Part shown: positions 1 through 64,000 of the stretch, piece after piece
Position numbering within the stretch: the stretch's first letter is position 1
Layout of the letters: each line of letters starts with the position of its first letter
Assembly (NCBI RefSeq): GCF_007556595.1
Contig: NZ_VJNB01000001.1
Span: 310,001 to 374,000 of the forward strand
DNA from: Tepidimonas alkaliphilus
GTDB lineage: Bacteria; Pseudomonadota; Gammaproteobacteria; Burkholderiales; Burkholderiaceae_C
Length of the DNA stretch: 64,000 nt
Direction of reading: 5' to 3'
Notes under the pieces: generated by a model
The model's database searches: none
Told to the model about the DNA's origin: nothing
What the model saw: the letters and a program-made list of their open reading frames with translations, nothing else
Position numbers and translations under genes: made by a program

Positions 1-42
1 CGGTCGCTGCGTGACAGCTTAGCCGCGCGAATTCGTTTTTGA
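1..42 (+). CDS. 3' end of an upstream gene, possibly phoB (partial)
   Basis: The first reading frame is open from the window edge to a TGA at 40-42 and gives only 13 residues ending in ARIRF. Its stop overlaps the TTG start of the following kinase gene as TTGA, the usual arrangement of translationally coupled genes. In this lineage phoR normally follows phoB, so the C-terminal tail of PhoB is the natural guess. The fragment is too short to identify, and the second frame also ends nearby (TAG at 19-21), so the assignment is inference from context. Confidence 0.3.
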   Translation, partial: RSLRDSLAARIRF

Positions 43-1445
43 GGATGTGGCCGCGCGTCTTGGGTTTGGCCGCAAGCTCGCTTGGCGTGGCGGGGTTGCT
101 GGCTTGGTTGACGCCTTGGCCGCAGTGGGCGTGGGCTGGCGCGGTGGGCGGGGCGTTGCTCTGGCAGGCTTGGGATCATCGGCGTTGGCGCGTCGTGTTG
201 CAATGGTTGCGCGATCCGCAAGCCGCGACGATGCCCGAATTCGGTGGCGCGTGGGGTGAGTTGCTGGCCCGGGTGCGCAAACCGATCAAAAGCGCCAACC
301 GTAAAGCACGCAAAGCTCAGGCCCGGCTGCAAGAGTTTCTGTCGGCCATCCAGTCGGCGCCTAATGGGGTGGTGCTGCTGAGCAAAGAAGGCGCCATCGA
401 GTGGTGCAATTTGATGGCTGGAGAGCATCTTGGCTTTGATGCCAAAAGGGATTTGGGGCAGCGCATCCGCAATTTGGTGCGTGATCCGGCGTTCATCGAG
501 TACTTAAATCAGAAAGATTTTAGCCGCCCGGTTGAAATTGATGGCCGCGATGCTCGACCTGGTCATCCTCAGCGCATCGCGCTGCAAATTTTTCCCTATG
601 CCAAAGGCCGCCGGCTGTTGTTGACGCGCGACGTGACGGCGATTGAGTTGGCCGAAGCCATGCGGCGCGACTTTGTCGCGAATGTGTCGCATGAGATTCG
701 CAGTCCGTTGACAGTGATCAACGGTTTTATCGAAACGCTGCAAACCCTGGATTTGGATGAAAGTCAACGTCGGCACTTTTTGGATTTGATGGCCCAGCAG
801 GCGCGGCGCATGCAGGCGCTGGTGGATGATTTGTTGACCTTGTCGCGGCTGGAGGGCAGCCCCGCGCCGGACGCCAGCCACTGGGTCGACGTGGCCGCGC
901 TGGTCGACGAGGTTGCCGCGCAGGCGCGCGCGCTGGCCGAGGTGCTGCATCAGGGCCGGCAGAGCTTGGAGGTGCGGGCGGGGCCTGCGCTGATGGTGGC
1001 AGGTTCGCAGGCCGAGCTGGCCAGCGCGCTGAGCAATCTGGCCAACAATGCGGTGCGTTACACCCCCGCTGACGGTCACATCGAAATGGGCTGGCTGTGG
1101 CTGCCGGATGAGAGCGTGGAGTTTTTTGTGCACGACGATGGCCCAGGCATCGAGCCCGAGCATTTGCCAAGGTTGACCGAGCGGTTTTATCGTGTCGATC
1201 GCAGTCGCTCCCGTGAGACCGGCGGCACGGGGTTGGGGCTGGCCATTGTCAAGCATGTGGCCCAACGCCATGGCGGACAGTTGCTGATCGACAGCGTGGT
1301 GGGGCATGGCTCGACCTTTCGTTTAAGGTTGCCTCCTGCGCGTGTAACCCCTATGGAGTCCGGTGAAGCAGGTCGCCTTGCCAGCGTGCCTTCGCTCGAA
1401 CGTCATGGCGCGCGCCCAACCTCTGGGGTTGGCGCCCGCTCATAG
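39..1445 (+). CDS. phoR: Phosphate-regulon sensor histidine kinase PhoR
   Basis: Inner-membrane histidine kinase that senses phosphate supply and phosphorylates PhoB. The N-terminus has two closely spaced hydrophobic stretches (about residues 7-40), followed by a basic linker, a PAS domain (about 98-200), a dimerisation/phosphoacceptor box with His218 in NVSHEIRSPL, and an ATPase domain with the N box (NNAVRYTP), DDGPGIEP and GTGLGLAIVK. The short membrane anchor without a periplasmic domain plus PAS is the PhoR layout. The start is TTG at 39, overlapping a stop, or ATG at 45 just inside it. About 35 residues of low-complexity tail follow the ATPase domain. The 3' end overlaps the convergent gene on the other strand by 43 bases. 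Confidence 0.88.
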   Translation: MRMWPRVLGLAASSLGVAGLLAWLTPWPQWAWAGAVGGALLWQAWDHRRWRVVLQWLRDPQAATMPEFGGAWGELLARVRKPIKSANRKARKAQARLQEFLSAIQSAPNGVVLLSKEGAIEWCNLMAGEHLGFDAKRDLGQRIRNLVRDPAFIEYLNQKDFSRPVEIDGRDARPGHPQRIALQIFPYAKGRRLLLTRDVTAIELAEAMRRDFVANVSHEIRSPLTVINGFIETLQTLDLDESQRRHFLDLMAQQARRMQALVDDLLTLSRLEGSPAPDASHWVDVAALVDEVAAQARALAEVLHQGRQSLEVRAGPALMVAGSQAELASALSNLANNAVRYTPADGHIEMGWLWLPDESVEFFVHDDGPGIEPEHLPRLTERFYRVDRSRSRETGGTGLGLAIVKHVAQRHGGQLLIDSVVGHGSTFRLRLPPARVTPMESGEAGRLASVPSLERHGARPTSGVGARS

Positions 1446-3121
1446 AGTCGCCAACGTTCCCGGTGCGGGCGCAGGCGGGCAAGGTCGGCGCGCAGCAGCC
1501 AGCTGTCTTCGGGAGTCACCGTGGCGCGCGGCCCCACCAGCAGCAGCGGGCAAGCGGCATCGGAGCCGCCCTGCCAGCGCCGCAACGTCAGGCCCCCATG
1601 CAGTTGCAAAGCGCCCAATTCCCCGGCACTGAGGCCCGTGACGGCCAGGCAAACCCCCGGCGGCACCCGTGCGGCCACGCGTTCGCTGATGGGACGCAGT
1701 CCCAAACCCCAGTTCAACAGGGGCAGCCAAAGCGTCATCAGCAACAACCAATTCAACGTCAAGCCTGACGCCGACAGCACTAGACCTTTCCAAAGCGCCG
1801 GAGCGCAGCGGCTTGCGCGCCACAACGCCACAGCGAACCACGACACGGTGGCTGCCAGCGCCAAAGCCAACGCGCCCCAGTGGAGGGGGGAATCGAAACC
1901 CGGCACGAGCCGCGCCACATTCGCGGCTGGTTTGGCCGGCACCCCGGTCATCATGGCGATCCAAATCACCCAAACGATGATCGCGGCCCCGGTGTAGAAC
2001 AACAGGGCAAACCAGTCCACCGCCGCTGCAAGGCTGCCGCGTAGGGTGGGCAGCGCCCAAGCCGCCAAGATGGCCAGCGCCGGCAGCGCCAGCAACAGGG
2101 TGCGATCGTTGCCTCCTTCGGCCCACGCCATCATCAGCACCAAGCCTGCCCACGTCAGCGGCCAACCCAGATGCGGCTGCGTCAGCTGCCGACGCCAGCG
2201 CCACAGCGCCAGCAGCGCCAGCAGGGCGCTGGGCCACACGAACCAAGCCAGCAAGCGTCCCCAGCTGCGCCAGCGATCGCTGTCCAACAGGCCATCCCAG
2301 CCGTGGGGCCAGGGCAGCGCGGGCACACCGTAGGTTACTCGGGCCAATCCAAGCGCGGCCGCCAGCGCCGCAACGCCGGCCAGCGTAGCCGCGACCACGT
2401 AGCGGCGCCGCACCCCGGTGCGACGCCACCACAGGGCTGCAGCCCAAGGCAGCGCCGCTCCCAGCGCTGGGGCGCCTGAGAGGGCCAAGGCAAGCGCCGA
2501 CAGAGCAACAGCGAAGAGGGCTAGGAACCAGGCGCGCCGGTCTTGCGATGCTGAGCCTCGCCAGGCTTGCGTCGTGGCCCAGCCGAGCACGCTGACGGCT
2601 GCAAGTTGCACCGCCGCGCCGCTGATTTGGTGCGCCAGGGTGGCCAACCCCAGGGTGGCCACCAAAGCCAGCAGCGCGCCGTCGGCCAAGGCGCGCGCAT
2701 AATCCACCGCGCGCACCGACTCTCCAAACGCTGGGGTAAGCGGTTGCGCGGTGGGCTGCCTGGCCAGCCGGTAAGCTGCATACCACGTGCACGCCAAGCT
2801 CAGGCCCAACATCGCCACGAACGGCAACTGCGCTGCCACCACGGGGGGCAGCATCGGCAGAGCGCTCATGGCGGCGGCCCCGAGCCAGTAAGGCAGCCAT
2901 TGCAGCGGCAAAACCGCTTCACCCAGGACCTGCGGGTGCAGCCATGAGCCGCCGTCGCGCATGCTCAGCATGGCCGCCAGCGTGGTGAGCTCCGCGCCGC
3001 GCCACGGGTCGCGCCCGACGAAGCCCGGCAACACGTAGGCGACGATCAGCAGCCACGGCACCCAGCGTGGCAGACGCCGCACCGCTTCGGGGGTGACCAG
3101 GGCAGGGGTGGGGGCTTTCAT
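1403..3121 (-). CDS. Polytopic membrane protein, GT-C glycosyltransferase-like
   Basis: A 572-residue protein made of many hydrophobic segments, with a short cytoplasmic N-terminus before the first one (WVPWLLIVAYVLPGF) and a first loop containing GRDPWRGAEL. This layout, with a charged first loop and about a dozen membrane spans, resembles ArnT/PMT-type (GT-C) glycosyltransferases that use polyprenyl-phosphate sugars, but I do not see a decisive catalytic motif, so the substrate is unknown. The frame extends to a TTG at 3145, but that codon lies inside a transcription terminator hairpin, so the ATG at 3121 is preferred. The gene converges on phoR and overlaps its 3' end by 43 bases. Confidence 0.65.
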   Translation of the reverse strand: MKAPTPALVTPEAVRRLPRWVPWLLIVAYVLPGFVGRDPWRGAELTTLAAMLSMRDGGSWLHPQVLGEAVLPLQWLPYWLGAAAMSALPMLPPVVAAQLPFVAMLGLSLACTWYAAYRLARQPTAQPLTPAFGESVRAVDYARALADGALLALVATLGLATLAHQISGAAVQLAAVSVLGWATTQAWRGSASQDRRAWFLALFAVALSALALALSGAPALGAALPWAAALWWRRTGVRRRYVVAATLAGVAALAAALGLARVTYGVPALPWPHGWDGLLDSDRWRSWGRLLAWFVWPSALLALLALWRWRRQLTQPHLGWPLTWAGLVLMMAWAEGGNDRTLLLALPALAILAAWALPTLRGSLAAAVDWFALLFYTGAAIIVWVIWIAMMTGVPAKPAANVARLVPGFDSPLHWGALALALAATVSWFAVALWRASRCAPALWKGLVLSASGLTLNWLLLMTLWLPLLNWGLGLRPISERVAARVPPGVCLAVTGLSAGELGALQLHGGLTLRRWQGGSDAACPLLLVGPRATVTPEDSWLLRADLARLRPHRERWRLYERAPTPEVGRAP

Positions 3122-3131
3122 CTCACGAAAC

Positions 3132-3157
3132 AAAACGGCCCGCAAGCGGGCCGTTTT
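3132..3157 (-). terminator. Bidirectional rho-independent terminator after rpmE2
   Basis: A perfect 12-bp inverted repeat, AAAACGGCCCGC, then a two-base loop and its complement ending in TTTT. Read leftward it follows rpmE2 and ends in a U run. It lies just before the start of the downstream membrane-protein gene, which argues that the latter has its own promoter or depends on read-through. Confidence 0.85.
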
Positions 3158-3211
3158 GGGGAGCCAAACAATCCAACACCCGAGTCAATGGCCGGGCTTG
3201 GGTGTGGTCGG

Positions 3212-3469
3212 TTACTTGGCCGCAGCGCGCGCGTAGCGGCTGCGGAACTTCTCGACACGGCCGCCCATCGTGTCCACCGTCTTTTGCGTGCCGGTGTAGA
3301 ACGGGTGCGACTCGCTGGAGGTCTCCAGCTTGAACAGCGGCAGCTCGCGGCCGTCATCCAGCTTGATCGTTTCCTTGGTCGGCGCGCACGAACGGATGAT
3401 GAACTGGGCGCCGTTGGACAAATCCACAAAACAGACTTCGCGATATTCGGGATGGATGCCTTCTTTCAT
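3212..3469 (-). CDS. rpmE2: 50S ribosomal protein L31 type B
   Basis: An 85-residue ribosomal protein beginning [20 protein letters not shown], with the L31 signature [25 protein letters not shown]. It lacks the CxxC zinc pairs of the type A protein, so it is the zinc-independent paralogue, often expressed under zinc shortage. The frame opens 17 codons further upstream, but the ATG at 3469 has AGGAAG about 7 bases before it and matches the family N-terminus. A strong terminator follows. It lies immediately downstream of rho in the same direction, a common arrangement in betaproteobacteria. Confidence 0.95.
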
Positions 3470-3552
3470 GTTGCGCTTCCTGGTAAGCGGCAGCCACAAT
3501 CCGGCCCATCCGGAGTGCACTTGCCTTTGTCAAATCTTTGTATTATAGCTTC

Positions 3553-4818
3553 TCAGCCGCCTCGGCGCATTAGTTCGAAGAACTCCTGGTTGTTCTTCGT
3601 CTGCTTCATGCTCTTGAGCACCATCTCCATCGCCTCGATCTCGTCCATGTTGTAGAAGAACTGGCGCAGGATGCGGGTCTTTTGCAGGATCTCCGGCGGC
3701 AGCAGCAGCTCCTCGCGCCGCGTGCCGCTGCGGCTGAGCTGGATCGAGGGGAACACGCGCTTCTCGTACAGCCGGCGGTCGAGGTGGATCTCGCAGTTGC
3801 CGGTGCCCTTGAACTCCTCAAAGATCACCTCGTCCATGCGGCTGCCGGTGTCCACCAGCGCGGTGGCGATGATGGTCAGGCTGCCGCCTTCCTCGACGTT
3901 GCGCGCCGCGCCGAAGAAGCGCTTGGGCCGCTGCAGCGCGTTGGCGTCCACGCCGCCGGTCAGCACCTTGCCGCTGGAAGGCAGCACGTTGTTGTAGGCG
4001 CGCGCCAGCCGGGTGATGGAATCCAGCAGGATCACCACGTCCTTTTTGAGCTCCACCAGCCGCTTGGCGCGCTCGATCACCATCTCGGCCACGTGCACGT
4101 GGCGCGCCGCCGGCTCATCGAAGGTGGAGGCGATGACCTCGCCGCGCACGGTGCGCTGCATCTCGGTCACCTCCTCGGGGCGCTCGTCCACCAGCAGCAC
4201 CATCAGGATCACCTCCGGGTAGTTGGTGGTGATGGCGTGCGCGATGTGCTGCATCATGACCGTCTTGCCGCTCTTGGGCGGGGCCACGATCAGCGCGCGC
4301 TGGCCCTTGCCGATCGGGGCGATGATGTCGATGATGCGGCCGGTGATGTTTTCCTCGCTCTTGAGCCCCTCGCGCTCCAGCTTCATCTGTTCCTTGGGGA
4401 ACAGCGGCGTGAGGTTCTCGAACATGATCTTGTGCTTGTTCTGCTCCGGCGGCAGCCCGTTGACCTTGTCGAGCTTGTTGAGCGCGAAGTAGCGCTCGCC
4501 GTCCTTCGGGATGCGCACGTCGCCCTCGACCATGTCGCCGGTGTGCAGGTTGAAGCGGCGGATCTGGCTCGGCGAGATGTAGATGTCGTCGGTGCTGGCG
4601 GTGTAGCTGGCGCTCGGGTCGCGCAGGAAGCCAAAGCCATCTGGCAGCACCTCTAGCACGCCGTCGGCGAACACCTGCTCGCCGGCGCGGGCGCGCTTTT
4701 TGATGATGGCAAACATCAGCTCCTGCTTGCGCATGCGGCCGGTGTTCTCGATTTCGAGCGATTCGGCCATTTTGAGCAGTTCGGCGACGTGCAGGGCTTT
4801 CAGTTCGTTGAGGTGCAT
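3553..4818 (-). CDS. rho: Transcription termination factor Rho
   Basis: Hexameric RNA helicase that ends transcription at rut sites. The 421-residue protein has the Rho N-terminal helical domain, the cold-shock-like RNA-binding domain (DGFGFLRDP, residues about 60-68), and the RecA-like ATPase with Walker A APPKSGKT at 179-186, then [14 protein letters not shown] and the Q/R loops. Length and sequence are standard. It is preceded by a leader of nearly 300 bases with two stable hairpins, which fits autoregulation, and by trxA in the same direction, the typical trxA-rho pairing. Confidence 0.97.
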
Positions 4819-4875
4819 GAGCAGGGGCCTCCGAATACGGGGGCTGGACGCAACCCAATCAGGGGATCACGAAGA

Positions 4876-4940
4876 GCGGTCGGTTAAAAGCCAACCGCGA
4901 ACAGGAAGGGCAGTCATGCAGAGCAGAAGAGCATGACCGC
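4876..4940 (-). promoter_or_regulatory. Two hairpins in the rho leader
   Basis: On the rho-coding strand the leader holds a 10-bp stem (arms 4931-4940 and 4910-4919, one G-U pair, 11-base loop). It is followed by an 8-bp stem (arms 4891-4898 and 4876-4883, 7-base loop). Neither is followed by a U run, so they are not simple terminators. The stretch 4819-5110 between rho and trxA holds no convincing gene. Rho is known to limit its own synthesis through its leader in other bacteria; whether these hairpins take part is inference. Confidence 0.45.
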
Positions 4941-5064
4941 CCGCGCGTTCGATGCAATGATTTGCGGAGGGCTCCGGGCTGAAAGGGCAGCCTTTGGGGA
5001 GCGGCCACGCCACGATGCGGTTTGAGCCTCGGCAAGCTGCTTTAGGCTACCGCCGCAAGCCCGT

Positions 5065-5070
5065 ATTATC
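5065..5070 (-). promoter_or_regulatory. Possible rho promoter -10 (GATAAT)
   Basis: A GATAAT hexamer on the leftward strand, about 250 bases before rho and just after trxA. The matching -35 (TGGTGC at 17-base spacing) is weak, so the assignment is tentative. Confidence 0.3.
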
Positions 5071-5110
5071 GCACGAGAAAGGAGGGCGCACCACAGGCGC
5101 CTGGGCGGCA

Positions 5111-5443
5111 TCAAGCCAGATGCGGCTCCACAAAGGCCGTCAGCTGCGCTTTGGACAGAGCGCCGACTTTGGTGGCCACCAGCTCGCCCCCCTTGAACAA
5201 CATCAGGGTTGGGATGCCGCGGATGCCGTAACGCGCGGGAATGTCCCGGTTTTCATCGACATTGACCTTGGCCACCACCAGCCGGCCTTGGTAGGTTTGC
5301 GCCACGTCGTCGAGGATGGGGGCGATCATGCGGCATGGCCCGCACCACTCGGCCCAAAAATCCACCAACACCGGGGTGTCGCTTTGCAGCACCGCGCGGT
5401 CGAACGTGGCATCGGTTACATGTTGAATCAGTTCACTGGCCAT
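5111..5443 (-). CDS. trxA: Thioredoxin 1
   Basis: Cytoplasmic thiol-disulfide reductant, recycled by thioredoxin reductase. The 110-residue protein has the WCGPC active site (Cys34 and Cys37), the cis-proline region [11 protein letters not shown], and the usual length. The frame continues 47 codons upstream, but that extension runs through the signal recognition particle RNA gene, and MASELIQHV is the standard family N-terminus, so the start is placed at 5443. No strong Shine-Dalgarno is visible. It is followed by rho on the same strand. Confidence 0.96.
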
Positions 5444-5481
5444 GGTGGGAAAAGCGCAAGGGATAGCAACAGGGGTGGGGT

Positions 5482-5575
5482 GACGAGCCTTGACCCCGGC
5501 ACTGACTCCACGGTTAGGGCTGCTTGGTTCCCCACCTGACCCGGTTGGCCGCTTCACCATGCGGGAAGGCCCGTC
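5482..5575 (-). ncRNA. ffs: 4.5S signal recognition particle RNA
   Basis: On the leftward strand the conserved domain IV core GGTCAGGTGGGGAACCAAGC lies at about 5522-5541, with the GGAA tetraloop and the AGG/AGCAG internal-loop strands recognised by Ffh. The ends pair perfectly: GACGGGCCTT at the 5' end with AAGGCTCGTC at the 3' end (10 bp, one G-U), giving a 94-base rod typical of the small bacterial SRP RNA. A TAGAAT hexamer at 5583-5588 sits at -10 distance. The tetraloop-closing pairs are GG/CC, where E. coli has CC/GG, a compensatory swap. Ends are estimated from the pairing. Confidence 0.9.
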
Positions 5576-5582
5576 AGATGTC

Positions 5583-5588
5583 ATTCTA
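5583..5588 (-). promoter_or_regulatory. ffs promoter -10 (TAGAAT)
   Basis: TAGAAT on the leftward strand, ending 7 bases before the predicted 5' end of the signal recognition particle RNA. No clear -35 was seen. Confidence 0.5.
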
Positions 5589-5720
5589 CGCCACCGGATC
5601 GTCCGATCGCTGAAGTCGGCAGTTCAAGCCAACGCCCATGTCATAGGGGTTTCATGGTGGGCCGGCACGCTTAGGCAGGTTGGGCCGAGCCGATCGAGAC
5701 GTTTTGGAGGATGGTTTCAC

Positions 5721-6746
5721 ATGGATTGGGCATCGCCGTCAACTCCCAAGAGCGCTGTCTTCTGTGGCAGGCCACGGCGTCGGACGCTGGCGTGGCTGGG
5801 GGCATTGGTCGCCGGCATGGCAGCGCCGTCGCTGCGCGCGGCGGCCTACCCTGAGCGAGCGGTGCGCATCGTGGTGCCGTTCGCGGCAGGGGCGGGCACC
5901 GACGCGATGGGCCGCCTCATTGCGCAGCAGCTCAGTGCCCAGATGCAGGCGCCGTTCGTGGTGGAAAACCGCACTGGCGCCTCTGGCGCTGTGGGGGCCC
6001 AGGCGGTGGCGCGCAGCCTCGCCGATGGTCACACCCTGCTGCTGGCGGCGGCGCCATTTACTACCGTGCCCGCGGTGTTGCCCACAGCTGGTTACGACCC
6101 GCTCGCGGATTTCGACCCGGTGGGCATGTGGGCCACCGGCCCTTTGGTGTGGGCTGTTGGCGCTCAGGTGCCGGCGCGAACCTTGGGCGAGTTCATTGAA
6201 CTCGCGCGCAAGCGTCCAGGGTATTACAACTACGGATCGGCGGGGGTTGGCGGCGTCAACCATTTGGCGCTGGAGATGCTGAAGGCGCGCACCCGCACCT
6301 TCATCACCCACATTCCCTACCGTGGCATCAGTCAGGCGGTCAGCGACACGCTGGGCGGTCAAATTCACGTGCTGACCGGCACCGTGCCAGCGCTGGCGCC
6401 CATGATTCGGGACGGGCGCTTGCGCGCGTTGGCGGTGACCGGCCCGCGGCGTACCCCGGTGCTGCCTGAAGTGCCCACGATGGCCGAAGCCGGCTTGCCT
6501 GACTTTGTGGTGCTGAACTACTTCGCTCTGGTGGCGCCGCGCGGCACGCCCTCAACCATTCGCGAGCGGCTCAACCGCGAAATGGGGCAAGCCGCGCAGG
6601 CGGCCGAGGTCAAAGCCCGTCTGGCCGCCGACGGGCTTGATCCCGCAGTGGACACGCCGCAGGCGCTGGCGGCGTTTCTGGCCCAGGACTTGGCCATGTG
6701 GCGCGACGTGGTCAAGCGGCAAAATTTGAGCGTCGAAGCGCTTTGA
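5721..6746 (+). CDS. TctC-family (Bug) periplasmic tricarboxylate-type binding protein
   Basis: Periplasmic solute receptor of the Bug/TctC family, which bind carboxylates for tripartite TctABC-type uptake or act as orphan sensors. The 341-residue precursor has a signal region with a twin-arginine-like RRRTLAW stretch and a hydrophobic core (LGALVAGMAAPSLRAAA). The mature part opens with the family signature YPERAVRIVVPFAAGAGTDAMGR and contains HIPYRG and EVPTMAEAGLP. The start is fixed by GGAGG 10 bases upstream of the ATG at 5721; the frame itself opens earlier, over ffs. No membrane subunits (TctA, TctB) are nearby, so it is an orphan receptor, as is common in Burkholderiales. Ligand unknown. 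Confidence 0.9.
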   Translation: MDWASPSTPKSAVFCGRPRRRTLAWLGALVAGMAAPSLRAAAYPERAVRIVVPFAAGAGTDAMGRLIAQQLSAQMQAPFVVENRTGASGAVGAQAVARSLADGHTLLLAAAPFTTVPAVLPTAGYDPLADFDPVGMWATGPLVWAVGAQVPARTLGEFIELARKRPGYYNYGSAGVGGVNHLALEMLKARTRTFITHIPYRGISQAVSDTLGGQIHVLTGTVPALAPMIRDGRLRALAVTGPRRTPVLPEVPTMAEAGLPDFVVLNYFALVAPRGTPSTIRERLNREMGQAAQAAEVKARLAADGLDPAVDTPQALAAFLAQDLAMWRDVVKRQNLSVEAL

Positions 6747-6789
6747 ACCCAGGCATTGGGGCCGCGCGACGGCAGGCGGGCTTGCAGCC

Positions 6790-6795
6790 TAGAAT
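6790..6795 (+). promoter_or_regulatory. -10-like TAGAAT six bases before dnaX
   Basis: TAGAAT is followed by GCCGGC and then the ATG of dnaX. Transcription would begin at or next to the start codon, giving a leaderless or nearly leaderless mRNA. No Shine-Dalgarno sequence is visible. Confidence 0.45.
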
Positions 6796-6801
6796 GCCGG
6801 C

Positions 6802-8574
6802 ATGGCTTACGTCGTGCTGGCCCGCAAATACCGCCCCCGCACCTTCGCTGAGATGGTGGGGCAAGAGCACGTGGTGCGGGCGCTGTCCAATGCGCTGCGC
6901 AGCGGGCGGCTGCATCACGCTTATCTTTTTACCGGCACGCGCGGCATCGGCAAGACCACCGTCTCGCGCATTCTGGCCAAGGCGCTCAATTGCACCGGCC
7001 CGGACGGCACGGGCGGGGTTACCGACCAGCCGTGCGGGGTGTGCGACGCCTGCCGCGACATCGACGCGGGCCGCTTCATCGATTACACCGAGCTGGATGC
7101 TGCCTCCAACCGCGGCGTGGAGGAGGTGCAGACACTGCTGGAGCAGGCCGTTTACAAGCCAGTGCAGGGGCGCTTTAAGGTCTTCATGATCGATGAAGTG
7201 CACATGCTGACGAACACCGCCTTCAACGCCATGTTGAAGACGCTGGAGGAGCCGCCGCAGTATCTGAAATTCGTGCTGGCCACCACCGACCCGCAGAAGG
7301 TGCCGGTGACGGTGCTGAGCCGCTGCCTGCAGTTCAATCTGCGACCGATGCCGCCGGCCACCGTGGCTGAGCACCTGCAGCGCGTGCTGGCCGCCGAGGG
7401 CATTGAAGCCGAGCCCGCGGCGCTGCGGCTGCTCGGGCGCGCCGCGCGCGGCTCGATGCGTGACGCGTTGAGCCTGACCGACCAGGCCATCGCCTACGGC
7501 GGCGGGCGGGTGCGGGAAGACGCGGTGCGTGCGATGCTGGGCGCCGTCTCGCGCGGCCACGTGGCGGCGCTGCTGCAGGCGCTGGCGGCGCGCGACGCGG
7601 CGCGGCTGGTGGCGCTGGTGGAGGCGATGCGTGCCGAAGGCGTGGCCGCCGCGGCCACGCTGGAGGAGCTGTGCGCGCTGCTGCAGCGCATCGCCGTGCT
7701 GCAGTGGGCCGGCGACATGGCGGCGGCCGACGAGGACGAAGACGCCGCCGAGGTGGGGGCTCTGGCCGAGCAGTTGGCGCCCGACCACGTGCAGTTGCTC
7801 TATAGCCTGGCGCTGCATGGCCGCGCCGAGCTCGGGCTGGCGCCGGACGAATACGCGGCGTTGACGATGGTGCTGTTGCGCGCATTCGCGTTTGCCCCGC
7901 CGTCTGGCGCCGTGTCGGCGCCGCAGGCCATCCCGGTGGCGCAGGCGCAGACGCAGACGCAGGAGGCTGTCGCTCCATCCACGCACCCGGCAACCTTGCC
8001 CGTGGCCTCAGAGCCGCCTGAGCCGACACCGCAGGCGGATGCGGCCGAGGCGGCCTCGATGCAGACGGTTCGCCTGGAAGAACCGGCGGTTGGTCCCGCA
8101 GCCAGCCAAGCCGGTCACGCCGTCCACCGATCAAGCGCTTCGAACGAGCCTGCCAGCCACGCCGCGGCGCTAGCCGACGCCTGGGCCGAATGGGTGGAGC
8201 GCCTGGATGCAGCTGGCCAGCTGCAGGCGCTGGCGCGCGAGTTGGCGTTGCAGTCCACGCTGGTGGCGCGCCAGCCGCAGGGCTGGCGCTTGCGTTGCCC
8301 CAACGCGACGCTGGCGCAAGACGGCCCGCGCGAGCGCTTGCGCGCCGTGTTGGCGTCGCATCTGGGCGCTGGTGAGGCTTGGCGGTTGGAGGTGGAGGTC
8401 GGGCCGGCGCAGGACACGCCGGCGCAGCGCCGGGCGCAGCGCCGGCGTGCGCGTCTGGCCGCGGCTGAGCAGGCGGTGGCCGAGGATGCGGTGGTGCAGG
8501 CGCTGCAGCGTGACTGGGGCGCGCGGGTGGTGCCTGGTAGCATCGAACCCTTCGATCCCGCGCCGCAGGCATGA
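6802..8574 (+). CDS. dnaX: DNA polymerase III subunits gamma/tau
   Basis: Clamp-loader ATPase of the replicative polymerase. The AAA+ module has Walker A GTRGIGKT (45-52), a zinc site formed by Cys64, Cys78, Cys81 and Cys84, Walker B/DEVH at 131-134, and the sensor SRC motif. A proline/alanine-rich linker (about residues 370-450) leads to the C-terminal tau domain that contacts polymerase and helicase. At 590 residues it is shorter than E. coli tau (643). I found no A-rich slippery heptamer of the E. coli type that would produce a separate gamma form. It is followed by ybaB and recR in the standard order. The ATG lies six bases after a -10-like TAGAAT. Confidence 0.95.
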   Translation: MAYVVLARKYRPRTFAEMVGQEHVVRALSNALRSGRLHHAYLFTGTRGIGKTTVSRILAKALNCTGPDGTGGVTDQPCGVCDACRDIDAGRFIDYTELDAASNRGVEEVQTLLEQAVYKPVQGRFKVFMIDEVHMLTNTAFNAMLKTLEEPPQYLKFVLATTDPQKVPVTVLSRCLQFNLRPMPPATVAEHLQRVLAAEGIEAEPAALRLLGRAARGSMRDALSLTDQAIAYGGGRVREDAVRAMLGAVSRGHVAALLQALAARDAARLVALVEAMRAEGVAAAATLEELCALLQRIAVLQWAGDMAAADEDEDAAEVGALAEQLAPDHVQLLYSLALHGRAELGLAPDEYAALTMVLLRAFAFAPPSGAVSAPQAIPVAQAQTQTQEAVAPSTHPATLPVASEPPEPTPQADAAEAASMQTVRLEEPAVGPAASQAGHAVHRSSASNEPASHAAALADAWAEWVERLDAAGQLQALARELALQSTLVARQPQGWRLRCPNATLAQDGPRERLRAVLASHLGAGEAWRLEVEVGPAQDTPAQRRAQRRRARLAAAEQAVAEDAVVQALQRDWGARVVPGSIEPFDPAPQA

Positions 8575-8630
8575 GGCGGACGCGGCTCGTCCCGGTCATC
8601 ATGCTCTTTTCCTGAAGGACGCCCACACCG

Positions 8631-8963
8631 ATGTTCAACAAAGGACAACTCGCGGGCCTGATGAAGCAGGCCCAAGCCATGCAGGACAACCTCAAGCGCG
8701 CGCAGGAAGAAATCGCGGCGTTGGAGGTCACGGGAGAAGCCGGCGCTGGCTTGGTGAAGGTGGTCATGACCGGCAAGCACGACGTCAAGCGCGTCACCAT
8801 CGACCCGAGCCTGCTGGGCGACGACAAAGAGATGCTGGAAGATCTGGTGGCCGCCGCGTTCAACGCCGCGGTGCGCAAAGTGGAGGAGGCCACTCAAGAG
8901 CGCATGGCGCGGGTGACCGCGGGTATGCCCGGCCTGCCGGGCGGTCTGAAGCTGCCGTTCTGA
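8631..8963 (+). CDS. ybaB: Nucleoid-associated protein YbaB/EbfC
   Basis: A 110-residue DNA-binding dimer of the YbaB/EbfC family, starting [18 protein letters not shown] and with the family core [28 protein letters not shown]. It lies between dnaX and recR, its usual place. The start is an ATG with a GAAGGA-like ribosome binding site upstream (CTGAAGGACG). Confidence 0.95.
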
Positions 8964-8985
8964 GTGCGCGGGGCTTTCGGCTACC

Positions 8986-9591
8986 GTGGCGGCGACGGAT
9001 GACGGCAGCCTGCAACGCTTGGTGGGCGCGCTGCAGCGCCTGCCAGGCGTGGGGGTGCGTTCCGCCGCTCGCATGGCTTACCACCTGCTGCTGCACGACC
9101 GCAGCGGCGCGCTGGAGTTGGCGCACGCGCTGCGCCAAGCGGCCGAAAGCGTGCGTCACTGCGCGCTGTGCCACACGCTGTGTGAACAAGAGGTTTGCGC
9201 CACATGCGCAGACCCCAACCGGGATGCCAGCCAGCTTTGCGTGGTCGAAAATCCGGCCGACCAAGCCGCCATGGAGCGCGCTGGCATCTACCAAGGGCGA
9301 TACTTTGTGCTGATGGGTCGGCTGCGCCCGCTGGAGCCGCAGGACGCGCAGGCCCCGGGTTGGCACGCGTTGCAGCAGCGCGTGCAAACCGACGCTGCGT
9401 TGCGGGAGCTCATCGTGGCCACCAGCTTTACGGTGGAAGGCGAGGCCACGGCGCACGCGCTGGCGCAACTGGGGCGCGCCTTGGGGCTGCGGGTGACGCG
9501 CCTGGCGCGCGGGGTGCCGTTGGGCAGCGAGCTGGAGTTTGTCGATCCCGGCACCCTTGCGCACGCCTTGGCCGACCGTCGGCCTGTTTGA
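8986..9591 (+). CDS. recR: Recombination mediator RecR
   Basis: With RecO, loads RecA at single-strand gaps. The 201-residue protein has the helix-hairpin-helix ([16 protein letters not shown]), a four-cysteine zinc finger (Cys59, Cys62, Cys71, Cys74), and the Toprim domain (LCVVENPAD to [12 protein letters not shown]). The start is a GTG at 8986, 22 bases after ybaB, consistent with co-transcription of dnaX-ybaB-recR. Confidence 0.95.
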
Positions 9592-9746
9592 AGCCGGCCC
9601 GGGCAGTCAACCAGCGCGCAGCCCTGCGGGCAAGTCCCGATGCCCCGCGAGGGCCATCGCGATAAGCTGCCGACCGAGGTTGAAAGCGGGCGGCGCGGCG
9701 GTCAGATGGCCCGGTCGCGCTGCCGTCCAGCCACAAAAGGCTTCCG

Positions 9747-10709
9747 ATGGATCGTCGGCGCTGCTGTGCGAGTCTGGTTGCGCTGCTGGCGGCGCAATCG
9801 GCCAGGCCGGCGGCGTTGGATCGGGTGGCGGTGCAATGCGAGGCCGTCACGCCTTGGGCGGCGTTGCCGTTGCGCCTGGCGCAGCGGTTGGGATTCACTG
9901 CCCAAGAGCGGGTGGAGCTGCGCTGGGTCACGTCAGCCGACGCCGAGGGCAGCGAAAGCTCGGCAGTCCCTGGGTTGCGCGTAGGGCCGTTTGACCGTTT
10001 GGTGCGCTGGGTGCTGGCGGGCGGAGATGCACGCATTGTGGCCGGCTGGGTGCGCTCGCCCCAATTTGCGGTCGGGTTGGCGCCCGCTACGCCCGACAGC
10101 CAGCCGTGGCGCTTGGGGGTTCCCCATGACCGCCAGCTCTGGGCCAGTTTGGCTGGTATGGTGCTGCAGCGCGGCTGGTCGCGCAAGGCGGTGCTCTGGC
10201 AGCCCCTGGCCGACGCCGCCGAGGCCGAAGCGGCGTTGGCGTCGGGCTCGGTGCAGGGGTTGGCGTGGGGCGATCCGCTCCTGACGCGCTTGGAGCGCGC
10301 CGGGCGGCTGCATGTTTTGGCCGATTTGCGCCATCCGCTGCAGGGCCAGCGCTGGCTCGGCGGGCCATTGTTGTGCACGGTTCTGGCGGCGCCGTCGGCT
10401 TTGTGGGACGCCCAGGCGGCGTTGCTGCAGCGTGTGGCGCGGGCGTTGCGGCGCGCCCTGGCCTGGCTGCAAGAGGCCAGTGCGATGGATCTGGCGCCGC
10501 ACGCTGATCTGGCGGGGCTGGCGCATGACCGTGTGACCTTTCTGCAAGTGTTGGAGCGTTTGCGCCCTTCTTACAGCCTGACGGGCAGCGTGGACGCCCA
10601 AGCCGTGCATCAGTCGCTGCGCTTGCTGGCCTCGTTGCCGGGCGGCGTGGTCGATCAGGGTTTTGATCCGCAGCGCTTGCTGCCGCCGCGCGGCTGGGCC
10701 GGTGCCTGA
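9747..10709 (+). CDS. ABC-type substrate-binding protein, NMT1/SsuA-like
   Basis: A 320-residue protein with a short basic, hydrophobic leader (MDRRRCCASLVALLAAQSA) that looks like a signal sequence. The remainder follows the two-lobed SsuA/TauA/NMT1 pattern, including VGPFDRLVRWVLAGGDARIVAGW and a mid-protein GVPHDRQLWASLAGMVLQRG segment. Proteins of this kind bind sulfonates, nitrate or thiamine precursors, but no transporter genes are adjacent and I cannot name the ligand. It sits alone between recR and ligA, with 155 non-coding bases before it. Confidence 0.65.
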   Translation: MDRRRCCASLVALLAAQSARPAALDRVAVQCEAVTPWAALPLRLAQRLGFTAQERVELRWVTSADAEGSESSAVPGLRVGPFDRLVRWVLAGGDARIVAGWVRSPQFAVGLAPATPDSQPWRLGVPHDRQLWASLAGMVLQRGWSRKAVLWQPLADAAEAEAALASGSVQGLAWGDPLLTRLERAGRLHVLADLRHPLQGQRWLGGPLLCTVLAAPSALWDAQAALLQRVARALRRALAWLQEASAMDLAPHADLAGLAHDRVTFLQVLERLRPSYSLTGSVDAQAVHQSLRLLASLPGGVVDQGFDPQRLLPPRGWAGA

Positions 10710-10725
10710 GCGGCGGGCCGGGGGC

Positions 10726-13224
<2,499 letters not shown>

Positions 13225-13305
13225 GGCGGTTGTCTCCTCTGCTTTCTAAGCGGGACGCAAGCTCGCGGGTGCGCCATAGCACTCTGCATAGGGTAACGCG
13301 CCTTT

Positions 13306-15951
13306 TTAGGCTTCGTCCAGCACTTGAAGCAGATCCTGCGTCAGCAGAGCTTGTTCCCGCGGCAGGTGTAGCGAAGGGCCGCTGAGCAAAAAGGTGTCTT
13401 CCACCCGCTCGCCCAGCGTGGCGATTTTGGCCAGATGCAGTTGCACCTGGTGCCGCGCAAACACCCTTGCCAGGCCGTAAAGCAAACCCTTGCGGTCGCT
13501 GGCCGACAGCGACAGCAGCCAGTGCTGGCCGCGCTCATCAGGCTGCAGCGTGACGCGCGGCACGACCGGAAAGTTGCGTACCCGCCGCGAAACCCGCGCC
13601 CGCGCCGGCGCAGGCAGCGGCCTGTCCGGATCCAGCGCCCGAGGCAGCTCGCTTTCCACCAGCGTGACCAGCTCGCGGTAATGTTCGGCCAGCGCATCGG
13701 TGGTCACGTGAAAGGTATCCAAGGCGTAGCCATCTGCGGTGGTGTGGATCTTGGCATCCAAAATGGAAAACCCCGCGTGGTCGAAGTAGCCGCAGATGCG
13801 GGCGAACAGTTCGGGTTGGTCGGCGGTATAGAGCAACACTTGCAAGCCTTCGCCACCTGGCGCCAAGCGCGCGCGCACCACGGTGGGCGGCGCGGACGCG
13901 GTGTCGTGCGGCGCCAGCGCGCGCGACAGGTGGCGGGTGTGCCAGGCGATTTCATCGGCGCTGTGGCGCATGAAATAGCCCACGTCCAGGCGCGCCCACA
14001 GCGCGGCGTGCGCCTGGTGCGGCAGCGCGTGCAGCGCCAGTTGCGCCAGCGCCTCGCGTTTGCGCGCCTCCACCTCGGCGTGCGGGTCGGGCGCGCCGCC
14101 GCCCAGCACGCGCAACGTGGCGCGGTAGAGGTCTTCCAACAGCCGCGCTTTCCAGCCGTTCCACACTTTGGGGCTGGTGCCGCGGATGTCGGCCACCGTC
14201 AGTAGATACAGGCCGGTCAGCCGCCGCTCGTCGCCGACGCGGCGCGCAAAGGCTTCAATCACCTGCGGGTCGCTGGTGTCCTGGCGTTGCGCGACGTGGC
14301 TCATGGTCAAATGTTCGGCCACCAAAAAGCGGATCAGCTCGGCGTCCTCCCGCGCGATGCCGTGCTGGCGCGCGAACGTCAGCACGTCGCGTGCGCCCAG
14401 TTCGGAGTGGTCGCCGCCGCGGCCCTTGGCGATGTCGTGAAACAGCGCAGCCAGATAAAGGACCCAGGGCTTGTCCCAGCCGGCGGCCAGCTGTGAGCAG
14501 AACGGATATTCGTGCGCGTGTTCGGGAATAAAAAAACGTCGAATGTTGCGCAGCACCATCAGGATATGCTGATCCACTGTGTAAACGTGGAACAGGTCGT
14601 GCTGCATCTGGCCCACGGTGTGCCGAAATGGCCACAGGTAGCGGCCCAACACCGAGGTTTGGTTCATCAGCCGAAAGGCGTGCGTGATACCTTGCGGCTG
14701 TTGCAGGATTTGCATAAACGTGCGGCGGTTGACCGGGTCGCGCCGAAACGCCGCGTTCATCACCGGACGCGCGTTGTAGAGGGCGCGCAGCGTGCGCGCC
14801 GACAAGCCCTTGATGCCGGGAATTTGCTGATACAGCAAAAAGGTTTCCAAGATGGCGTGCGGCTCGCGCCAATAAAGTTCGTCGCTGATCACCTCCAGCA
14901 TGCCGTCGCGCTCGGCAAAGCGGGCGTTGATGGGACGCAACGGCGTCGGGCTGCGTTCGTCGTGTTCCAGCCGTTCGCGGATGTTGAGCAGCAGAATTTG
15001 GTTGAGCTGCGTGACCGCCTTGGCGGCCCAGTAGTAACGCCGCATCAGCCGTTCGCTGGCGCGGCGGGCGCGACGCGCGCTTTGCTCGCGGCTGAGGTCG
15101 GCAGGCCCAGCAGCTTCAAGGCCAAACGCTTGAGCCAGCGCCGCCTGCAGGTCAAACACCAGCCGATCCTCGCGCCGGCGCGCCAAAGCGTGCAGCCGCG
15201 CCCGGATGAGGCTCAGCAGCGCTTCGTTGGCGCGTAGTTGACGCGCTTCGTGCGCGGTGGCCAAGCCCCGGCGCGCCAGCTCGCTCCAGGAGTGTCCCAA
15301 ACCCGCAGCTTTGGCCACCCACAGAATGACGTGCAGGTCGCGCAGGCCGCCAGGCGATTCCTTGCAGTTGGGCTCCAGCGCGTAGGGGGTGTTTTCGTAG
15401 CGCTGGTGGCGCTGCTGCATTTCGAACTGCTTGGCGCGGCAGAAGGTCAGCGGGTCGATGGCCTCCAGCACGCGCTGTTGCAGCTGCTGCGCGGCGCGGC
15501 GCGGCCCGGCCAGCCAGCGCGCCTCCAGCAACGCCGTCTGCACGGTGATGTCGCGGGCGGCTTCGCGCAGGCATTCCTCGACCGTGCGAGCGCTGGAGCC
15601 GATTTCCAAGCCGATGTCCCAGCAGGCTCCCACGAAGCGCTCCACTGCGGCGCGTTGGGCGTCCTCAGCTGCGTCGGGCAGCAGCACCAGCACGTCGATG
15701 TCGGAGTAGGGGAACAGCTCACCGCGGCCGTAACCGCCTACCGCCAACAACGTCAGCGCAGGCGGCATGCTGAGCTCTTTCCAGAGCGCGCGCAGCGTCG
15801 CATCGGTCAGCGCCGCCAGCCGCCGCAGCCAGCGCCGCACGCCGGCGCTGCGGCCCCCCAGCGCTTCGATGCCGTTGAGGATATCGGCCTTGCCTTGGCG
15901 ATGCCGCTCACGCAGCGCAGCCAGCCGGGGAGTGAGGTCGTCGGCGACCAT
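13306..15951 (-). CDS. glnD: Bifunctional uridylyltransferase/uridylyl-removing enzyme GlnD
   Basis: Senses glutamine and modifies the PII protein (GlnB, also in this window). It has the nucleotidyltransferase motif VGGYGRGELFPYSDIDVLVL, an HD hydrolase domain (LFHDIAKGRGGDHSELGA), and two C-terminal ACT domains that bind glutamine. The start is uncertain: ATG at 15951 gives 881 residues and begins near the conserved LRERHRQGKADI helix, while ATGs at 15966 and 15990 are in frame. No good ribosome binding site distinguishes them. It follows map on the same strand within tens of bases, so the two are probably co-transcribed. Confidence 0.95.
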   Translation of the reverse strand: MVADDLTPRLAALRERHRQGKADILNGIEALGGRSAGVRRWLRRLAALTDATLRALWKELSMPPALTLLAVGGYGRGELFPYSDIDVLVLLPDAAEDAQRAAVERFVGACWDIGLEIGSSARTVEECLREAARDITVQTALLEARWLAGPRRAAQQLQQRVLEAIDPLTFCRAKQFEMQQRHQRYENTPYALEPNCKESPGGLRDLHVILWVAKAAGLGHSWSELARRGLATAHEARQLRANEALLSLIRARLHALARRREDRLVFDLQAALAQAFGLEAAGPADLSREQSARRARRASERLMRRYYWAAKAVTQLNQILLLNIRERLEHDERSPTPLRPINARFAERDGMLEVISDELYWREPHAILETFLLYQQIPGIKGLSARTLRALYNARPVMNAAFRRDPVNRRTFMQILQQPQGITHAFRLMNQTSVLGRYLWPFRHTVGQMQHDLFHVYTVDQHILMVLRNIRRFFIPEHAHEYPFCSQLAAGWDKPWVLYLAALFHDIAKGRGGDHSELGARDVLTFARQHGIAREDAELIRFLVAEHLTMSHVAQRQDTSDPQVIEAFARRVGDERRLTGLYLLTVADIRGTSPKVWNGWKARLLEDLYRATLRVLGGGAPDPHAEVEARKREALAQLALHALPHQAHAALWARLDVGYFMRHSADEIAWHTRHLSRALAPHDTASAPPTVVRARLAPGGEGLQVLLYTADQPELFARICGYFDHAGFSILDAKIHTTADGYALDTFHVTTDALAEHYRELVTLVESELPRALDPDRPLPAPARARVSRRVRNFPVVPRVTLQPDERGQHWLLSLSASDRKGLLYGLARVFARHQVQLHLAKIATLGERVEDTFLLSGPSLHLPREQALLTQDLLQVLDEA

Positions 15952-16002
15952 GGCGTTGGGAATCATCCCCACGGCGCAAGCAAGCGCCATGCCACAGCAT
16001 GA

Positions 16003-16827
16003 TCAAGCTGGCGCGGCAGCCCCAGCGCCACGCACAAAATCGGGCGGCGGCGGCGCACCGGGCGACAGCGTCAGCACCTCATAGCCGTCTTCGGTGCACA
16101 GCACGGTGTGCTCCCATTGCGCCGACAGCATGCGGTCCTTGGTCACGATGGTCCAGCCGTCGCCGAGCTCGCGGATTTCGCGGCGGCCCTGGTTGATCAT
16201 CGGCTCGATGGTGAAGGTCATGCCGGGGCGCAGCTCCAGCCCTGTGCCCGGCTGGCCGTAGTGCAGCACCTGCGGATCCTCGTGGAACTTGCGCCCGATG
16301 CCGTGGCCACAGAACTCTCGCACCACGCTGTAGCCGGCGGCCTCGGCGAAACGCTGGATCGCGTGGCCGATGTCGCCCAGCCGCGCCCCAGGGCGCACCA
16401 TTTCGATGCCTTTCCACATGGCCTGGTAAGTGATTTCGCACAAGCGGCGGGCATGCGGCGCCACCTCGCCAACCAGGAACATGCGGCTGGTGTCGCCGTG
16501 CCAGCCGTCCTTGATGACGGTGACGTCGATGTTGAGGATGTCGCCTTTTTTGAGCGGCTTGTCGTTGGGGATGCCGTGGCAGACGACGTGGTTGACCGAG
16601 GTGCAAATGCTTTTGGGAAAAGGCGGGTAGCCGTGCGGCGCGTAGTTCAGCGGTGCGGGGATAGCACCCTGCACGCGGACAATGTAGTCGTGCGCCAGGC
16701 GATCCAGCTCATTGGTGGTCACGCCTGGACGCACGAACGGCGCCAAATAGTCAAGCACCTCAGCCGCCAGCCGCCCTGCGCGGCGCATGCCTTCGATGCC
16801 GGCGGCGTCTTTGAACGTGATGGTCAT
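16003..16827 (-). CDS. map: Methionine aminopeptidase type I
   Basis: Removes the initiator methionine from nascent proteins. The 274-residue enzyme has the metal ligands in NIDVTVIKDGWHGDTSRM (two Asp), CGHGIG (His), TIEPMI (Glu) and QWEHT (Glu). The frame opens 12 codons earlier, but MTITFKDAAGIEGMRRAG matches the family N-terminus. A -10-like TACGAT lies eight bases before this ATG. It is upstream of glnD in the same direction. Confidence 0.96.
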   Translation of the reverse strand: MTITFKDAAGIEGMRRAGRLAAEVLDYLAPFVRPGVTTNELDRLAHDYIVRVQGAIPAPLNYAPHGYPPFPKSICTSVNHVVCHGIPNDKPLKKGDILNIDVTVIKDGWHGDTSRMFLVGEVAPHARRLCEITYQAMWKGIEMVRPGARLGDIGHAIQRFAEAAGYSVVREFCGHGIGRKFHEDPQVLHYGQPGTGLELRPGMTFTIEPMINQGRREIRELGDGWTIVTKDRMLSAQWEHTVLCTEDGYEVLTLSPGAPPPPDFVRGAGAAAPA

Positions 16828-16929
16828 GGAGCGCGATCGTAACAAAGCCCCCGTTCGCCCCACGTCGGCGGGGCTGTTGGAACGCGGCCCTAACCAGGGC
16901 GTGGCGGCAGCAAGCAGGGTGCAAGCCGA

Positions 16930-18900
16930 CTATCGATCCGCAGCGGCCTGGGGTGCGGCAAGCGCGGCAGCTTCGGCGCCGAGGTGAAACACTTGCAGCG
17001 CGCGCAACAGCTCCTGCGCCTGCTGGCGCAGCGCCTCGGTGGCGGCGCCGGCCTGCTCCACCAGCGCGGCGTTTTGCTGCGTGGCCTGCTCCAGCTGGCC
17101 CATGGCGGCGTTGATCTGCGCGATGCCCTCGGACTGCTCGCCCGCGGCGGCGGAGACCTCGCCGATGGTGTCGGCCACGCGCTGCACGGCCTGCACCACC
17201 TCCAGCATCGTCTGGCCGGCCTGCTGCACTTGCTGGCTGCCGTGGCCGATCTGGGCCACGCTCTCCTCAATCAGCGCCTTGATCTGGCGCGCGGCCTCGG
17301 CGCTTCTCTGGGCGAGCGCCCGCACCTCGCCGGCCACCACCGCAAAGCCGCGTCCGGCCTCACCCGCGCGGGCGGCTTCCACCGCGGCGTTAAGCGCCAG
17401 GATGTTGGTCTGGAACGCGATACCGTCGATGACCCCGGTGATGTCGGCGATGCGCTGGCTGCTGGCTTGGATGGCTTCGATCGAAGCCACGGCTTGCTGC
17501 GCGGTGCTGCCGCCGCTTTGCGCCACGCGGGAGGCTTCGGCGGCCAGCTGGTTGGCGGTGCGGGCGGCTTCGCTGCCATGGCGCACGGTGTCGGCCAGCG
17601 AGGCGGTGCTGGCCGCGGTTTGTTCCAGGCTGGCGGCGGCTTGCTCGGTACGGGCCGACAAATCCTGATTACCGCGCGCCAGCTGCTCGGCGGCGCTGGC
17701 CACCGCCTGCGCGGCCTGCACAAACTGCCGCACCAAGTCGGCCCAGGTGCGCCGCAGCGCTTCCGCCGCCTGCAGCAGCTGGCCAAATTCGTCGCGCGAG
17801 GCGGCGCGCGCCGGCTCATCCAGCCGCCCTTGAGCCAGCCGTTGCAGCGCGCGCTGCGCCAGCGCCAGCGGCTGCACCACGTGGCGACGCACAAACCCGA
17901 TCAGAAACGCCAGAATGACCGCCGCGGTGACCCCAACGATGCTCCACAGCAACGCCAAATCGGCCCGCACCGTGCGAGTGGTTTCCGCCTGACGCTGCAG
18001 CGACACCATCGCCCACTGCCAGGCAGGGTAGGCTTCCCAAACTGCATCGACCGCGCCGTGCCCAGGCAAGCCATCAAAATCGGGCAGCACCAGGCGGCCT
18101 CGGGTCTGATCGCGCTGCAACGCTTCGCGCAAGGCTTGCAGCAAGGGGTGATCGGCATTCAGAGCGGGGCGATCGACGCCATACCACGAGCCTTGGCGCG
18201 GTCCGGCGCCCACATCCAGCGCGGCCATCAGCCGGTTGGGGCTGTTGTTGGCTTGCAGCATCTTGGCCAGAACCCCCAATTCGCTGGACAGGTCATAGCC
18301 CACGAACAGCACCGCCCGCACTTCGCCGTCGATTTTGACCGGTTGGTATTGCGTCATGTAGGGGCGGCCAAACAGCACCGCGCGTCCGACGTAGCGCTGA
18401 CCCGCCATCAGCGCCTTGTAGGCAGGGTGCGACTGACCCAGCAGCGTGCCCACCGCGCGCGAGCCGTCTTCTTTCTTGAGGCTGGTGGCAATGCGAAGAA
18501 AATCATCACCTTGGCGCTGAAAGATGGTGGCCACGCCGCCGGTGCGCTGGGTGAACAGATCCACCTGCGTGAAGTCGCCTTCCAGTGGTTGGCCGTAAAG
18601 CGTCAATTTGTTCTGTGATGACCAGCCCAGCGCGACGGCTGGGACGAGCTGCTCGAATTCGCCAAAAAGCCGCGCAGCCCCGCGTTGGCCGGCCCGATCC
18701 ACTTGCTCAGCCACGGTGACGGCGGCTTCGGCATCGGCGGCCAGCCGATCCAGCGCCGCTTCGCGCCGCTCCGCATGCATCTGCACGCTGAACCAGCCCA
18801 GCGCCAGCATCATCAGCAGCCAAGCGCTGAGCAGCGCCAGCGCCAAGCGAACCCCGATGCGCTGCGTCCATGGCAGCTCGGTGATGGTGTGCGAACTCAT
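16930..18900 (-). CDS. Methyl-accepting chemotaxis protein
   Basis: Inner-membrane chemoreceptor of 656 residues. It has a first membrane span ([20 protein letters not shown]), a periplasmic Cache-like sensor domain of about 270 residues (with [25 protein letters not shown]), a second span ([18 protein letters not shown]), HAMP, and a signalling coiled coil. The hairpin tip reads [19 protein letters not shown]. The C-terminus ends AAADR, with no NWETF-type pentapeptide, so it does not tether CheR/CheB that way. GGAGGG, 9 bases before the ATG at 18900, fixes the start. No che genes are nearby and the ligand is unknown. Confidence 0.92.
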
Positions 18901-19078
18901 CGGGCCAAGCCCTCCAGATGTCGTTTTTGGCGTCGATCCTGATGGAACGATGCCAAGCATAACCGTCTGCCGCTGCGCTGAGGGCGCCAACCTGCACGTA
19001 TCTTGTTGACCGCTAGCGCAAGCCCGAGGGAGTTGGCCGGAAAGGTTGAGCCAGCCATGGGGGCGGCATCGCTTAAAA

Positions 19079-19094
19079 CTGTTTTTTTATACAG
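19079..19094 (+). promoter_or_regulatory. LexA-binding site (SOS box) before imuA
   Basis: CTGTTTTTTTATACAG is a full CTG-N10-CAG operator with an AT-rich core, flanked by AA and TA as in the proteobacterial consensus. It overlaps a -10-like TATACA (19088-19093), so LexA would block the promoter directly. The preferred imuA start is eight bases downstream. Confidence 0.85.
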
Positions 19095-19101
19095 TATAGG
19101 C

Positions 19102-19773
19102 GTGGCGTCAACGCAACTGCATCCCCAAGTCTGGCGCGCCAGCGAGCTGGCCGCCTCCGTGCAGTCCACCACCCCTACCGGCTGGACGGCGTTGGACGCG
19201 CAGCTGCCCGGCGGCGGCTGGCCGCTGGGCGCGGTGGTGGAGCTGCAGGCGGCGGTGCCGCCGTGGCGGCTGCTGCTGCCGGCGCTGCAGCAAGCCTGCC
19301 GGCACGGCCAGGTGGCGCTGGTGGCGCTGCCGCTCGTGCCGAACGCGGCGGCGTGGGCCGCGCACGGCCTGCCGCTGTCGCGGCTGTGGTGCGTGCACCC
19401 GTGCGACGCACGCGAGGCGCTGTGGTGCGCCGAGCAGTTGCTCACCTGCCCCGAAGTGGCGCTGTGCTGGCTGCACGTGGAGGAGCCGCCGCCGCTGGCG
19501 TGGACCCAGCGGCTGCAGCAGGCCGCCGCGGCGGCGCGCTGCGCCGGCGCTCGTGGCGACGGCGCCGACTGGCCGGCCCCGCTGGTGGTGCTAAGCCGCC
19601 CGGATGACTCGGCGCGGCCCGACGGCGCCAGCGCCGCGCCGCTGCGGCTGCGGGTACGCGTGGAAGGGCCGGCCACGCTCGTGGTGCAGGTGCGCAAGCG
19701 CCGCGGCCCGCCGCTGGCCCGCGCGTTGCGCCTGCACGCGCCGTGGCTGTGGAGCGAATGGATCGAACCATGA
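19102..19773 (+). CDS. imuA: ImuA, RecA/SulA-like mutasome subunit
   Basis: First gene of the DNA-damage mutagenesis cassette. ImuA is a RecA-like protein lacking a functional recombinase and works with ImuB and DnaE2 in error-prone synthesis. The family motif TGWTALDAQLPGGGWPLGAVVEL appears near the N-terminus, followed by a RecA-fold core. The frame continues upstream to 19003, but those starts lie before the SOS box; GTG at 19102 gives 223 residues and begins like family members (QVWRASEL). The gene overlaps imuB by ATGA. The SOS box indicates LexA control. Confidence 0.85.
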   Translation: MASTQLHPQVWRASELAASVQSTTPTGWTALDAQLPGGGWPLGAVVELQAAVPPWRLLLPALQQACRHGQVALVALPLVPNAAAWAAHGLPLSRLWCVHPCDAREALWCAEQLLTCPEVALCWLHVEEPPPLAWTQRLQQAAAAARCAGARGDGADWPAPLVVLSRPDDSARPDGASAAPLRLRVRVEGPATLVVQVRKRRGPPLARALRLHAPWLWSEWIEP

Positions 19774-21047
19774 ACGCGGATCCCTCCGATGCCCCGGCCC
19801 CGCTGTGGGCGGCCTGTCTGCCGAGCCGACCCGACGCGGCGCCGGTGGCCGCCGCGCTGGCGACGCTCGCGCCCGCCGTCGCGCCGCTGCACGACGGCTG
19901 GGTGGCCGATCTGACGCGCACGCAGCGCCTGTTCGGCGGGCGCGTGGCGCTGCTGCGGCGGCTGCAGGCCGCGCTGGCGCCGCTGGGCTGGGCGCGGCTC
20001 GGCGTGGCGCCGACGGCGCCGGCGGCGCTGGCGCTGGCGCGCATGGCGCCGGCTGGCGGAGGTCTGCGCCACGCGCTGCCGCCGCGCTGGCCGCAGGCGT
20101 TGCTGGCCCTGCCGCCGCAGGCGCTGCCGGAGGCCGCTGCGCACGCGCCGACGCTGCAGGCGCTGGGCCTGCGCACGCTCGGGGCGCTGCATGCGGTCGG
20201 CGACAGGCTGGCGGCGCGCACCGACCCGGCGCTGCCGCGCGCGCTGCGCCAATGCCTGGGCGAAGAGCCGCTGGCGCTGGAGCCGTGGCGCGCGCCGCCC
20301 GAATGGCACGGCGAGCAGGCGCTGCCCGGCCCCACCGCCGAGGCCGCCGCGCTGGCGTTTGCGGCGCAGCGGCTGCTGCAGCCGCTGCAGGCGTGGCTGC
20401 GCGCGCGGCAGCTCGGCGTGCTGCGCTGGGCGCTGGGCTGGCCGGGGCAGCCACAGGCGCTCGTCTTCACGCACCGCGAGCCGGTGCAGGACGCCGCGCG
20501 TCTGCTGCGGCTGCTGCGCGAGCGGCTGCAGCGGCTGACGCTGGCGCAGCCGGTGGAGACGCTCGTGTTGCGCACGCTGCAGCTGGCGCCGTGGCGCCCG
20601 CGCTCGGCGGCGCTGCTGCCCGGCGCGGCGGGCGATGACGGCGGCGCCTCATGGGCCGCGGTGCTGGAGCGACTGAGCGCCCGTCTGGGGCCGCAGCGCG
20701 TATGCCGCGCCGACCTGCGCGCCACTTGGCAGCCGGGCGAGGCCGGCGGCTGGCGGCCTCTGTCCGACGACGGTGCTGCCGAGCCGACGCTGGCGGCGCT
20801 GCCCCCCGACGCCGCCTGGCAGCCGCCGTGGTGGCTGCCGCAGGACTGCGTGCTGGCCGGCGACGCGCGTGGCCGCCCGGTGCGGGACGGCCAGCCGCTG
20901 CGGCGCCTGCACGGGCCGCTGCGCCGGCAAGGGGATGGGGCAGCGCCGCCGGTGCAGGCCTGCCTGGCGCTGGACGCGCACGGGCAGCCGTGGTGGATCG
21001 AGCGCCAAGGCCGTGCGCCGTGGCGGCTGCGGGGCGTCTATGGCTGA
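19770..21047 (+). CDS. imuB: ImuB, catalytically inactive Y-family polymerase homologue (short form)
   Basis: Mutasome hub protein, a Y-family polymerase relative without catalytic activity that links ImuA, DnaE2 and the sliding clamp. The core LTRTQRLFGGRVALLRRLQAAL and the later helix-hairpin-helix and little-finger-like region (LRTLGALHAVGDRLAAR) are recognisable. At 425 residues it is shorter than the roughly 500 usual for the family. The N-terminal polymerase-like segment before the RLFGG region is reduced to about 50 residues, with no D-x-D/FFA-type motif. The start ATG overlaps the imuA stop as ATGA; the end overlaps dnaE2 by eight bases. Confidence 0.82.
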   Translation: MNADPSDAPAPLWAACLPSRPDAAPVAAALATLAPAVAPLHDGWVADLTRTQRLFGGRVALLRRLQAALAPLGWARLGVAPTAPAALALARMAPAGGGLRHALPPRWPQALLALPPQALPEAAAHAPTLQALGLRTLGALHAVGDRLAARTDPALPRALRQCLGEEPLALEPWRAPPEWHGEQALPGPTAEAAALAFAAQRLLQPLQAWLRARQLGVLRWALGWPGQPQALVFTHREPVQDAARLLRLLRERLQRLTLAQPVETLVLRTLQLAPWRPRSAALLPGAAGDDGGASWAAVLERLSARLGPQRVCRADLRATWQPGEAGGWRPLSDDGAAEPTLAALPPDAAWQPPWWLPQDCVLAGDARGRPVRDGQPLRRLHGPLRRQGDGAAPPVQACLALDAHGQPWWIERQGRAPWRLRGVYG

Positions 21048-24000
21048 GGATGCCGCCGACGCGCCCGCCGCAGCAACGGCCCGAGGGGCGGCGCAGCCGG
21101 TGACGCTGTGGACGCAGAGCGCCTACGCGTTCGGCGAGGCGTGCGCGGCGCCGGAAGCGCTGGTGGCGCGGGCGCACGCGCTCGGCCATGCGGCGCTGGC
21201 ACTGACCGACGCCTGCACGCTGGGCGGGGTGGTGCGCGCGCATGTGGCGGCGCGGCGGCTCGGGCTGCCGCTCATCGTCGGCGCCCATTGGCGGCTGCAG
21301 CACCCGGCGCTGCCGGGCGGCGGCTTCACGCTGCTGGCGCTGGCGATGAACCGCGCCGGCTACGGCGCCATCAGCGACTGGATCAGCCGCCTGCGCCAGC
21401 GCGGCGCGCCGCTGCCACCGGTGCCGCACGATCCGTGGCAGCTGCCGCTGCACGCGGCGTGGGACGAGGCGCCGCCGCTGCCGGGCTGCGCGGTGGTGGC
21501 GCTGCCCTGGAGCTGGGCGCTGCCGCAGGCGCCGCGCGCGCAGTGGCGGCTGGCGCTGGCCGGGCTGGCGCAGGCGTTGCGCCGGCGCTTCGGCATGCGC
21601 GTGTGGCTCGGCGCCAGCGCCGACGGCTGGCTGCACGATGCGGCGTGGATCGCGCTGCTCACCGAAGCCGGCCGGCGCGGCGGCCTGCCGGTGGCCGCGG
21701 TGCCGCAGGTGCGCATGGCCGAGCCCGGCGAGCAGGCGCTGCTGGACGTGCTGACCGCCACCCGGCTGCACCGGCCGCTGCCGGAGCTGGGGCTGGCGCG
21801 CCAGCCGCACGCCGAGGCGCACCTGTGGACGGCGCGGCGCTGGCGGCAGCGCTACCCGGCGGCGCTGCGCGCCGAGGCGCACCGCATCGCCGCGCTGTGC
21901 CGCTTCCGGCTGGATGAGCTGCGCTACGAATACCCGCCCGAGGTCGTGCCGCCTGGCCGCACGCCGGCGCAGCACCTGCGCGCGCTCGCCTTCGAAGGCG
22001 CGGCGCGGCGCTACCCGCACGGCATCCCGGACGGCGTTCGGCATCAATTGGAACGCGAGCTGGCCCTGATCGCCGAGCTGCGCTACGAAGCCTATTTCCT
22101 CACCGTGCACGACATCGTGCGCTTCGCGCGCAGCCGCGGCATCCTGTGCCAGGGGCGCGGCTCGGCGGCCAACTCGGCGGTGTGCTATTGCCTGGGCATC
22201 ACCGAGGTCGATCCGGCGCGCAGCCAGCTGCTGTTCGAGCGTTTCATCAGCCGCGCGCGCGCCGAGCCGCCCGACATCGACGTCGATTTCGAGCACCAGC
22301 GCCGCGAGGAGGTCATCCAGTACCTCTACGCCCGCTACGGCCGCGCGCGCGCGGCGCTGGCGGCCAGCACGATCACCTGGCAGCCCGCCAGCGCGGTGCG
22401 CGCGGTGGGGCGGGCGCTGGCGATGCCGCAGCCCGCCATCGAGCGGCTGGCGCGCTGGTGCCGCCGCCGCGCGCCGCAGGATCTGCCGCCGCAGGCGCTG
22501 CAGGAGGCGGGGCTGGAGGCCGGCGACGCCGGCGTGGCGCGCTGGCTGGCGCTGGCGCAGGCGCTGCTGGACCTGCCGCGCCACCGCGGCCAGCACACCG
22601 GCGGCTTCGTGCTGGCACGCCAGCGGCTGACGCTGACGGTGCCGGTGGTGCCGGCGGCGATGGCCGGGCGCACCGTCGTCGAGTGGGACAAGGACGACCT
22701 CGAGGCGCTGGGCATGCTGAAGGTGGACGTGCTGGCACTGGGCATGCTGTCGGCGCTGCGCGGGGCGCTGGACCTCGCAGCGCGCTGGCGGGGGCGCGCG
22801 CTGACGCTGGCCGACATCCCGGCGGAGGATGCCGCCACCTGGGCCATGATCCAGCGCGCCGACACGGTGGGTGTGTTCCAGATCGAAAGCCGCGCGCAGA
22901 TGAGCATGCTGCCGCGGCTGCGCCCGGCGTGCTTCTACGACCTGGTGGTGCAGGTGGCCATCGTGCGTCCGGGGCCGATCCAGGGCGGCATGGTACACCC
23001 CTACCTGGCGGCGCGGGCGCGGCAGCGCCTTGGCCTGCCGCCCAAGCTGCCGCACCCGGATCTGGAGCCGGCGCTGCGCCGCACGCTGGGCGTGCCGATC
23101 TTTCAGGAGCAGGTGATGCAGATCGCCATGCTGGCCGCAGGCTTCAGCGCCGAAGAGGCCGACGCGCTGCGCCGCGCGATGGGCGCCTGGCGGCGCAAGG
23201 GGGGGCTGGCGCCGTTCGAGGACCGGCTGCGCGCCGGCATGGCCGCGCGCGGCTACCCGGCCGACTTCGTCGAGCGCCTGGTGCGGCAGATCCGCGGCTT
23301 TGGCGACTACGGCTTTCCGGAAAGCCATGCGGCCAGTTTCGCCCTGTTGGCCTGGGCCAGCGCGTGGCTGAAGTGCCACGAGCCGGCGGCGTTTCTGGCC
23401 GCGCTGCTCAACGCCCAGCCGATGGGCTTCTACGCCCCGGCGCAGCTGGTGCAGGACGCACGCCGCCACGGCGTCGAGGTGCGCCCGGTGGACGTGACGC
23501 GAAGCGACTGGGACTGCACGCTGGAGCCGCCGGCCGACCCCGCTGCCGGCCAGCCCGCGGTGCGGCTGGGCCTGCGACTGGTGCACGGGCTGGGCGAGCC
23601 GGCGGCGCGGCGGCTGGTGGCGGCGCGCGCGCAGCGCGCCTTCCTCGACCTGGACGACCTGGCTACGCGCGCGCGGCTGACGCGCACACAGCTGCGCGCG
23701 CTGGCGCAGGCCGACGCGCTGCAGGCGCTGGCCGGATCGCGCCGCCAGCAATGGTGGCAGGCCAGCGCCTGGCAGCCGCCGCTGGCGCTGGCCGAAGGCG
23801 TCGGCGCCGAGGCGGCCACCGCTGCCGGACGGCGCCTGGCCGAACCCGCGCCGGCCTTGCCCGCGGCCACGCTGGCCGAGGAGGTGTGGGCCGACTACGC
23901 GGCGCTGGGTCTGTCGCTGCGCGCGCATCCGCTGGCGCTGCTGCGCGCGCGGCTGCCGGCGGGTTGCCGCCGCGCCGCCGAGCTGCCCGGCTTGGCCGGT

Positions 24001-24297
24001 GGCCGGCGGCTGCGCGTGGCGGGCCTCGTCACCGCGCGGCAGCGCCCGGCCACCGCGCGCGGCACGCTGTTTTTGACACTGGAGGACGAGACCGGCAGCG
24101 TGCAGGTGATCGTGCGCGCCGCGTTGGCCGAGCGCACCGAGGCGGTGTGGCGCAGCGGCCAGCTGCTCATCGTCGAAGGCCGTTGGCAGCGCTTGGGCGC
24201 GCCGCCGCACGCGGTCGGACACCTGGTGGCGTGGCGGCTGGCGCAGGCCGACGCGCTGCTGCGCGGCCTGCGCAGCGCGAGCCACGATTTCCACTGA
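21040..24297 (+). CDS. dnaE2: Error-prone DNA polymerase DnaE2
   Basis: C-family polymerase that carries out SOS mutagenesis with ImuA and ImuB. The 1085-residue protein has an N-terminal PHP domain, the palm with GRGSAANS (372-379) and the catalytic carboxylates in PDIDVDF (411-417), fingers, and a C-terminal OB fold (RLRVAGLVTARQRP to GSVQVIV). The first PHP metal-binding stretch reads VTLWTQSAYAF and lacks the usual histidine, so the PHP domain is probably not catalytic. The ATG at 21040 overlaps the imuB stop (ATGGCTGA). Earlier in-frame ATGs encode an arginine/cysteine-rich shadow of imuB and are rejected. Confidence 0.95.
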   Translation: MAEDAADAPAAATARGAAQPVTLWTQSAYAFGEACAAPEALVARAHALGHAALALTDACTLGGVVRAHVAARRLGLPLIVGAHWRLQHPALPGGGFTLLALAMNRAGYGAISDWISRLRQRGAPLPPVPHDPWQLPLHAAWDEAPPLPGCAVVALPWSWALPQAPRAQWRLALAGLAQALRRRFGMRVWLGASADGWLHDAAWIALLTEAGRRGGLPVAAVPQVRMAEPGEQALLDVLTATRLHRPLPELGLARQPHAEAHLWTARRWRQRYPAALRAEAHRIAALCRFRLDELRYEYPPEVVPPGRTPAQHLRALAFEGAARRYPHGIPDGVRHQLERELALIAELRYEAYFLTVHDIVRFARSRGILCQGRGSAANSAVCYCLGITEVDPARSQLLFERFISRARAEPPDIDVDFEHQRREEVIQYLYARYGRARAALAASTITWQPASAVRAVGRALAMPQPAIERLARWCRRRAPQDLPPQALQEAGLEAGDAGVARWLALAQALLDLPRHRGQHTGGFVLARQRLTLTVPVVPAAMAGRTVVEWDKDDLEALGMLKVDVLALGMLSALRGALDLAARWRGRALTLADIPAEDAATWAMIQRADTVGVFQIESRAQMSMLPRLRPACFYDLVVQVAIVRPGPIQGGMVHPYLAARARQRLGLPPKLPHPDLEPALRRTLGVPIFQEQVMQIAMLAAGFSAEEADALRRAMGAWRRKGGLAPFEDRLRAGMAARGYPADFVERLVRQIRGFGDYGFPESHAASFALLAWASAWLKCHEPAAFLAALLNAQPMGFYAPAQLVQDARRHGVEVRPVDVTRSDWDCTLEPPADPAAGQPAVRLGLRLVHGLGEPAARRLVAARAQRAFLDLDDLATRARLTRTQLRALAQADALQALAGSRRQQWWQASAWQPPLALAEGVGAEAATAAGRRLAEPAPALPAATLAEEVWADYAALGLSLRAHPLALLRARLPAGCRRAAELPGLAGGRRLRVAGLVTARQRPATARGTLFLTLEDETGSVQVIVRAALAERTEAVWRSGQLLIVEGRWQRLGAPPHAVGHLVAWRLAQADALLRGLRSASHDFH

Positions 24298-24313
24298 CGC
24301 ACGGCCCGCGCGT

Positions 24314-24970
24314 TCAATCCCAGCCGTGCGGGCGCAGCAGGCCGACCACCACGCCTTCGATCGTCAGTGGCTCACCCGGCGCCACGACGAGGTCGGGAAA
24401 ATCCGGGTTGGCGGCCTGCAGGCGCCAGCCGGCGCCGTCGCGCTGCAACCGCTTGATGGTGACGTCGTCGCCGAGCCGCGCCACCACGATCTGGCCCACG
24501 CGCGCCTCGCACATGGCCTGCACCGCTACCAGGTCGCCGTCGTGGATGCCGGCATCCCGCATCGACCAGCCGCGCACGCGCAGCAGGTAGTCGGGCCGGC
24601 GCGCGAACCAGCGCGCGTCAGCTGGATACACCGCCTCGACGTGCTCCTGCGCCAGGATCGGCGAGCCGGCCGCCACCCGCCCCACCAGCGGCAGCTGCAG
24701 CAGCTCGGCCGGCTCCGCCCCGCGCAGCCGGATGCCGCGCGCGCTGCCGTCGCGCAGCTCCAGCATGCCCTTGCGCTGCAGCGCGCGCAGGTGCGCCTCG
24801 GCGGCGTTGGGCGAGCGAAAGCCGAACGCGCGCGCGATCTCCTGCCGCGTCGGCGGCGCCCCGTGCTCGCGCCCCCAACGTCGCAAAAAATCCAACACTT
24901 CGCGCTGGCGCGGCGTGAGACCGTCGGCATCGCGGATGCGGCGTGGAGAGCGGGGCGGTGAGGTAGGCAT
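24314..24970 (-). CDS. lexA: LexA repressor
   Basis: SOS repressor that self-cleaves on RecA filaments. The 218-residue protein has the winged helix ([25 protein letters not shown]), the cleavage site Ala101-Gly102 in VAAGSP, and the Ser136/Lys173 dyad. The spacings of 35 and 37 residues equal those of E. coli LexA (84, 119, 156). The usual GMSM around the serine reads GWSM. The start is placed at the ATG at 24970. The gene lies 19 bases after a tesA-like gene on the same strand and converges on dnaE2. I see no CTG-N10-CAG box directly upstream, unlike the usual autoregulated lexA. Confidence 0.95.
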
Positions 24971-24989
24971 AAACGGCTTGGATGCGGGG

Positions 24990-25664
24990 TCAGCGGCTGC
25001 GCGGCGCCAGCGCCGCATCCAGCAGCCGCCGCAGGGCAGGCCAGACGTTGTCCAGCATCAGCGGCTGCGCCCGTTCGTTGGGGTGAATGCGGTCGGCCTG
25101 AAACAGCTCGGCGGCCTGCGGGCCATCCGCGACGCCCGCCAAAAAAAACGGCACCAGCGCCACCCGTTCCTCGCGCGCCAGGTCGGCGTAAACCGCGCGA
25201 AAGTCGGCCCGGAAGCGCTCGCCATAGTTGGGCGGCATGTCCATGCCCAGCAGCAGCACGCGCGCGCCGGCCTCGCGGCTGGCGCGGATCATGGCGCGCA
25301 GGTTGTCGCGCGTGCCGGTGAGCGGCAGCCCCCGCAGCGCATCGTTGCCGCCCAGCTCGATCACCACCACCGCCGGGCGGTGCTGCTGCAGCAGGGCCGG
25401 CAGGCGGCTGCGCCCGCCGGCGGTGGTGTCGCCGCTGACGCTGGCGTTGACCACGCGCGCGCGCACCCCCTGCTGCGCCAAGCGCTGTTCCAGCAGCGCC
25501 ACCCAGCCGCTGCCCCGCGCCAAGCCATATTCGGCGCTGAGCGAGTCGCCCACCACCAAAATCACCGGCGCGGAACCATCGGCGGCCATCGCGGCTCTGA
25601 GCGGCCAGGTCGCCCCCCACGCCACGCCAGCCCCCAACGCTGCGCTACAGTCGCGTCGCGTCAT
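24990..25664 (-). CDS. tesA: TesA-like SGNH esterase/lysophospholipase
   Basis: Periplasmic GDSL-type hydrolase (acyl-CoA thioesterase I/arylesterase/lysophospholipase family). SGNH blocks are visible: [11 protein letters not shown] (nucleophile Ser), SGDTT (Gly), GGNDALRG (Asn) and [10 protein letters not shown] (Asp/His). A signal region with an RR pair precedes them ([17 protein letters not shown]). The preferred start at 25664 gives 224 residues; an ATG at 25682 is also in frame. It is divergent from the YbbA-like ATPase gene, the same neighbourhood as tesA-ybbA in E. coli, and is followed by lexA. Confidence 0.9.
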
Positions 25665-25680
25665 CCTGAGCACCGATTTC

Positions 25681-26373
25681 ATGTCTGCTGCGCCCATCAT
25701 CGAAGTTCAGCGCTTGTCCAAAACCGTCACCGACGCCGGCGGCGAGCGGCTCACCATCTTGCACGAGGTCGATTTTGCCGTCGCGGCCGGGCAGACGCTG
25801 GCCATCGTCGGGGCATCCGGCTCCGGCAAGAGCACGCTGCTGTCGCTGATCGCCGGGTTGGATACGCCCAGCGGCGGCACGGTTCGCTGGGCCGGCACCG
25901 ACATCTTCACGCTCGACGAGGACGCGCGCGCGGCGCTGCGCGGCCAGCGGGTGGGCTTCGTGTTCCAGAGCTTTCAGCTGCTGGCCAACCTGACCGCGCT
26001 GGAAAACGTGATGCTGCCGCTGGAGCTGGCGGGCCGGCGCGACGCGCGCGTCGTAGCGCGGCGCATGCTGGAGCGCGTCGGGCTCGGCCAGCGGCTCGGG
26101 CACTACCCGAAGCTGCTGTCCGGCGGCGAACAGCAGCGCGTGGCGCTGGCGCGCGCCTTCGTCGTCGAGCCCGACATCCTGCTGGCCGACGAGCCCACCG
26201 GCAGCCTGGATCACGCCACCGGTGCGCGCGTGATGGAGCTGATGTTCGAGCTCAACCGCGAGCACGGCACGACGCTGGTGCTGGTGACGCACGACGCGGC
26301 GATCGCGGCGCGCTGCCAGCGGCGGCTGGCGATCGAGGCCGGGCGGGCGCGCGAGCTGGACGGCAGCGCATAA
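25681..26373 (+). CDS. ybbA: YbbA-family ABC transporter ATP-binding protein
   Basis: A 230-residue nucleotide-binding subunit of the LolD/MacB/YbbA type. Walker A GASGSGKST, Q-loop VFQSFQL, signature LSGGEQQRVALARA, Walker B ILLADEPTGSLD and the H-loop VTHD are all intact. In E. coli ybbA is divergent from tesA and followed by the permease ybbP. The tesA side is conserved here, but the next gene is rlmB, so the partner permease must be elsewhere or absent. The start ATG at 25681 is chosen because upstream in-frame starts would run through the divergent tesA gene. Confidence 0.88.
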   Translation: MSAAPIIEVQRLSKTVTDAGGERLTILHEVDFAVAAGQTLAIVGASGSGKSTLLSLIAGLDTPSGGTVRWAGTDIFTLDEDARAALRGQRVGFVFQSFQLLANLTALENVMLPLELAGRRDARVVARRMLERVGLGQRLGHYPKLLSGGEQQRVALARAFVVEPDILLADEPTGSLDHATGARVMELMFELNREHGTTLVLVTHDAAIAARCQRRLAIEAGRARELDGSA

Positions 26374-26374
26374 T
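26369..26374 (+). promoter_or_regulatory. -10-like CATAAT eight bases before rlmB
   Basis: CATAAT overlaps the stop codon of the ybbA-like gene and is followed by eight bases and the rlmB ATG. It may give a separate near-leaderless rlmB transcript. Confidence 0.35.
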
Positions 26375-26382
26375 CCCGCCCC

Positions 26383-27165
26383 ATGGCCAGCGACACCCGC
26401 ATCCTGTACGGCTTCCACGCCGTGGGCGTGCGCCTGAAGACGGCGCCCGGCTCCATCGTCGAGCTCTACGCCGACCCGACGCGGCGCGACGCGCGCATGC
26501 GGCAGTTCCTGGCCCGCGCGCAGCAGGCCGGCGTGCGCGTCATCGAGGCCGACGGCGCGCGGCTGGCCGGGCTGGCCGGCGGCGACCGCCACCAGGGGGT
26601 GGTGGCGCGCGTGCGGGCGCTGGAGCAGGCGCGCACGCTGGACGACCTGCTGGACCAGCTGGAGGCGCGCGCCGAGGCCGAGCGCCGCGCCGATCCGCCG
26701 CTGCTGCTGGTGCTGGACGGCGTCACCGACCCGCACAACCTCGGCGCCTGCCTGCGCGTGGCCGATGGCGCCGGGGCGCACGCCGTCATCGCGCCGAAGG
26801 ACCGCGCCTGCGGCCTGACCGCCACGGTGGCCAAGGTGGCCAGCGGCGCGGCCGAGACGGTGCCGTACTTCATGGTCACCAACCTGGCGCGCACGCTGGA
26901 ACAGCTCAAGACGCGCGGCCTGTGGGTGGTGGGCGCCAGCGACGACGCGCCGCGCACCATCTACCAGCACGACTGGCGCGGCCCGCTGGCGGTGGTGATG
27001 GGGGCGGAGGGGGAGGGCATGCGCCCGCTGGTGCGGCGCACGTGCGACGAGCTGGTGTCCATCCCCATGCGCGGCGCGGTAGAAAGCCTCAACGTCTCGG
27101 TGGCCAGCGCGGTGTGCCTCTACGAGGCGGTGCGTCAACGCAGCGCGGCGGCAAGCCTGCCTTGA
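26383..27165 (+). CDS. rlmB: 23S rRNA (guanosine-2'-O-)-methyltransferase RlmB
   Basis: SpoU/TrmH-family knotted methyltransferase that modifies 23S rRNA (G2251 in E. coli numbering). The 260-residue protein has the substrate-binding N-domain ([15 protein letters not shown]) and the SPOUT motifs [35 protein letters not shown] and [16 protein letters not shown]. The length is standard. It starts nine bases after the ybbA-like gene. Confidence 0.93.
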
Positions 27166-27318
27166 CCTTCTGCACGTGGCCGGGAAATCCCGCGTCAGGG
27201 CTTGGAGCAGCTCCCCCTACAATGGTGGTCGCCCGACGGCGCTAGGGCCGCTGAGTGGGGCCGCCGCGCCTGACCAACCGTGTGCGCCGCCTTCAAATCC
27301 AACGAGGAGATGGTTGAC

Positions 27319-27864
27319 GTGCAGTCGCTCAACGCCAGGGATGCCGGCGCGACCGAAGGCTCCAGCGCTTCGGCCCGCGCCGACGACGCCCGGCGCGTCA
27401 TCAAAAAATACCCCAACCGGCGTTTGTATGACACCGCCACGTCGTCCTACATCACGTTGGGTGATGTCAAAGCCCTGGTGATGCGCGGCGAGCCGTTTGT
27501 GGTGCGCGACGCGCGCAGCGGTGAGGATCTAACCCGCTCGATTCTGCTGCAGATCATCCTGGAGGAGGAGACCGCGGGCGTGCCGCTCTTTTCGGAAAAG
27601 ATGCTGGCCAGCATCATCCGCTTCTACGGCCACGCGATGCAGGGCTTCATGGGCAGCTACCTGGAGCGCAACCTGCAGCTGTTTTTGGAGCTGCAGCAAA
27701 AAATGGCTGAGCAGGCCAAAGAGATTACGCCGGAGTTGTGGCAACAGTGGCTCAGCGCTCAGTCGCCGCTGATGCTGGGCCAAGCGTTTGCGCAGTCGCA
27801 AAAAGCCTTTTTGCAAATGCAAGAGCAAATGCTGCAAGCGTTCACCGGCAAGCGTGCGCCGTAA
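27319..27864 (+). CDS. phaR: Polyhydroxyalkanoate synthesis repressor PhaR
   Basis: DNA- and granule-binding repressor of PHA synthesis and phasin genes. The conserved N-terminal DNA-binding domain [23 protein letters not shown] and the PHB-accumulation region ([18 protein letters not shown]) are present, followed by a glutamine-rich tail. For the start, GAGGAG at 27304-27309 abuts the ATG at 27310, but lies 9 bases before a GTG at 27319, so the GTG is preferred (181 residues). The ATG at 27310 and a GTG at 27280 remain possible. A TACAAT hexamer at 27218-27223 may be the promoter -10. The gene implies PHA storage in this organism. Confidence 0.92.
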
Positions 27865-27938
27865 GCTCACCAGCCGCTCCAGCTAGTTCGGGCAGACCGC
27901 GCGGGCACCGCGCGCCGCGGGGCCGCCTGCGCTTGCGG

Positions 27939-27944
27939 GACAAT
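27939..27944 (+). promoter_or_regulatory. -10-like GACAAT six bases before rimO
   Basis: GACAAT is followed by ACGCGC and the rimO ATG. No Shine-Dalgarno is visible, in keeping with the near-leaderless pattern seen at dnaX, ligA and ispDF. Confidence 0.35.
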
Positions 27945-27950
27945 ACGCGC

Positions 27951-29369
27951 ATGCAAGAAACCACGTCGCCGGCGGCGCCTGCGCAAGCAGGGCGCGCGCC
28001 CACCATCGGCTTCGTCAGCCTCGGCTGCCCCAAGGCGCTGACCGACGCCGAGCTGATCCTGACGCGCCTGAGCGCCGAGGGCTACCGCACCAGCAAGACC
28101 TACGAAGGCGCCGACCTCGTCATCGTCAACACCTGCGGCTTCATCGACGAGGCCGTCAAGGAAAGCCTGGACGCCATCGGCGAGGCGCTGGCCGCCAACG
28201 GCCGCGTCATCGTCACCGGCTGCCTGGGCGCGCGCCAGGATGCCGCCGGCGGCAATCTGGTGCGCCAGCTGCACCCGGCGGTGCTGGCCGTCACCGGCCC
28301 GCACGCCGCCGACGAGGTGCTGGACGCCGTGCACCGCCACGCGCCCAAGCCGCACGATCCGTTCACCGACCTCGTGCCGCCGCCGGCCAACGCGATCGAG
28401 GGCGTCGGCGTCAAGCTCACGCCGCGCCACTACGCCTACCTCAAGATCAGCGAGGGTTGCAACCATCGCTGCACGTTCTGCATCATCCCGTCGATGCGCG
28501 GCGACCTGGTCAGCCGCCCGATCGGGGAGGTGCTGACCGAAGCGCAGCGGTTGCTGGAGGGTGGCGTCAAGGAGCTGCTGATCGTCAGCCAGGACACCTC
28601 GGCCTACGGGGTGGACGTCAAGTACCGCACCGGCTTCTGGAACGGCCGGCCGGTGCGCACGCGGCTGCTGGAGCTCGCGCGCGAGCTGGGGCTGCTGGCG
28701 CGCGCGCACGGCGCCTGGGTGCGGCTGCACTACGTCTATCCGTACCCGCACGTGGATGAGATCATCCCGCTGATGGCCGAGGGGCTGGTGCTGCCGTACC
28801 TGGACGTGCCGTTCCAGCACAGCCACCCGGACGTGCTGCGGCGCATGAAGCGCCCCGCCAGCGGCGAGCGCAACCTGGAGCGCATCCAGGCATGGCGGCG
28901 CGCCTGCCCGGAGCTCGTCGTGCGCAGCACCTTCATCGCCGGCTTTCCGGGCGAGACGGAGGCGGAGTTCCAGCACCTGCTGGACTTCGTGCGCGAGGCG
29001 CAGATCGATCGCGCCGGCTGCTTTGCCTACTCGCCCGTCGAGGGGGCGGCGGCCAACGCGCTGCCCGGCGCGCTGCCGGACGAGGTGCGGCAGGAGCGCC
29101 GCAGCCGCTTCATGGCGGTGGCCGAGGCGGTGGCCGTGGAGCGCCTCAAGCGCCGTGTCGGCGCCACCATGCAGGTGCTGGTGGACCAGGCGGTCAGCCT
29201 CGGCAAAAAGGGCGGGGTGGGGCGCACGTATGCGGATGCGCCGGAGATCGACGGCACCGTGCGGCTGCTGCCGCCCGAAAAGGCCAGCAAGACCTACCGC
29301 GCCGGCGACTTCATCCGCGCGCGCATCGTCGCGGCTGAGGGGCACGACCTGATTGGCGAGCCGGTCTGA
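27951..29369 (+). CDS. rimO: Ribosomal protein S12 methylthiotransferase RimO
   Basis: Radical-SAM enzyme that methylthiolates an aspartate of ribosomal protein S12. The 472-residue protein has the N-terminal cluster cysteines Cys26, Cys62 and Cys91, the radical-SAM motif CNHRCTFC (Cys170, Cys174, Cys177), and a C-terminal TRAM domain. [12 protein letters not shown] is the RimO rather than MiaB form. The ATG at 27951 is used; earlier in-frame starts run back into phaR. A terminator follows. Confidence 0.95.
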
Positions 29370-29385
29370 GGTCCCGGCGAAAACG

Positions 29386-29412
29386 AAAAAGCCGACCTCG
29401 GGGTCGGCTTTC
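29386..29412 (+). terminator. Rho-independent terminator after rimO
   Basis: Seven-pair stem GCCGACC / GGTCGGC with a TCGG loop, flanked by AAAAA on the left and TTTC on the right. It could work in both directions, ending rimO rightward and the tRNA-Leu transcript leftward. Confidence 0.85.
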
Positions 29413-29453
29413 ACGTCGTTGGCCTCGTCACGTCATGTGGTGCGGACGGTGCC

Positions 29454-29538
29454 TGGTGCCCAGGAGAGGACTCGAACCTCCACGCCTCGCGGCGCCAGTA
29501 CCTGAAACTGGTGCGTCTACCAATTCCGCCACCTGGGC
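29454..29538 (-). tRNA. tRNA-Leu(CAG), downstream copy
   Basis: Leftward strand, 85 bases with encoded CCA. It has the 7-bp acceptor stem GCCCAGG/CCTGGGC, the D-arm GGCGGAATTGGTAGACGC, an anticodon stem-loop with CCAGT / ACTGG arms around a CAG anticodon, a class II variable arm, and the T-arm GGTTCGAGTCC. Identical to the second copy at 29641. It reads the abundant CUG codon. Confidence 0.97.
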
Positions 29539-29640
29539 GTTTCAGGGACTCTTGGATTGTAATCGATGCACCACGCGCTTTTCGGCTCCGGGGCCGCAAG
29601 GTGTGGCATGATCGGGTTTGGCTGTTTGCGCGGACTGCGC

Positions 29641-29725
29641 TGGTGCCCAGGAGAGGACTCGAACCTCCACGCCTCGCGGCGCCAGTACCTGAAACTGGTG
29701 CGTCTACCAATTCCGCCACCTGGGC
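29641..29725 (-). tRNA. tRNA-Leu(CAG), upstream copy
   Basis: Same 85-base sequence as the copy at 29454, with CCA encoded and CAG anticodon. The repeat unit is 187 bases and the two probably share a leftward transcript. A TATGAT hexamer at 29742-29747 on the same strand may be the -10 element. The dose of CAG-reading tRNA fits the very high CTG use in this GC-rich sequence. Confidence 0.97.
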
Positions 29726-29802
29726 AGGCCAGAAAGCCAGCATCATACCATAGCCCAACAACCTCCAGAGCTGCGGCGCAGGCCGCTTGAGTCTTTTTGA
29801 AC

Positions 29803-32025
29803 GTGAAACACCCACCCAAGCCCATCGTGGCTGAAATTGAAGGCACCGTGGTCGGCCACCGCGACGGTCATGGTTTTGTCGTGCGCGACGACGGGCAGCC
29901 TGACATCTACTTGCCTCCCAACGAAATGCGCGCGGTGCTGCACCGCGACCGCGTGCGCGTGCGCATCATGCGCCTCGACCGGCGCGGCCGCCCCGAGGGG
30001 CGCGTCACCGAAATCCTGGCGCGTCCCTCCACGCCCATCATTGGCCGGCTGCTGCACGAAAACGGCGTATGGCTCGTGGCGCCAGAGGACAAGCGCTACG
30101 GCCAAGATGTGCTGATCCCCAAAGGCGCCACGGGGGCGGCTCGGCCCGGGCAGGTGGTGGTGGTGGAGTTGACCGAGCCGCCGGCGCTGTATGGCCAGCC
30201 CGTGGGACGCGTAACCGAAGTCCTGGGCGACATCAACGACCCCGGCATGGAAATTGAGATCGCCGTGCGCAAATACGGCGTGCCGCACCAATTCTCTGAG
30301 GCAGCTTTGGCGCAGGCTCGGGCGCTGCCGGACAAGGTGCGCGCGGTCGATCGCCGTGGACGGGTGGACTTGACCGACGTGCCGCTGGTGACGATCGACG
30401 GCGAGGATGCGCGCGACTTCGACGACGCCGTCTACTGCGAGCCGGCGCGAGTGGGCCGCGGCAAGGGCTGGCGGTTGCTGGTGGCGATTGCCGACGTCAG
30501 CCACTACGTGCGCAACGGCTCGCCGCTGGACATCGACGCCTACGAGCGCGCCACCAGCGTGTATTTTCCGCGCCGGGTCATCCCGATGCTGCCGGAAAAG
30601 CTCTCCAACGGCCTGTGCTCGCTCAATCCGGGCGTGGATCGGCTGTGCATGGTGTGCGACATGCTGATCGACGCCAAGGGGCTGGTGCAGGCTTACCAGT
30701 TCTATCCGGCGGTGATGCACAGCCACCAGCGCTTTACCTACACCGAGGTGGCCGCCATCCTGCAGAACACGCGCGGCCCCGAGGCGCAGCGCCACGCGCA
30801 CCTGGTGCCGCACCTTCTGAACCTGCACGACGTCTTTCGCGCGCTGCTGCGCGCGCGCGAGGCGCGCGGCGCGGTGGACCTGGAGACGGTGGAGACGCAG
30901 ATCGTCTGCGACGAGGCCGGCCGCATCGAGCGCATCGAGCCCCGCACGCGCAACGACGCGCACCGCCTGATCGAGGAGGCGATGCTGGCGGCCAACGTCT
31001 GCGCCGCGGACTTCATCGCGCGCCATCAGCACCCCTGCCTCTATCGCATCCACGAGCCGCCCTCGGCCGACAAGGTCGAGTTGCTGCGCGAGTATCTGAA
31101 GGCACTCGGGGTGCCCGCCAGCCTGCCCGATGCCCCAGCGCCGCGCGATTTCCAGGCGCTGTCCAAGGCCACGGCCGATCGCCCCGACGCGCCGCAGATC
31201 CACCAGATGCTGCTGCGCTCGATGCAGCAGGCGATGTATTCGCCGCACAACGTGGGCCACTTCGGGCTGGCGTTTGAAGCCTACACCCACTTCACCAGCC
31301 CGATCCGGCGCTATCCCGACCTGCTGGTGCACCGCGTCATCAAGGCGATCCTCAAGGGCGAGCGTTACCACCTGCCGGCGCTGCCGCTGCCGGGCGAAGC
31401 GCAGGCCAAGCTGGCCAAAAAGCTGCACGAACGCGACGCTTCGAAAGCGATGCCGCGCAGCCGGCCATCCCCGGAGGTGCTCGGCTGGGAGGCCGCCGGC
31501 CTGCACTGCAGCGCCAACGAGCGCCGCGCCGATGAGGCCAGCCGCGATGTGGAGGCGTGGCTGAAGTGCCAATTCATGCGCGAGCATTTAGGCGAGGAGT
31601 TCACCGGCACCGTCAGCGCGGTGACGAGCTTCGGCCTGTTCGTTACGCTGGATGCGCTCTATGTGGAGGGCTTGGTGCACATCACGGAGCTTGGGCCGGA
31701 GTATTTTCACTTCGACGAGCGGCGCCAGGAATTGCGCGGCGAGCGCACGGGGACGCGCTACACGCTGGGCGCGCCGGTGCGGGTGCAGGTGAGCCGGGTG
31801 GATCTGGACGGGCGGCGCATTGATTTTCGGCTGGTGCGCCACGATGCGGCGCAGGAGCCGCGTGGTTCGACGCCGGCGCGCCAAGGGCGAGGCCGCGCGC
31901 CGGTCGAGCCGGATGAGCCGCCGGCGCCGATGTCGGCGCGCCCGGCGCGCGGCGGCTCGGCGTCGCGCCAGCGCGGCAAGGCCGCTTCGAGCCCCGCCGC
32001 GCGAGGGCCCACGCCGCGCCGTTAG
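29803..32025 (+). CDS. rnr: Ribonuclease R
   Basis: 3'-to-5' exoribonuclease of the RNB family that degrades structured RNA. It has N-terminal OB/cold-shock domains, the catalytic RNB motif TIDGEDARDFDDAVYCE, and a C-terminal S1 domain (GTVSAVTSFGLFVTLDALYVEGLVHI), then a basic low-complexity tail rich in Arg, Pro and Ala. The start is uncertain: GTG at 29803 (740 residues) or TTG at 29797, neither with a clear ribosome binding site. It lacks the winged-helix N-terminus found in some RNase R proteins. Confidence 0.93.
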   Translation: MKHPPKPIVAEIEGTVVGHRDGHGFVVRDDGQPDIYLPPNEMRAVLHRDRVRVRIMRLDRRGRPEGRVTEILARPSTPIIGRLLHENGVWLVAPEDKRYGQDVLIPKGATGAARPGQVVVVELTEPPALYGQPVGRVTEVLGDINDPGMEIEIAVRKYGVPHQFSEAALAQARALPDKVRAVDRRGRVDLTDVPLVTIDGEDARDFDDAVYCEPARVGRGKGWRLLVAIADVSHYVRNGSPLDIDAYERATSVYFPRRVIPMLPEKLSNGLCSLNPGVDRLCMVCDMLIDAKGLVQAYQFYPAVMHSHQRFTYTEVAAILQNTRGPEAQRHAHLVPHLLNLHDVFRALLRAREARGAVDLETVETQIVCDEAGRIERIEPRTRNDAHRLIEEAMLAANVCAADFIARHQHPCLYRIHEPPSADKVELLREYLKALGVPASLPDAPAPRDFQALSKATADRPDAPQIHQMLLRSMQQAMYSPHNVGHFGLAFEAYTHFTSPIRRYPDLLVHRVIKAILKGERYHLPALPLPGEAQAKLAKKLHERDASKAMPRSRPSPEVLGWEAAGLHCSANERRADEASRDVEAWLKCQFMREHLGEEFTGTVSAVTSFGLFVTLDALYVEGLVHITELGPEYFHFDERRQELRGERTGTRYTLGAPVRVQVSRVDLDGRRIDFRLVRHDAAQEPRGSTPARQGRGRAPVEPDEPPAPMSARPARGGSASRQRGKAASSPAARGPTPRR

Positions 32026-32045
32026 CGCTTACCATCGAGGTTGCC

Positions 32046-32570
32046 ATGCGCATCGCTCTGTTTTTGCTCGACACGCTGTTCTTCTTTTTGGTGGCGGCGG
32101 CGCTCTTGCGCGGCTGGATGAACACGCGCCGGCTGCGCATGACGCAGCAGCCAGGCCCGTTCGTCATCGCCGTCACCGACTGGATCGTGCAGCCGCTGCG
32201 GCGCGCCTTGCCGCGCCGCTGGGCCCAGGCCAACACCGACTGGGGCAGCCTGCTGGCGGCACTGCTGCTGTCGCTGGCCCACGCGGGGCTGTTGGCGCTG
32301 ATGACCGGCCTCGACGATCCGCTTCGCTTGGCCGGGCTGGCGCTGCACTTTCTGCTGCGCACGGGGCTGCAAGGGCTGATGGTGTTGTTGCTGGCCTACG
32401 CGGTGCTGTCCTGGGTGCAGCCGATGGCGCCAGTGCTGGGGCTGCTGGGCCGCCTGCTGGAGCCGCTGCTGACGCCGGTGCGCCGCGTCATTCCCACCGT
32501 CGGCGGGGTCGATTTGTCGGTGCTGGTGCTGCTGATCGGGCTGCAGGTGGCGCTGATGCTGCTGGGCTGA
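32046..32570 (+). CDS. YggT-family membrane protein
   Basis: A 174-residue protein with four to five hydrophobic segments arranged as two YggT repeats. Each repeat has a membrane hairpin followed by a proline-containing amphipathic stretch (WIVQPLRRALP; LEPLLTPVRRVIPTVGGVDLS), the family hallmark. Function is not firmly known; relatives are linked to cell-envelope or osmotic processes. A GAGG ribosome binding site precedes the ATG. It follows rnr by 20 bases and converges on moeA. Confidence 0.85.
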   Translation: MRIALFLLDTLFFFLVAAALLRGWMNTRRLRMTQQPGPFVIAVTDWIVQPLRRALPRRWAQANTDWGSLLAALLLSLAHAGLLALMTGLDDPLRLAGLALHFLLRTGLQGLMVLLLAYAVLSWVQPMAPVLGLLGRLLEPLLTPVRRVIPTVGGVDLSVLVLLIGLQVALMLLG

Positions 32571-32594
32571 TCGCGGCGTGCCGAGCGGCGCGGA

Positions 32595-33878
32595 TCAGAT
32601 CAGCCCCTCGAACATCAGCACATCGACCTCGTCGCCTGGCGCGACGTCGCCCTGGTCGTGGTGCAACACGATCAGGCCGTTGGCCTCCACCATCGAGCGC
32701 AACACGCCCGAGCCCTGCTGGCCGGTGGTGCGCACCTGCAAGCTTCCGTCGGCGGCGCGCGTGACGATGCCGCGCTGGTATTCGGTGCGCCCGGGTTTCT
32801 TGCGCATCGGCTCGGCGCTGCGCGCGCGCAGCGGGATGGGCGCCGCGGCTTGCGCCCCCATCAGCCGCAGCAGCGCCGGCCGCACGAACATCAAGAACGT
32901 CACCATCGCCGCCACCGGGTTGCCCGGCAGGCCAAACAGCAGCGTGGCGCGGCCTTGCCCCTCCAGCTGCCCGACCGCCATCGGCCGGCCCGGCCGCATG
33001 GCGATGCGCCAGAACACGACGTCGCCGAGCCGGCGCATCACCGCCTTGGTGTGGTCGGCCTCGCCCATGCTGACGCCGCCGCTGGTGACGACGGCGTCGG
33101 CCTGCGCCGCCGCCTGCCGCAGCGCCGCCTCCAGCGCCGCGGGGTCGTCGCGCACCACGCCCAGGTCCAGCACCTCCACGCCGAGGCGGCGCAGCAGCGC
33201 GGTCAGCGTGTGGCGGTTGCTGTCGTAAATGGCGCCGGGGCGCCACGGCTCGCCGAGGCTGAGCACCTCGTCGCCGGTGGAAAAGTACGCCACGCGCGCA
33301 CGGCGCGTCACCGTCACCTCCGGCAGGCCGAGGCTGGCCAGCAGCCCCAGCGCCGCCGGCCCCAGGCGCTGCCCGGCGTGCAGCGCGGGCCGGCCGGCGG
33401 CCAGGTCCTCGCCGCGCAGGCGGCGGTGGTCGCCGGGGCGCACCACGCCCGCCGGCACCGTGATCGTGCCGTCGCCGCCGTCGGCCACGAACTCCACCGG
33501 CACCACGGTGTCGCAGCCGGCCGGCATCACGGCGCCGGTCATGATGCGCACGCACGCGCCCGGCGGCACCGGCGCGCCCCAGCCCTGCTGGCCGGCGTAG
33601 CAGGCGCCCAGTACCCGCAGCCGGGTCGGCTCGGCGGGCCGCAGGTCAGCGCCGCGCAGCGCGTAGCCATCCATCGCGGCGTTGTCGTGCGGCGGCACGT
33701 CCATCGGCGACAGCACGTCGCGCGCCAGCACGCGATCCAGCGCCTGCGCCAGCGACACCGTCTCGGTCTGCGCCAGCGGCTGCACCAGCCGCTCCAGGAA
33801 GGCGCCGACGGTGTCGGCAGGCAACGCGTGCGGGTCGTAGCCCTGCAATTCGGCGGCGATCTGCTCCAGCGTCTTCAT
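32595..33878 (-). CDS. moeA: Molybdopterin molybdenumtransferase MoeA
   Basis: Inserts molybdate into adenylylated molybdopterin. The 427-residue protein has the N-terminal MoeA region (DVPPHDNAAMDGYALRG), the MoCF-binding domain with SGGVSMGEADHTK, and the C-terminal domain (LPGNPVAAMVTF precedes it). The start overlaps the mobA stop by four bases. Last gene of the moaA-mobA-moeA operon. Confidence 0.95.
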   Translation of the reverse strand: MKTLEQIAAELQGYDPHALPADTVGAFLERLVQPLAQTETVSLAQALDRVLARDVLSPMDVPPHDNAAMDGYALRGADLRPAEPTRLRVLGACYAGQQGWGAPVPPGACVRIMTGAVMPAGCDTVVPVEFVADGGDGTITVPAGVVRPGDHRRLRGEDLAAGRPALHAGQRLGPAALGLLASLGLPEVTVTRRARVAYFSTGDEVLSLGEPWRPGAIYDSNRHTLTALLRRLGVEVLDLGVVRDDPAALEAALRQAAAQADAVVTSGGVSMGEADHTKAVMRRLGDVVFWRIAMRPGRPMAVGQLEGQGRATLLFGLPGNPVAAMVTFLMFVRPALLRLMGAQAAAPIPLRARSAEPMRKKPGRTEYQRGIVTRAADGSLQVRTTGQQGSGVLRSMVEANGLIVLHHDQGDVAPGDEVDVLMFEGLI

Positions 33879-34558
33879 CGCGCGGGGGAGGGGACGGCGC
33901 CGGCGGTCTCCAGCGCCTGCAACTCGGACAGGGTGTTGATGTTGGCAAACGCCATGGGGTCGTCGTCCGGACGGTCGAACGGTACGACGACGCAGCGCTG
34001 CCGCGCCGTCCAGGCGTCGATCTTGCGCCCGCCGCTCTGCAGAAAGGCCTGCAGGTCGTCGAGCCGGTGCGCGCCGATCAGCGCGAACACCGGCTGCGGG
34101 CGCGGTGCGCCGCCGTCCTGCGGCGCGGCGGCCAGCGCGACGTCGGCCTGCGCCGCGGTGACGGCTTGCGCGAGCCGCTCAGCCAGATCGAGCGGCAGCA
34201 GCGGCGAGTCGCACGGCACCGTCAGCACCCAGGGCGTGGCGGCGTGCACGAGGCCGGTCAACATGCCGGCCAGCGGCCCGGCTGAGCCGTCCACCACGTC
34301 CGGCCACACCGGCACGCCCAGCGCCTCGTAGGCGGCCAGGTGCCGGTTGGCGTTGATCAGGCAGGGGCCGATCCAGCCGCCGCGCTGGCGCTGCAGCCGC
34401 AGCAGCGCGTGCAGCGCCAGCGGCGCGCCGCGGAAGGTCTGCAGGCCCTTGTCGATGCCGCCCATGCGTCGGCCTTGCCCGCCGGCCAGCACCACGCCGG
34501 TGACGCCGCCCGGGACGGGGGCGCTCCAGTGCGGGTGCGGGGCCAGCGCGGCGGTCAT
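33875..34558 (-). CDS. mobA: Molybdenum cofactor guanylyltransferase MobA
   Basis: Attaches GMP to molybdenum cofactor to form the guanine dinucleotide form used by DMSO-reductase-family enzymes. The 227-residue protein has the nucleotide-binding LAGGQGRRMGGIDKGL motif and later VPCDSPLLP. The frame runs on upstream inside moaA, but the ATG at 34558, five bases after the moaA stop, is the natural start. It overlaps moeA by four bases. Confidence 0.92.
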   Translation of the reverse strand: MTAALAPHPHWSAPVPGGVTGVVLAGGQGRRMGGIDKGLQTFRGAPLALHALLRLQRQRGGWIGPCLINANRHLAAYEALGVPVWPDVVDGSAGPLAGMLTGLVHAATPWVLTVPCDSPLLPLDLAERLAQAVTAAQADVALAAAPQDGGAPRPQPVFALIGAHRLDDLQAFLQSGGRKIDAWTARQRCVVVPFDRPDDDPMAFANINTLSELQALETAGAVPSPAR

Positions 34559-34563
34559 GCGCG

Positions 34564-35700
34564 TCAGCCCCCGATGTAGCTCATCTCGATGCGCCGCGCG
34601 GCGCGGCGCATCTCCGCTGGCAGCGAGGCGCGGATTTCGGAGTAGCGGTCGGCGCGCTGGCTCCAGATGGCGGCCAGCGACGCGGCGATCTCGGCGTCGC
34701 TGGCGCCGCCGCGCAGCAACGCGCGCAGGTCGTAGCCGCGCTCGGCGAACAGGCACAGGTAAAGGCGTCCCTCGGTGGACAGGCGCACGCGGTTGCAGTC
34801 GCGGCAGAACGCCTGCGTGACACTGCTGATGAAGCCGACTTCGCCCAGCGCCGGGTCGTGGCGGCCGTCGGCGCCGGCGTAGCCCCAGCGCTCGGCGGTT
34901 TCGCCGGGGCTGAGCGGCTTGAGCGGCACCAACGGGAACACTTGCTGCAGCCGCTGGCGCACTTCGGCGCTGGGCAGCACCTCGTCCATGCACCAGCCGT
35001 TGGAGCTGCCGACGTCCATGTACTCGATGAAGCGCAGCACGATGCCGCTGCCGCGGAAGTGGCGCGCCATCGGCACGATCTGGTCGTCGTTGGTGCCGCG
35101 CTTGACCACCATGTTGACCTTGATCGGCGCCAGGCCCGCCTCCTGCGCGGCGGCGATGCCGTCCAGCACGTCGGCCACCGGGAAGCCGACGTCGTTCATG
35201 CGCTGGAACACCGCGTCGTCCAGCGCGTCGAGGCTCACCGTCACGCGCTGCAGGCCGGCGTCGCGCAGCGCGCGCGCCTTGCGCTTGAGCAGGCTGCCGT
35301 TGGTGGTCAGCGTCAGCTCCGGCGCCGTGCCGTCCACCGTGCGCAGCGTGGCCAGCATTTCGATCAAGCGTTCGATGTCCTTGCGCAGCAGCGGCTCGCC
35401 GCCGGTCAGGCGGATCTTGCGCACGCCGTGCGCCAGAAACAGCCGCGCCAGCCGGGTGATCTCCTCAAACGTTAGCAAATCCGCATGCCGCAAGTAGGGA
35501 TAGTCTTTGCCGAACACTTCCTTTGGCATGCAGTAGGCGCAGCGGAAGTTGCAGCGGTCGGTGACGCTGATGCGCAGGTCGCGCAATGGCCGCTGCAGCG
35601 CGTCCTGCAAATGTCCGGCCGGCGACATCGTCGCCTCAGGGCGGGGGGCGGCCAAGACACGGGCACGGGAGTCGTAAAGGGGAATGACACGCTCGGCCAT
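34564..35700 (-). CDS. moaA: GTP 3',8-cyclase MoaA
   Basis: Radical-SAM enzyme for the first step of molybdenum cofactor synthesis. The N-terminal cluster motif CNFRCAYC holds Cys50, Cys54 and Cys57. The C-terminal cluster is [18 protein letters not shown], and the protein ends with the essential Gly-Gly. At 378 residues the length is standard. GATAAT on the same strand lies 10 bases upstream of the ATG (TAATCT at eight), suggesting a very short leader. First gene of moaA-mobA-moeA. Confidence 0.96.
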
Positions 35701-35780
35701 GGTGCGCTAGATTATCGTCGTGCAGGGGCGATGCCGCGGTTAGGGTTATCGCGGCGCGGAGTGCCCCTAAGGAGCAGGCC

Positions 35781-36314
35781 ATGGCTCTCCAACGGCGTCA
35801 ATGGATCACAGGCTCTCTCTTGCTTGCCGTGGGCGCGGCGCGCACATGGGCGCAGCCCGCGGATGCAGCTGCTGCCGAGGCCAAAGCGCCGCCGTTGCCG
35901 CCGCTGGGTGCGCCGTGGACGGTGCCAGCCATGGACTTGCTCGATGGCGGTCGCTTTGAACCTGCACAGGCTGATGGGCAGCTGTTGGTGCTCTACTGGT
36001 GGGCCAGCACCTGCCCGTTTTGCGCGGCGACCACGCCGCACTTGAATGCGTTCTGGCAGCGCCATCGCCAGCAGCCTGGCTGGCAGTTGCTCACGCTGTC
36101 GATCGACCGCACGCGCGAGGCGGCGCAGCGTTACCTGCAGCAGCGCGGCTATGCTTTCCCTTGTGTCTGGGTGACGCCGCAAGTGCAGCGCGCCATGCCC
36201 AAGCCCAAAGGCTTGCCGGTGACGCTGGTGCGGGGGCGCGACGGGCGCATCCTGATGGCCGAGCGCGGGCAGCTGTTCAAAGAAGACATCGACGCCATCG
36301 CGCAGTGGCTGTAA
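35781..36314 (+). CDS. TlpA-like periplasmic thiol-disulfide protein
   Basis: A 177-residue precursor with an N-terminal signal segment (ITGSLLLAVGAARTWAQ) and a thioredoxin-fold domain carrying CPFC in YWWASTCPFCAATTPHL. The cis-proline region KGLPVTLVRG and the final helix match TlpA/ResA-like reductases. Likely acts in periplasmic thiol maintenance or cytochrome/oxidase maturation; the partner is unknown. AAGGAG precedes the ATG at a normal distance. Divergent from moaA. Confidence 0.85.
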   Translation: MALQRRQWITGSLLLAVGAARTWAQPADAAAAEAKAPPLPPLGAPWTVPAMDLLDGGRFEPAQADGQLLVLYWWASTCPFCAATTPHLNAFWQRHRQQPGWQLLTLSIDRTREAAQRYLQQRGYAFPCVWVTPQVQRAMPKPKGLPVTLVRGRDGRILMAERGQLFKEDIDAIAQWL

Positions 36315-36365
36315 GCGGTCGGACAGCTCCCAGGCCGTGGCGGCAGCCGCGGCAGCGCGACCGCC

Positions 36366-36400
36366 TACAATCCAGCCGTGCCCATCCTTGCGTGATGGGC
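36366..36400 (+). promoter_or_regulatory. ppa promoter -10 and 5' hairpin
   Basis: TACAAT at 36366-36371 is followed eight bases later by a 7-bp hairpin (GCCCATC, seven-base loop, GATGGGC; 36380-36400). The transcript would begin at this stem-loop, which could protect the 5' end of the ppa mRNA. There is no U run, so it is not a terminator. Inference from sequence only. Confidence 0.4.
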
Positions 36401-36485
36401 GGTCTTGCGGGGCTGCGCTGATGCTTCTGTCTGTCTGCGCGCGCCCTCAACCGATGGATCCATCCAACTTCCAAGGTGCAGCATC

Positions 36486-37028
36486 ATGTCGTTCGATCTC
36501 GTCCCCCCTGGCTCCCGGTGCCCCGACGCGTTCAACGTGGTGATCGAAATCTCCATGAATGGCGCGCCCATCAAGTTTGAAGTGGACAAGGCTTCGGGCG
36601 CGATCTTCGTCGATCGCTTCATGAGCACGGCGATGCACTACCCCACCAATTACGGCTACGTGCCGCAGACCCTCTCGGGCGACGGCGATCCGGTCGATGT
36701 GCTGGTGGTCACGCCGGTGCCGCTGCCGCCCGGGGTGGTGGTGCCGTGCCGGGCGCTGGGCATGCTGAAGATGGAGGACGAAAGCGGCGTCGATGCCAAG
36801 GTGTTGGCGGTGCCGACCGAGAAAATCTGCCCGCAATACAGCCACATCCAGCGCCTGGAGGATTTGGGCGGGGCCTTGCTGAAGACCATCGAGCATTTCT
36901 TTGAGCATTACAAAGACCTGGAGCCGGGCAAGTGGGTCAAGGTGCTGGGCTGGGCTTCGGTGGAAGAAGCGCGGCAGGAAGTAGCCTCAGGCGTGGCCCA
37001 ATACCAAGCCAAGCGCGCCGCCCAATGA
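36486..37028 (+). CDS. ppa: Inorganic pyrophosphatase
   Basis: Cytoplasmic family I enzyme that hydrolyses pyrophosphate and pulls biosynthetic reactions forward. The 180-residue protein has the metal-binding motif DGDPVD (Asp66, Asp68, Asp71; E. coli 65, 67, 70), plus [13 protein letters not shown]. The frame opens 27 codons upstream but MSFDLVPPG matches the family N-terminus. Confidence 0.96.
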
Positions 37029-37089
37029 GGGCGCGGCGGTCGGGGTTCGGGGCTTGCGGCGCCCCTCGGAGAGTGCTTGAGGAAAGCCC

Positions 37090-38772
37090 ATGGGGCTAAA
37101 GATCGCGGCGGCGCAGCTCAACCTGGTGGTGGGCGATCTGGTTGGCAATACCCGTCGCCTGGTTGAATCGGCGCAGGCGGCCTACGCTGCGGGCGCGCGC
37201 GTGCTGCTGACGCCGGAGCTGGCGATCTGCGGCTACCCCGCTGAGGACTGGCTGCTGCGGCCCAGTTTTGTGGCCGATTGCGAAGCCGCCGTGCGCGAGC
37301 TGGCTCGCTGCACGGCCTCGTTGCGCGGCTTGCACATGGTCGTGGGGCATCCTTGGCTTGCGCCAGCGCAGGATTCCGGCGGCTGCGCCCGCGCCTTCGG
37401 CGCCATCAGCTTCAACGCCGCCAGCGTTTTGCACGAAGGCGCTGTGACGCACCGCTACGCCAAGCGCGAGCTGCCGAACTATCAGGTGTTCGACGAGCGG
37501 CGCTACTTCATGCCGGGCCAGTCGCCTTGCGTGTTCGACGTGCACGACGGGACGCGGCGCTGGCGTCTCGGTCTGTTGATCTGCGAAGACGCTTGGTCGG
37601 CGCGCTGTGCCGTGGAGACCGCCGCTGCGGGAGCCGAGGCGCTGTGCGTGCTCAATGCCTCTCCCTACCACCGCGGCAAGGGGCGCGAACGCGAGGCCGT
37701 CATGCGCGCGCGGGTGGCCGAAACTGGACTTCCGCTGGTGTATGCCCATCTGGTCGGCGGGCAAGATGAGCTGGTGTTTGATGGCGGCAGCTTCGCGCTC
37801 GACGCGCAGGGGCGGCTGGCGGCCCGCGCGCCCGCGTTTGTGCAGGCTTGCTTGGAAGTCGAGCTGAGCGAGGGCGGCGCGGTGCATGGTCGCATCGCCC
37901 CTGCCAGCAGCCCTGAGCACGAGTTGTGGAGCGCGCTGGTGCTGGGCACCCGTGACTACATCGAGAAAAACGGGTTTCCGGGCGCCATCGTCGGCTTGTC
38001 TGGCGGGGTGGACTCGGCGCTGGTGCTGGCGATTGCGGTCGATGCGCTGGGGCCGCAGCGCGTGCGCGCGGTGATGATGCCTTCGCCTTACACGGCCGAA
38101 ATTTCGTGGCTGGACGCGCGCGAAATGGCCGCGCGGCTCGGCGTGCGCTACGACGAGATCCCGATCGGGCCGCTGTTCGACGGCTATCTGGCGCAGCTGG
38201 CGCCGCTGCTGGAAGGCCGCCCGCCCGACACCACCGAGGAAAACCTGCAAGCGCGCATCCGCGGCACGCTGCTGATGGCGCTGTCCAACAAGTTCGGCGA
38301 TGTGGTGCTGACCACCGGCAACAAAAGCGAACTGGCCACCGGCTACTGCACGCTCTACGGCGACATGGCCGGCGGCTTTGCGGTCATCAAAGATCTGACC
38401 AAGACCTGGGTGTGGCGCCTGGCGCGTTGGCGCAACGCGCACGACCCATTCGGGCGCGGCGCGCAGCCGATTCCCGAGCGCATCATCACGCGCGCGCCCA
38501 GCGCCGAACTGCGCCCAGGGCAGACCGACCAAGACAGCTTGCCGCCTTACGAGGTGCTGGACGCGATTGTGGAGCGCTACGTCGAGCGCGATGAGTCGCT
38601 GGAAGCGATCGTGGCCGACGGGTTTGACCGCGCCACGGTGGAGCGGGTGGTGCGCCTGATTCGCCTCAATGAATACAAGCGCCGCCAGGCGCCGGTGGGC
38701 CTGCGCGTGACGCCGCGCGCGTTTGGCCGGGATTGGCGCTATCCCATCACGCACCGTCGCCACCCCGGGTGA
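37090..38772 (+). CDS. nadE: Glutamine-dependent NAD+ synthetase
   Basis: Last step of NAD synthesis. The N-terminal nitrilase-like glutaminase domain has Glu (LTPELAICGYP), Lys (YAKRELPNYQVFD) and Cys (LLICEDAW). The C-terminal synthetase domain has the PPi loop GLSGGVDSALVLAI and GNKSELATGY. The 560-residue two-domain form can use glutamine directly. GAGGAAAG precedes the ATG. glnB follows, the usual Burkholderiales neighbour. Confidence 0.96.
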   Translation: MGLKIAAAQLNLVVGDLVGNTRRLVESAQAAYAAGARVLLTPELAICGYPAEDWLLRPSFVADCEAAVRELARCTASLRGLHMVVGHPWLAPAQDSGGCARAFGAISFNAASVLHEGAVTHRYAKRELPNYQVFDERRYFMPGQSPCVFDVHDGTRRWRLGLLICEDAWSARCAVETAAAGAEALCVLNASPYHRGKGREREAVMRARVAETGLPLVYAHLVGGQDELVFDGGSFALDAQGRLAARAPAFVQACLEVELSEGGAVHGRIAPASSPEHELWSALVLGTRDYIEKNGFPGAIVGLSGGVDSALVLAIAVDALGPQRVRAVMMPSPYTAEISWLDAREMAARLGVRYDEIPIGPLFDGYLAQLAPLLEGRPPDTTEENLQARIRGTLLMALSNKFGDVVLTTGNKSELATGYCTLYGDMAGGFAVIKDLTKTWVWRLARWRNAHDPFGRGAQPIPERIITRAPSAELRPGQTDQDSLPPYEVLDAIVERYVERDESLEAIVADGFDRATVERVVRLIRLNEYKRRQAPVGLRVTPRAFGRDWRYPITHRRHPG

Positions 38773-38838
38773 GGGCGTTGCCCAAATCCCTTGGGGATCG
38801 GAGTCTGTGCCGACCCCGGTATCATTGCAGCGTGATGA

Positions 38839-39246
<408 letters not shown>

Positions 39247-39263
39247 CAGACAGTTTGCCCGCT

Positions 39264-39854
39264 TTAAATGGCGCGCAGATCGGCGGCATCGACCCAGCCT
39301 GCGGCTTGCACCAACCGCGGCAGCAATGTTTCGGGGTGGTCGCCCACATCCACCAGCGCCAGCTGCTCCTCGCCGACGAAGCCCGCCGCGTGCGTCTGCC
39401 GCAGAAAGGCCAGCAGCCCGTCCCAATAACCGTTGGCGTTGAGCACGCCGATCGGCTTGGCGTGGTAGCCGAGCTGGCGCCAGGTCCAGACCTCAAACAG
39501 CTCCTCCAGCGTGCCTAGCCCCCCGGGCAGCGCCAGAAACGCGTCGGCGCGCTCGGCCATCAGGCGCTTGCGCTCATGCATGCTGGCCACCACATGCAGC
39601 TCGGTGCAGTCGTGCTTGGCGAACTCGCGCGCCACCAAGCTTTGCGGGATCACCCCAACGACGCGCCCGCCAGCGGCCAGCGTCGCGCTGGCGACCGCCC
39701 CCATCAGCCCGGCGTTGCCGCCGCCATAGACCAACTGGCCGCCGTGGCGTCCGATCCAGTGGCCGACCTGTTCGGCCAACTGCGCGTAGCAAGGCTCCGC
39801 GCCCAGGCGCGAGCCGCAATAAACGCACAGCGAAAACGCCGGGGCGGCGGTCAT
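39264..39854 (-). CDS. LOG-family (TIGR00730) nucleotide phosphoribohydrolase
   Basis: A 196-residue Rossmann-fold protein of the LOG (lysine decarboxylase-like) family, which cleaves nucleoside 5'-monophosphates, including cytokinin ribotides, to free base. It has the signature LPGGLGTLEELFEVWTW and the N-terminal FSLCVYCGSRLG. The bacterial role is often general nucleotide salvage or stress. The start overlaps the upstream RDD gene stop by four bases (ATGA), so the two are co-transcribed. Confidence 0.88.
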   Translation of the reverse strand: MTAAPAFSLCVYCGSRLGAEPCYAQLAEQVGHWIGRHGGQLVYGGGNAGLMGAVASATLAAGGRVVGVIPQSLVAREFAKHDCTELHVVASMHERKRLMAERADAFLALPGGLGTLEELFEVWTWRQLGYHAKPIGVLNANGYWDGLLAFLRQTHAAGFVGEEQLALVDVGDHPETLLPRLVQAAGWVDAADLRAI

Positions 39855-40402
39855 GCGCGCGCCTCCTGCGCCTTGGGCGCGGCGGCTGGCCGCGCGTCCA
39901 CCAGCCGCGTGCCGGCCAGCGCGTCGTGCCAGAACTGCCGCTGCGGATGAAAGCGCGCCAGCAGCGCCCACACCGCGATCCAGCCGCCCAGCAGCACCAG
40001 CGCCTCCGGGGCGCTGAGGTCCAACAGCGCGCGCGCGGCCAGCGGCGGCCAGAACCACACCCACGCCAGCAGGTAGCGCACAAACGCCCGACCTTGCGAC
40101 ACCGGCCCGCCGTTGGCGGCCACGAGCCGGATGTGCCAGGTCTTCATCGCCAGCGTCTGGCCCTTGTGCCAGAACCAGGTGAAGTAGATGCCCAGCACCA
40201 CGAACAGGAACGCCTGCAGCAGCTCGCGGTGTTGCAGCGCATGACGCTGCTGCGTCAAGGCCGAAAACAAATAGCCCGCGATGAAGACGACGCCAAACAG
40301 CAGCGTGCCTTCGTAAAGCCAGCAAGCCATGCGGCGTGCAAGGGAAGGCGTGACACGCCACGATGAGGGTGCGGTAGCCAAAGAGGGCGCAGCGGGACTC
40401 AC
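39851..40402 (-). CDS. RDD-family membrane protein
   Basis: Small polytopic protein with an N-terminal [24 protein letters not shown] span, a central pair of hydrophobic segments, and the RDD-type C-terminal [12 protein letters not shown]. Function unknown; some relatives are ion exchangers. The start is unclear: a GTG at 40402 gives 183 residues and leaves room for the divergent ilvB promoter. An ATG at 40486 is in frame but would add a poorly conserved 28-residue extension. It is co-transcribed with the LOG gene. Confidence 0.75.
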
Positions 40403-40413
40403 GTCGGGCAGGT

Positions 40414-40441
40414 TTGGTGCGATAATGATTGCTCCTATTAT
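40414..40441 (+). promoter_or_regulatory. Predicted ilvB promoter
   Basis: TTGGTG (40414-40419), 16 bases, then TATTAT (40436-40441). This leaves a leader of about 140 bases before the ilvB ATG. I looked for an Ile/Val/Leu-rich leader peptide and terminator there and found only a short MAAGS frame at 40485 and no clear U-run hairpin, so the leader's role is open. Confidence 0.5.
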
Positions 40442-40585
40442 CCACTTGGCACGGAAACGGGCCCCGGTCGGCGGTGTGACTGCCATGGCCGCAGGGTCCT
40501 AAGTCCCGAGGCCGCCTCACGAGGGCGCGACATCCAAGGGGCACCGGAGGTTCTTCGTGAGAGAAAAACTGAAAGGTTCAACGAC

Positions 40586-42364
40586 ATGAAAATCGCGCAA
40601 ACCGAGCTGGCCTCTGCCGCCGCAGCCGCATCGCAACCGACCGCGGAAGAATTGATGGGCGCCGAAATTCTGGTGCGGTGCCTGCAAGCCGAAGGGGTGG
40701 AGTTCATCTGGGGCTACCCGGGCGGGGCGGTGCTCTACATCTACGACGCCCTCTACAAGCAAGATCGCATCCAGCATATTTTGGTGCGGCACGAGCAGGC
40801 GGCCGTGCACGCCGCCGACGGCTACGCGCGCGCCACCGGCAACGTGGGGGTGGCGTTGGTCACCAGCGGGCCAGGCGTGACCAACGCCGTGACGGGGATT
40901 GCCACCGCTTACATGGACTCGATCCCGATGGTGATCCTCACCGGGCAGGTGCCCACGCACGCCATCGGGCAGGACGCGTTCCAGGAGTGCGACACGGTGG
41001 GCATCACGCGCCCGATCGTCAAGCACAATTTCCTGGTCAAAGACGTGCGCGACCTGGCGCTGACGATCAAAAAGGCGTTTCACATCGCGCGCACAGGCCG
41101 CCCCGGCCCGGTGGTGGTGGATATTCCGAAAGACGTCTCGTTCAAGAAGACCGCCTTCACCGGCTACCCCGAGTCGGTGACGATGCGCTCCTACAACCCG
41201 GTGCGCAAAGGCCACGGCGGCCAGATTCGCAAGGCGGTGCAGTTGCTGCTCAGCGCCAAGCGCCCCTACATCTACACGGGCGGCGGCGTGATCCTGGGCG
41301 ACGCCGTGGCCGAGCTGCGGGAGCTGGCAAACCTGCTGAACTTTCCGGTCACCAACACGCTGATGGGGCTGGGGGCGTTTCCGGCCACCGACCGGCGTTT
41401 CCTCGGCATGCTCGGCATGCACGGCACCTACGAGGCCAACAACGCGATGCAGCACTGCGACGTGCTGCTGGCCGTGGGGGCGCGCTTCGACGACCGGGTC
41501 ATCGGCAACCCGCGCCACTTCGCGCAGGTCGAGCGCAAGATCATCCACATCGACATCGACCCCTCCAGCATTTCCAAGCGCGTCAAGGTTGACGTGCCGA
41601 TCGTCGGCGACGTCAAGGAGGTGCTGACCGAGCTGATCGCGATGTTGCGCGAGGCTGGCCGCAAGCCCGACGAGCAGGCGCTGGCCCAGTGGTGGGCCAC
41701 CATCGAGGGCTGGCGCGCGCGCGACTGTCTGAAGTACGACCGCGACAACACCGAGGTCATCAAGCCGCAGTATGTCATCGAAACGCTGTGGAACCTGACC
41801 AAGGACGACGACGTTTACATCACCTCCGACGTCGGCCAGCACCAGATGTGGGCGGCGCAGTTTTACAAATTCGATCGCCCGCGGCGCTGGATCAACTCAG
41901 GCGGGCTCGGCACCATGGGGGTGGGTATTCCGTATGCCATGGGCATCAAAATGGCGCGCCCCGAGGCCGATGTATTCTGCATCACCGGCGAAGGCTCGGT
42001 GCAAATGTGCATCCAGGAGCTTTCGACCTGCTTGCAATACAACACCCCGATCAAGATCCTGTCGCTGAACAATCGCTACCTCGGCATGGTGCGGCAGTGG
42101 CAGGAAATTGAATATTCCGGCCGCTACAGCCACTCCTATATGGACGCGCTGCCGAACTTCGTCAAGCTGGCCGAGGCTTACGGGCATGTCGGCCTGCTGG
42201 TGGAGCGGCCGCAGGACGTCGAGCCGGCGCTGCGCGAGGCGCGCCGGCTGAAGGATCGCACGGTGTTCATCGACTTTCGCACCGACCCGACCGAAAACGT
42301 CTGGCCGATGGTGCAGGCCGGCAAGGGCATCACCGAGATGCTGCTCGGCAGCGAGGATCTGTAA
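40586..42364 (+). CDS. ilvB: Acetolactate synthase large subunit
   Basis: First common step of valine, leucine and isoleucine synthesis. The 592-residue ThDP enzyme has the activating-Glu region [19 protein letters not shown], the central FAD/Rossmann domain, and the C-terminal ThDP motif from ITGEGSVQM to [18 protein letters not shown] lies about 9 bases before the ATG. The regulatory subunit ilvH and ilvC follow. Divergent from the RDD gene. Confidence 0.97.
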
Positions 42365-42478
42365 AAGCCTTCTTCGCGGGCCGCCGCATGGCGGCTGTCT
42401 TGAGAGGAATCTATTGGCCATCGAGCCGGCCCTTTACCGAGGACCGGGGAGGGTGGTCGAAAAGAGGAATCCGTAGGT

Positions 42479-42970
42479 ATGAAACACATCATCGCGGTTT
42501 TGCTGGAAAACGAGGCCGGAGCCCTGTCGCGCGTGGTCGGGTTGTTCTCGGCGCGGGGCTACAACATCGAGTCGCTCACCGTCGCGCCGACCGAGGATCC
42601 GTCGTTGTCGCGCATGACGATCCAGACCACGGGTTCGGACGATGTCATCGAGCAGATTACCAAGCACCTCAACCGCCTGATCGAGGTCGTCAAGGTCGTC
42701 GATCTGACCGAAGGCGCCTACACCGAGCGCGAGCTGATGCTGGTCAAGGTGCGCGCGGTCGGCAAGGAGCGCGAGGAAATGAAGCGCATGGCCGACATTT
42801 TTCGCGGCCGCATCATCGACGTCACCGACAAGAGCTACACGATCGAAATCACCGGCGACCAGAGCAAGTGTGACGCCTTCCTGCAGGCCATCGATCGCAG
42901 CGCGATCCTGGAGACGGTGCGCACCGGCGCCTGCGGCATCGGCCGCGGCGAGCGCATTCTGCGCGTCTGA
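42479..42970 (+). CDS. ilvH: Acetolactate synthase small (regulatory) subunit
   Basis: A 163-residue subunit that activates IlvB and confers valine feedback. The N-terminal ACT domain (HIIAVLLENEAGALSRVVGLF) is followed by the C-terminal dimerisation domain (ERELMLVKVRAVGKEREEM). It lies 114 bases after ilvB, a longer gap than the rest of the cluster; the gap holds no recognisable gene. Confidence 0.97.
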   Translation: MKHIIAVLLENEAGALSRVVGLFSARGYNIESLTVAPTEDPSLSRMTIQTTGSDDVIEQITKHLNRLIEVVKVVDLTEGAYTERELMLVKVRAVGKEREEMKRMADIFRGRIIDVTDKSYTIEITGDQSKCDAFLQAIDRSAILETVRTGACGIGRGERILRV

Positions 42971-43022
42971 GCGAGGCCGCCACGCGGATCGGCGCGTTTT
43001 CTTTCCCGTTGACCCCCCTTAA

Positions 43023-44051
<1,029 letters not shown>

Positions 44052-44184
44052 GCGCGCGAATCCCCGGCGTGCCGCTTGCCGCTTCGACGGCAGGCGCAGG
44101 CGGCGCGCCATTGGGCGCTACACTGCGGGCCGAGCTGGCGCTTCACTGGATGGGCCAGCCGGCTTGAATCTTTTGGGCGAGGGC

Positions 44185-44988
44185 ATGTTGGATACCGCGG
44201 AACCCAACCACGCTGGCGAGCCGCCGCGCCGACGCAAAGGCATTTACTTGCTGCCCAATTTGGTGACGTTGGCGGCGCTGTTCGGCGGCTTCTACGCCAT
44301 CGTGATGGCGATGAATGGCCGCTACGACCTGGCCACCAGCGGCATCTTCGCGGCGATGGTGCTGGACAGCCTGGACGGCCGCATCGCGCGCCTGACGCAC
44401 ACCCAGAGCGCTTTTGGCGAGCAAATGGACTCGCTGTCGGACATGGTCTCGTTTGGCGCGGCGCCCGCCTTGGTGGCCTACGAATGGGCGCTGCGCGACC
44501 TGGGACGCTGGGGCTGGATCGCCGCGTTCGTCTACTGCGCCTGCGCGGCGCTGCGGCTGGCGCGCTTCAACGTCAACACGCACGTGGTGGACAAGCGCTA
44601 CTTTCAGGGCCTGCCGTCGCCGGCGGCGGCGGCGCTGGTGGCCGGCTTCATCTGGCTGGCCACCGATGCCGGTCGCACCGGTGACGGACTGCAATGGGCG
44701 TTGTTTGCGCTGACGCTCTACGCCGGCTTGACGATGGTGACCAATGTGCCCTTTTACAGCTTTAAGGATTTGAGCTTGAAGCGCAGCGTGCCGTTTGCGG
44801 CGCTGGTGGCCATCGCGCTGGGCATCGCCGTCATCAACATCCATCCGCCGACGGTGCTGTTTGCGTTGTTCGTGCTGTATGGTTTGTCCGGCTATGTGAT
44901 GTATGGCGTGCGCAAGGCCAAAGGCAAGCCGGTCAGCGTCTTGTCCACCTCCACCGACGAGCCGGATGAGCGCGGGTTGCACGAGTGA
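44185..44988 (+). CDS. pssA: CDP-diacylglycerol-serine O-phosphatidyltransferase
   Basis: Membrane enzyme making phosphatidylserine, precursor of phosphatidylethanolamine. The CDP-alcohol phosphotransferase motif reads DGRIARLTHTQSAFGEQMD with SLSD following, all residues of the D-G-AR-G-D-D pattern present, amid six to eight membrane segments. The ATG at 44185 (267 residues) is preferred over a TTG at 44164. Its place between ilvC and leuA is the standard betaproteobacterial arrangement, although its pathway is unrelated. Confidence 0.94.
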   Translation: MLDTAEPNHAGEPPRRRKGIYLLPNLVTLAALFGGFYAIVMAMNGRYDLATSGIFAAMVLDSLDGRIARLTHTQSAFGEQMDSLSDMVSFGAAPALVAYEWALRDLGRWGWIAAFVYCACAALRLARFNVNTHVVDKRYFQGLPSPAAAALVAGFIWLATDAGRTGDGLQWALFALTLYAGLTMVTNVPFYSFKDLSLKRSVPFAALVAIALGIAVINIHPPTVLFALFVLYGLSGYVMYGVRKAKGKPVSVLSTSTDEPDERGLHE

Positions 44989-45060
44989 TGGCCGCGCCCT
45001 ATGGACGCGATAGCCGGCCTTTAGGTGCGGCAGGCACAGCCTTGTGCTACATTGCAAGCT

Positions 45061-45117
45061 ATGGTGAACGGTGCATGGCTGCTGCTAGCGCTGCCCGCAG
45101 GCGGGCAGGTTGGTTAG
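45061..45117 (+). CDS. leuA leader peptide (attenuation)
   Basis: An 18-codon frame [18 protein letters not shown] with Leu codons CTG-CTG-CTA at 45079-45087 and a further CTG at 45091. It sits upstream of a hairpin set and an intrinsic terminator, then leuA. Its only plausible job is to report leucyl-tRNA supply by ribosome stalling. A TACATT hexamer at 45048-45053 is a possible -10, which would place the transcript start at or near this ATG. Confidence 0.75.
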
Positions 45118-45174
45118 CGCACCCACCCTCACCAACGACGGCCCGCATGCCCCCCGCTGCGGGCCGTTCGTTTT
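45091..45174 (+). promoter_or_regulatory. Leucine attenuator before leuA
   Basis: Three mutually exclusive pairings are visible. Segment 1 (45091-45098) pairs with segment 2 (45101-45108) as an 8-bp pause hairpin on the last leader Leu codon. Segment 2 (GCGGGC, 45101-45106) pairs with segment 3 (GCCCGC, 45141-45146) as antiterminator. Segment 3 (45138-45147) pairs perfectly over 10 bp with segment 4 (45158-45167), followed by TCGTTTT as terminator. Stalling at the leader Leu codons would free segment 2 and allow read-through into leuA. Confidence 0.8.
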
Positions 45175-45229
45175 GGGCCCCTGGTGGCAGCGCGGGTTTG
45201 GCCCCATCCCCAACTTGGAGCGTAGAGCC

Positions 45230-46771
45230 ATGACCGACAAACTGATCATCTTCGACACCACGCTGCGCGATGGCGAGCAGTCGCCCGGCGCCTCGATGAC
45301 CAAGGAAGAAAAGCTGCGCATTGCGCGCCAGCTCGAGCGCCTGCGCGTGGATGTGATCGAGGCGGGCTTCGCGGCCAGCTCCAACGGCGATTTTGAGGCG
45401 GTCAAGGCGATCGCCGACACGATCAAGGATTGCACCGTCTGCTCGCTGGCGCGCGCCAACGAGCGCGACATCACCCGCGCCGCCGAGGCGCTCAAGGGGG
45501 CGCAGCGCGCGCGCATCCACACCTTCATCGCCACCAGCCCGCTGCACATGGAAAAAAAGCTGCGCATGACCCCGGATCAGGTCTATGAGCAAGCGCGTGC
45601 GGCGGTGCGGCTGGCGCGCAACCTGTGTCCGGACGTCGAATTCAGTCCCGAGGACGGCTACCGCAGCGAGATCGACTTCCTCTGCCGCGTACTGGAGGCG
45701 GTGATTGAGGAGGGCGCCACCACAATCAACATCCCCGACACGGTCGGCTACGCCATTCCGGAGCTCTACGGCGAGTTCATCCGCACGCTACGCGAGCGCA
45801 TTCCGAATTCGGACAAAGCCATCTGGAGCGTGCATTGCCACAACGACCTTGGCATGGCGGTGGCCAACTCGCTGGCCGGCGTCAAGATCGGCGGCGCGCG
45901 CCAGGTGGAGTGCACGATCAACGGCCTGGGCGAGCGCGCCGGCAACTGCGCACTGGAGGAGGTGGTCATGGCCGTCAAGACGCGGCGCGACTACTTCGGG
46001 CTGGAGGTCGGCATCGACACCACGCAGATCGTGCCGGCCAGCCGCCTGGTCAGCCAGACCACCGGCTTCGTCGTGCAGCCGAACAAGGCGGTGGTGGGCG
46101 CCAATGCCTTCGCGCACGCCAGCGGCATCCACCAGGACGGGGTGCTCAAGGCGCGCGACACCTACGAGATCATGCGCGCCGAGGACGTGGGCTGGAGCGC
46201 CAACAAGATCGTGCTGGGGAAACTCTCGGGGCGCAACGCCTTCAAGCAGCGGCTGCAGGAGCTCGGCATCGTGATGGAGTCGGAATCGGAGCTCAACGCA
46301 GCGTTTGCCAAGTTCAAGGAGCTGGCCGACCGCAAGGCCGAAATTTTCGACGAGGACATCATCGCCCTGGTCAGCGACGAAAGCGTCACGCCTGAAAAAG
46401 AACGCTATGCGCTGGTGTCGCTGTCGCAACACTCCGAGACCGGCGAGCGCCCGCACGCGCGCGTGGTCTTCACCATCGATGGCAAGGAATATGTCGGCGA
46501 GGCCGACGGCAACGGCCCGGTGGACGCCAGCATCAAGGCCATCGAGTCGCACGTCAAGAGCGGCGCGGAGCTGTTGCTGTATTCGGTCAACGCCATCACC
46601 AGCGGCTCCACCGAGTCGCAGGGCGAGGTCACGATCCGGCTGCAGCACGGCGGGCGCGTGGTCAACGGCGTTGGCGCCGACCCGGATATCGTCGTGGCCT
46701 CGGCCAAGGCCTACCTGGCGGCGCTGACCAAGCTGCACAGCAACGTGGAGCGCGTGGCGGCGCAGGGATGA
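45230..46771 (+). CDS. leuA: 2-isopropylmalate synthase
   Basis: First committed step of leucine synthesis. The 513-residue protein has the [15 protein letters not shown] motif, the metal-binding [13 protein letters not shown], and the C-terminal regulatory LeuA dimer domain that binds leucine for feedback inhibition. GGAG lies 11 bases before the ATG at 45230; the frame itself opens earlier but that part overlaps the attenuator. Expression is probably controlled by attenuation as well as feedback. Confidence 0.97.
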
Positions 46772-46862
46772 TCTCGGCGCGGCGCCTTCAAAGTTACGAT
46801 TGCGGCTCAAGATTGCGCGGCAACCCCCCGCGCGTTTTTGGTTTTTTAGCGCCTTGGGCGGC

Positions 46863-46868
46863 TATACT
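46863..46868 (+). promoter_or_regulatory. Possible -10 (TATACT) before the endopeptidase gene
   Basis: TATACT, 33 bases before the ATG of the D,D-endopeptidase gene. No strong -35 was identified. Confidence 0.4.
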
Positions 46869-46901
46869 GCGGGCTTACGGTGATGGAGCCGGAGATGCCC
46901 G

Positions 46902-48065
46902 ATGATTCGAACCCTGCCGCGGATAGGGCGCGCAGCCATGGCCGTGCTGTTGGCGCTGACCTTGAGCGGTCCTTGGGCCGCCGATTCGGCGCAAGCGGCG
47001 CCCCGCGATGGCAAGTCCAAGTCCGAGGTCGCAGCGCGAGAGAAGAAAAAAAGCCCTCCCGTGGCGAAAGCCGCGCGCTCCGTTGCGCCGCGCTCCAAAG
47101 CTGCTGTCCAGCCAGCTTCCCGCCGCGCACGCGCTCGCGCTCCGGCACGGGCTGGCACGCCCACGGCGGCGCCACGGCCTAAGGCCGAGGTTGGTTCGGC
47201 GGTAGGGCCGCGCCGCATCGCCGCGGTTTCGGTCACAGGGGGCGCCGCCGCATGGGCGCCGCTGGCCAGCGCCGCCGATGAGGGGCTGGATGGGTTGCGG
47301 CTGCATTCCAGCGCGGCGTTGGTGCTGGATGCCGACACCAATGCGGTGCTGTTCCACAAGAACGATGAAGCGGTGCTGCCCATTGCATCGCTGACCAAGT
47401 TGATGACGGCGTTGGTGGTGGTGGACGCGGGCTTGCCGCTGGATGAAGTGCTGACCATCACCGACGACGATGTCGATCGGATCAAAGGCAGCGGCTCGCG
47501 GCTGGCGGTGGGCACCCAGCTGACCCGGGCCGAAGCGCTGCATCTGGCGCTGATGGCCAGCGAAAACCGTGCCGCGCACGCGCTGGGGCGCACGTACCCC
47601 GGCGGCGTGGCCGCGTTGGTGGCGGCCATGAACAACAAAGCCCATGAACTGGGCCTGCGGCAAACCCGCTTCGTGGAGCCCACAGGTTTGTCCCCCGACA
47701 ACCGCTCCAGCCCGCGGGACTTGGCGCGTCTGGTGCAAGTCGCTTCGACCCGCCCGTTGCTGCGCGAGCTCAGCGTGTCGCCGCGCTACGAGCTGGACGA
47801 CGGTCGCCGCGTGGTGCACTACCGCAACAGCAACAAGCTGGTGCGCGAAAGCGACTGGGACATCCTGCTGCAAAAAACCGGCTACATCCGCGAAGCCGGC
47901 CGCTGCGTGGCCATGCAGGTCCGCTTGGCGGGACGCAACGTCATCATGGTGCTGATGAACGCGGGCAACTCGACGGCGCGCTGGGCTGATGCCGAAAACC
48001 TTTTGCACTGGCTGCAGCGTTCGCTGGTCGGAGGCGGGGCTAGCCCCGCGGGGCCGCGCACCTGA
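46902..48065 (+). CDS. pbpG: D-alanyl-D-alanine endopeptidase (PBP7-like)
   Basis: Periplasmic low-molecular-weight penicillin-binding protein that cuts peptidoglycan cross-links. After a signal peptide (ending near ADSAQA) there is an unusually long basic, Ala/Pro/Arg-rich segment of about 90 residues. The serine peptidase domain follows with SLTK (Ser163, Lys166), SEN (220-222) and KTG. The domain is PBP7-like rather than PBP5-like, with no C-terminal amphipathic anchor evident. The N-terminal basic segment may bind the wall or nucleic acid-like polymers; that is inference. Confidence 0.88.
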   Translation: MIRTLPRIGRAAMAVLLALTLSGPWAADSAQAAPRDGKSKSEVAAREKKKSPPVAKAARSVAPRSKAAVQPASRRARARAPARAGTPTAAPRPKAEVGSAVGPRRIAAVSVTGGAAAWAPLASAADEGLDGLRLHSSAALVLDADTNAVLFHKNDEAVLPIASLTKLMTALVVVDAGLPLDEVLTITDDDVDRIKGSGSRLAVGTQLTRAEALHLALMASENRAAHALGRTYPGGVAALVAAMNNKAHELGLRQTRFVEPTGLSPDNRSSPRDLARLVQVASTRPLLRELSVSPRYELDDGRRVVHYRNSNKLVRESDWDILLQKTGYIREAGRCVAMQVRLAGRNVIMVLMNAGNSTARWADAENLLHWLQRSLVGGGASPAGPRT

Positions 48066-48108
48066 ACGAGATGGTCGTTGACCTTTCGGTCGCTGCGGCG
48101 GCGTTGGG

Positions 48109-48921
48109 TTAACGTTGGGCCGCAGCGGCCCCGGGTCGATAGCCTAAGGCGGCGCTGATTTGCGCGGCGGTGGCCTGCAGTTTGGCGATCCAATTCTCAT
48201 CGATGCGGTCGGCCGGCGCGGAAATGGACAGGCCCGCCACCAATCGGCCCTGGTCGTCGTAGATGCCGGCAGCCATGCAGCGCACGCCGAGCTCCAGCTC
48301 CTCGTTGTCGCGCGCCACGCCAAGGCGGCGGCACTGCGCCAGCTCGCGCTCCAGCGCCGCAAGCTGCGTGATGCTGTTGGGCGTGTTGCCAGCCAGCCCG
48401 GTGCGCATGGCGTAGGCGCGCACGCGCTGCGGATCCTCGTGCGCGAGGAACAGCTTGCCGACCGAGGTCAGGTGCAGCGGCGCGCGTCCGCCGATGGCGC
48501 GCACCACCTGCATGCCGGAGCGCTCGCTGTAGGCGCGCTCGATGTAAACGATTTCGTCCCCTTGCCGCACCGACAGGTTGACCGGCTGCTGGATCTGGCG
48601 GTGCAGCTCGCGCATCGGGCCGAGCGCCGCCTCGCGCACATCCAGCCGCGCCTTAACCAGGTTGCCCAGCTCCAGCCAGCGCAGCCCGAGCCGATAGACG
48701 CCTGGCTGAGGACGCTCCACCAAGCGCCCCAAAGCCAAGTCTTGCAGGATGCGGTGCGCGGTGGAGGGGTGCAGGCCGGTGGCGTCCGACAGGGTTTTGA
48801 GGGTGACGGGCTCATCATGGGCCGCCAGCACGTCCAGCAGCGCAAACGCACGCTGCAACACCTGCACGCTGGGTTGCAAGGGGGATTCGGCGGCTGCGGG
48901 TTTCGAGGAATGGCGCGGCAC
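48109..48921 (-). CDS. IclR-family transcriptional regulator
   Basis: A 270-residue regulator with an N-terminal winged helix (VTLKTLSDATGLHPSTAHRILQDL) and a C-terminal effector-binding IclR domain (GEIVYIE-like region GDEIVYIERAY, then SVGKLFLAHEDP and the loop with CMAAGIYDDQGRLVAGLSIS). The start is GTG at 48921, with TAAAAT six bases before it. No catabolic operon is adjacent, so its target and effector are unknown. Divergent or convergent neighbours: pbpG-like gene ends 44 bases away; bpt is downstream on the same strand. Confidence 0.9.
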   Translation of the reverse strand: MPRHSSKPAAAESPLQPSVQVLQRAFALLDVLAAHDEPVTLKTLSDATGLHPSTAHRILQDLALGRLVERPQPGVYRLGLRWLELGNLVKARLDVREAALGPMRELHRQIQQPVNLSVRQGDEIVYIERAYSERSGMQVVRAIGGRAPLHLTSVGKLFLAHEDPQRVRAYAMRTGLAGNTPNSITQLAALERELAQCRRLGVARDNEELELGVRCMAAGIYDDQGRLVAGLSISAPADRIDENWIAKLQATAAQISAALGYRPGAAAAQR

Positions 48922-48968
48922 GCCACAATTTTATCTGACGAAATCTCACGCCGCAGGGTGGCGCGCCA

Positions 48969-49700
48969 TCACAATACCCGCTGCCAGCGCCCCTCGCGCA
49001 AAATTTCGTGCGGTCGAAAGCGCTGCTTGTAGGCCATCTTGGCGCTGGCTTCGATCCAGTAGCCCAGGTAAACATACGGCAGTTGCAGCTCGCGCGCCTG
49101 CTCGATCTGCCAAAGGATGGCATACGTTCCCAGCGATCCCGGCCAGTGCGGCTCATAAAACGTATAGACCGCCGACAAGCCGTCGTCCAGGATGTCGATC
49201 AACGACACCATGACGAGCTGGCTGCCCTGTGCAGCGGGCGTGCGAAACTCCACCAAGCGCGAATTGACGTGGCTTTGCAAAAGAAATTGGCTGTATTGCT
49301 CGACATCGTCTTGGTCCATGCCGCCGCCTGGGTGGCGCTGCCGTTGGTAACGCAAATACAGCGCGTAGTGTTCGGGCGCGTAACCCAGCCGCATGACGCG
49401 CGCCTGCAAGTCGGCATGACGCCGCCAGATGCGGCGTTGGGTGCGGTCAGGGCGGAAGTCGGCGGCGCACACGCGCAGCGGGATGCAGGCTTGGCAGCTG
49501 TCGCAGTAGGGCCGGTAGGTGAACAGCCCGCTGCGCCGAAACCCCCGCGCGACCAGCCGCGAGTAGGTCTCGCCTTGGATCAGGTGGCTGGGCGTGGCCA
49601 CCTGCGAACGCGCCATCCTGCCGGGCAGGTAGCTGCACGGGTAGGGGGCCGTGGCGTAGAACTGCACGGCGGCAAGCGGCAAATCCTGCAGGCGGGTCAC
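48969..49700 (-). CDS. bpt: Aspartate/glutamate leucyltransferase Bpt
   Basis: N-end-rule enzyme that adds leucine from Leu-tRNA to proteins with N-terminal Asp or Glu, marking them for ClpAP. The 243-residue protein has the ATE N-terminal domain with [10 protein letters not shown], the cysteine pattern [15 protein letters not shown], and the C-terminal transferase domain ([24 protein letters not shown]). The start overlaps the aat stop by four bases, so aat and bpt are translated as a pair. Confidence 0.95.
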
Positions 49701-50470
49701 GGCGCGTTGCGGCGAAACAGCGGGGCGGAGGGCCAGAGTTCGTCCCAGTATAGGGGCGTGAAACGCCAGTCAGGGGCCGGCTGTCCGATGGCCCGGCGCA
49801 CGTCGTGGATGAAGGCTGCGCGCGGCTCCGGCTCAGCGCCGAGCGAGGCCAGGTGCGCGGTCTGCTGCTGGCAGTCGATCAGCGCCACATCCCAGGCGCG
49901 GCAGGCCGCCACCAGCGCCGCCAGCGCCATCTTGGAGGCATCGCGCCGGTGGCTGAACATCGATTCGCCGAACACCGCGCGCCCCAGGTTGACCAGGTAC
50001 AGACCGCCGACCAGCGCGCCGTCCCACCAGGTCTCCACGCTGTGCGCGTGGCCGGCGCGGTGCAGCGCGCGGTAGGCGGCCTGCATCGCCGGCACGATCC
50101 AGGTGCCGTCCTGCCCGGGGCGCGGGGTGCGCGCGCAGGCGTCGATGACGGCGTCGAACGCGCTGTCGATGCGGATCTCGAGCCGCCCCTGACGCAGCGC
50201 GGCGCGCAGGGCCTTGCGCAGCGAAACATGCAGGCGAAAGCGCGCCGGCCGCAGCACCATGCGCGGGTCGGGGCTCCACCACAGGATCGGCTGGCCCTGG
50301 CCGTACCACGGGAAGATGCCGTGCGCGTAGGCGCGCACGAGCGTGTCCACGTCCAGCGCGCCGCCGGCGGCCAGCAGCCCCGGGACGGGGTCGGCGTCGC
50401 CCCAGGCCTGCTCCACCGGCGGGAACGGATCGCCGGCTTCGAGCCACGGCAGCGGGCGGGGGGCGGTCAT
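49697..50470 (-). CDS. aat: Leucyl/phenylalanyl-tRNA-protein transferase
   Basis: N-end-rule enzyme that adds Leu or Phe to proteins beginning with Lys or Arg. The 257-residue protein has [33 protein letters not shown] and [29 protein letters not shown], all family signatures. It is 27 bases after nth on the same strand and overlaps bpt by four bases. Confidence 0.96.
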
Positions 50471-50497
50471 CGGGCGTTGGCAGCCGTCGGCTTGGGG

Positions 50498-51175
50498 TCA
50501 GGCGTCGGCCTTGGCCGCGGCGGCCTTGCGCGGCGCGCGGGCTTTAGCTTGCGCGCAGGCATGGTCGCACCACGCCGCCACCGGGCAGGCGCCACACTTC
50601 GGCGCGCGCGCGGTGCAGGTGTAGCGCCCGTGCAGGATCAGCCAGTGGTGCGCGTCGCGCAGAAAGCGCGCCGGCACCCGCTGCAGCAGCCCCCGCTCGA
50701 CCTGCAGCGGCGTCTTGCCGGGGGCCAGCCCCGTGCGGTTGGCGACACGGAAGATGTGCGTGTCCACCGCCATCGTCGGCTCGCCGAAGGCGACGTTGAG
50801 CACCACGTTGGCGGTCTTGCGACCGACGCCAGGCAGGGCTTCCAGATCCTCGCGGCGCCGCGGCACCTCGCCGCCATGGCGTTCCAGCAGCAGGCGGCAG
50901 GTCTCGATCACGTGGCGCGCCTTGCTGCGGTAGAGGCCGATGGTGCGGATGTGGCTTTCCAGCCCCTCCTGCCCGAGCGCCAGGATCGCCTGCGGCGTGT
51001 TGGCGACGGCGAACAGCCGCCGCGTGGCCTGGTTGACGCTGCGGTCGGTGGCCTGGGCGCTGAGCATCACCGCGACGAGCAGCTCGAACACGCTCGTATA
51101 CTCCAGTTCGCTTTGCGGCTCAGGCCGCTCGGCTTGCAGGGCCGAGAAAAAGGCTTCGATGTCGCGCGGTTTCAT
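50498..51175 (-). CDS. nth: Endonuclease III
   Basis: Base-excision repair glycosylase/AP lyase for oxidised pyrimidines. The 225-residue protein has the helix-hairpin-helix LPGVGRKTANVV with catalytic Lys120, Asp138 in VDTHIFRV (E. coli numbers are identical), and the [4Fe-4S] ligands C-x6-C-x2-C-x5-C in CTARAPKCGACPVAAWC. A basic Ala/Lys-rich tail follows. The frame extends 19 codons upstream, but MKPRDIEAFF is the natural start. Confidence 0.96.
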   Translation of the reverse strand: MKPRDIEAFFSALQAERPEPQSELEYTSVFELLVAVMLSAQATDRSVNQATRRLFAVANTPQAILALGQEGLESHIRTIGLYRSKARHVIETCRLLLERHGGEVPRRREDLEALPGVGRKTANVVLNVAFGEPTMAVDTHIFRVANRTGLAPGKTPLQVERGLLQRVPARFLRDAHHWLILHGRYTCTARAPKCGACPVAAWCDHACAQAKARAPRKAAAAKADA

Positions 51176-51252
51176 CACGGGTCCGTGGCGCTTGAGACCC
51201 CCACCAGGTGGCGGAGTGCTGCGGATGCGCATTGTCTCCTAAAGGATACGCG

Positions 51253-52473
51253 ATGACGGATGACGCGCCCGCCTCCCCGGTACGGCTGGCCGAGCGGCTG
51301 GCCCACGTCGAGACCTCGGCGATCCGGGAACTGTTCAAGCTGCTGGGCAAGCCCGGCATCATCAGCTTCGCCGGCGGCTTTCCGGACGCGGCGCTGTTCG
51401 ATGTCGAGGGCATCCGTGAGGCGACGCTGGCGGCACTCGCCGCCAACCCCGGCGCGGCGCTGCAGTACGGCGCCACCGAGGGGTTCGATCCGCTGCGCGA
51501 GCAGCTCGCGGCCTTCATGGCCGCCAAGGGCGCGCGCGGCGTGGCGCCCGGCGACCTGATCGTGACCACCGGCAGCCAGCAGGCGCTGGATCTGATCGGC
51601 AAGACGCTCGTTTCGCCAGGCGACACGGTGATCGTCGAGGCCCCGACCTTCTTGGCCACCATCCAGTGCTTCCGCCTCTACGGCGCGCAGCTGCTGACGG
51701 TGCCGGTGGACGGGCAGGGCGCCGACGTGGACGCCTTGGAGCGCCTGATCGAGCAGCACCGGCCCAAGTTTGTCTATCTGATCCCGACGTTTGGCAACCC
51801 GAGCGGGGCGCAGATGAGCCTGGAGCGCCGCCGCCGCGTGCTGGAACTGGCGGTGCGCACGCGCACGCTGGTGGTGGAGGACGACCCCTACGGCGACCTG
51901 TATTTCGACACCCCGCCGCCGCCAAGCCTGCTGGCGCTCAGCCACGAGGTGCCGGGCAGCCGGGCCTGCCTCGTGCACTGCGGCAGCCTGAGCAAGGTGC
52001 TCTCGCCCGGACTGCGCATCGGCTGGATGGTGGCCCCGCCCGAGCTGCTGGCCAAGGCGACGATGTGCAAGCAGTTCAGCGACGCGCACACCAGCACCTT
52101 CGCACAGGCCACCGCGGCGCAGTATCTGGCCAGCGGCCGCATGCCGGCGACGCTTGCGCGCGTGCGCGGCATCTACGCCCGCCGCGCCGCGGCGATGGTG
52201 GAAGCGCTGCGGCAGGAGCTGGGCGCGGCGATCGACTTCGTGCCGCCGCGCGGCGGGCTGTTCGTCTGGGCGCGGCTGACCGGCGCGGGTGGCCGGGCGG
52301 CGGACGGCGGGGAACTGGCCCGCCGGGCGATCGAACAGGGCGTGGCGTTCGTGCCGGGGGCGCCGTTCTTCGCGCGTGATCCCGACCCGGCGACGCTGCG
52401 GCTGAGCTTCGCGACGGTGGACGAGGAACGCATCCGCGAGGGGGTGCGGCGGCTGGCCGCTGCCTTGGGCTGA
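51253..52473 (+). CDS. Class I/II PLP-dependent aminotransferase (LysN/2-aminoadipate type)
   Basis: A 406-residue fold-type I aminotransferase. It has IISFAGGFPDAALF, TTGSQQALDLIGK, and the PLP lysine in CGSLSKVLSPGLRIGWM. The sequence pattern is that of 2-aminoadipate/LysN-like or MocR-C-terminal-like enzymes without a DNA-binding domain. Substrate not determinable from sequence; broad amino-acid range is common. AAAGGA lies 7 bases before the ATG at 51253. Divergent from nth, and its stop abuts the convergent stop of the next gene (TGATCA). Confidence 0.88.
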   Translation: MTDDAPASPVRLAERLAHVETSAIRELFKLLGKPGIISFAGGFPDAALFDVEGIREATLAALAANPGAALQYGATEGFDPLREQLAAFMAAKGARGVAPGDLIVTTGSQQALDLIGKTLVSPGDTVIVEAPTFLATIQCFRLYGAQLLTVPVDGQGADVDALERLIEQHRPKFVYLIPTFGNPSGAQMSLERRRRVLELAVRTRTLVVEDDPYGDLYFDTPPPPSLLALSHEVPGSRACLVHCGSLSKVLSPGLRIGWMVAPPELLAKATMCKQFSDAHTSTFAQATAAQYLASGRMPATLARVRGIYARRAAAMVEALRQELGAAIDFVPPRGGLFVWARLTGAGGRAADGGELARRAIEQGVAFVPGAPFFARDPDPATLRLSFATVDEERIREGVRRLAAALG

Positions 52474-53028
52474 TCAGCCCCCTGCGCCTGGCGACCACAG
52501 CGTGGCCGCCCACAGCCTGAGCCGCATGCCGACGCCGGTGGTGTAGCCGACGGTGACGTGGCGCAGGCGGTCGCCGGCGTCCAGCACCGCGAACACCGGT
52601 ACCGAGCGCCAGCCGTGCGCGGCGGCCAGGCGCCCGTCGGCGTCCAGCACCGTGACCCACGGCAGGCCGCGCTGGCGCAGGTAGGCGCGCACGGTGGCCG
52701 CATCGCCGCTGCGCGTGGCCAGCGTCACCACCGGGCGGTCGGCCGCCAGCGCGGTGACGGTGCCTTCCTCGGCGCGGCAGATGCCGCACCAGGTGGCCCA
52801 GACGTGCAGGGCCAGCGGTGAGTCGGCCCCGGCGCCGAGCTGCGCGCGCAGGTCGGCCCAGCTGCCGCGGCCCTCGGTGCCGTCCGGCAGCAGCCATGCC
52901 AGCGTCCCCTCGGGCGCCCAATGCTGCGGCGTGGCGCGCGTCAGCCACGCCTGCACCCCCAGGAAAACCCCGAGCGCCAGCGTCAGGGTGATCGAAGCTT
53001 CGCGGACTAAACGACGTATCGGGCTCAT
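52474..53028 (-). CDS. Membrane-anchored thioredoxin-like protein (ScsD/TlpA type)
   Basis: A 184-residue protein with an N-terminal membrane anchor (ASITLTLALGVFLGVQAWL) and a periplasmic thioredoxin-like domain. The active site CGIC lies in HVWATWCGICRAEEG, and the cis-proline loop reads WRSVPVFAVLD. Similar to suppressor-of-copper-sensitivity ScsD and TlpA proteins. No scsBC genes are adjacent. The frame opens much further upstream, across the ATPase gene on the same strand, but ATG at 53028 begins the anchored domain. Confidence 0.8.
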   Translation of the reverse strand: MSPIRRLVREASITLTLALGVFLGVQAWLTRATPQHWAPEGTLAWLLPDGTEGRGSWADLRAQLGAGADSPLALHVWATWCGICRAEEGTVTALAADRPVVTLATRSGDAATVRAYLRQRGLPWVTVLDADGRLAAAHGWRSVPVFAVLDAGDRLRHVTVGYTTGVGMRLRLWAATLWSPGAGG

Positions 53029-53180
53029 GACGCCATGGTGTATGGAGGTTCCCAACGCTTCCGGTCTTGTCGGTGCTGCACCGGTGACGACGTTAACCCG
53101 TTTCTGATCGCGTAGGGGCCTCGGGCCCAAGATTGACGACCACCGAGGCGCGAGCCCGCAATCCCCCGCCGACCCGTGCT

Positions 53181-54416
53181 TCAAAGGCCGGCATGTCCAT
53201 CCGCAGCCAGCCCCGTCTGCGAGCGCTGGGGCCAGATGTCGGGCGTCGTCAGTGGATTGACGACGCGCACGCCCTCCACGCTCAGCGCGACCGGGCCGTC
53301 GTAGAGGACGAAGCCAGGGGCCAGCGCATCCCCCAGTTCTTCCTTCAGATGGCGCAGACCTTTGAGAAAGTCGCGCGTGAAGGTGGCGGCGGACTTGATC
53401 TCGTAGGGGATCAGCCGTCCGTGCCGGCGGATCAACAGATCGACCTCGTGGCCGCTGGCGTCGCGGTAGAAGAACAGTTCCGCGCGCGCGCCGCGGTTCG
53501 CCAGGGTGCGCAGGGCGTCGGCAATAAGGAGATTTTCGTAAAGGGCACCGCGCAGCGGGTCGCGGCGGGCCTGCTCGGCCGTCTCGATGCCGAGCAGCCA
53601 GGCCGCCAGCCCGGTGTCGGCAAAGTAGAGCTTGGAGGACTTGACGACGCGCTTGCGCACGTTGAGCGACCAGGCCGGCAGTTCGAACACGAGGTAGGTC
53701 GCCTGCAGCACCGACAGCCACTGGCGCAGCGTCGGCACGGAAATGCCGACGTCGTTGGCCAGCGCCGTCAGGTTGACGAGCTGGCCGATGCGGCCGGCCA
53801 GCAGCGTGACGAAGCGCTGAAAGGCGCTCAGATCGCGCACCTGCAGCAGCGCCCGCACGTCGCGCTCCAGATAGGTCTGGACGTACCCCGTGTAGAACCG
53901 GGCCGGATCGAGACGGTCGCGCTCGACGCGCGGGTAGGTGCCGCGCACGATGCGCTCGAAGGCATCCTGGGAGCTGCCATTCTGGCGCAGCTCGGCCAGG
54001 CTGAGCGGCCACAGCGTCAGCACGGCGGTGCGGCCGGCCAGGGATTGCGCAATGGCTTCCTGCAAACGGGGCTGGTGGTTGCCCGTCAGGATAAAACGCC
54101 CGGGGCGAGCGTCCCGGTCCACCATCCCCTGCAGGTAAGAGAGGAGCTCCGGGACGCGCTGCACCTCATCGAGGATGAGGCCGTCGGGGTACTGAGCCAG
54201 AAAGCCGCGCGGATCGGTCTGGGCGGCCAGCCGGACGTCGGGATCCTCCAGCGAGACCCAGGGCTTGCCGGGAAAGCAGACGCGCGCCAGCGTCGTCTTG
54301 CCGGACTGGCGCGGGCCGAGCAGCGTCACCACGGCGTATTCGCTCGCCGCGGCGCGCAGCTCCTGGGCGAGCTCGCGCTCGATCAGGCGAGGTGAGGGCG
54401 GGGTTGATGGCTCCAT
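53181..54416 (-). CDS. AAA ATPase with DUF4143 domain
   Basis: A 411-residue P-loop protein of the AAA_14/DUF4143 family. Walker A is GPRQSGKT (34-41), Walker B LILDEVQRVPEL, followed by sensor FILTGNHQ, and a C-terminal restriction-nuclease-like DUF4143 domain (FFYRDASGHEVDLLI and PYEIKSAATF, resembling the D-ExK nuclease core). The biological role of the family is not settled; genes are scattered and often look acquired. A perfect 34-bp palindrome lies just upstream of the start. In-frame ATG at 54443 is inside that palindrome, so 54416 is preferred. Confidence 0.88.
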   Translation of the reverse strand: MEPSTPPSPRLIERELAQELRAAASEYAVVTLLGPRQSGKTTLARVCFPGKPWVSLEDPDVRLAAQTDPRGFLAQYPDGLILDEVQRVPELLSYLQGMVDRDARPGRFILTGNHQPRLQEAIAQSLAGRTAVLTLWPLSLAELRQNGSSQDAFERIVRGTYPRVERDRLDPARFYTGYVQTYLERDVRALLQVRDLSAFQRFVTLLAGRIGQLVNLTALANDVGISVPTLRQWLSVLQATYLVFELPAWSLNVRKRVVKSSKLYFADTGLAAWLLGIETAEQARRDPLRGALYENLLIADALRTLANRGARAELFFYRDASGHEVDLLIRRHGRLIPYEIKSAATFTRDFLKGLRHLKEELGDALAPGFVLYDGPVALSVEGVRVVNPLTTPDIWPQRSQTGLAADGHAGL

Positions 54417-54441
54417 CAGGCGTCCGATGGTAGCCCAAACC

Positions 54442-54475
54442 ATGCAAATCGGAAAGTCAACTTTCCGATTTGCAT
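54442..54475. repeat. Perfect 34-bp palindrome upstream of the DUF4143 ATPase
   Basis: Two 16-base arms (ATGCAAATCGGAAAGT and its exact complement) around a two-base centre CA. It lies between serB and the ATPase start and is AT-rich against its surroundings. On neither strand is it followed by a proper U run, so an operator, recognition site or transfer end is more likely than a terminator. Confidence 0.9.
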
Positions 54476-54492
54476 AAAAATGACTCGGCCGC

Positions 54493-55209
54493 TCAGGGCC
54501 GCACGACTTCCAGCAGCCGATCCAGCCCGCCGCTGTCGATGGCGATGTGGGCTTGTTCGCGCACCTTCGGCTTGGCGCGGTAGGCCACCGCCAGGCCCGC
54601 CGCGGCCATCATCTCCAGGTCGTTGGCGCCGTCGCCCATGGCGATGGCCTGCTCGGGGGCGCAGCCGATCAGGTCGCACGCCTGCAGCAGGGTGCGGCGC
54701 TTCTCGGCGCCGTCGCAGATGTCGCCCCAGCTCTGGTCGAGCAGCCGCCCGGTCAGACGACCGTCCGCGATTTCCAGCTTGTTGCTGCGCGCGAAGTCCA
54801 GCGCCAGCCGCTCGCGCAGCCGGTCGGTGAAGAAAGTAAAGCCCCCGCTGACCAGCAGCACTTTGAGCCCCGCTGCCTTGCAGGCCAACACCAGCTCCGC
54901 CGCGCCGGGATTGAGCTTGAGGCGCTGGCGATACACGTCCTCCAGATGCTGCACCGGCACGCCGGCCAGCAGCGCCACGCGGCGGCGCAGGCTTTCCTTG
55001 TAGTCGGCGATCTCGCCGCGCATGGCGGCCTCGGTGATGGCGGCGACCTCGGCCTTGCGCCCGGCGGCATCCGCGATCTCGTCCACGCACTCGATGTTGA
55101 TCAGCGTGGAGTCCATGTCGAAGGCGATCAGCCGGAAGTCGCGCAGGCGCAGCGGCGGCGTGATGCCTCGCACCGCGAGGCCGGGGGCGATGTCGGTCAG
55201 TGGGGTCAT
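54493..55209 (-). CDS. serB: Phosphoserine phosphatase
   Basis: Last step of serine synthesis. HAD-family enzyme of 238 residues with nucleophile Asp31 and acid Asp33 in FDMDSTLINIE, the VSGGFTFF loop, and MGDGANDLEMM. The cap residues DEIADAAGRKAEVAAIT are standard. The frame opens earlier, but MTPLTDIAPG is the likely start. Its first codon overlaps the stop of the toxin gene by four bases, so serB appears to be translated behind the toxin-antitoxin pair. Confidence 0.94.
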   Translation of the reverse strand: MTPLTDIAPGLAVRGITPPLRLRDFRLIAFDMDSTLINIECVDEIADAAGRKAEVAAITEAAMRGEIADYKESLRRRVALLAGVPVQHLEDVYRQRLKLNPGAAELVLACKAAGLKVLLVSGGFTFFTDRLRERLALDFARSNKLEIADGRLTGRLLDQSWGDICDGAEKRRTLLQACDLIGCAPEQAIAMGDGANDLEMMAAAGLAVAYRAKPKVREQAHIAIDSGGLDRLLEVVRP

Positions 55210-55565
55210 GACAGGGGTGGTTCTTGGAGGATCCAGCGGGCCAGCCGCTCGCGCATGCGTTGCAGCCGGGCGGGCGCGACGGCACCCAGCGCGCCTGCCA
55301 GCGTGGCGCCCTCGACCACCGCCAGCCACGACAGCCGTGCCATGCTCGGAGCTTTCAGGCCGGTGTCGGCGAAGTCCGGGTCGGTGGGCAGGATCGGTTC
55401 ATCCAGATTCGGTTCAGCCTGGTGCAGGCGGGAGGTGACCATCCAGACCAGCCAGTCGTCAAAACGGCTGGAGGCGCGGCGCAGCAGCAGGACGGGCCGC
55501 AGCTTGCCGGGGGCAAGGTCGGTCTGGGCAAGGCGCAGCAGGGCGATTTGACCGGGCCGCTTCAT
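55206..55565 (-). CDS. MazF/PemK-type toxin
   Basis: A 119-residue protein whose N-terminus (KRPGQIALLRLAQTDLAPGKLRPVLLL) matches the MazF/PemK ribonuclease fold, with the conserved RG/RP-type start and KLRPVLLL strand. The serine/threonine stretch at WMVTSRL is at the usual position. Likely an mRNA interferase. Starts four bases inside the antitoxin gene stop and ends four bases inside serB. Confidence 0.8.
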   Translation of the reverse strand: MKRPGQIALLRLAQTDLAPGKLRPVLLLRRASSRFDDWLVWMVTSRLHQAEPNLDEPILPTDPDFADTGLKAPSMARLSWLAVVEGATLAGALGAVAPARLQRMRERLARWILQEPPLS

Positions 55566-55792
55566 GCCCAGCGTTCCCGCAGGTCGCACTCGTCGTACGT
55601 CACGGGATCATCATCCGAGCTCATGGCCTGCTGCGCCAGCATGGCCTGATCCTCCCCGCTCCAGTCGGGCACGGTGCCACTCGGCAGCCTGCGCCGCGCG
55701 AGCAGGAACTCGACGAAGTCGATGACCTCCACCTGCGCATCGGCGGGCAGCGTCTGAAATCGCTCCAGCAGTCGCTCGGCAAGGGTGGTCAT
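55562..55792 (-). CDS. Antitoxin of the MazF/PemK-type pair (DUF2281-like)
   Basis: A 76-residue protein beginning TTLAERLLERFQTLPADAQVEVIDFVEFLLARR, the DUF2281-type leader found in antitoxins partnered with PemK-like toxins, then a short acidic tail ending DECDLRERWA. It precedes and overlaps the toxin gene by four bases, the normal antitoxin-first order. The frame extends 22 codons upstream; the ATG at 55792 fits the family. It lies 52 bases after the YitT gene. Confidence 0.78.
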   Translation of the reverse strand: MTTLAERLLERFQTLPADAQVEVIDFVEFLLARRRLPSGTVPDWSGEDQAMLAQQAMSSDDDPVTYDECDLRERWA

Positions 55793-55844
55793 GATCGTAG
55801 AGGCGCGAGGTCTTTGACGCCTGAATTCTACGGGGCCCACCGGA

Positions 55845-56498
55845 TCAGTAGGCCACATAGCGCCCGGGCTTATGGTTGATCGCCAGCGTCAGGTTCATCA
55901 GCGCCGCGCCGAGCACCGACAGCAGCAGCTGCAGCGGGCCGACCCACGGGATGGCCGCCAGCAGGATGACGGCGTCGATGGCCAGCTGCACCACGCCGGC
56001 GCGCCAGCCGTAGCGCTCCTGCAGCCACAGCACCAGGGTGTTGAAGCCGCCGAGGCTGGCCCGGTGGCGAAACAGGATGATGAAGCCGACGCCGATCAGC
56101 AGCCCGCCGGCCACGGCGGCAAACCAGGGGTTGAGCGCGCCGATGACGATCCAGCGCGGCATGGCCTCGGTGAGCGCGGCCAGCAACCCCACCGCCAGCA
56201 CCGTTTTCAGCGTGAACGCCCGCCCCATGCGCACCCAGGCCAGCGCGTAGAACGGCAGGTTGATGGCGAACACCAGCGCGCCGAACGGCCAGCCGCTGGC
56301 GTAGTGCAGCACGAACGCCAGCCCCACCGTGCCGCCGGTGACGAAGCCGGCCTGGCGAAACAGCACCAGCCCCAGCGCCACGATCAGCGTGCCGGTCAGC
56401 AGCGCCTGGGCGTCGTCGAACCAGGTGTGGCGGTCGGGTGGAAACGGCACGTCGGCGCAGGCCCCAGGGGCAGCGGCGGGGGACGTCGGGGTCGTCAT
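55845..56498 (-). CDS. YitT-family membrane protein
   Basis: A 217-residue membrane protein of the YitT/DUF161 family. Two repeats of glycine-rich spans are visible (FRQAGFVTGGTVGLAFVLHYASG; FRHRASLGGFNTLVLWLQERYG), each with the G-G signature. The usual C-terminal cytoplasmic DUF2179 domain is missing, which is common in proteobacterial members. Transport role unknown. It follows mfd by 18 bases on the same strand. Confidence 0.85.
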   Translation of the reverse strand: MTTPTSPAAAPGACADVPFPPDRHTWFDDAQALLTGTLIVALGLVLFRQAGFVTGGTVGLAFVLHYASGWPFGALVFAINLPFYALAWVRMGRAFTLKTVLAVGLLAALTEAMPRWIVIGALNPWFAAVAGGLLIGVGFIILFRHRASLGGFNTLVLWLQERYGWRAGVVQLAIDAVILLAAIPWVGPLQLLLSVLGAALMNLTLAINHKPGRYVAY

Positions 56499-56516
56499 CG
56501 CGCAGTGCCTCTTGGA

Positions 56517-59500
56517 TCAGGCGGCAGCGACGGCCGGCTGCAGGTGGCGCAGCACGTCGCGCACGAGCTGCACGCGGTCGCGCACCTCGGGCAGCGCGCG
56601 CTCGACTTTCAGCCGGTCCTGCCCGGCGAGCTTGACGTGGCGGTTCTTCTGCACCAGCTCGATGATGCGCATCGGGTCGATCGGCGGGTTGGGGCCGAAG
56701 GCGATCAGCACGTGGCTGGGTGCGGCGTCGATCTTGACGACGCCGCAGCGCTGCGCCAGCAGCCGCAGCCGGTGCACGTCGATCAGGTTGCCCGCCGCCG
56801 GCGGCAGCTTGCCGAAGCGGTCGACGATCTCCTCCACCAGCGCGTCGAGCTGCTCCGGGGTCTTGGCCGTGGCCAGCTTCTTGTAGAAGCTCAGCCGCAG
56901 GTGCACGTCGCCGCAGTAGTCCTGCGGCAGCAGGGCCGGGGCGTGCAGGTTGATCTCGGTGGTGGCCGCGAGCGGCTTGAGCAGGTCCGGCTCGCGCCCC
57001 TCGCGCAGCGCGCGCACCGCTTCGGCCAGCATCTCGTTGTAGAGCTGAAAGCCGATCTCGGTGATGTTGCCGCTTTGCGCCTCGCCCAGCACCTCGCCGG
57101 CGCCGCGGATCTCCAGGTCGTGCATCGCGAGATAAAAGCCGCTGCCGAGTTCCTCCATCTGCTGGATCGCCTCCAGCCGCTGCGCGGCCTGCTTGGTCAG
57201 GCCCCGCAGGTCCGGCACCAGCAGGTAGGCGTAGGCCTGGTGGTGGCTGCGCCCGACGCGCCCGCGCAACTGGTGCAGCTGCGCCAGGCCGAACTTGTCG
57301 GCGCGGCTGATGACGATGGTGTTGGCGGTGGGCACGTCGATGCCGGTCTCGATGATGGTGGAGCACAGCAGCAGGTTGAAGCGCTGGGCGACGAAGTCGC
57401 GCATCACCCGCTCCAGCTCCCGCTCCGGCATCTGGCCGTGGGCGATGGCGATGCGCGCCTCGGGCAGCAGCTGCGCGAGTTGCGCGCGCCGGTGCTCGAT
57501 GGTTTCCACCTCGTTGTGCAGAAAATACACCTGCCCGCCGCGCTTGAGCTCGCGCAGCACCGCCTCGCGGATGACGCCGGCGTTTTCCTCGCGCACGAAG
57601 GTCTTGATCGCCAGCCGCCGCTGCGGCGCGGTGGCGATCACCGACAGATCCCGCAGCCCCTCCAGCGCCATGCCGAGCGTGCGCGGGATGGGGGTGGCCG
57701 TCAGCGTCAGCACATCCACTTCGGCGCGCAGCGCCTTGATCGCCTCCTTGTGGCGCACGCCGAAGCGGTGCTCCTCATCGATGATCAGCAGCCCCAGGTT
57801 CTTGAAGCGCGTCTTTTCCGACAGCAGCTTGTGCGTGCCGACGACGATGTCAATGCTGCCGTCTTCCAGCCCTTTGAGCGCCGCGGCGATCTCTTTGGCG
57901 GTGCGAAAGCGGCTCAGCTCGGCGATGCGCACCGGCCACTTGGCAAAGCGATCTCTGAGGGTCTGGTAATGCTGTTCGGCCAGCAGCGTGGTGGGCGCCA
58001 GCAGGGCCACTTGCCTGCCGTCCATCACGGCAATGAATGCCGCGCGCAGCGCCACTTCGGTTTTGCCAAAGCCGACGTCGCCGCAGACCAGCCGGTCCAT
58101 CGGCCGCGGGCTGATCATGTCCTGAATGACGGCGTGGATGGCGGCGCGCTGGTCCGGCGTCTCCTCAAAGCCGAAGTCGTTGGCGAACGCCTCGTAGTCC
58201 TTGGCGTTGAAGCGGAACGCATGACCCTGGCGCGCGGCGCGGCGCGCATAGACGTCGAGCAGCTCGGCGGCGGTGTCGCGCACCTGCTCGGCGGCCTTGC
58301 GGCGCGCCTTGTCCCACTGGCCGCTGCCCAGGCGGTGCAGCGGCGCCTCCTCGGCGCTGACACCGGTGTAGCGGCTGATCAGGTGCAGCTGCGCCACCGG
58401 CACATACAGCGTCGCCCCCTGCGCGTATTCGAGGTGCAGGAACTCTTGCAGCGCCGGCGTGCCGTCGGGATTCTTCTCGCCAAGGTCGAGGTTGACCAGC
58501 CCCCGGTAGCGCCCGATGCCGTGCTGCGCGTGCACCACCGGGTCGCCGGGCTGCAGCTCGCTCAAATCCTTGATCAGCGCCTCGACGTCGCTGACTCGCT
58601 CCTGCTTGCGACGGCGGCGCGCGCTGGGGCCGGCGCCGAACAGCTCGGTCTCGGTGACGAACTCGAGCCCTTCCTCCAGCCACGCGAAGCCCGCCGCCAG
58701 TGGCGCGGTGGCGATGCCCAGGCGCGCCTGCGACTGGCGAAACGCCGCCAGGTCGTCGAACGCGGGCGGATCGAGGCGGCTGGCGCGCAGCACGTCGAGC
58801 AGGCTTTCGCGCCGACCTTCGCTGTCGGCGAGGATCAGCACCCGCGCCGGGGTGCGCGCCAGGTGGTCTTGGAGCCGCTGCAGCGGTTCTTCCGCGCCGC
58901 GCTGCACGGTCAGATCCGGCAGCGGGCCGAGCACCCGGCCCCACGCAGCCTGCACCGCTTCTGCGTCCGCCGGACGCAGCGCCCACTGCGGGTGGGCGTT
59001 GGCCAGCCGCCAGAAGCCTTCGGCGGGGAGGAACAGCGCCTCCGGCGGCAGCACGGGGCGCTCCGGGTCGCCCTGCGCCAGCCGGTGGCGCTCGCGCGTG
59101 TCGTCCCAGAAGCGCTGGATCGCCACGTCCACCTCGCCGTGCAGCGCCAGCGTCGCCTGCCCGCCGAGGTAGTCGAACACCGTGGCGGTCTCGTCGAAGA
59201 ACAGCGGCAGGTAGTACTCGATGCCGGCGCCGGCCACGCCGTTGGCGATGTCCTTGTAGAGCCGGCTGCGCGTCGGGTCGCCCTCCAGCAGTTCGCGCCA
59301 GCGGGCGCGAAAGCGCGCGCGCGCCGCCTCGTCGAGCGGAAATTCGCGCCCGGGCAGCAGCCGCACCTCCGGCACCGGGTACAGGCTGCGCTGGCTGTCG
59401 GGGTCGAAGGCGCGGATCGAGTCGATCTCGTCGTCGAACAGGTCAAGGCGGTACGGCAGCGCCGCCCCCATCGGGTAGAGGTCGATCAACCCGCCGCGCA

Positions 59501-60002
59501 CCGCGTACTCGCCGGGGCTGGCCACCTGCGTGACGTGCTGGTAGCCGGCCATGACCAGCTGCTCGCGCAGCCGCGCCTCGTCGAGCTTCTGCCCGGCGCG
59601 GAACTGGAACGTGTAGGCTGCCAGGAACGACGGCGGCGCCAGCCGGTACAAGGCGGTGGAGGCCGGCACCAGCACCACGTCAACGCCATCGTCGGCACGG
59701 CGGCCCTGCAGGATGCGCCACAGCGTGGCCAGCCGCTCGGAGATCAGGTCCTGGTGCGGGGAAAAGGTGTCGTACGGCAGCGTCTCCCAGTCCGGAAACA
59801 GCGCGCAGCGCAGCCCCGGCTCGAAAAACGGCAGCTCCGCCAGCAGCCGCTGCGCGTCGGCGGCGTCGGCGCAGACGATGGCGGTCAGCCGCCCCGCGTC
59901 GCGCTCGCGCGCGGCCAGCCGCGCCAGCAGCAGCGCGTCGGCGCTCGGCGGCGGGCAGGGGGACTGGAAGCGTTGTCCGGGGGTGAGGCGCGGCAGATCC
60001 AT
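56517..60002 (-). CDS. mfd: Transcription-repair coupling factor Mfd
   Basis: Dislodges RNA polymerase stalled at lesions and recruits UvrA. The 1161-residue protein has the N-terminal UvrB-homology domain, the RNA-polymerase-interacting CarD-like domain ([18 protein letters not shown]), the RecG-like translocase with [16 protein letters not shown] and DEEHRFGV, and the C-terminal TRCF domain. The ATG at 60002 has a -10-like TAGAAT 10 bases upstream on the same strand; ATG at 60014 is an alternative lying across that box. Divergent from ispDF. Confidence 0.96.
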
Positions 60003-60012
60003 GAGGGGCGAC

Positions 60013-60022
60013 ATTCTAGAAT
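60013..60022. promoter_or_regulatory. Palindromic shared -10 box between mfd and ispDF
   Basis: ATTCTAGAAT is its own complement, so TAGAAT appears on both strands. Rightward it lies eight bases before the ispDF ATG (60031), leftward 10 bases before the mfd ATG (60002). Both transcripts would be nearly leaderless, and RNA polymerase would have to choose between directions. Confidence 0.55.
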
Positions 60023-60030
60023 CGCCGGCC

Positions 60031-61227
60031 ATGACCGCCAACGTTTGCTCCTTTGCGCGACTGTGGGCCCTGGTGCCTGCAGCCGGATCGGGCCGCCGCG
60101 CGGGCCTGGCGCAGCCCAAGCAGCACCACAGGCTGGCCGGTCAGCGGGTGCTGGATCGCACGCTGGCGGCGCTGCAGGCGGTGCCGGCGCTGGACGGCGT
60201 GGCGGTGGTGCTGGCGCCGGACGACACGAGCGGCTGGCAACCGCCCGCGGGCGTGCACGCCTGGCGCGTCGGGGGCGCCACGCGCGCGGCCAGCGTGCTG
60301 GCGGGCTTGCGGCAGTGGGCCGCGCACGGCGCGCGCGACGACGACTGGGTATTGGTGCACGATGCGGCGCGCTGCCTGCTGCGCCCGCAGGACGTGCAGG
60401 CGCTGATCGACGCCTGCCGCGACGACCCGGTCGGCGGGCTGCTGGCGGTGCCGGTGGCCGACACGCTGAAGGAGGCCGGCGCGGACGGTCGCGTGGCTGC
60501 CACCCGGCCGCGCGAGCGGCTGTGGCAGGCGCAGACGCCGCAGATGTTTCGCCTCGGCCTGCTGCGCCGGGCGCTGCAGGCGTGCGAGGCGGCGGGCTTC
60601 GACGGCATCACCGACGAGGCCAGCGCCGTCGAGCGGCTGGGGCTGGCGCCCAGGCTCGTCCCGGGCCACCCCGGCAACCTCAAGCTGACCTATCCGGAGG
60701 ATTTCGTGATGGCCGAAGCCTGGCTGCGCGGACAGGCGCCGGCGCCGCCGTGGCGCATCGGCGAAGGCTGGGACGTGCACGCGCTGGTGCCGGGGCGGGC
60801 GCTGGTGCTGGGCGGCGTGACGATCCCGCACGACCGCGGGCTGCTGGGCCACTCCGACGCCGATGCGCTGCTGCACGCGATCACCGACGCGCTGCTCGGC
60901 GCGGCGGGGCTGGGCGACATCGGCACGTGGTTCCCGGACCACGACGGGCGCTGGCGCGGTGCCGATTCGGCCCGCCTGCTGGCCGAGGCGGCGGCGCAGG
61001 TGCGCGCGCGCGGCTGGCAGCCGGTCAATGTCGATGCCACGGTCGTGGCGCAAGCGCCGCGGCTGGCGCCGCACCGCGCGGCGATGCAGGCCAACGTCGC
61101 GGCGGCGCTGGCGCTGCCGCTGCAGGCCGTCAACGTCAAGGCCAAGACCGCCGAGCGGCTGGGGCCGGTGGGGCAGGGGCTGGCGATCGAGGCGCGCGCG
61201 GTGGTGCTGCTGCAGCGGCAAGGCTGA
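60031..61227 (+). CDS. ispDF: Bifunctional IspD-IspF (MEP pathway) fusion
   Basis: Isoprenoid precursor synthesis. Residues 1 to about 232 are IspD (MEP cytidylyltransferase: [37 protein letters not shown]). From about 240 on is IspF (MEcPP synthase: [14 protein letters not shown] with the metal-binding Asp and His, [37 protein letters not shown]). One open frame of 398 residues links them by a short Pro/Ala linker (GQAPAPPW), with no internal stop. The intermediate enzyme IspE is separate. The start ATG at 60031 is eight bases after a TAGAAT. Confidence 0.93.
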
Positions 61228-61289
61228 CGCCGGCTGCAACCCGGGTTCGCGCAGCCCCCAGCCACGCTGCGGGTTGCCAAGGCTCGCCG

Positions 61290-62594
61290 TTACGCCGCCG
61301 GCAGGTGCAGTGTCGCCTCCAGCCCGCCGCCCTCGGCCAGCGCCAGCGTCAGCCGGCCACCCAGGCGCTCGGCGCCGCGGCGCACGATCGCCAGCCCCAG
61401 CCCGCTGCCGGGCGTGGTGCGCGCCGCCTCGGCGCGGTAGAACGGCTCGGTCAGACGCGGCAGCGCGTCCGCCGGCACCCCGGGGCCGTGGTCGCGCACC
61501 CGCAGCGCCACCGTGCCGTCGGCGTTGCGCCGGGCGTCGATTTCCACGCGCACCGTGCCGTCGGGGCTGCGCCCGTGGCGGGCGGCGTTTTCCAGCAGGT
61601 TGGCCAGCAGCCGCTGCAGCACGGTGGCGTCGGCGCGCACGCGCAGCTCGGCTGGACAGCGCACGTGGAGCTCGACGTCGCTGCGCCCGCGATAGGGGGC
61701 GGCGGCGCGCTCCAGCGCCAGGCCAAGGGGCAGCTCCTCCATTTGCAGGGGACGCTCGCGCGCAAAATCGAGAAATTGGGCCAAGATGGCGTCCACCTCG
61801 GCAACATCATCGGCCATGCGGCTGCGCGTGGCGGCATCGGGCACGCCGAGCTCGATCTCCAGCCGCAGCCGCGCCAGCGGCGTGCGCAGGTCGTGCGAGA
61901 TGCCGGCCAGCATCAGCCGCCGGTCGGCCTCCGAGCGCGCCAGCCGCGCCGCCATGGCGTTGAAGGCGTGGTTGACGCTGGCGATCTCGCGCGTCGGCTG
62001 GTTCTCATCCAGCCGGGCGCCGTCGAAGTCGCCCTCGCCGACGCGGCGCGCGGCCTGGGCGAGCTGCTGCAGCGGGCGGTTGATCACGCGCGTGATCAGC
62101 ACCGCCCCGAGCAGCGACAACCCCAGCGCCGTGGCGCCCCACACCAGCCATGTGCGCCCCTGCACGCCGGCCAGCCGCGACGGGTCGGCCAGCAGCCAGT
62201 ATTTCTCATCCTCGATCGCAAAGCCGATCCACAGGCCGTCGAAGCCGTTGACCTCGCGCGCGACGATGGTGCCGGGGCCGAGCTTGTCCTGCAGCGCCTG
62301 CGCCACGCGCGCCCCCAGCGTGCCGGGCGGGTAGGGCTGGTGCTCGTCAGCCGCGTCGCGCACGGCGATGCGCACGTTTTCCTCGTCAACCAGCGTCTTG
62401 ACCAGCGCTACGCGCGCGATCGGGTCGGTGTAGATCAGCGCCGCGCGCGTCAGGTTGACCAGCGAGGCCAGCGCCTGCGCGCTCTGCAGCGCGCGCGGCT
62501 CCTGCTCCAGCGTGCGCAGCGCCTGGAACCACGCCAACACCGACAGCGCCAGCAGCCCCGCCAGCAGCAGGAAGTTGCGCCAGAACAGGCTCAT
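61290..62594 (-). CDS. envZ: EnvZ-like sensor histidine kinase
   Basis: Inner-membrane sensor kinase of 434 residues. It has an N-terminal membrane span (FLLLAGLLALSVLAWFQ), a periplasmic domain of about 120 residues, a second span (GATALGLSLLGAVLITRV), HAMP, HisKA with His234 in GISHDLRTPLARLRLE, and an ATPase domain (LLENAARHG, VRDHGPGVP, GSGLGLAIVRRG). The start overlaps ompR by four bases. With OmpR it probably reads osmotic or envelope conditions; the actual stimulus is unknown here. Confidence 0.88.
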   Translation of the reverse strand: MSLFWRNFLLLAGLLALSVLAWFQALRTLEQEPRALQSAQALASLVNLTRAALIYTDPIARVALVKTLVDEENVRIAVRDAADEHQPYPPGTLGARVAQALQDKLGPGTIVAREVNGFDGLWIGFAIEDEKYWLLADPSRLAGVQGRTWLVWGATALGLSLLGAVLITRVINRPLQQLAQAARRVGEGDFDGARLDENQPTREIASVNHAFNAMAARLARSEADRRLMLAGISHDLRTPLARLRLEIELGVPDAATRSRMADDVAEVDAILAQFLDFARERPLQMEELPLGLALERAAAPYRGRSDVELHVRCPAELRVRADATVLQRLLANLLENAARHGRSPDGTVRVEIDARRNADGTVALRVRDHGPGVPADALPRLTEPFYRAEAARTTPGSGLGLAIVRRGAERLGGRLTLALAEGGGLEATLHLPAA

Positions 62595-63313
62595 CGGTCG
62601 TCCGGCACGAACATGTAGCCCACGCCCCAGACGGTCTGGATGTAGCGCGGGTTGGCCGGGTCGGGCTCGATCAGCTTGCGCAGGCGCGAGACCTGCACGT
62701 CCAGGCTGCGGTCGAACGGCTCGAACTCGCGCCCGCGCGCCAGCTGCGCCAACTTCTCGCGCGACATCGGCTGGCGCGGGTGGCGCACCAGCGCCTTCAG
62801 CATCGCATACTCGCCGGTGGTCAGCGGCACGTCCTGGCCGTCGCGCAGCAGGCGCCGCCGCCCGAGGTCGAAGGTGAACGGCCCGAACGTCACCACCGCG
62901 CCGTCGGCCGCTGCCGCCCCCGGCGCCTCTGGCGGCGGGCGGCGGCGCAGCACGGCGTGGATGCGCGCCAGCAGCTCGCGCGGGTTGAAGGGCTTGGGCA
63001 GGTAGTCGTCCGCGCCCAGCTCCAGCCCGACGATGCGATCCACATCTTCGCCCTTGGCGGTCAGCATGATGATCGGCGTGGCGTCACCCGCCGCGCGCAG
63101 CCGCCGGCAGATGCTCAGGCCATCCTCGCCCGGCAGCATCAAGTCCAGCACGATCAGGTCGGCGGTCTCGCGCTGCAGTAGGCGGTCCAGCCGCGCGCCG
63201 TCCTCGGCCAGCAGGACGTCAAAGCCCTCCTGCGTCAGGTAGCGTTGCAACAGCTCGCGGATGCGGGCGTCGTCATCCACCACAATCAAGCGAAGCGGGC
63301 GGCGTGATGGCAT
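62591..63313 (-). CDS. ompR: OmpR-like response regulator
   Basis: A 240-residue response regulator. The receiver has the acidic pocket VVDDDARIRE, phospho-acceptor Asp57 in LIVLDLMLPGEDG, and the conserved Lys in LPKPFN. The C-terminal winged helix (LTTGEYAMLKALVRHPRQPMSREKL, DVQVSRLRKLIE) is of the OmpR/PhoB type. The start is set at ATG 63313, though the frame opens 15 codons earlier. It is the first gene of the ompR-envZ pair. Confidence 0.92.
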   Translation of the reverse strand: MPSRRPLRLIVVDDDARIRELLQRYLTQEGFDVLLAEDGARLDRLLQRETADLIVLDLMLPGEDGLSICRRLRAAGDATPIIMLTAKGEDVDRIVGLELGADDYLPKPFNPRELLARIHAVLRRRPPPEAPGAAAADGAVVTFGPFTFDLGRRRLLRDGQDVPLTTGEYAMLKALVRHPRQPMSREKLAQLARGREFEPFDRSLDVQVSRLRKLIEPDPANPRYIQTVWGVGYMFVPDDR

Positions 63314-63778
63314 GGCAGGTTGGTCAACGCAAAGGTCCAAGGCAGCCGGACGTCGCACGCCGCCACGGACGCGCGCGCCGGTCGCACCCGATTGTCATCC
63401 CAAAGACGCCCGCCACGTGCAACCAAGCGTAACGAGGCGGGCAGCATCCCGTTGAACAAGAGGCCAAGCATGTCACGCTTGCCTTCTGCGCCCCGCGATG
63501 GGTGACGGATCGGTGTTCGCGGACGAGTCATCCCTTCGGCCATCGGAAAAGCGCCCGGGGCTTGTCGCCGTGGAAAAGAGTTCTTTTCAAACAGATGTTT
63601 ATGATTTTTTATTAATGTAACTTCTTAAAAAAGTTGTCCGCGAGCTCTGTGGACTGAGAACTTTGGCTTATACTTCGCTTCGCAAGCCGTTCGGACGTAG
63701 CCAGGTGGCCTCGGCTCAGTTGCTCGTCCGCAACAGGCTGGATAAGTGGTTGACCCACAAGCCCATTTTTGGGGTAGA
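63314..63778. other. Non-coding stretch before the CRISPR array
   Basis: No gene is supported here. 63314 to about 63560 is GC-rich and holds the ompR upstream region; an 85-codon leftward frame across it looks spurious. From about 63575 to 63660 the sequence turns AT-rich, with T and A runs (TTTATGATTTTTTATTAATG), unlike the rest of the window. A TATACT hexamer lies at 63669-63674. This looks like a CRISPR leader with a rightward promoter, by position and composition only. Confidence 0.5.
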
Positions 63779-64000
63779 GTGGAGGTGCCCCGACTTTCAA
63801 AAGGGGATTAAGACGATTCTGGTACTCCAGGTTGGCGCGGTCGTAAGGTGGAGGTGCCCCGACTTTCAAAAGGGGATTAAGACGCCTCGAGTGGCCCAAA
63901 AGGCCTTTTCCAGGGTGGAGGTGCCCCGACTTTCAAAAGGGGATTAAGACTTCTCAGCAGCGCCGATGGTGCCGCTCATGATGGTGGAGGTACCCCGACT
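63779..64000 (+). CRISPR. CRISPR array, left end (cut by the window)
   Basis: Three complete 36-bp repeats (63779-63814, 63848-63883, 63915-63950), identical to one another, and a fourth cut off at 63984-64000 with one change (G to A at 63992). Spacers are 33, 31 and 33 bases (63815-63847, 63884-63914, 63951-63983). The repeat has a nine-base 5' flank (GTGGAGGTG), a CCCC arm, an 11-base loop, a GGGG arm and the eight-base tail ATTAAGAC. The tail resembles the 5' handle of crRNAs (ATTGAAAC) and suggests rightward transcription, which agrees with the AT-rich leader to the left. No cas gene is present in the window, so the type is open. Confidence 0.95.

Follow-up and report, generated by a model that had tools for sequence, protein, structure and literature searches.

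The window, by which we mean the whole stretch of 64,000 nucleotides analysed here (C1:310001-374000 of a host genome of 2.46 Mb in 33 contigs, with a listed completeness of 99.99%), ends inside a CRISPR array spanning C1:373779-374222, the window edge cutting through that array (Table 1). Seven repeats, the last of which is degenerate, alternate there with six spacers of 31-33 nt at a unit spacing of 67-69. Six of the repeats are 36 nt long and differ by at most one mismatch from GTGGAGGTRCCCCGACTTTCAAAAGGGGATTAAGAC, the first three being identical and the fourth carrying one changed base (GTGGAGGTA) ahead of its truncation by the window edge; these regularly placed, nearly identical units with unique spacers between them identify the locus as a CRISPR array, and the arrangement is not a product of chance, since the repeat pattern read backwards gave no match in the whole host genome. 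When folded, the repeat forms a 4-bp CCCC/GGGG stem, with the eight bases ATTAAGAC after it.

An upstream leader, and a reading of the array on the + strand, are suggested by the AT-rich block before repeat 1 together with the degenerate repeat at the opposite end. The left edge of this presumed leader is approximate, being placed where a 27-base match to the sister genome G005 stops (near 63440), and its sole blastn match among the fetched loci covers 19 bases (E 0.17). A consensus scan of the + strand revealed no sigma-70-like promoter, so that the sequence lends no support to transcription of the array.

Table 1. Features of the array and of its presumed leader, in window positions unless otherwise indicated.
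Feature	Position	Strand	Remark
Presumed leader, non-coding, including an AT-rich block (~63575-63635)	63441-63778	+	putative role
CRISPR repeat 1, 36 nt	63779-63814	+	from sequence
Spacer 1, 33 nt	63815-63847	+	no convincing protospacer
CRISPR repeat 2	63848-63883	+	from sequence
Spacer 2, 31 nt	63884-63914	+	no convincing protospacer
CRISPR repeat 3	63915-63950	+	from sequence
Spacer 3, 33 nt	63951-63983	+	no convincing protospacer
Repeat 4, first part, with A for G at position 9	63984-64000	+	from sequence
Remainder of repeat 4, repeats 5 and 6, degenerate repeat 7, spacers 4-6	to C1:374222		outside the window

Flanking genes and the corresponding site in sister genomes

To the left of the array lie the genes of a RisS-type sensor kinase and a two-domain response regulator, and to the right those of a SIMPL/DUF541 protein, a short-chain dehydrogenase, an alpha/beta hydrolase, RelA/SpoT, and DnaB, the neighbours of the array being housekeeping genes. 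PADLOC, run on 72 of the 87 listed window ORFs with a length of 250 aa or more, returned no match to any Cas family, Cas9, Cas12, and Cas13 included. The sequence-only reading had described three identical 36-bp repeats, a partial fourth, and spacers of 31-33 bases, all of which the coordinates bear out, and had seen no cas genes in view, which statement holds for these 72 ORFs, both Cas1 loci of the host lying on other contigs; its expectation of an effector beyond position 64000, for its part, found no support, the next genes being those from SIMPL/DUF541 to DnaB. Elsewhere in the window, an AAA_14/DUF4143 ATPase (window:53184-54443) has a match (E 8.4e-112) to PDC-S01, a family of candidates for phage defence, and a tandem pair of tRNA-Leu (CAG) genes occupies window:29454-29725.

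The response-regulator, SIMPL, and dehydrogenase genes occur together in eight of the ten sister genomes, the SIMPL gene having no match in the remaining two (G008 and G009). None of the eight sites so located contains an array, detection at these loci being set at three or more repeat copies. Measured from matched points in the two genes on either side, the separation is 259-364 bp in seven of the eight sisters versus 1237-1327 bp in the host; the eighth sister (G006) has at the site a reading frame that appears permease-like from its translation, without a family call. From the wider gap and the array-free sister loci it follows that an extra segment of ~0.9-1.0 kb, consisting of the leader and the array, is present in the host only, among the genomes compared. 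An empty site with respect to the III-B island of G005 was not demonstrable, G005:C1:196001-252000 giving no match at E 1e-20 to the host's own C1:373001-436254.

We also looked for remains of cas genes beside the array. A first tblastn search that included the array was rejected, the 20 matches listed lying all on the arrays of relatives. With the array removed, 24 translated segments compared with 26 loci gave 1805 matches at E 10 (best 1.75e-4), and the same segments reversed gave 1887 (best 2.3e-4), both counts being obtained without composition correction; with that correction the best E values were 0.017 for the segments and 0.024 for the reversed control. The real segments thus behave as their reversed forms do, and no cas remnant stands above chance at this place.

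Repeat family and cas genes of the host

The same repeat, within three mismatches, was found in none of the ten other genus genomes and in none of 398 other genomes of the family, drawn evenly from a larger group; nor did the exact repeat occur in a genome contig collection (from which the own genome was possibly left out), its 27-base core (one position being given as R) in viral contigs, or the string GGGGATTAAGAC in the literature searched, where the full text frequently omits repeats. The repeat nevertheless has relatives, belonging as it does to the family CCCCGAC..AAGGGGATT(A/G)AGAC, for which a loose pattern returned 23 stretches, mostly from Proteobacteria; since that pattern was built on the host repeat, shuffle statistics are conditional on that choice.

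Six operons of repeat-bearing genomes were typed by PADLOC and all are type III (III-B, III-C, or III-D), whereas L092, L093, and L094 are known by RAMP matches and frame sizes only, and the other stretches are untyped. Arsukibacterium MJ3 has a III-B operon (Cas6, Cmr3-6, Cas10) beside its family array; KatS3mg121 and JA1.bin11 have III-B operons whose Cas10 matches Cas10b models, in each instance on the contig of the array; Bryobacter has a III-C operon (Cas10c with Cmr3-5); and Thiobacillus RS262 and Thioalkalivibrio halophilus HL17 have III-D operons, in which Cas10d accompanies fused Cas7 proteins. RAMP genes are present in 13 of 14 tested genomes carrying family repeats, G417 being the exception. 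In JA1.bin11 an RT-Cas1 fusion (L023:4680-6806) lies near the family array, the Cas10b-type operon being on the same contig but farther from the array. When the host repeat was aligned with 16 chosen repeats, that of the Thiobacillus III-D locus scored highest (22), followed by repeats of both III-B and III-D loci, a type label counting as a result only for loci typed by PADLOC. Judged by this kinship, the array repeat is not new in type but belongs to a type III repeat family already known; its subtype, in turn, cannot be fixed from the repeat, because III-B and III-D loci share the family.

The alignment scores bear as well on two further readings. A type VI-A (Cas13a) or other class 2 array would agree with the 36-nt length and the CCCC/GGGG stem, and a Cas13a repeat scored 4, as did a Thermus type III repeat, so that the score alone cannot separate distant types; under the same scheme, however, the Thiobacillus III-D repeat scores 22, the genome gave no Cas13a match, and the Cas9, Cas12, and Cas13 families are missing from the 72 window ORFs, all of which leaves a class 2 array highly improbable. 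Use of the array by one of the resident systems, I-E and I-F being both present in the host, has a probability close to nil, in that their 28-nt repeats score -1 and -6, respectively, against the array repeat.

In the host genome, PF01867 detected Cas1 at two loci only, one I-F and one I-E, neither on the contig of the array. The I-F locus comprises Cas1, Cas3f, a weakly matched Cas8f, Cas5f, Cas7f, and Cas6f, and the I-E locus (G000:C23, L014:8285-18002) is complete, each system possessing a 13-repeat array of its own. The layout of the I-F locus (G000:C10, L013:3224-13170) is seemingly unusual, the array, cas1, cas6f, cas7f, cas5f, and the weak cas8f being on one strand and cas3f on the opposite one. 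The RAMP search of the host genome gave neither matches nor candidates, none of the four candidates of the Cas10 search qualified as Cas10, and no type III-style Cas6 (model PDLC01477) was found, the Cas6 proteins present being Cas6f and Cas6e. With neither Cas10 nor Cas7/Cas5 RAMP genes in the genome, what the host has is an array of a type III family, not a type III system.

As to the reach of these searches, those for RAMP and Cas6 were each positive in five of the ten sisters, and in 14 named control genomes RAMP was positive in 4, Cas10 in 5, Cas6 in 0, and Cas13a in 1. The Cas10 model is unspecific at weak E values, being positive in E. coli and matching weakly (E 3e-4 and 4e-4) in a pair of sisters that lack RAMP genes, for which reason Cas10 was called only at E values under 1e-6. 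The negative of PF09827 (Cas2) in the host carries no weight, because that model misses the Cas2e which PADLOC finds there.

With regard to what the sequence-only reading had made of the repeat, the 36-nt repeat that it had called unusual is indeed unlike the host's own I-E and I-F repeats, and type III, which it had listed among several candidates, is the type of all the related loci that were typed. The likeness to Cas13a repeats, which had been drawn from a comparison of tails by eye, found no support, the typed relatives being type III and the genome having no Cas13a match. An effector elsewhere in the genome was likewise not borne out, there being no match to RAMP, Cas10, or a type III-style Cas6; and the notion of a doorway to an undescribed defence module falls, with no effector downstream and no type III genes found in the genome. 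The orphan array, which that reading had named as its own contrary case, fits the lack of the type III genes searched for.

Spacer targets and folding

A blastn search with the whole array at E 10 gave matches in 47 phage records and 26 records of plasmids, 20 being listed in either case; at E 1 neither a phage nor a plasmid match was left. None of the exact 20-21-base cores of the six spacers occurred in viral contigs, a strict condition that would miss diverged targets. All 11 genus genomes gave some match at E 1, the best of them, apart from the array, being 0.05, and several of the G005 matches to the host array fall in G005's own array; no convincing target emerged among them.

Orphan arrays directed against cas genes have been described, as the I-F orphan arrays of E. 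coli (reviewed in PMC8616872), which precedent would accommodate an anti-cas or regulatory array targeting type III cas or host genes. We compared the spacers with 25 loci, some from the host itself and the others type III loci from sisters and relatives: none of spacers 1-4 did better than its own shuffles or reversal, spacer 6 reached 21 of 31 positions, equal to its controls, and spacer 5 reached 24 of 32, none of its six shuffles nor its reversal exceeding 23, which we do not take for a real match. No spacer being really above the controls, and the own genome providing no convincing self-match (best E 0.27 apart from the array), such a role is very improbable.

By mean folding energy, the six spacers are more hairpin-prone than GC-matched 32-mers taken from pieces of the own genome at P ~0.0025, which value becomes 0.10 when GC is not matched; the test has n = 6, was chosen after looking, and is driven most by spacer 4, as strongly folded as only 0.09% of the GC-matched 32-mers. 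Their mean shuffle z was -1.65 (standard error 0.79), the lowest of 18 other spacer sets being -0.92. The two strongly folding spacers, 4 and 5 (L008:1020-1119), attain -19.5 and -15.7 kcal/mol, respectively. The hairpin bias, being post hoc and dependent on GC matching, was set aside as unproven. From the hairpin-prone spacers, unmatched in the collections searched, and the RT-Cas1 beside the family array in L023 one might still construe a record of structure-biased, possibly RNA-derived acquisition by a type III adaptation module since lost or unassembled, which proposition we regard as decidedly improbable.

Origin of the array and comparison with known systems

Cutting by Cas6 and the targeting of RNA by a crRNA-guided Cas10 complex are established as general features of type III. 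Given such machinery in its host, the transcript of an array like this one would accordingly be cut by Cas6 3' of the CCCC/GGGG hairpin to yield crRNAs with the 8-nt tag AUUAAGAC, and these would direct a Cas10 complex of the Cmr/Csm kind to the RNAs that they match. Since the type III machinery is lacking in the present host genome, we consider it highly probable that the array is an orphan of the type III family, most likely either a relic or an insertion unaccompanied by its operon, and one that would be no longer extended. Against this reading stand the six nearly perfect repeats, by which the decay of the array, if any, is recent.

The main rival, which we deem unlikely, is a live array acting in trans with a III-B or III-D system that is either missing from the assembly or shared among strains. 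The well-kept repeats speak for this possibility, and an operon could hide on a plasmid or in a gap, the genome being in 33 contigs. RAMP genes, moreover, are present in five of the ten sisters, of which PADLOC types G005 as III-B and G009 as III-D; and in Thiobacillus RS262 the array is separated from its operon by ~4.5 kb, the reading frames between having no PADLOC matches. Against an action in trans stand the lack of RAMP, Cas10, or a matching Cas6 in a genome of such listed completeness, and the assignment of both Cas1 loci to I-F and I-E.

The orphan reading closes the lead from which the analysis started, in that the repeat points to a type III repeat family already known, with no undescribed effector within reach. 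What the locus offers is one more example of an array that either stayed behind or came in with its operon missing, the genus being one in which type III is patchy, and as such the array could serve the study of the gain and loss of type III immunity.

Orphan arrays and their possible functions are already known (PMC8616872), and the host array resembles those described there in being without cognate cas genes; the E. coli I-F orphans of the same source carry anti-cas spacers, whereas none was found in the host array.

Within the genus, the arrays on RAMP-bearing contigs of G002, G004, G005, and G008, only G005 among them being typed, end in GGGATT(A/G)AGAC; no array was detected on the III-D contig of G009. 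That contig (G009:C102, L080 and L095) bears a III-D operon with Cas10d, a Cas7-Cas5 frame, a two-Cas7 frame, and a large Cas7-like frame, and farther on a possible Cas6-Cas1 fusion, a Cas6 match (PADLOC E 1.3e-8; Pfam 22.5 bits, below the cut-off of 25) preceding Cas1 in one frame. The III-B locus of G005 (L065) is like the host array in having a 36-nt repeat with the ending GGGATTAAGAC and a predicted stem that ends 8 nt from the 3' end. The stem and the 5' part of the repeat nevertheless differ between the two, the spacers of G005 are mostly of 34-35 nt versus 31-33 in the host, and the G005 array, unlike that of the host, has 30-31 repeats and adjoins Cas6, Cmr, and Cas10 genes.

The closest counterpart by repeat is the Thiobacillus MAG RS262 (L091), with a Cas10d, Cas5, and Cas7 operon on the contig of the array, of which genes none was found in the host. 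Its repeat, GTTTTTAGGCCCCGACTTTCAAAAGGGGATTGAGAC, agrees with that of the host at only two of the first eight bases, but at 27 of the last 28 (29/36 overall), and the unit spacing is 66-71 over the first ten intervals in RS262 versus 67-69 in the host.
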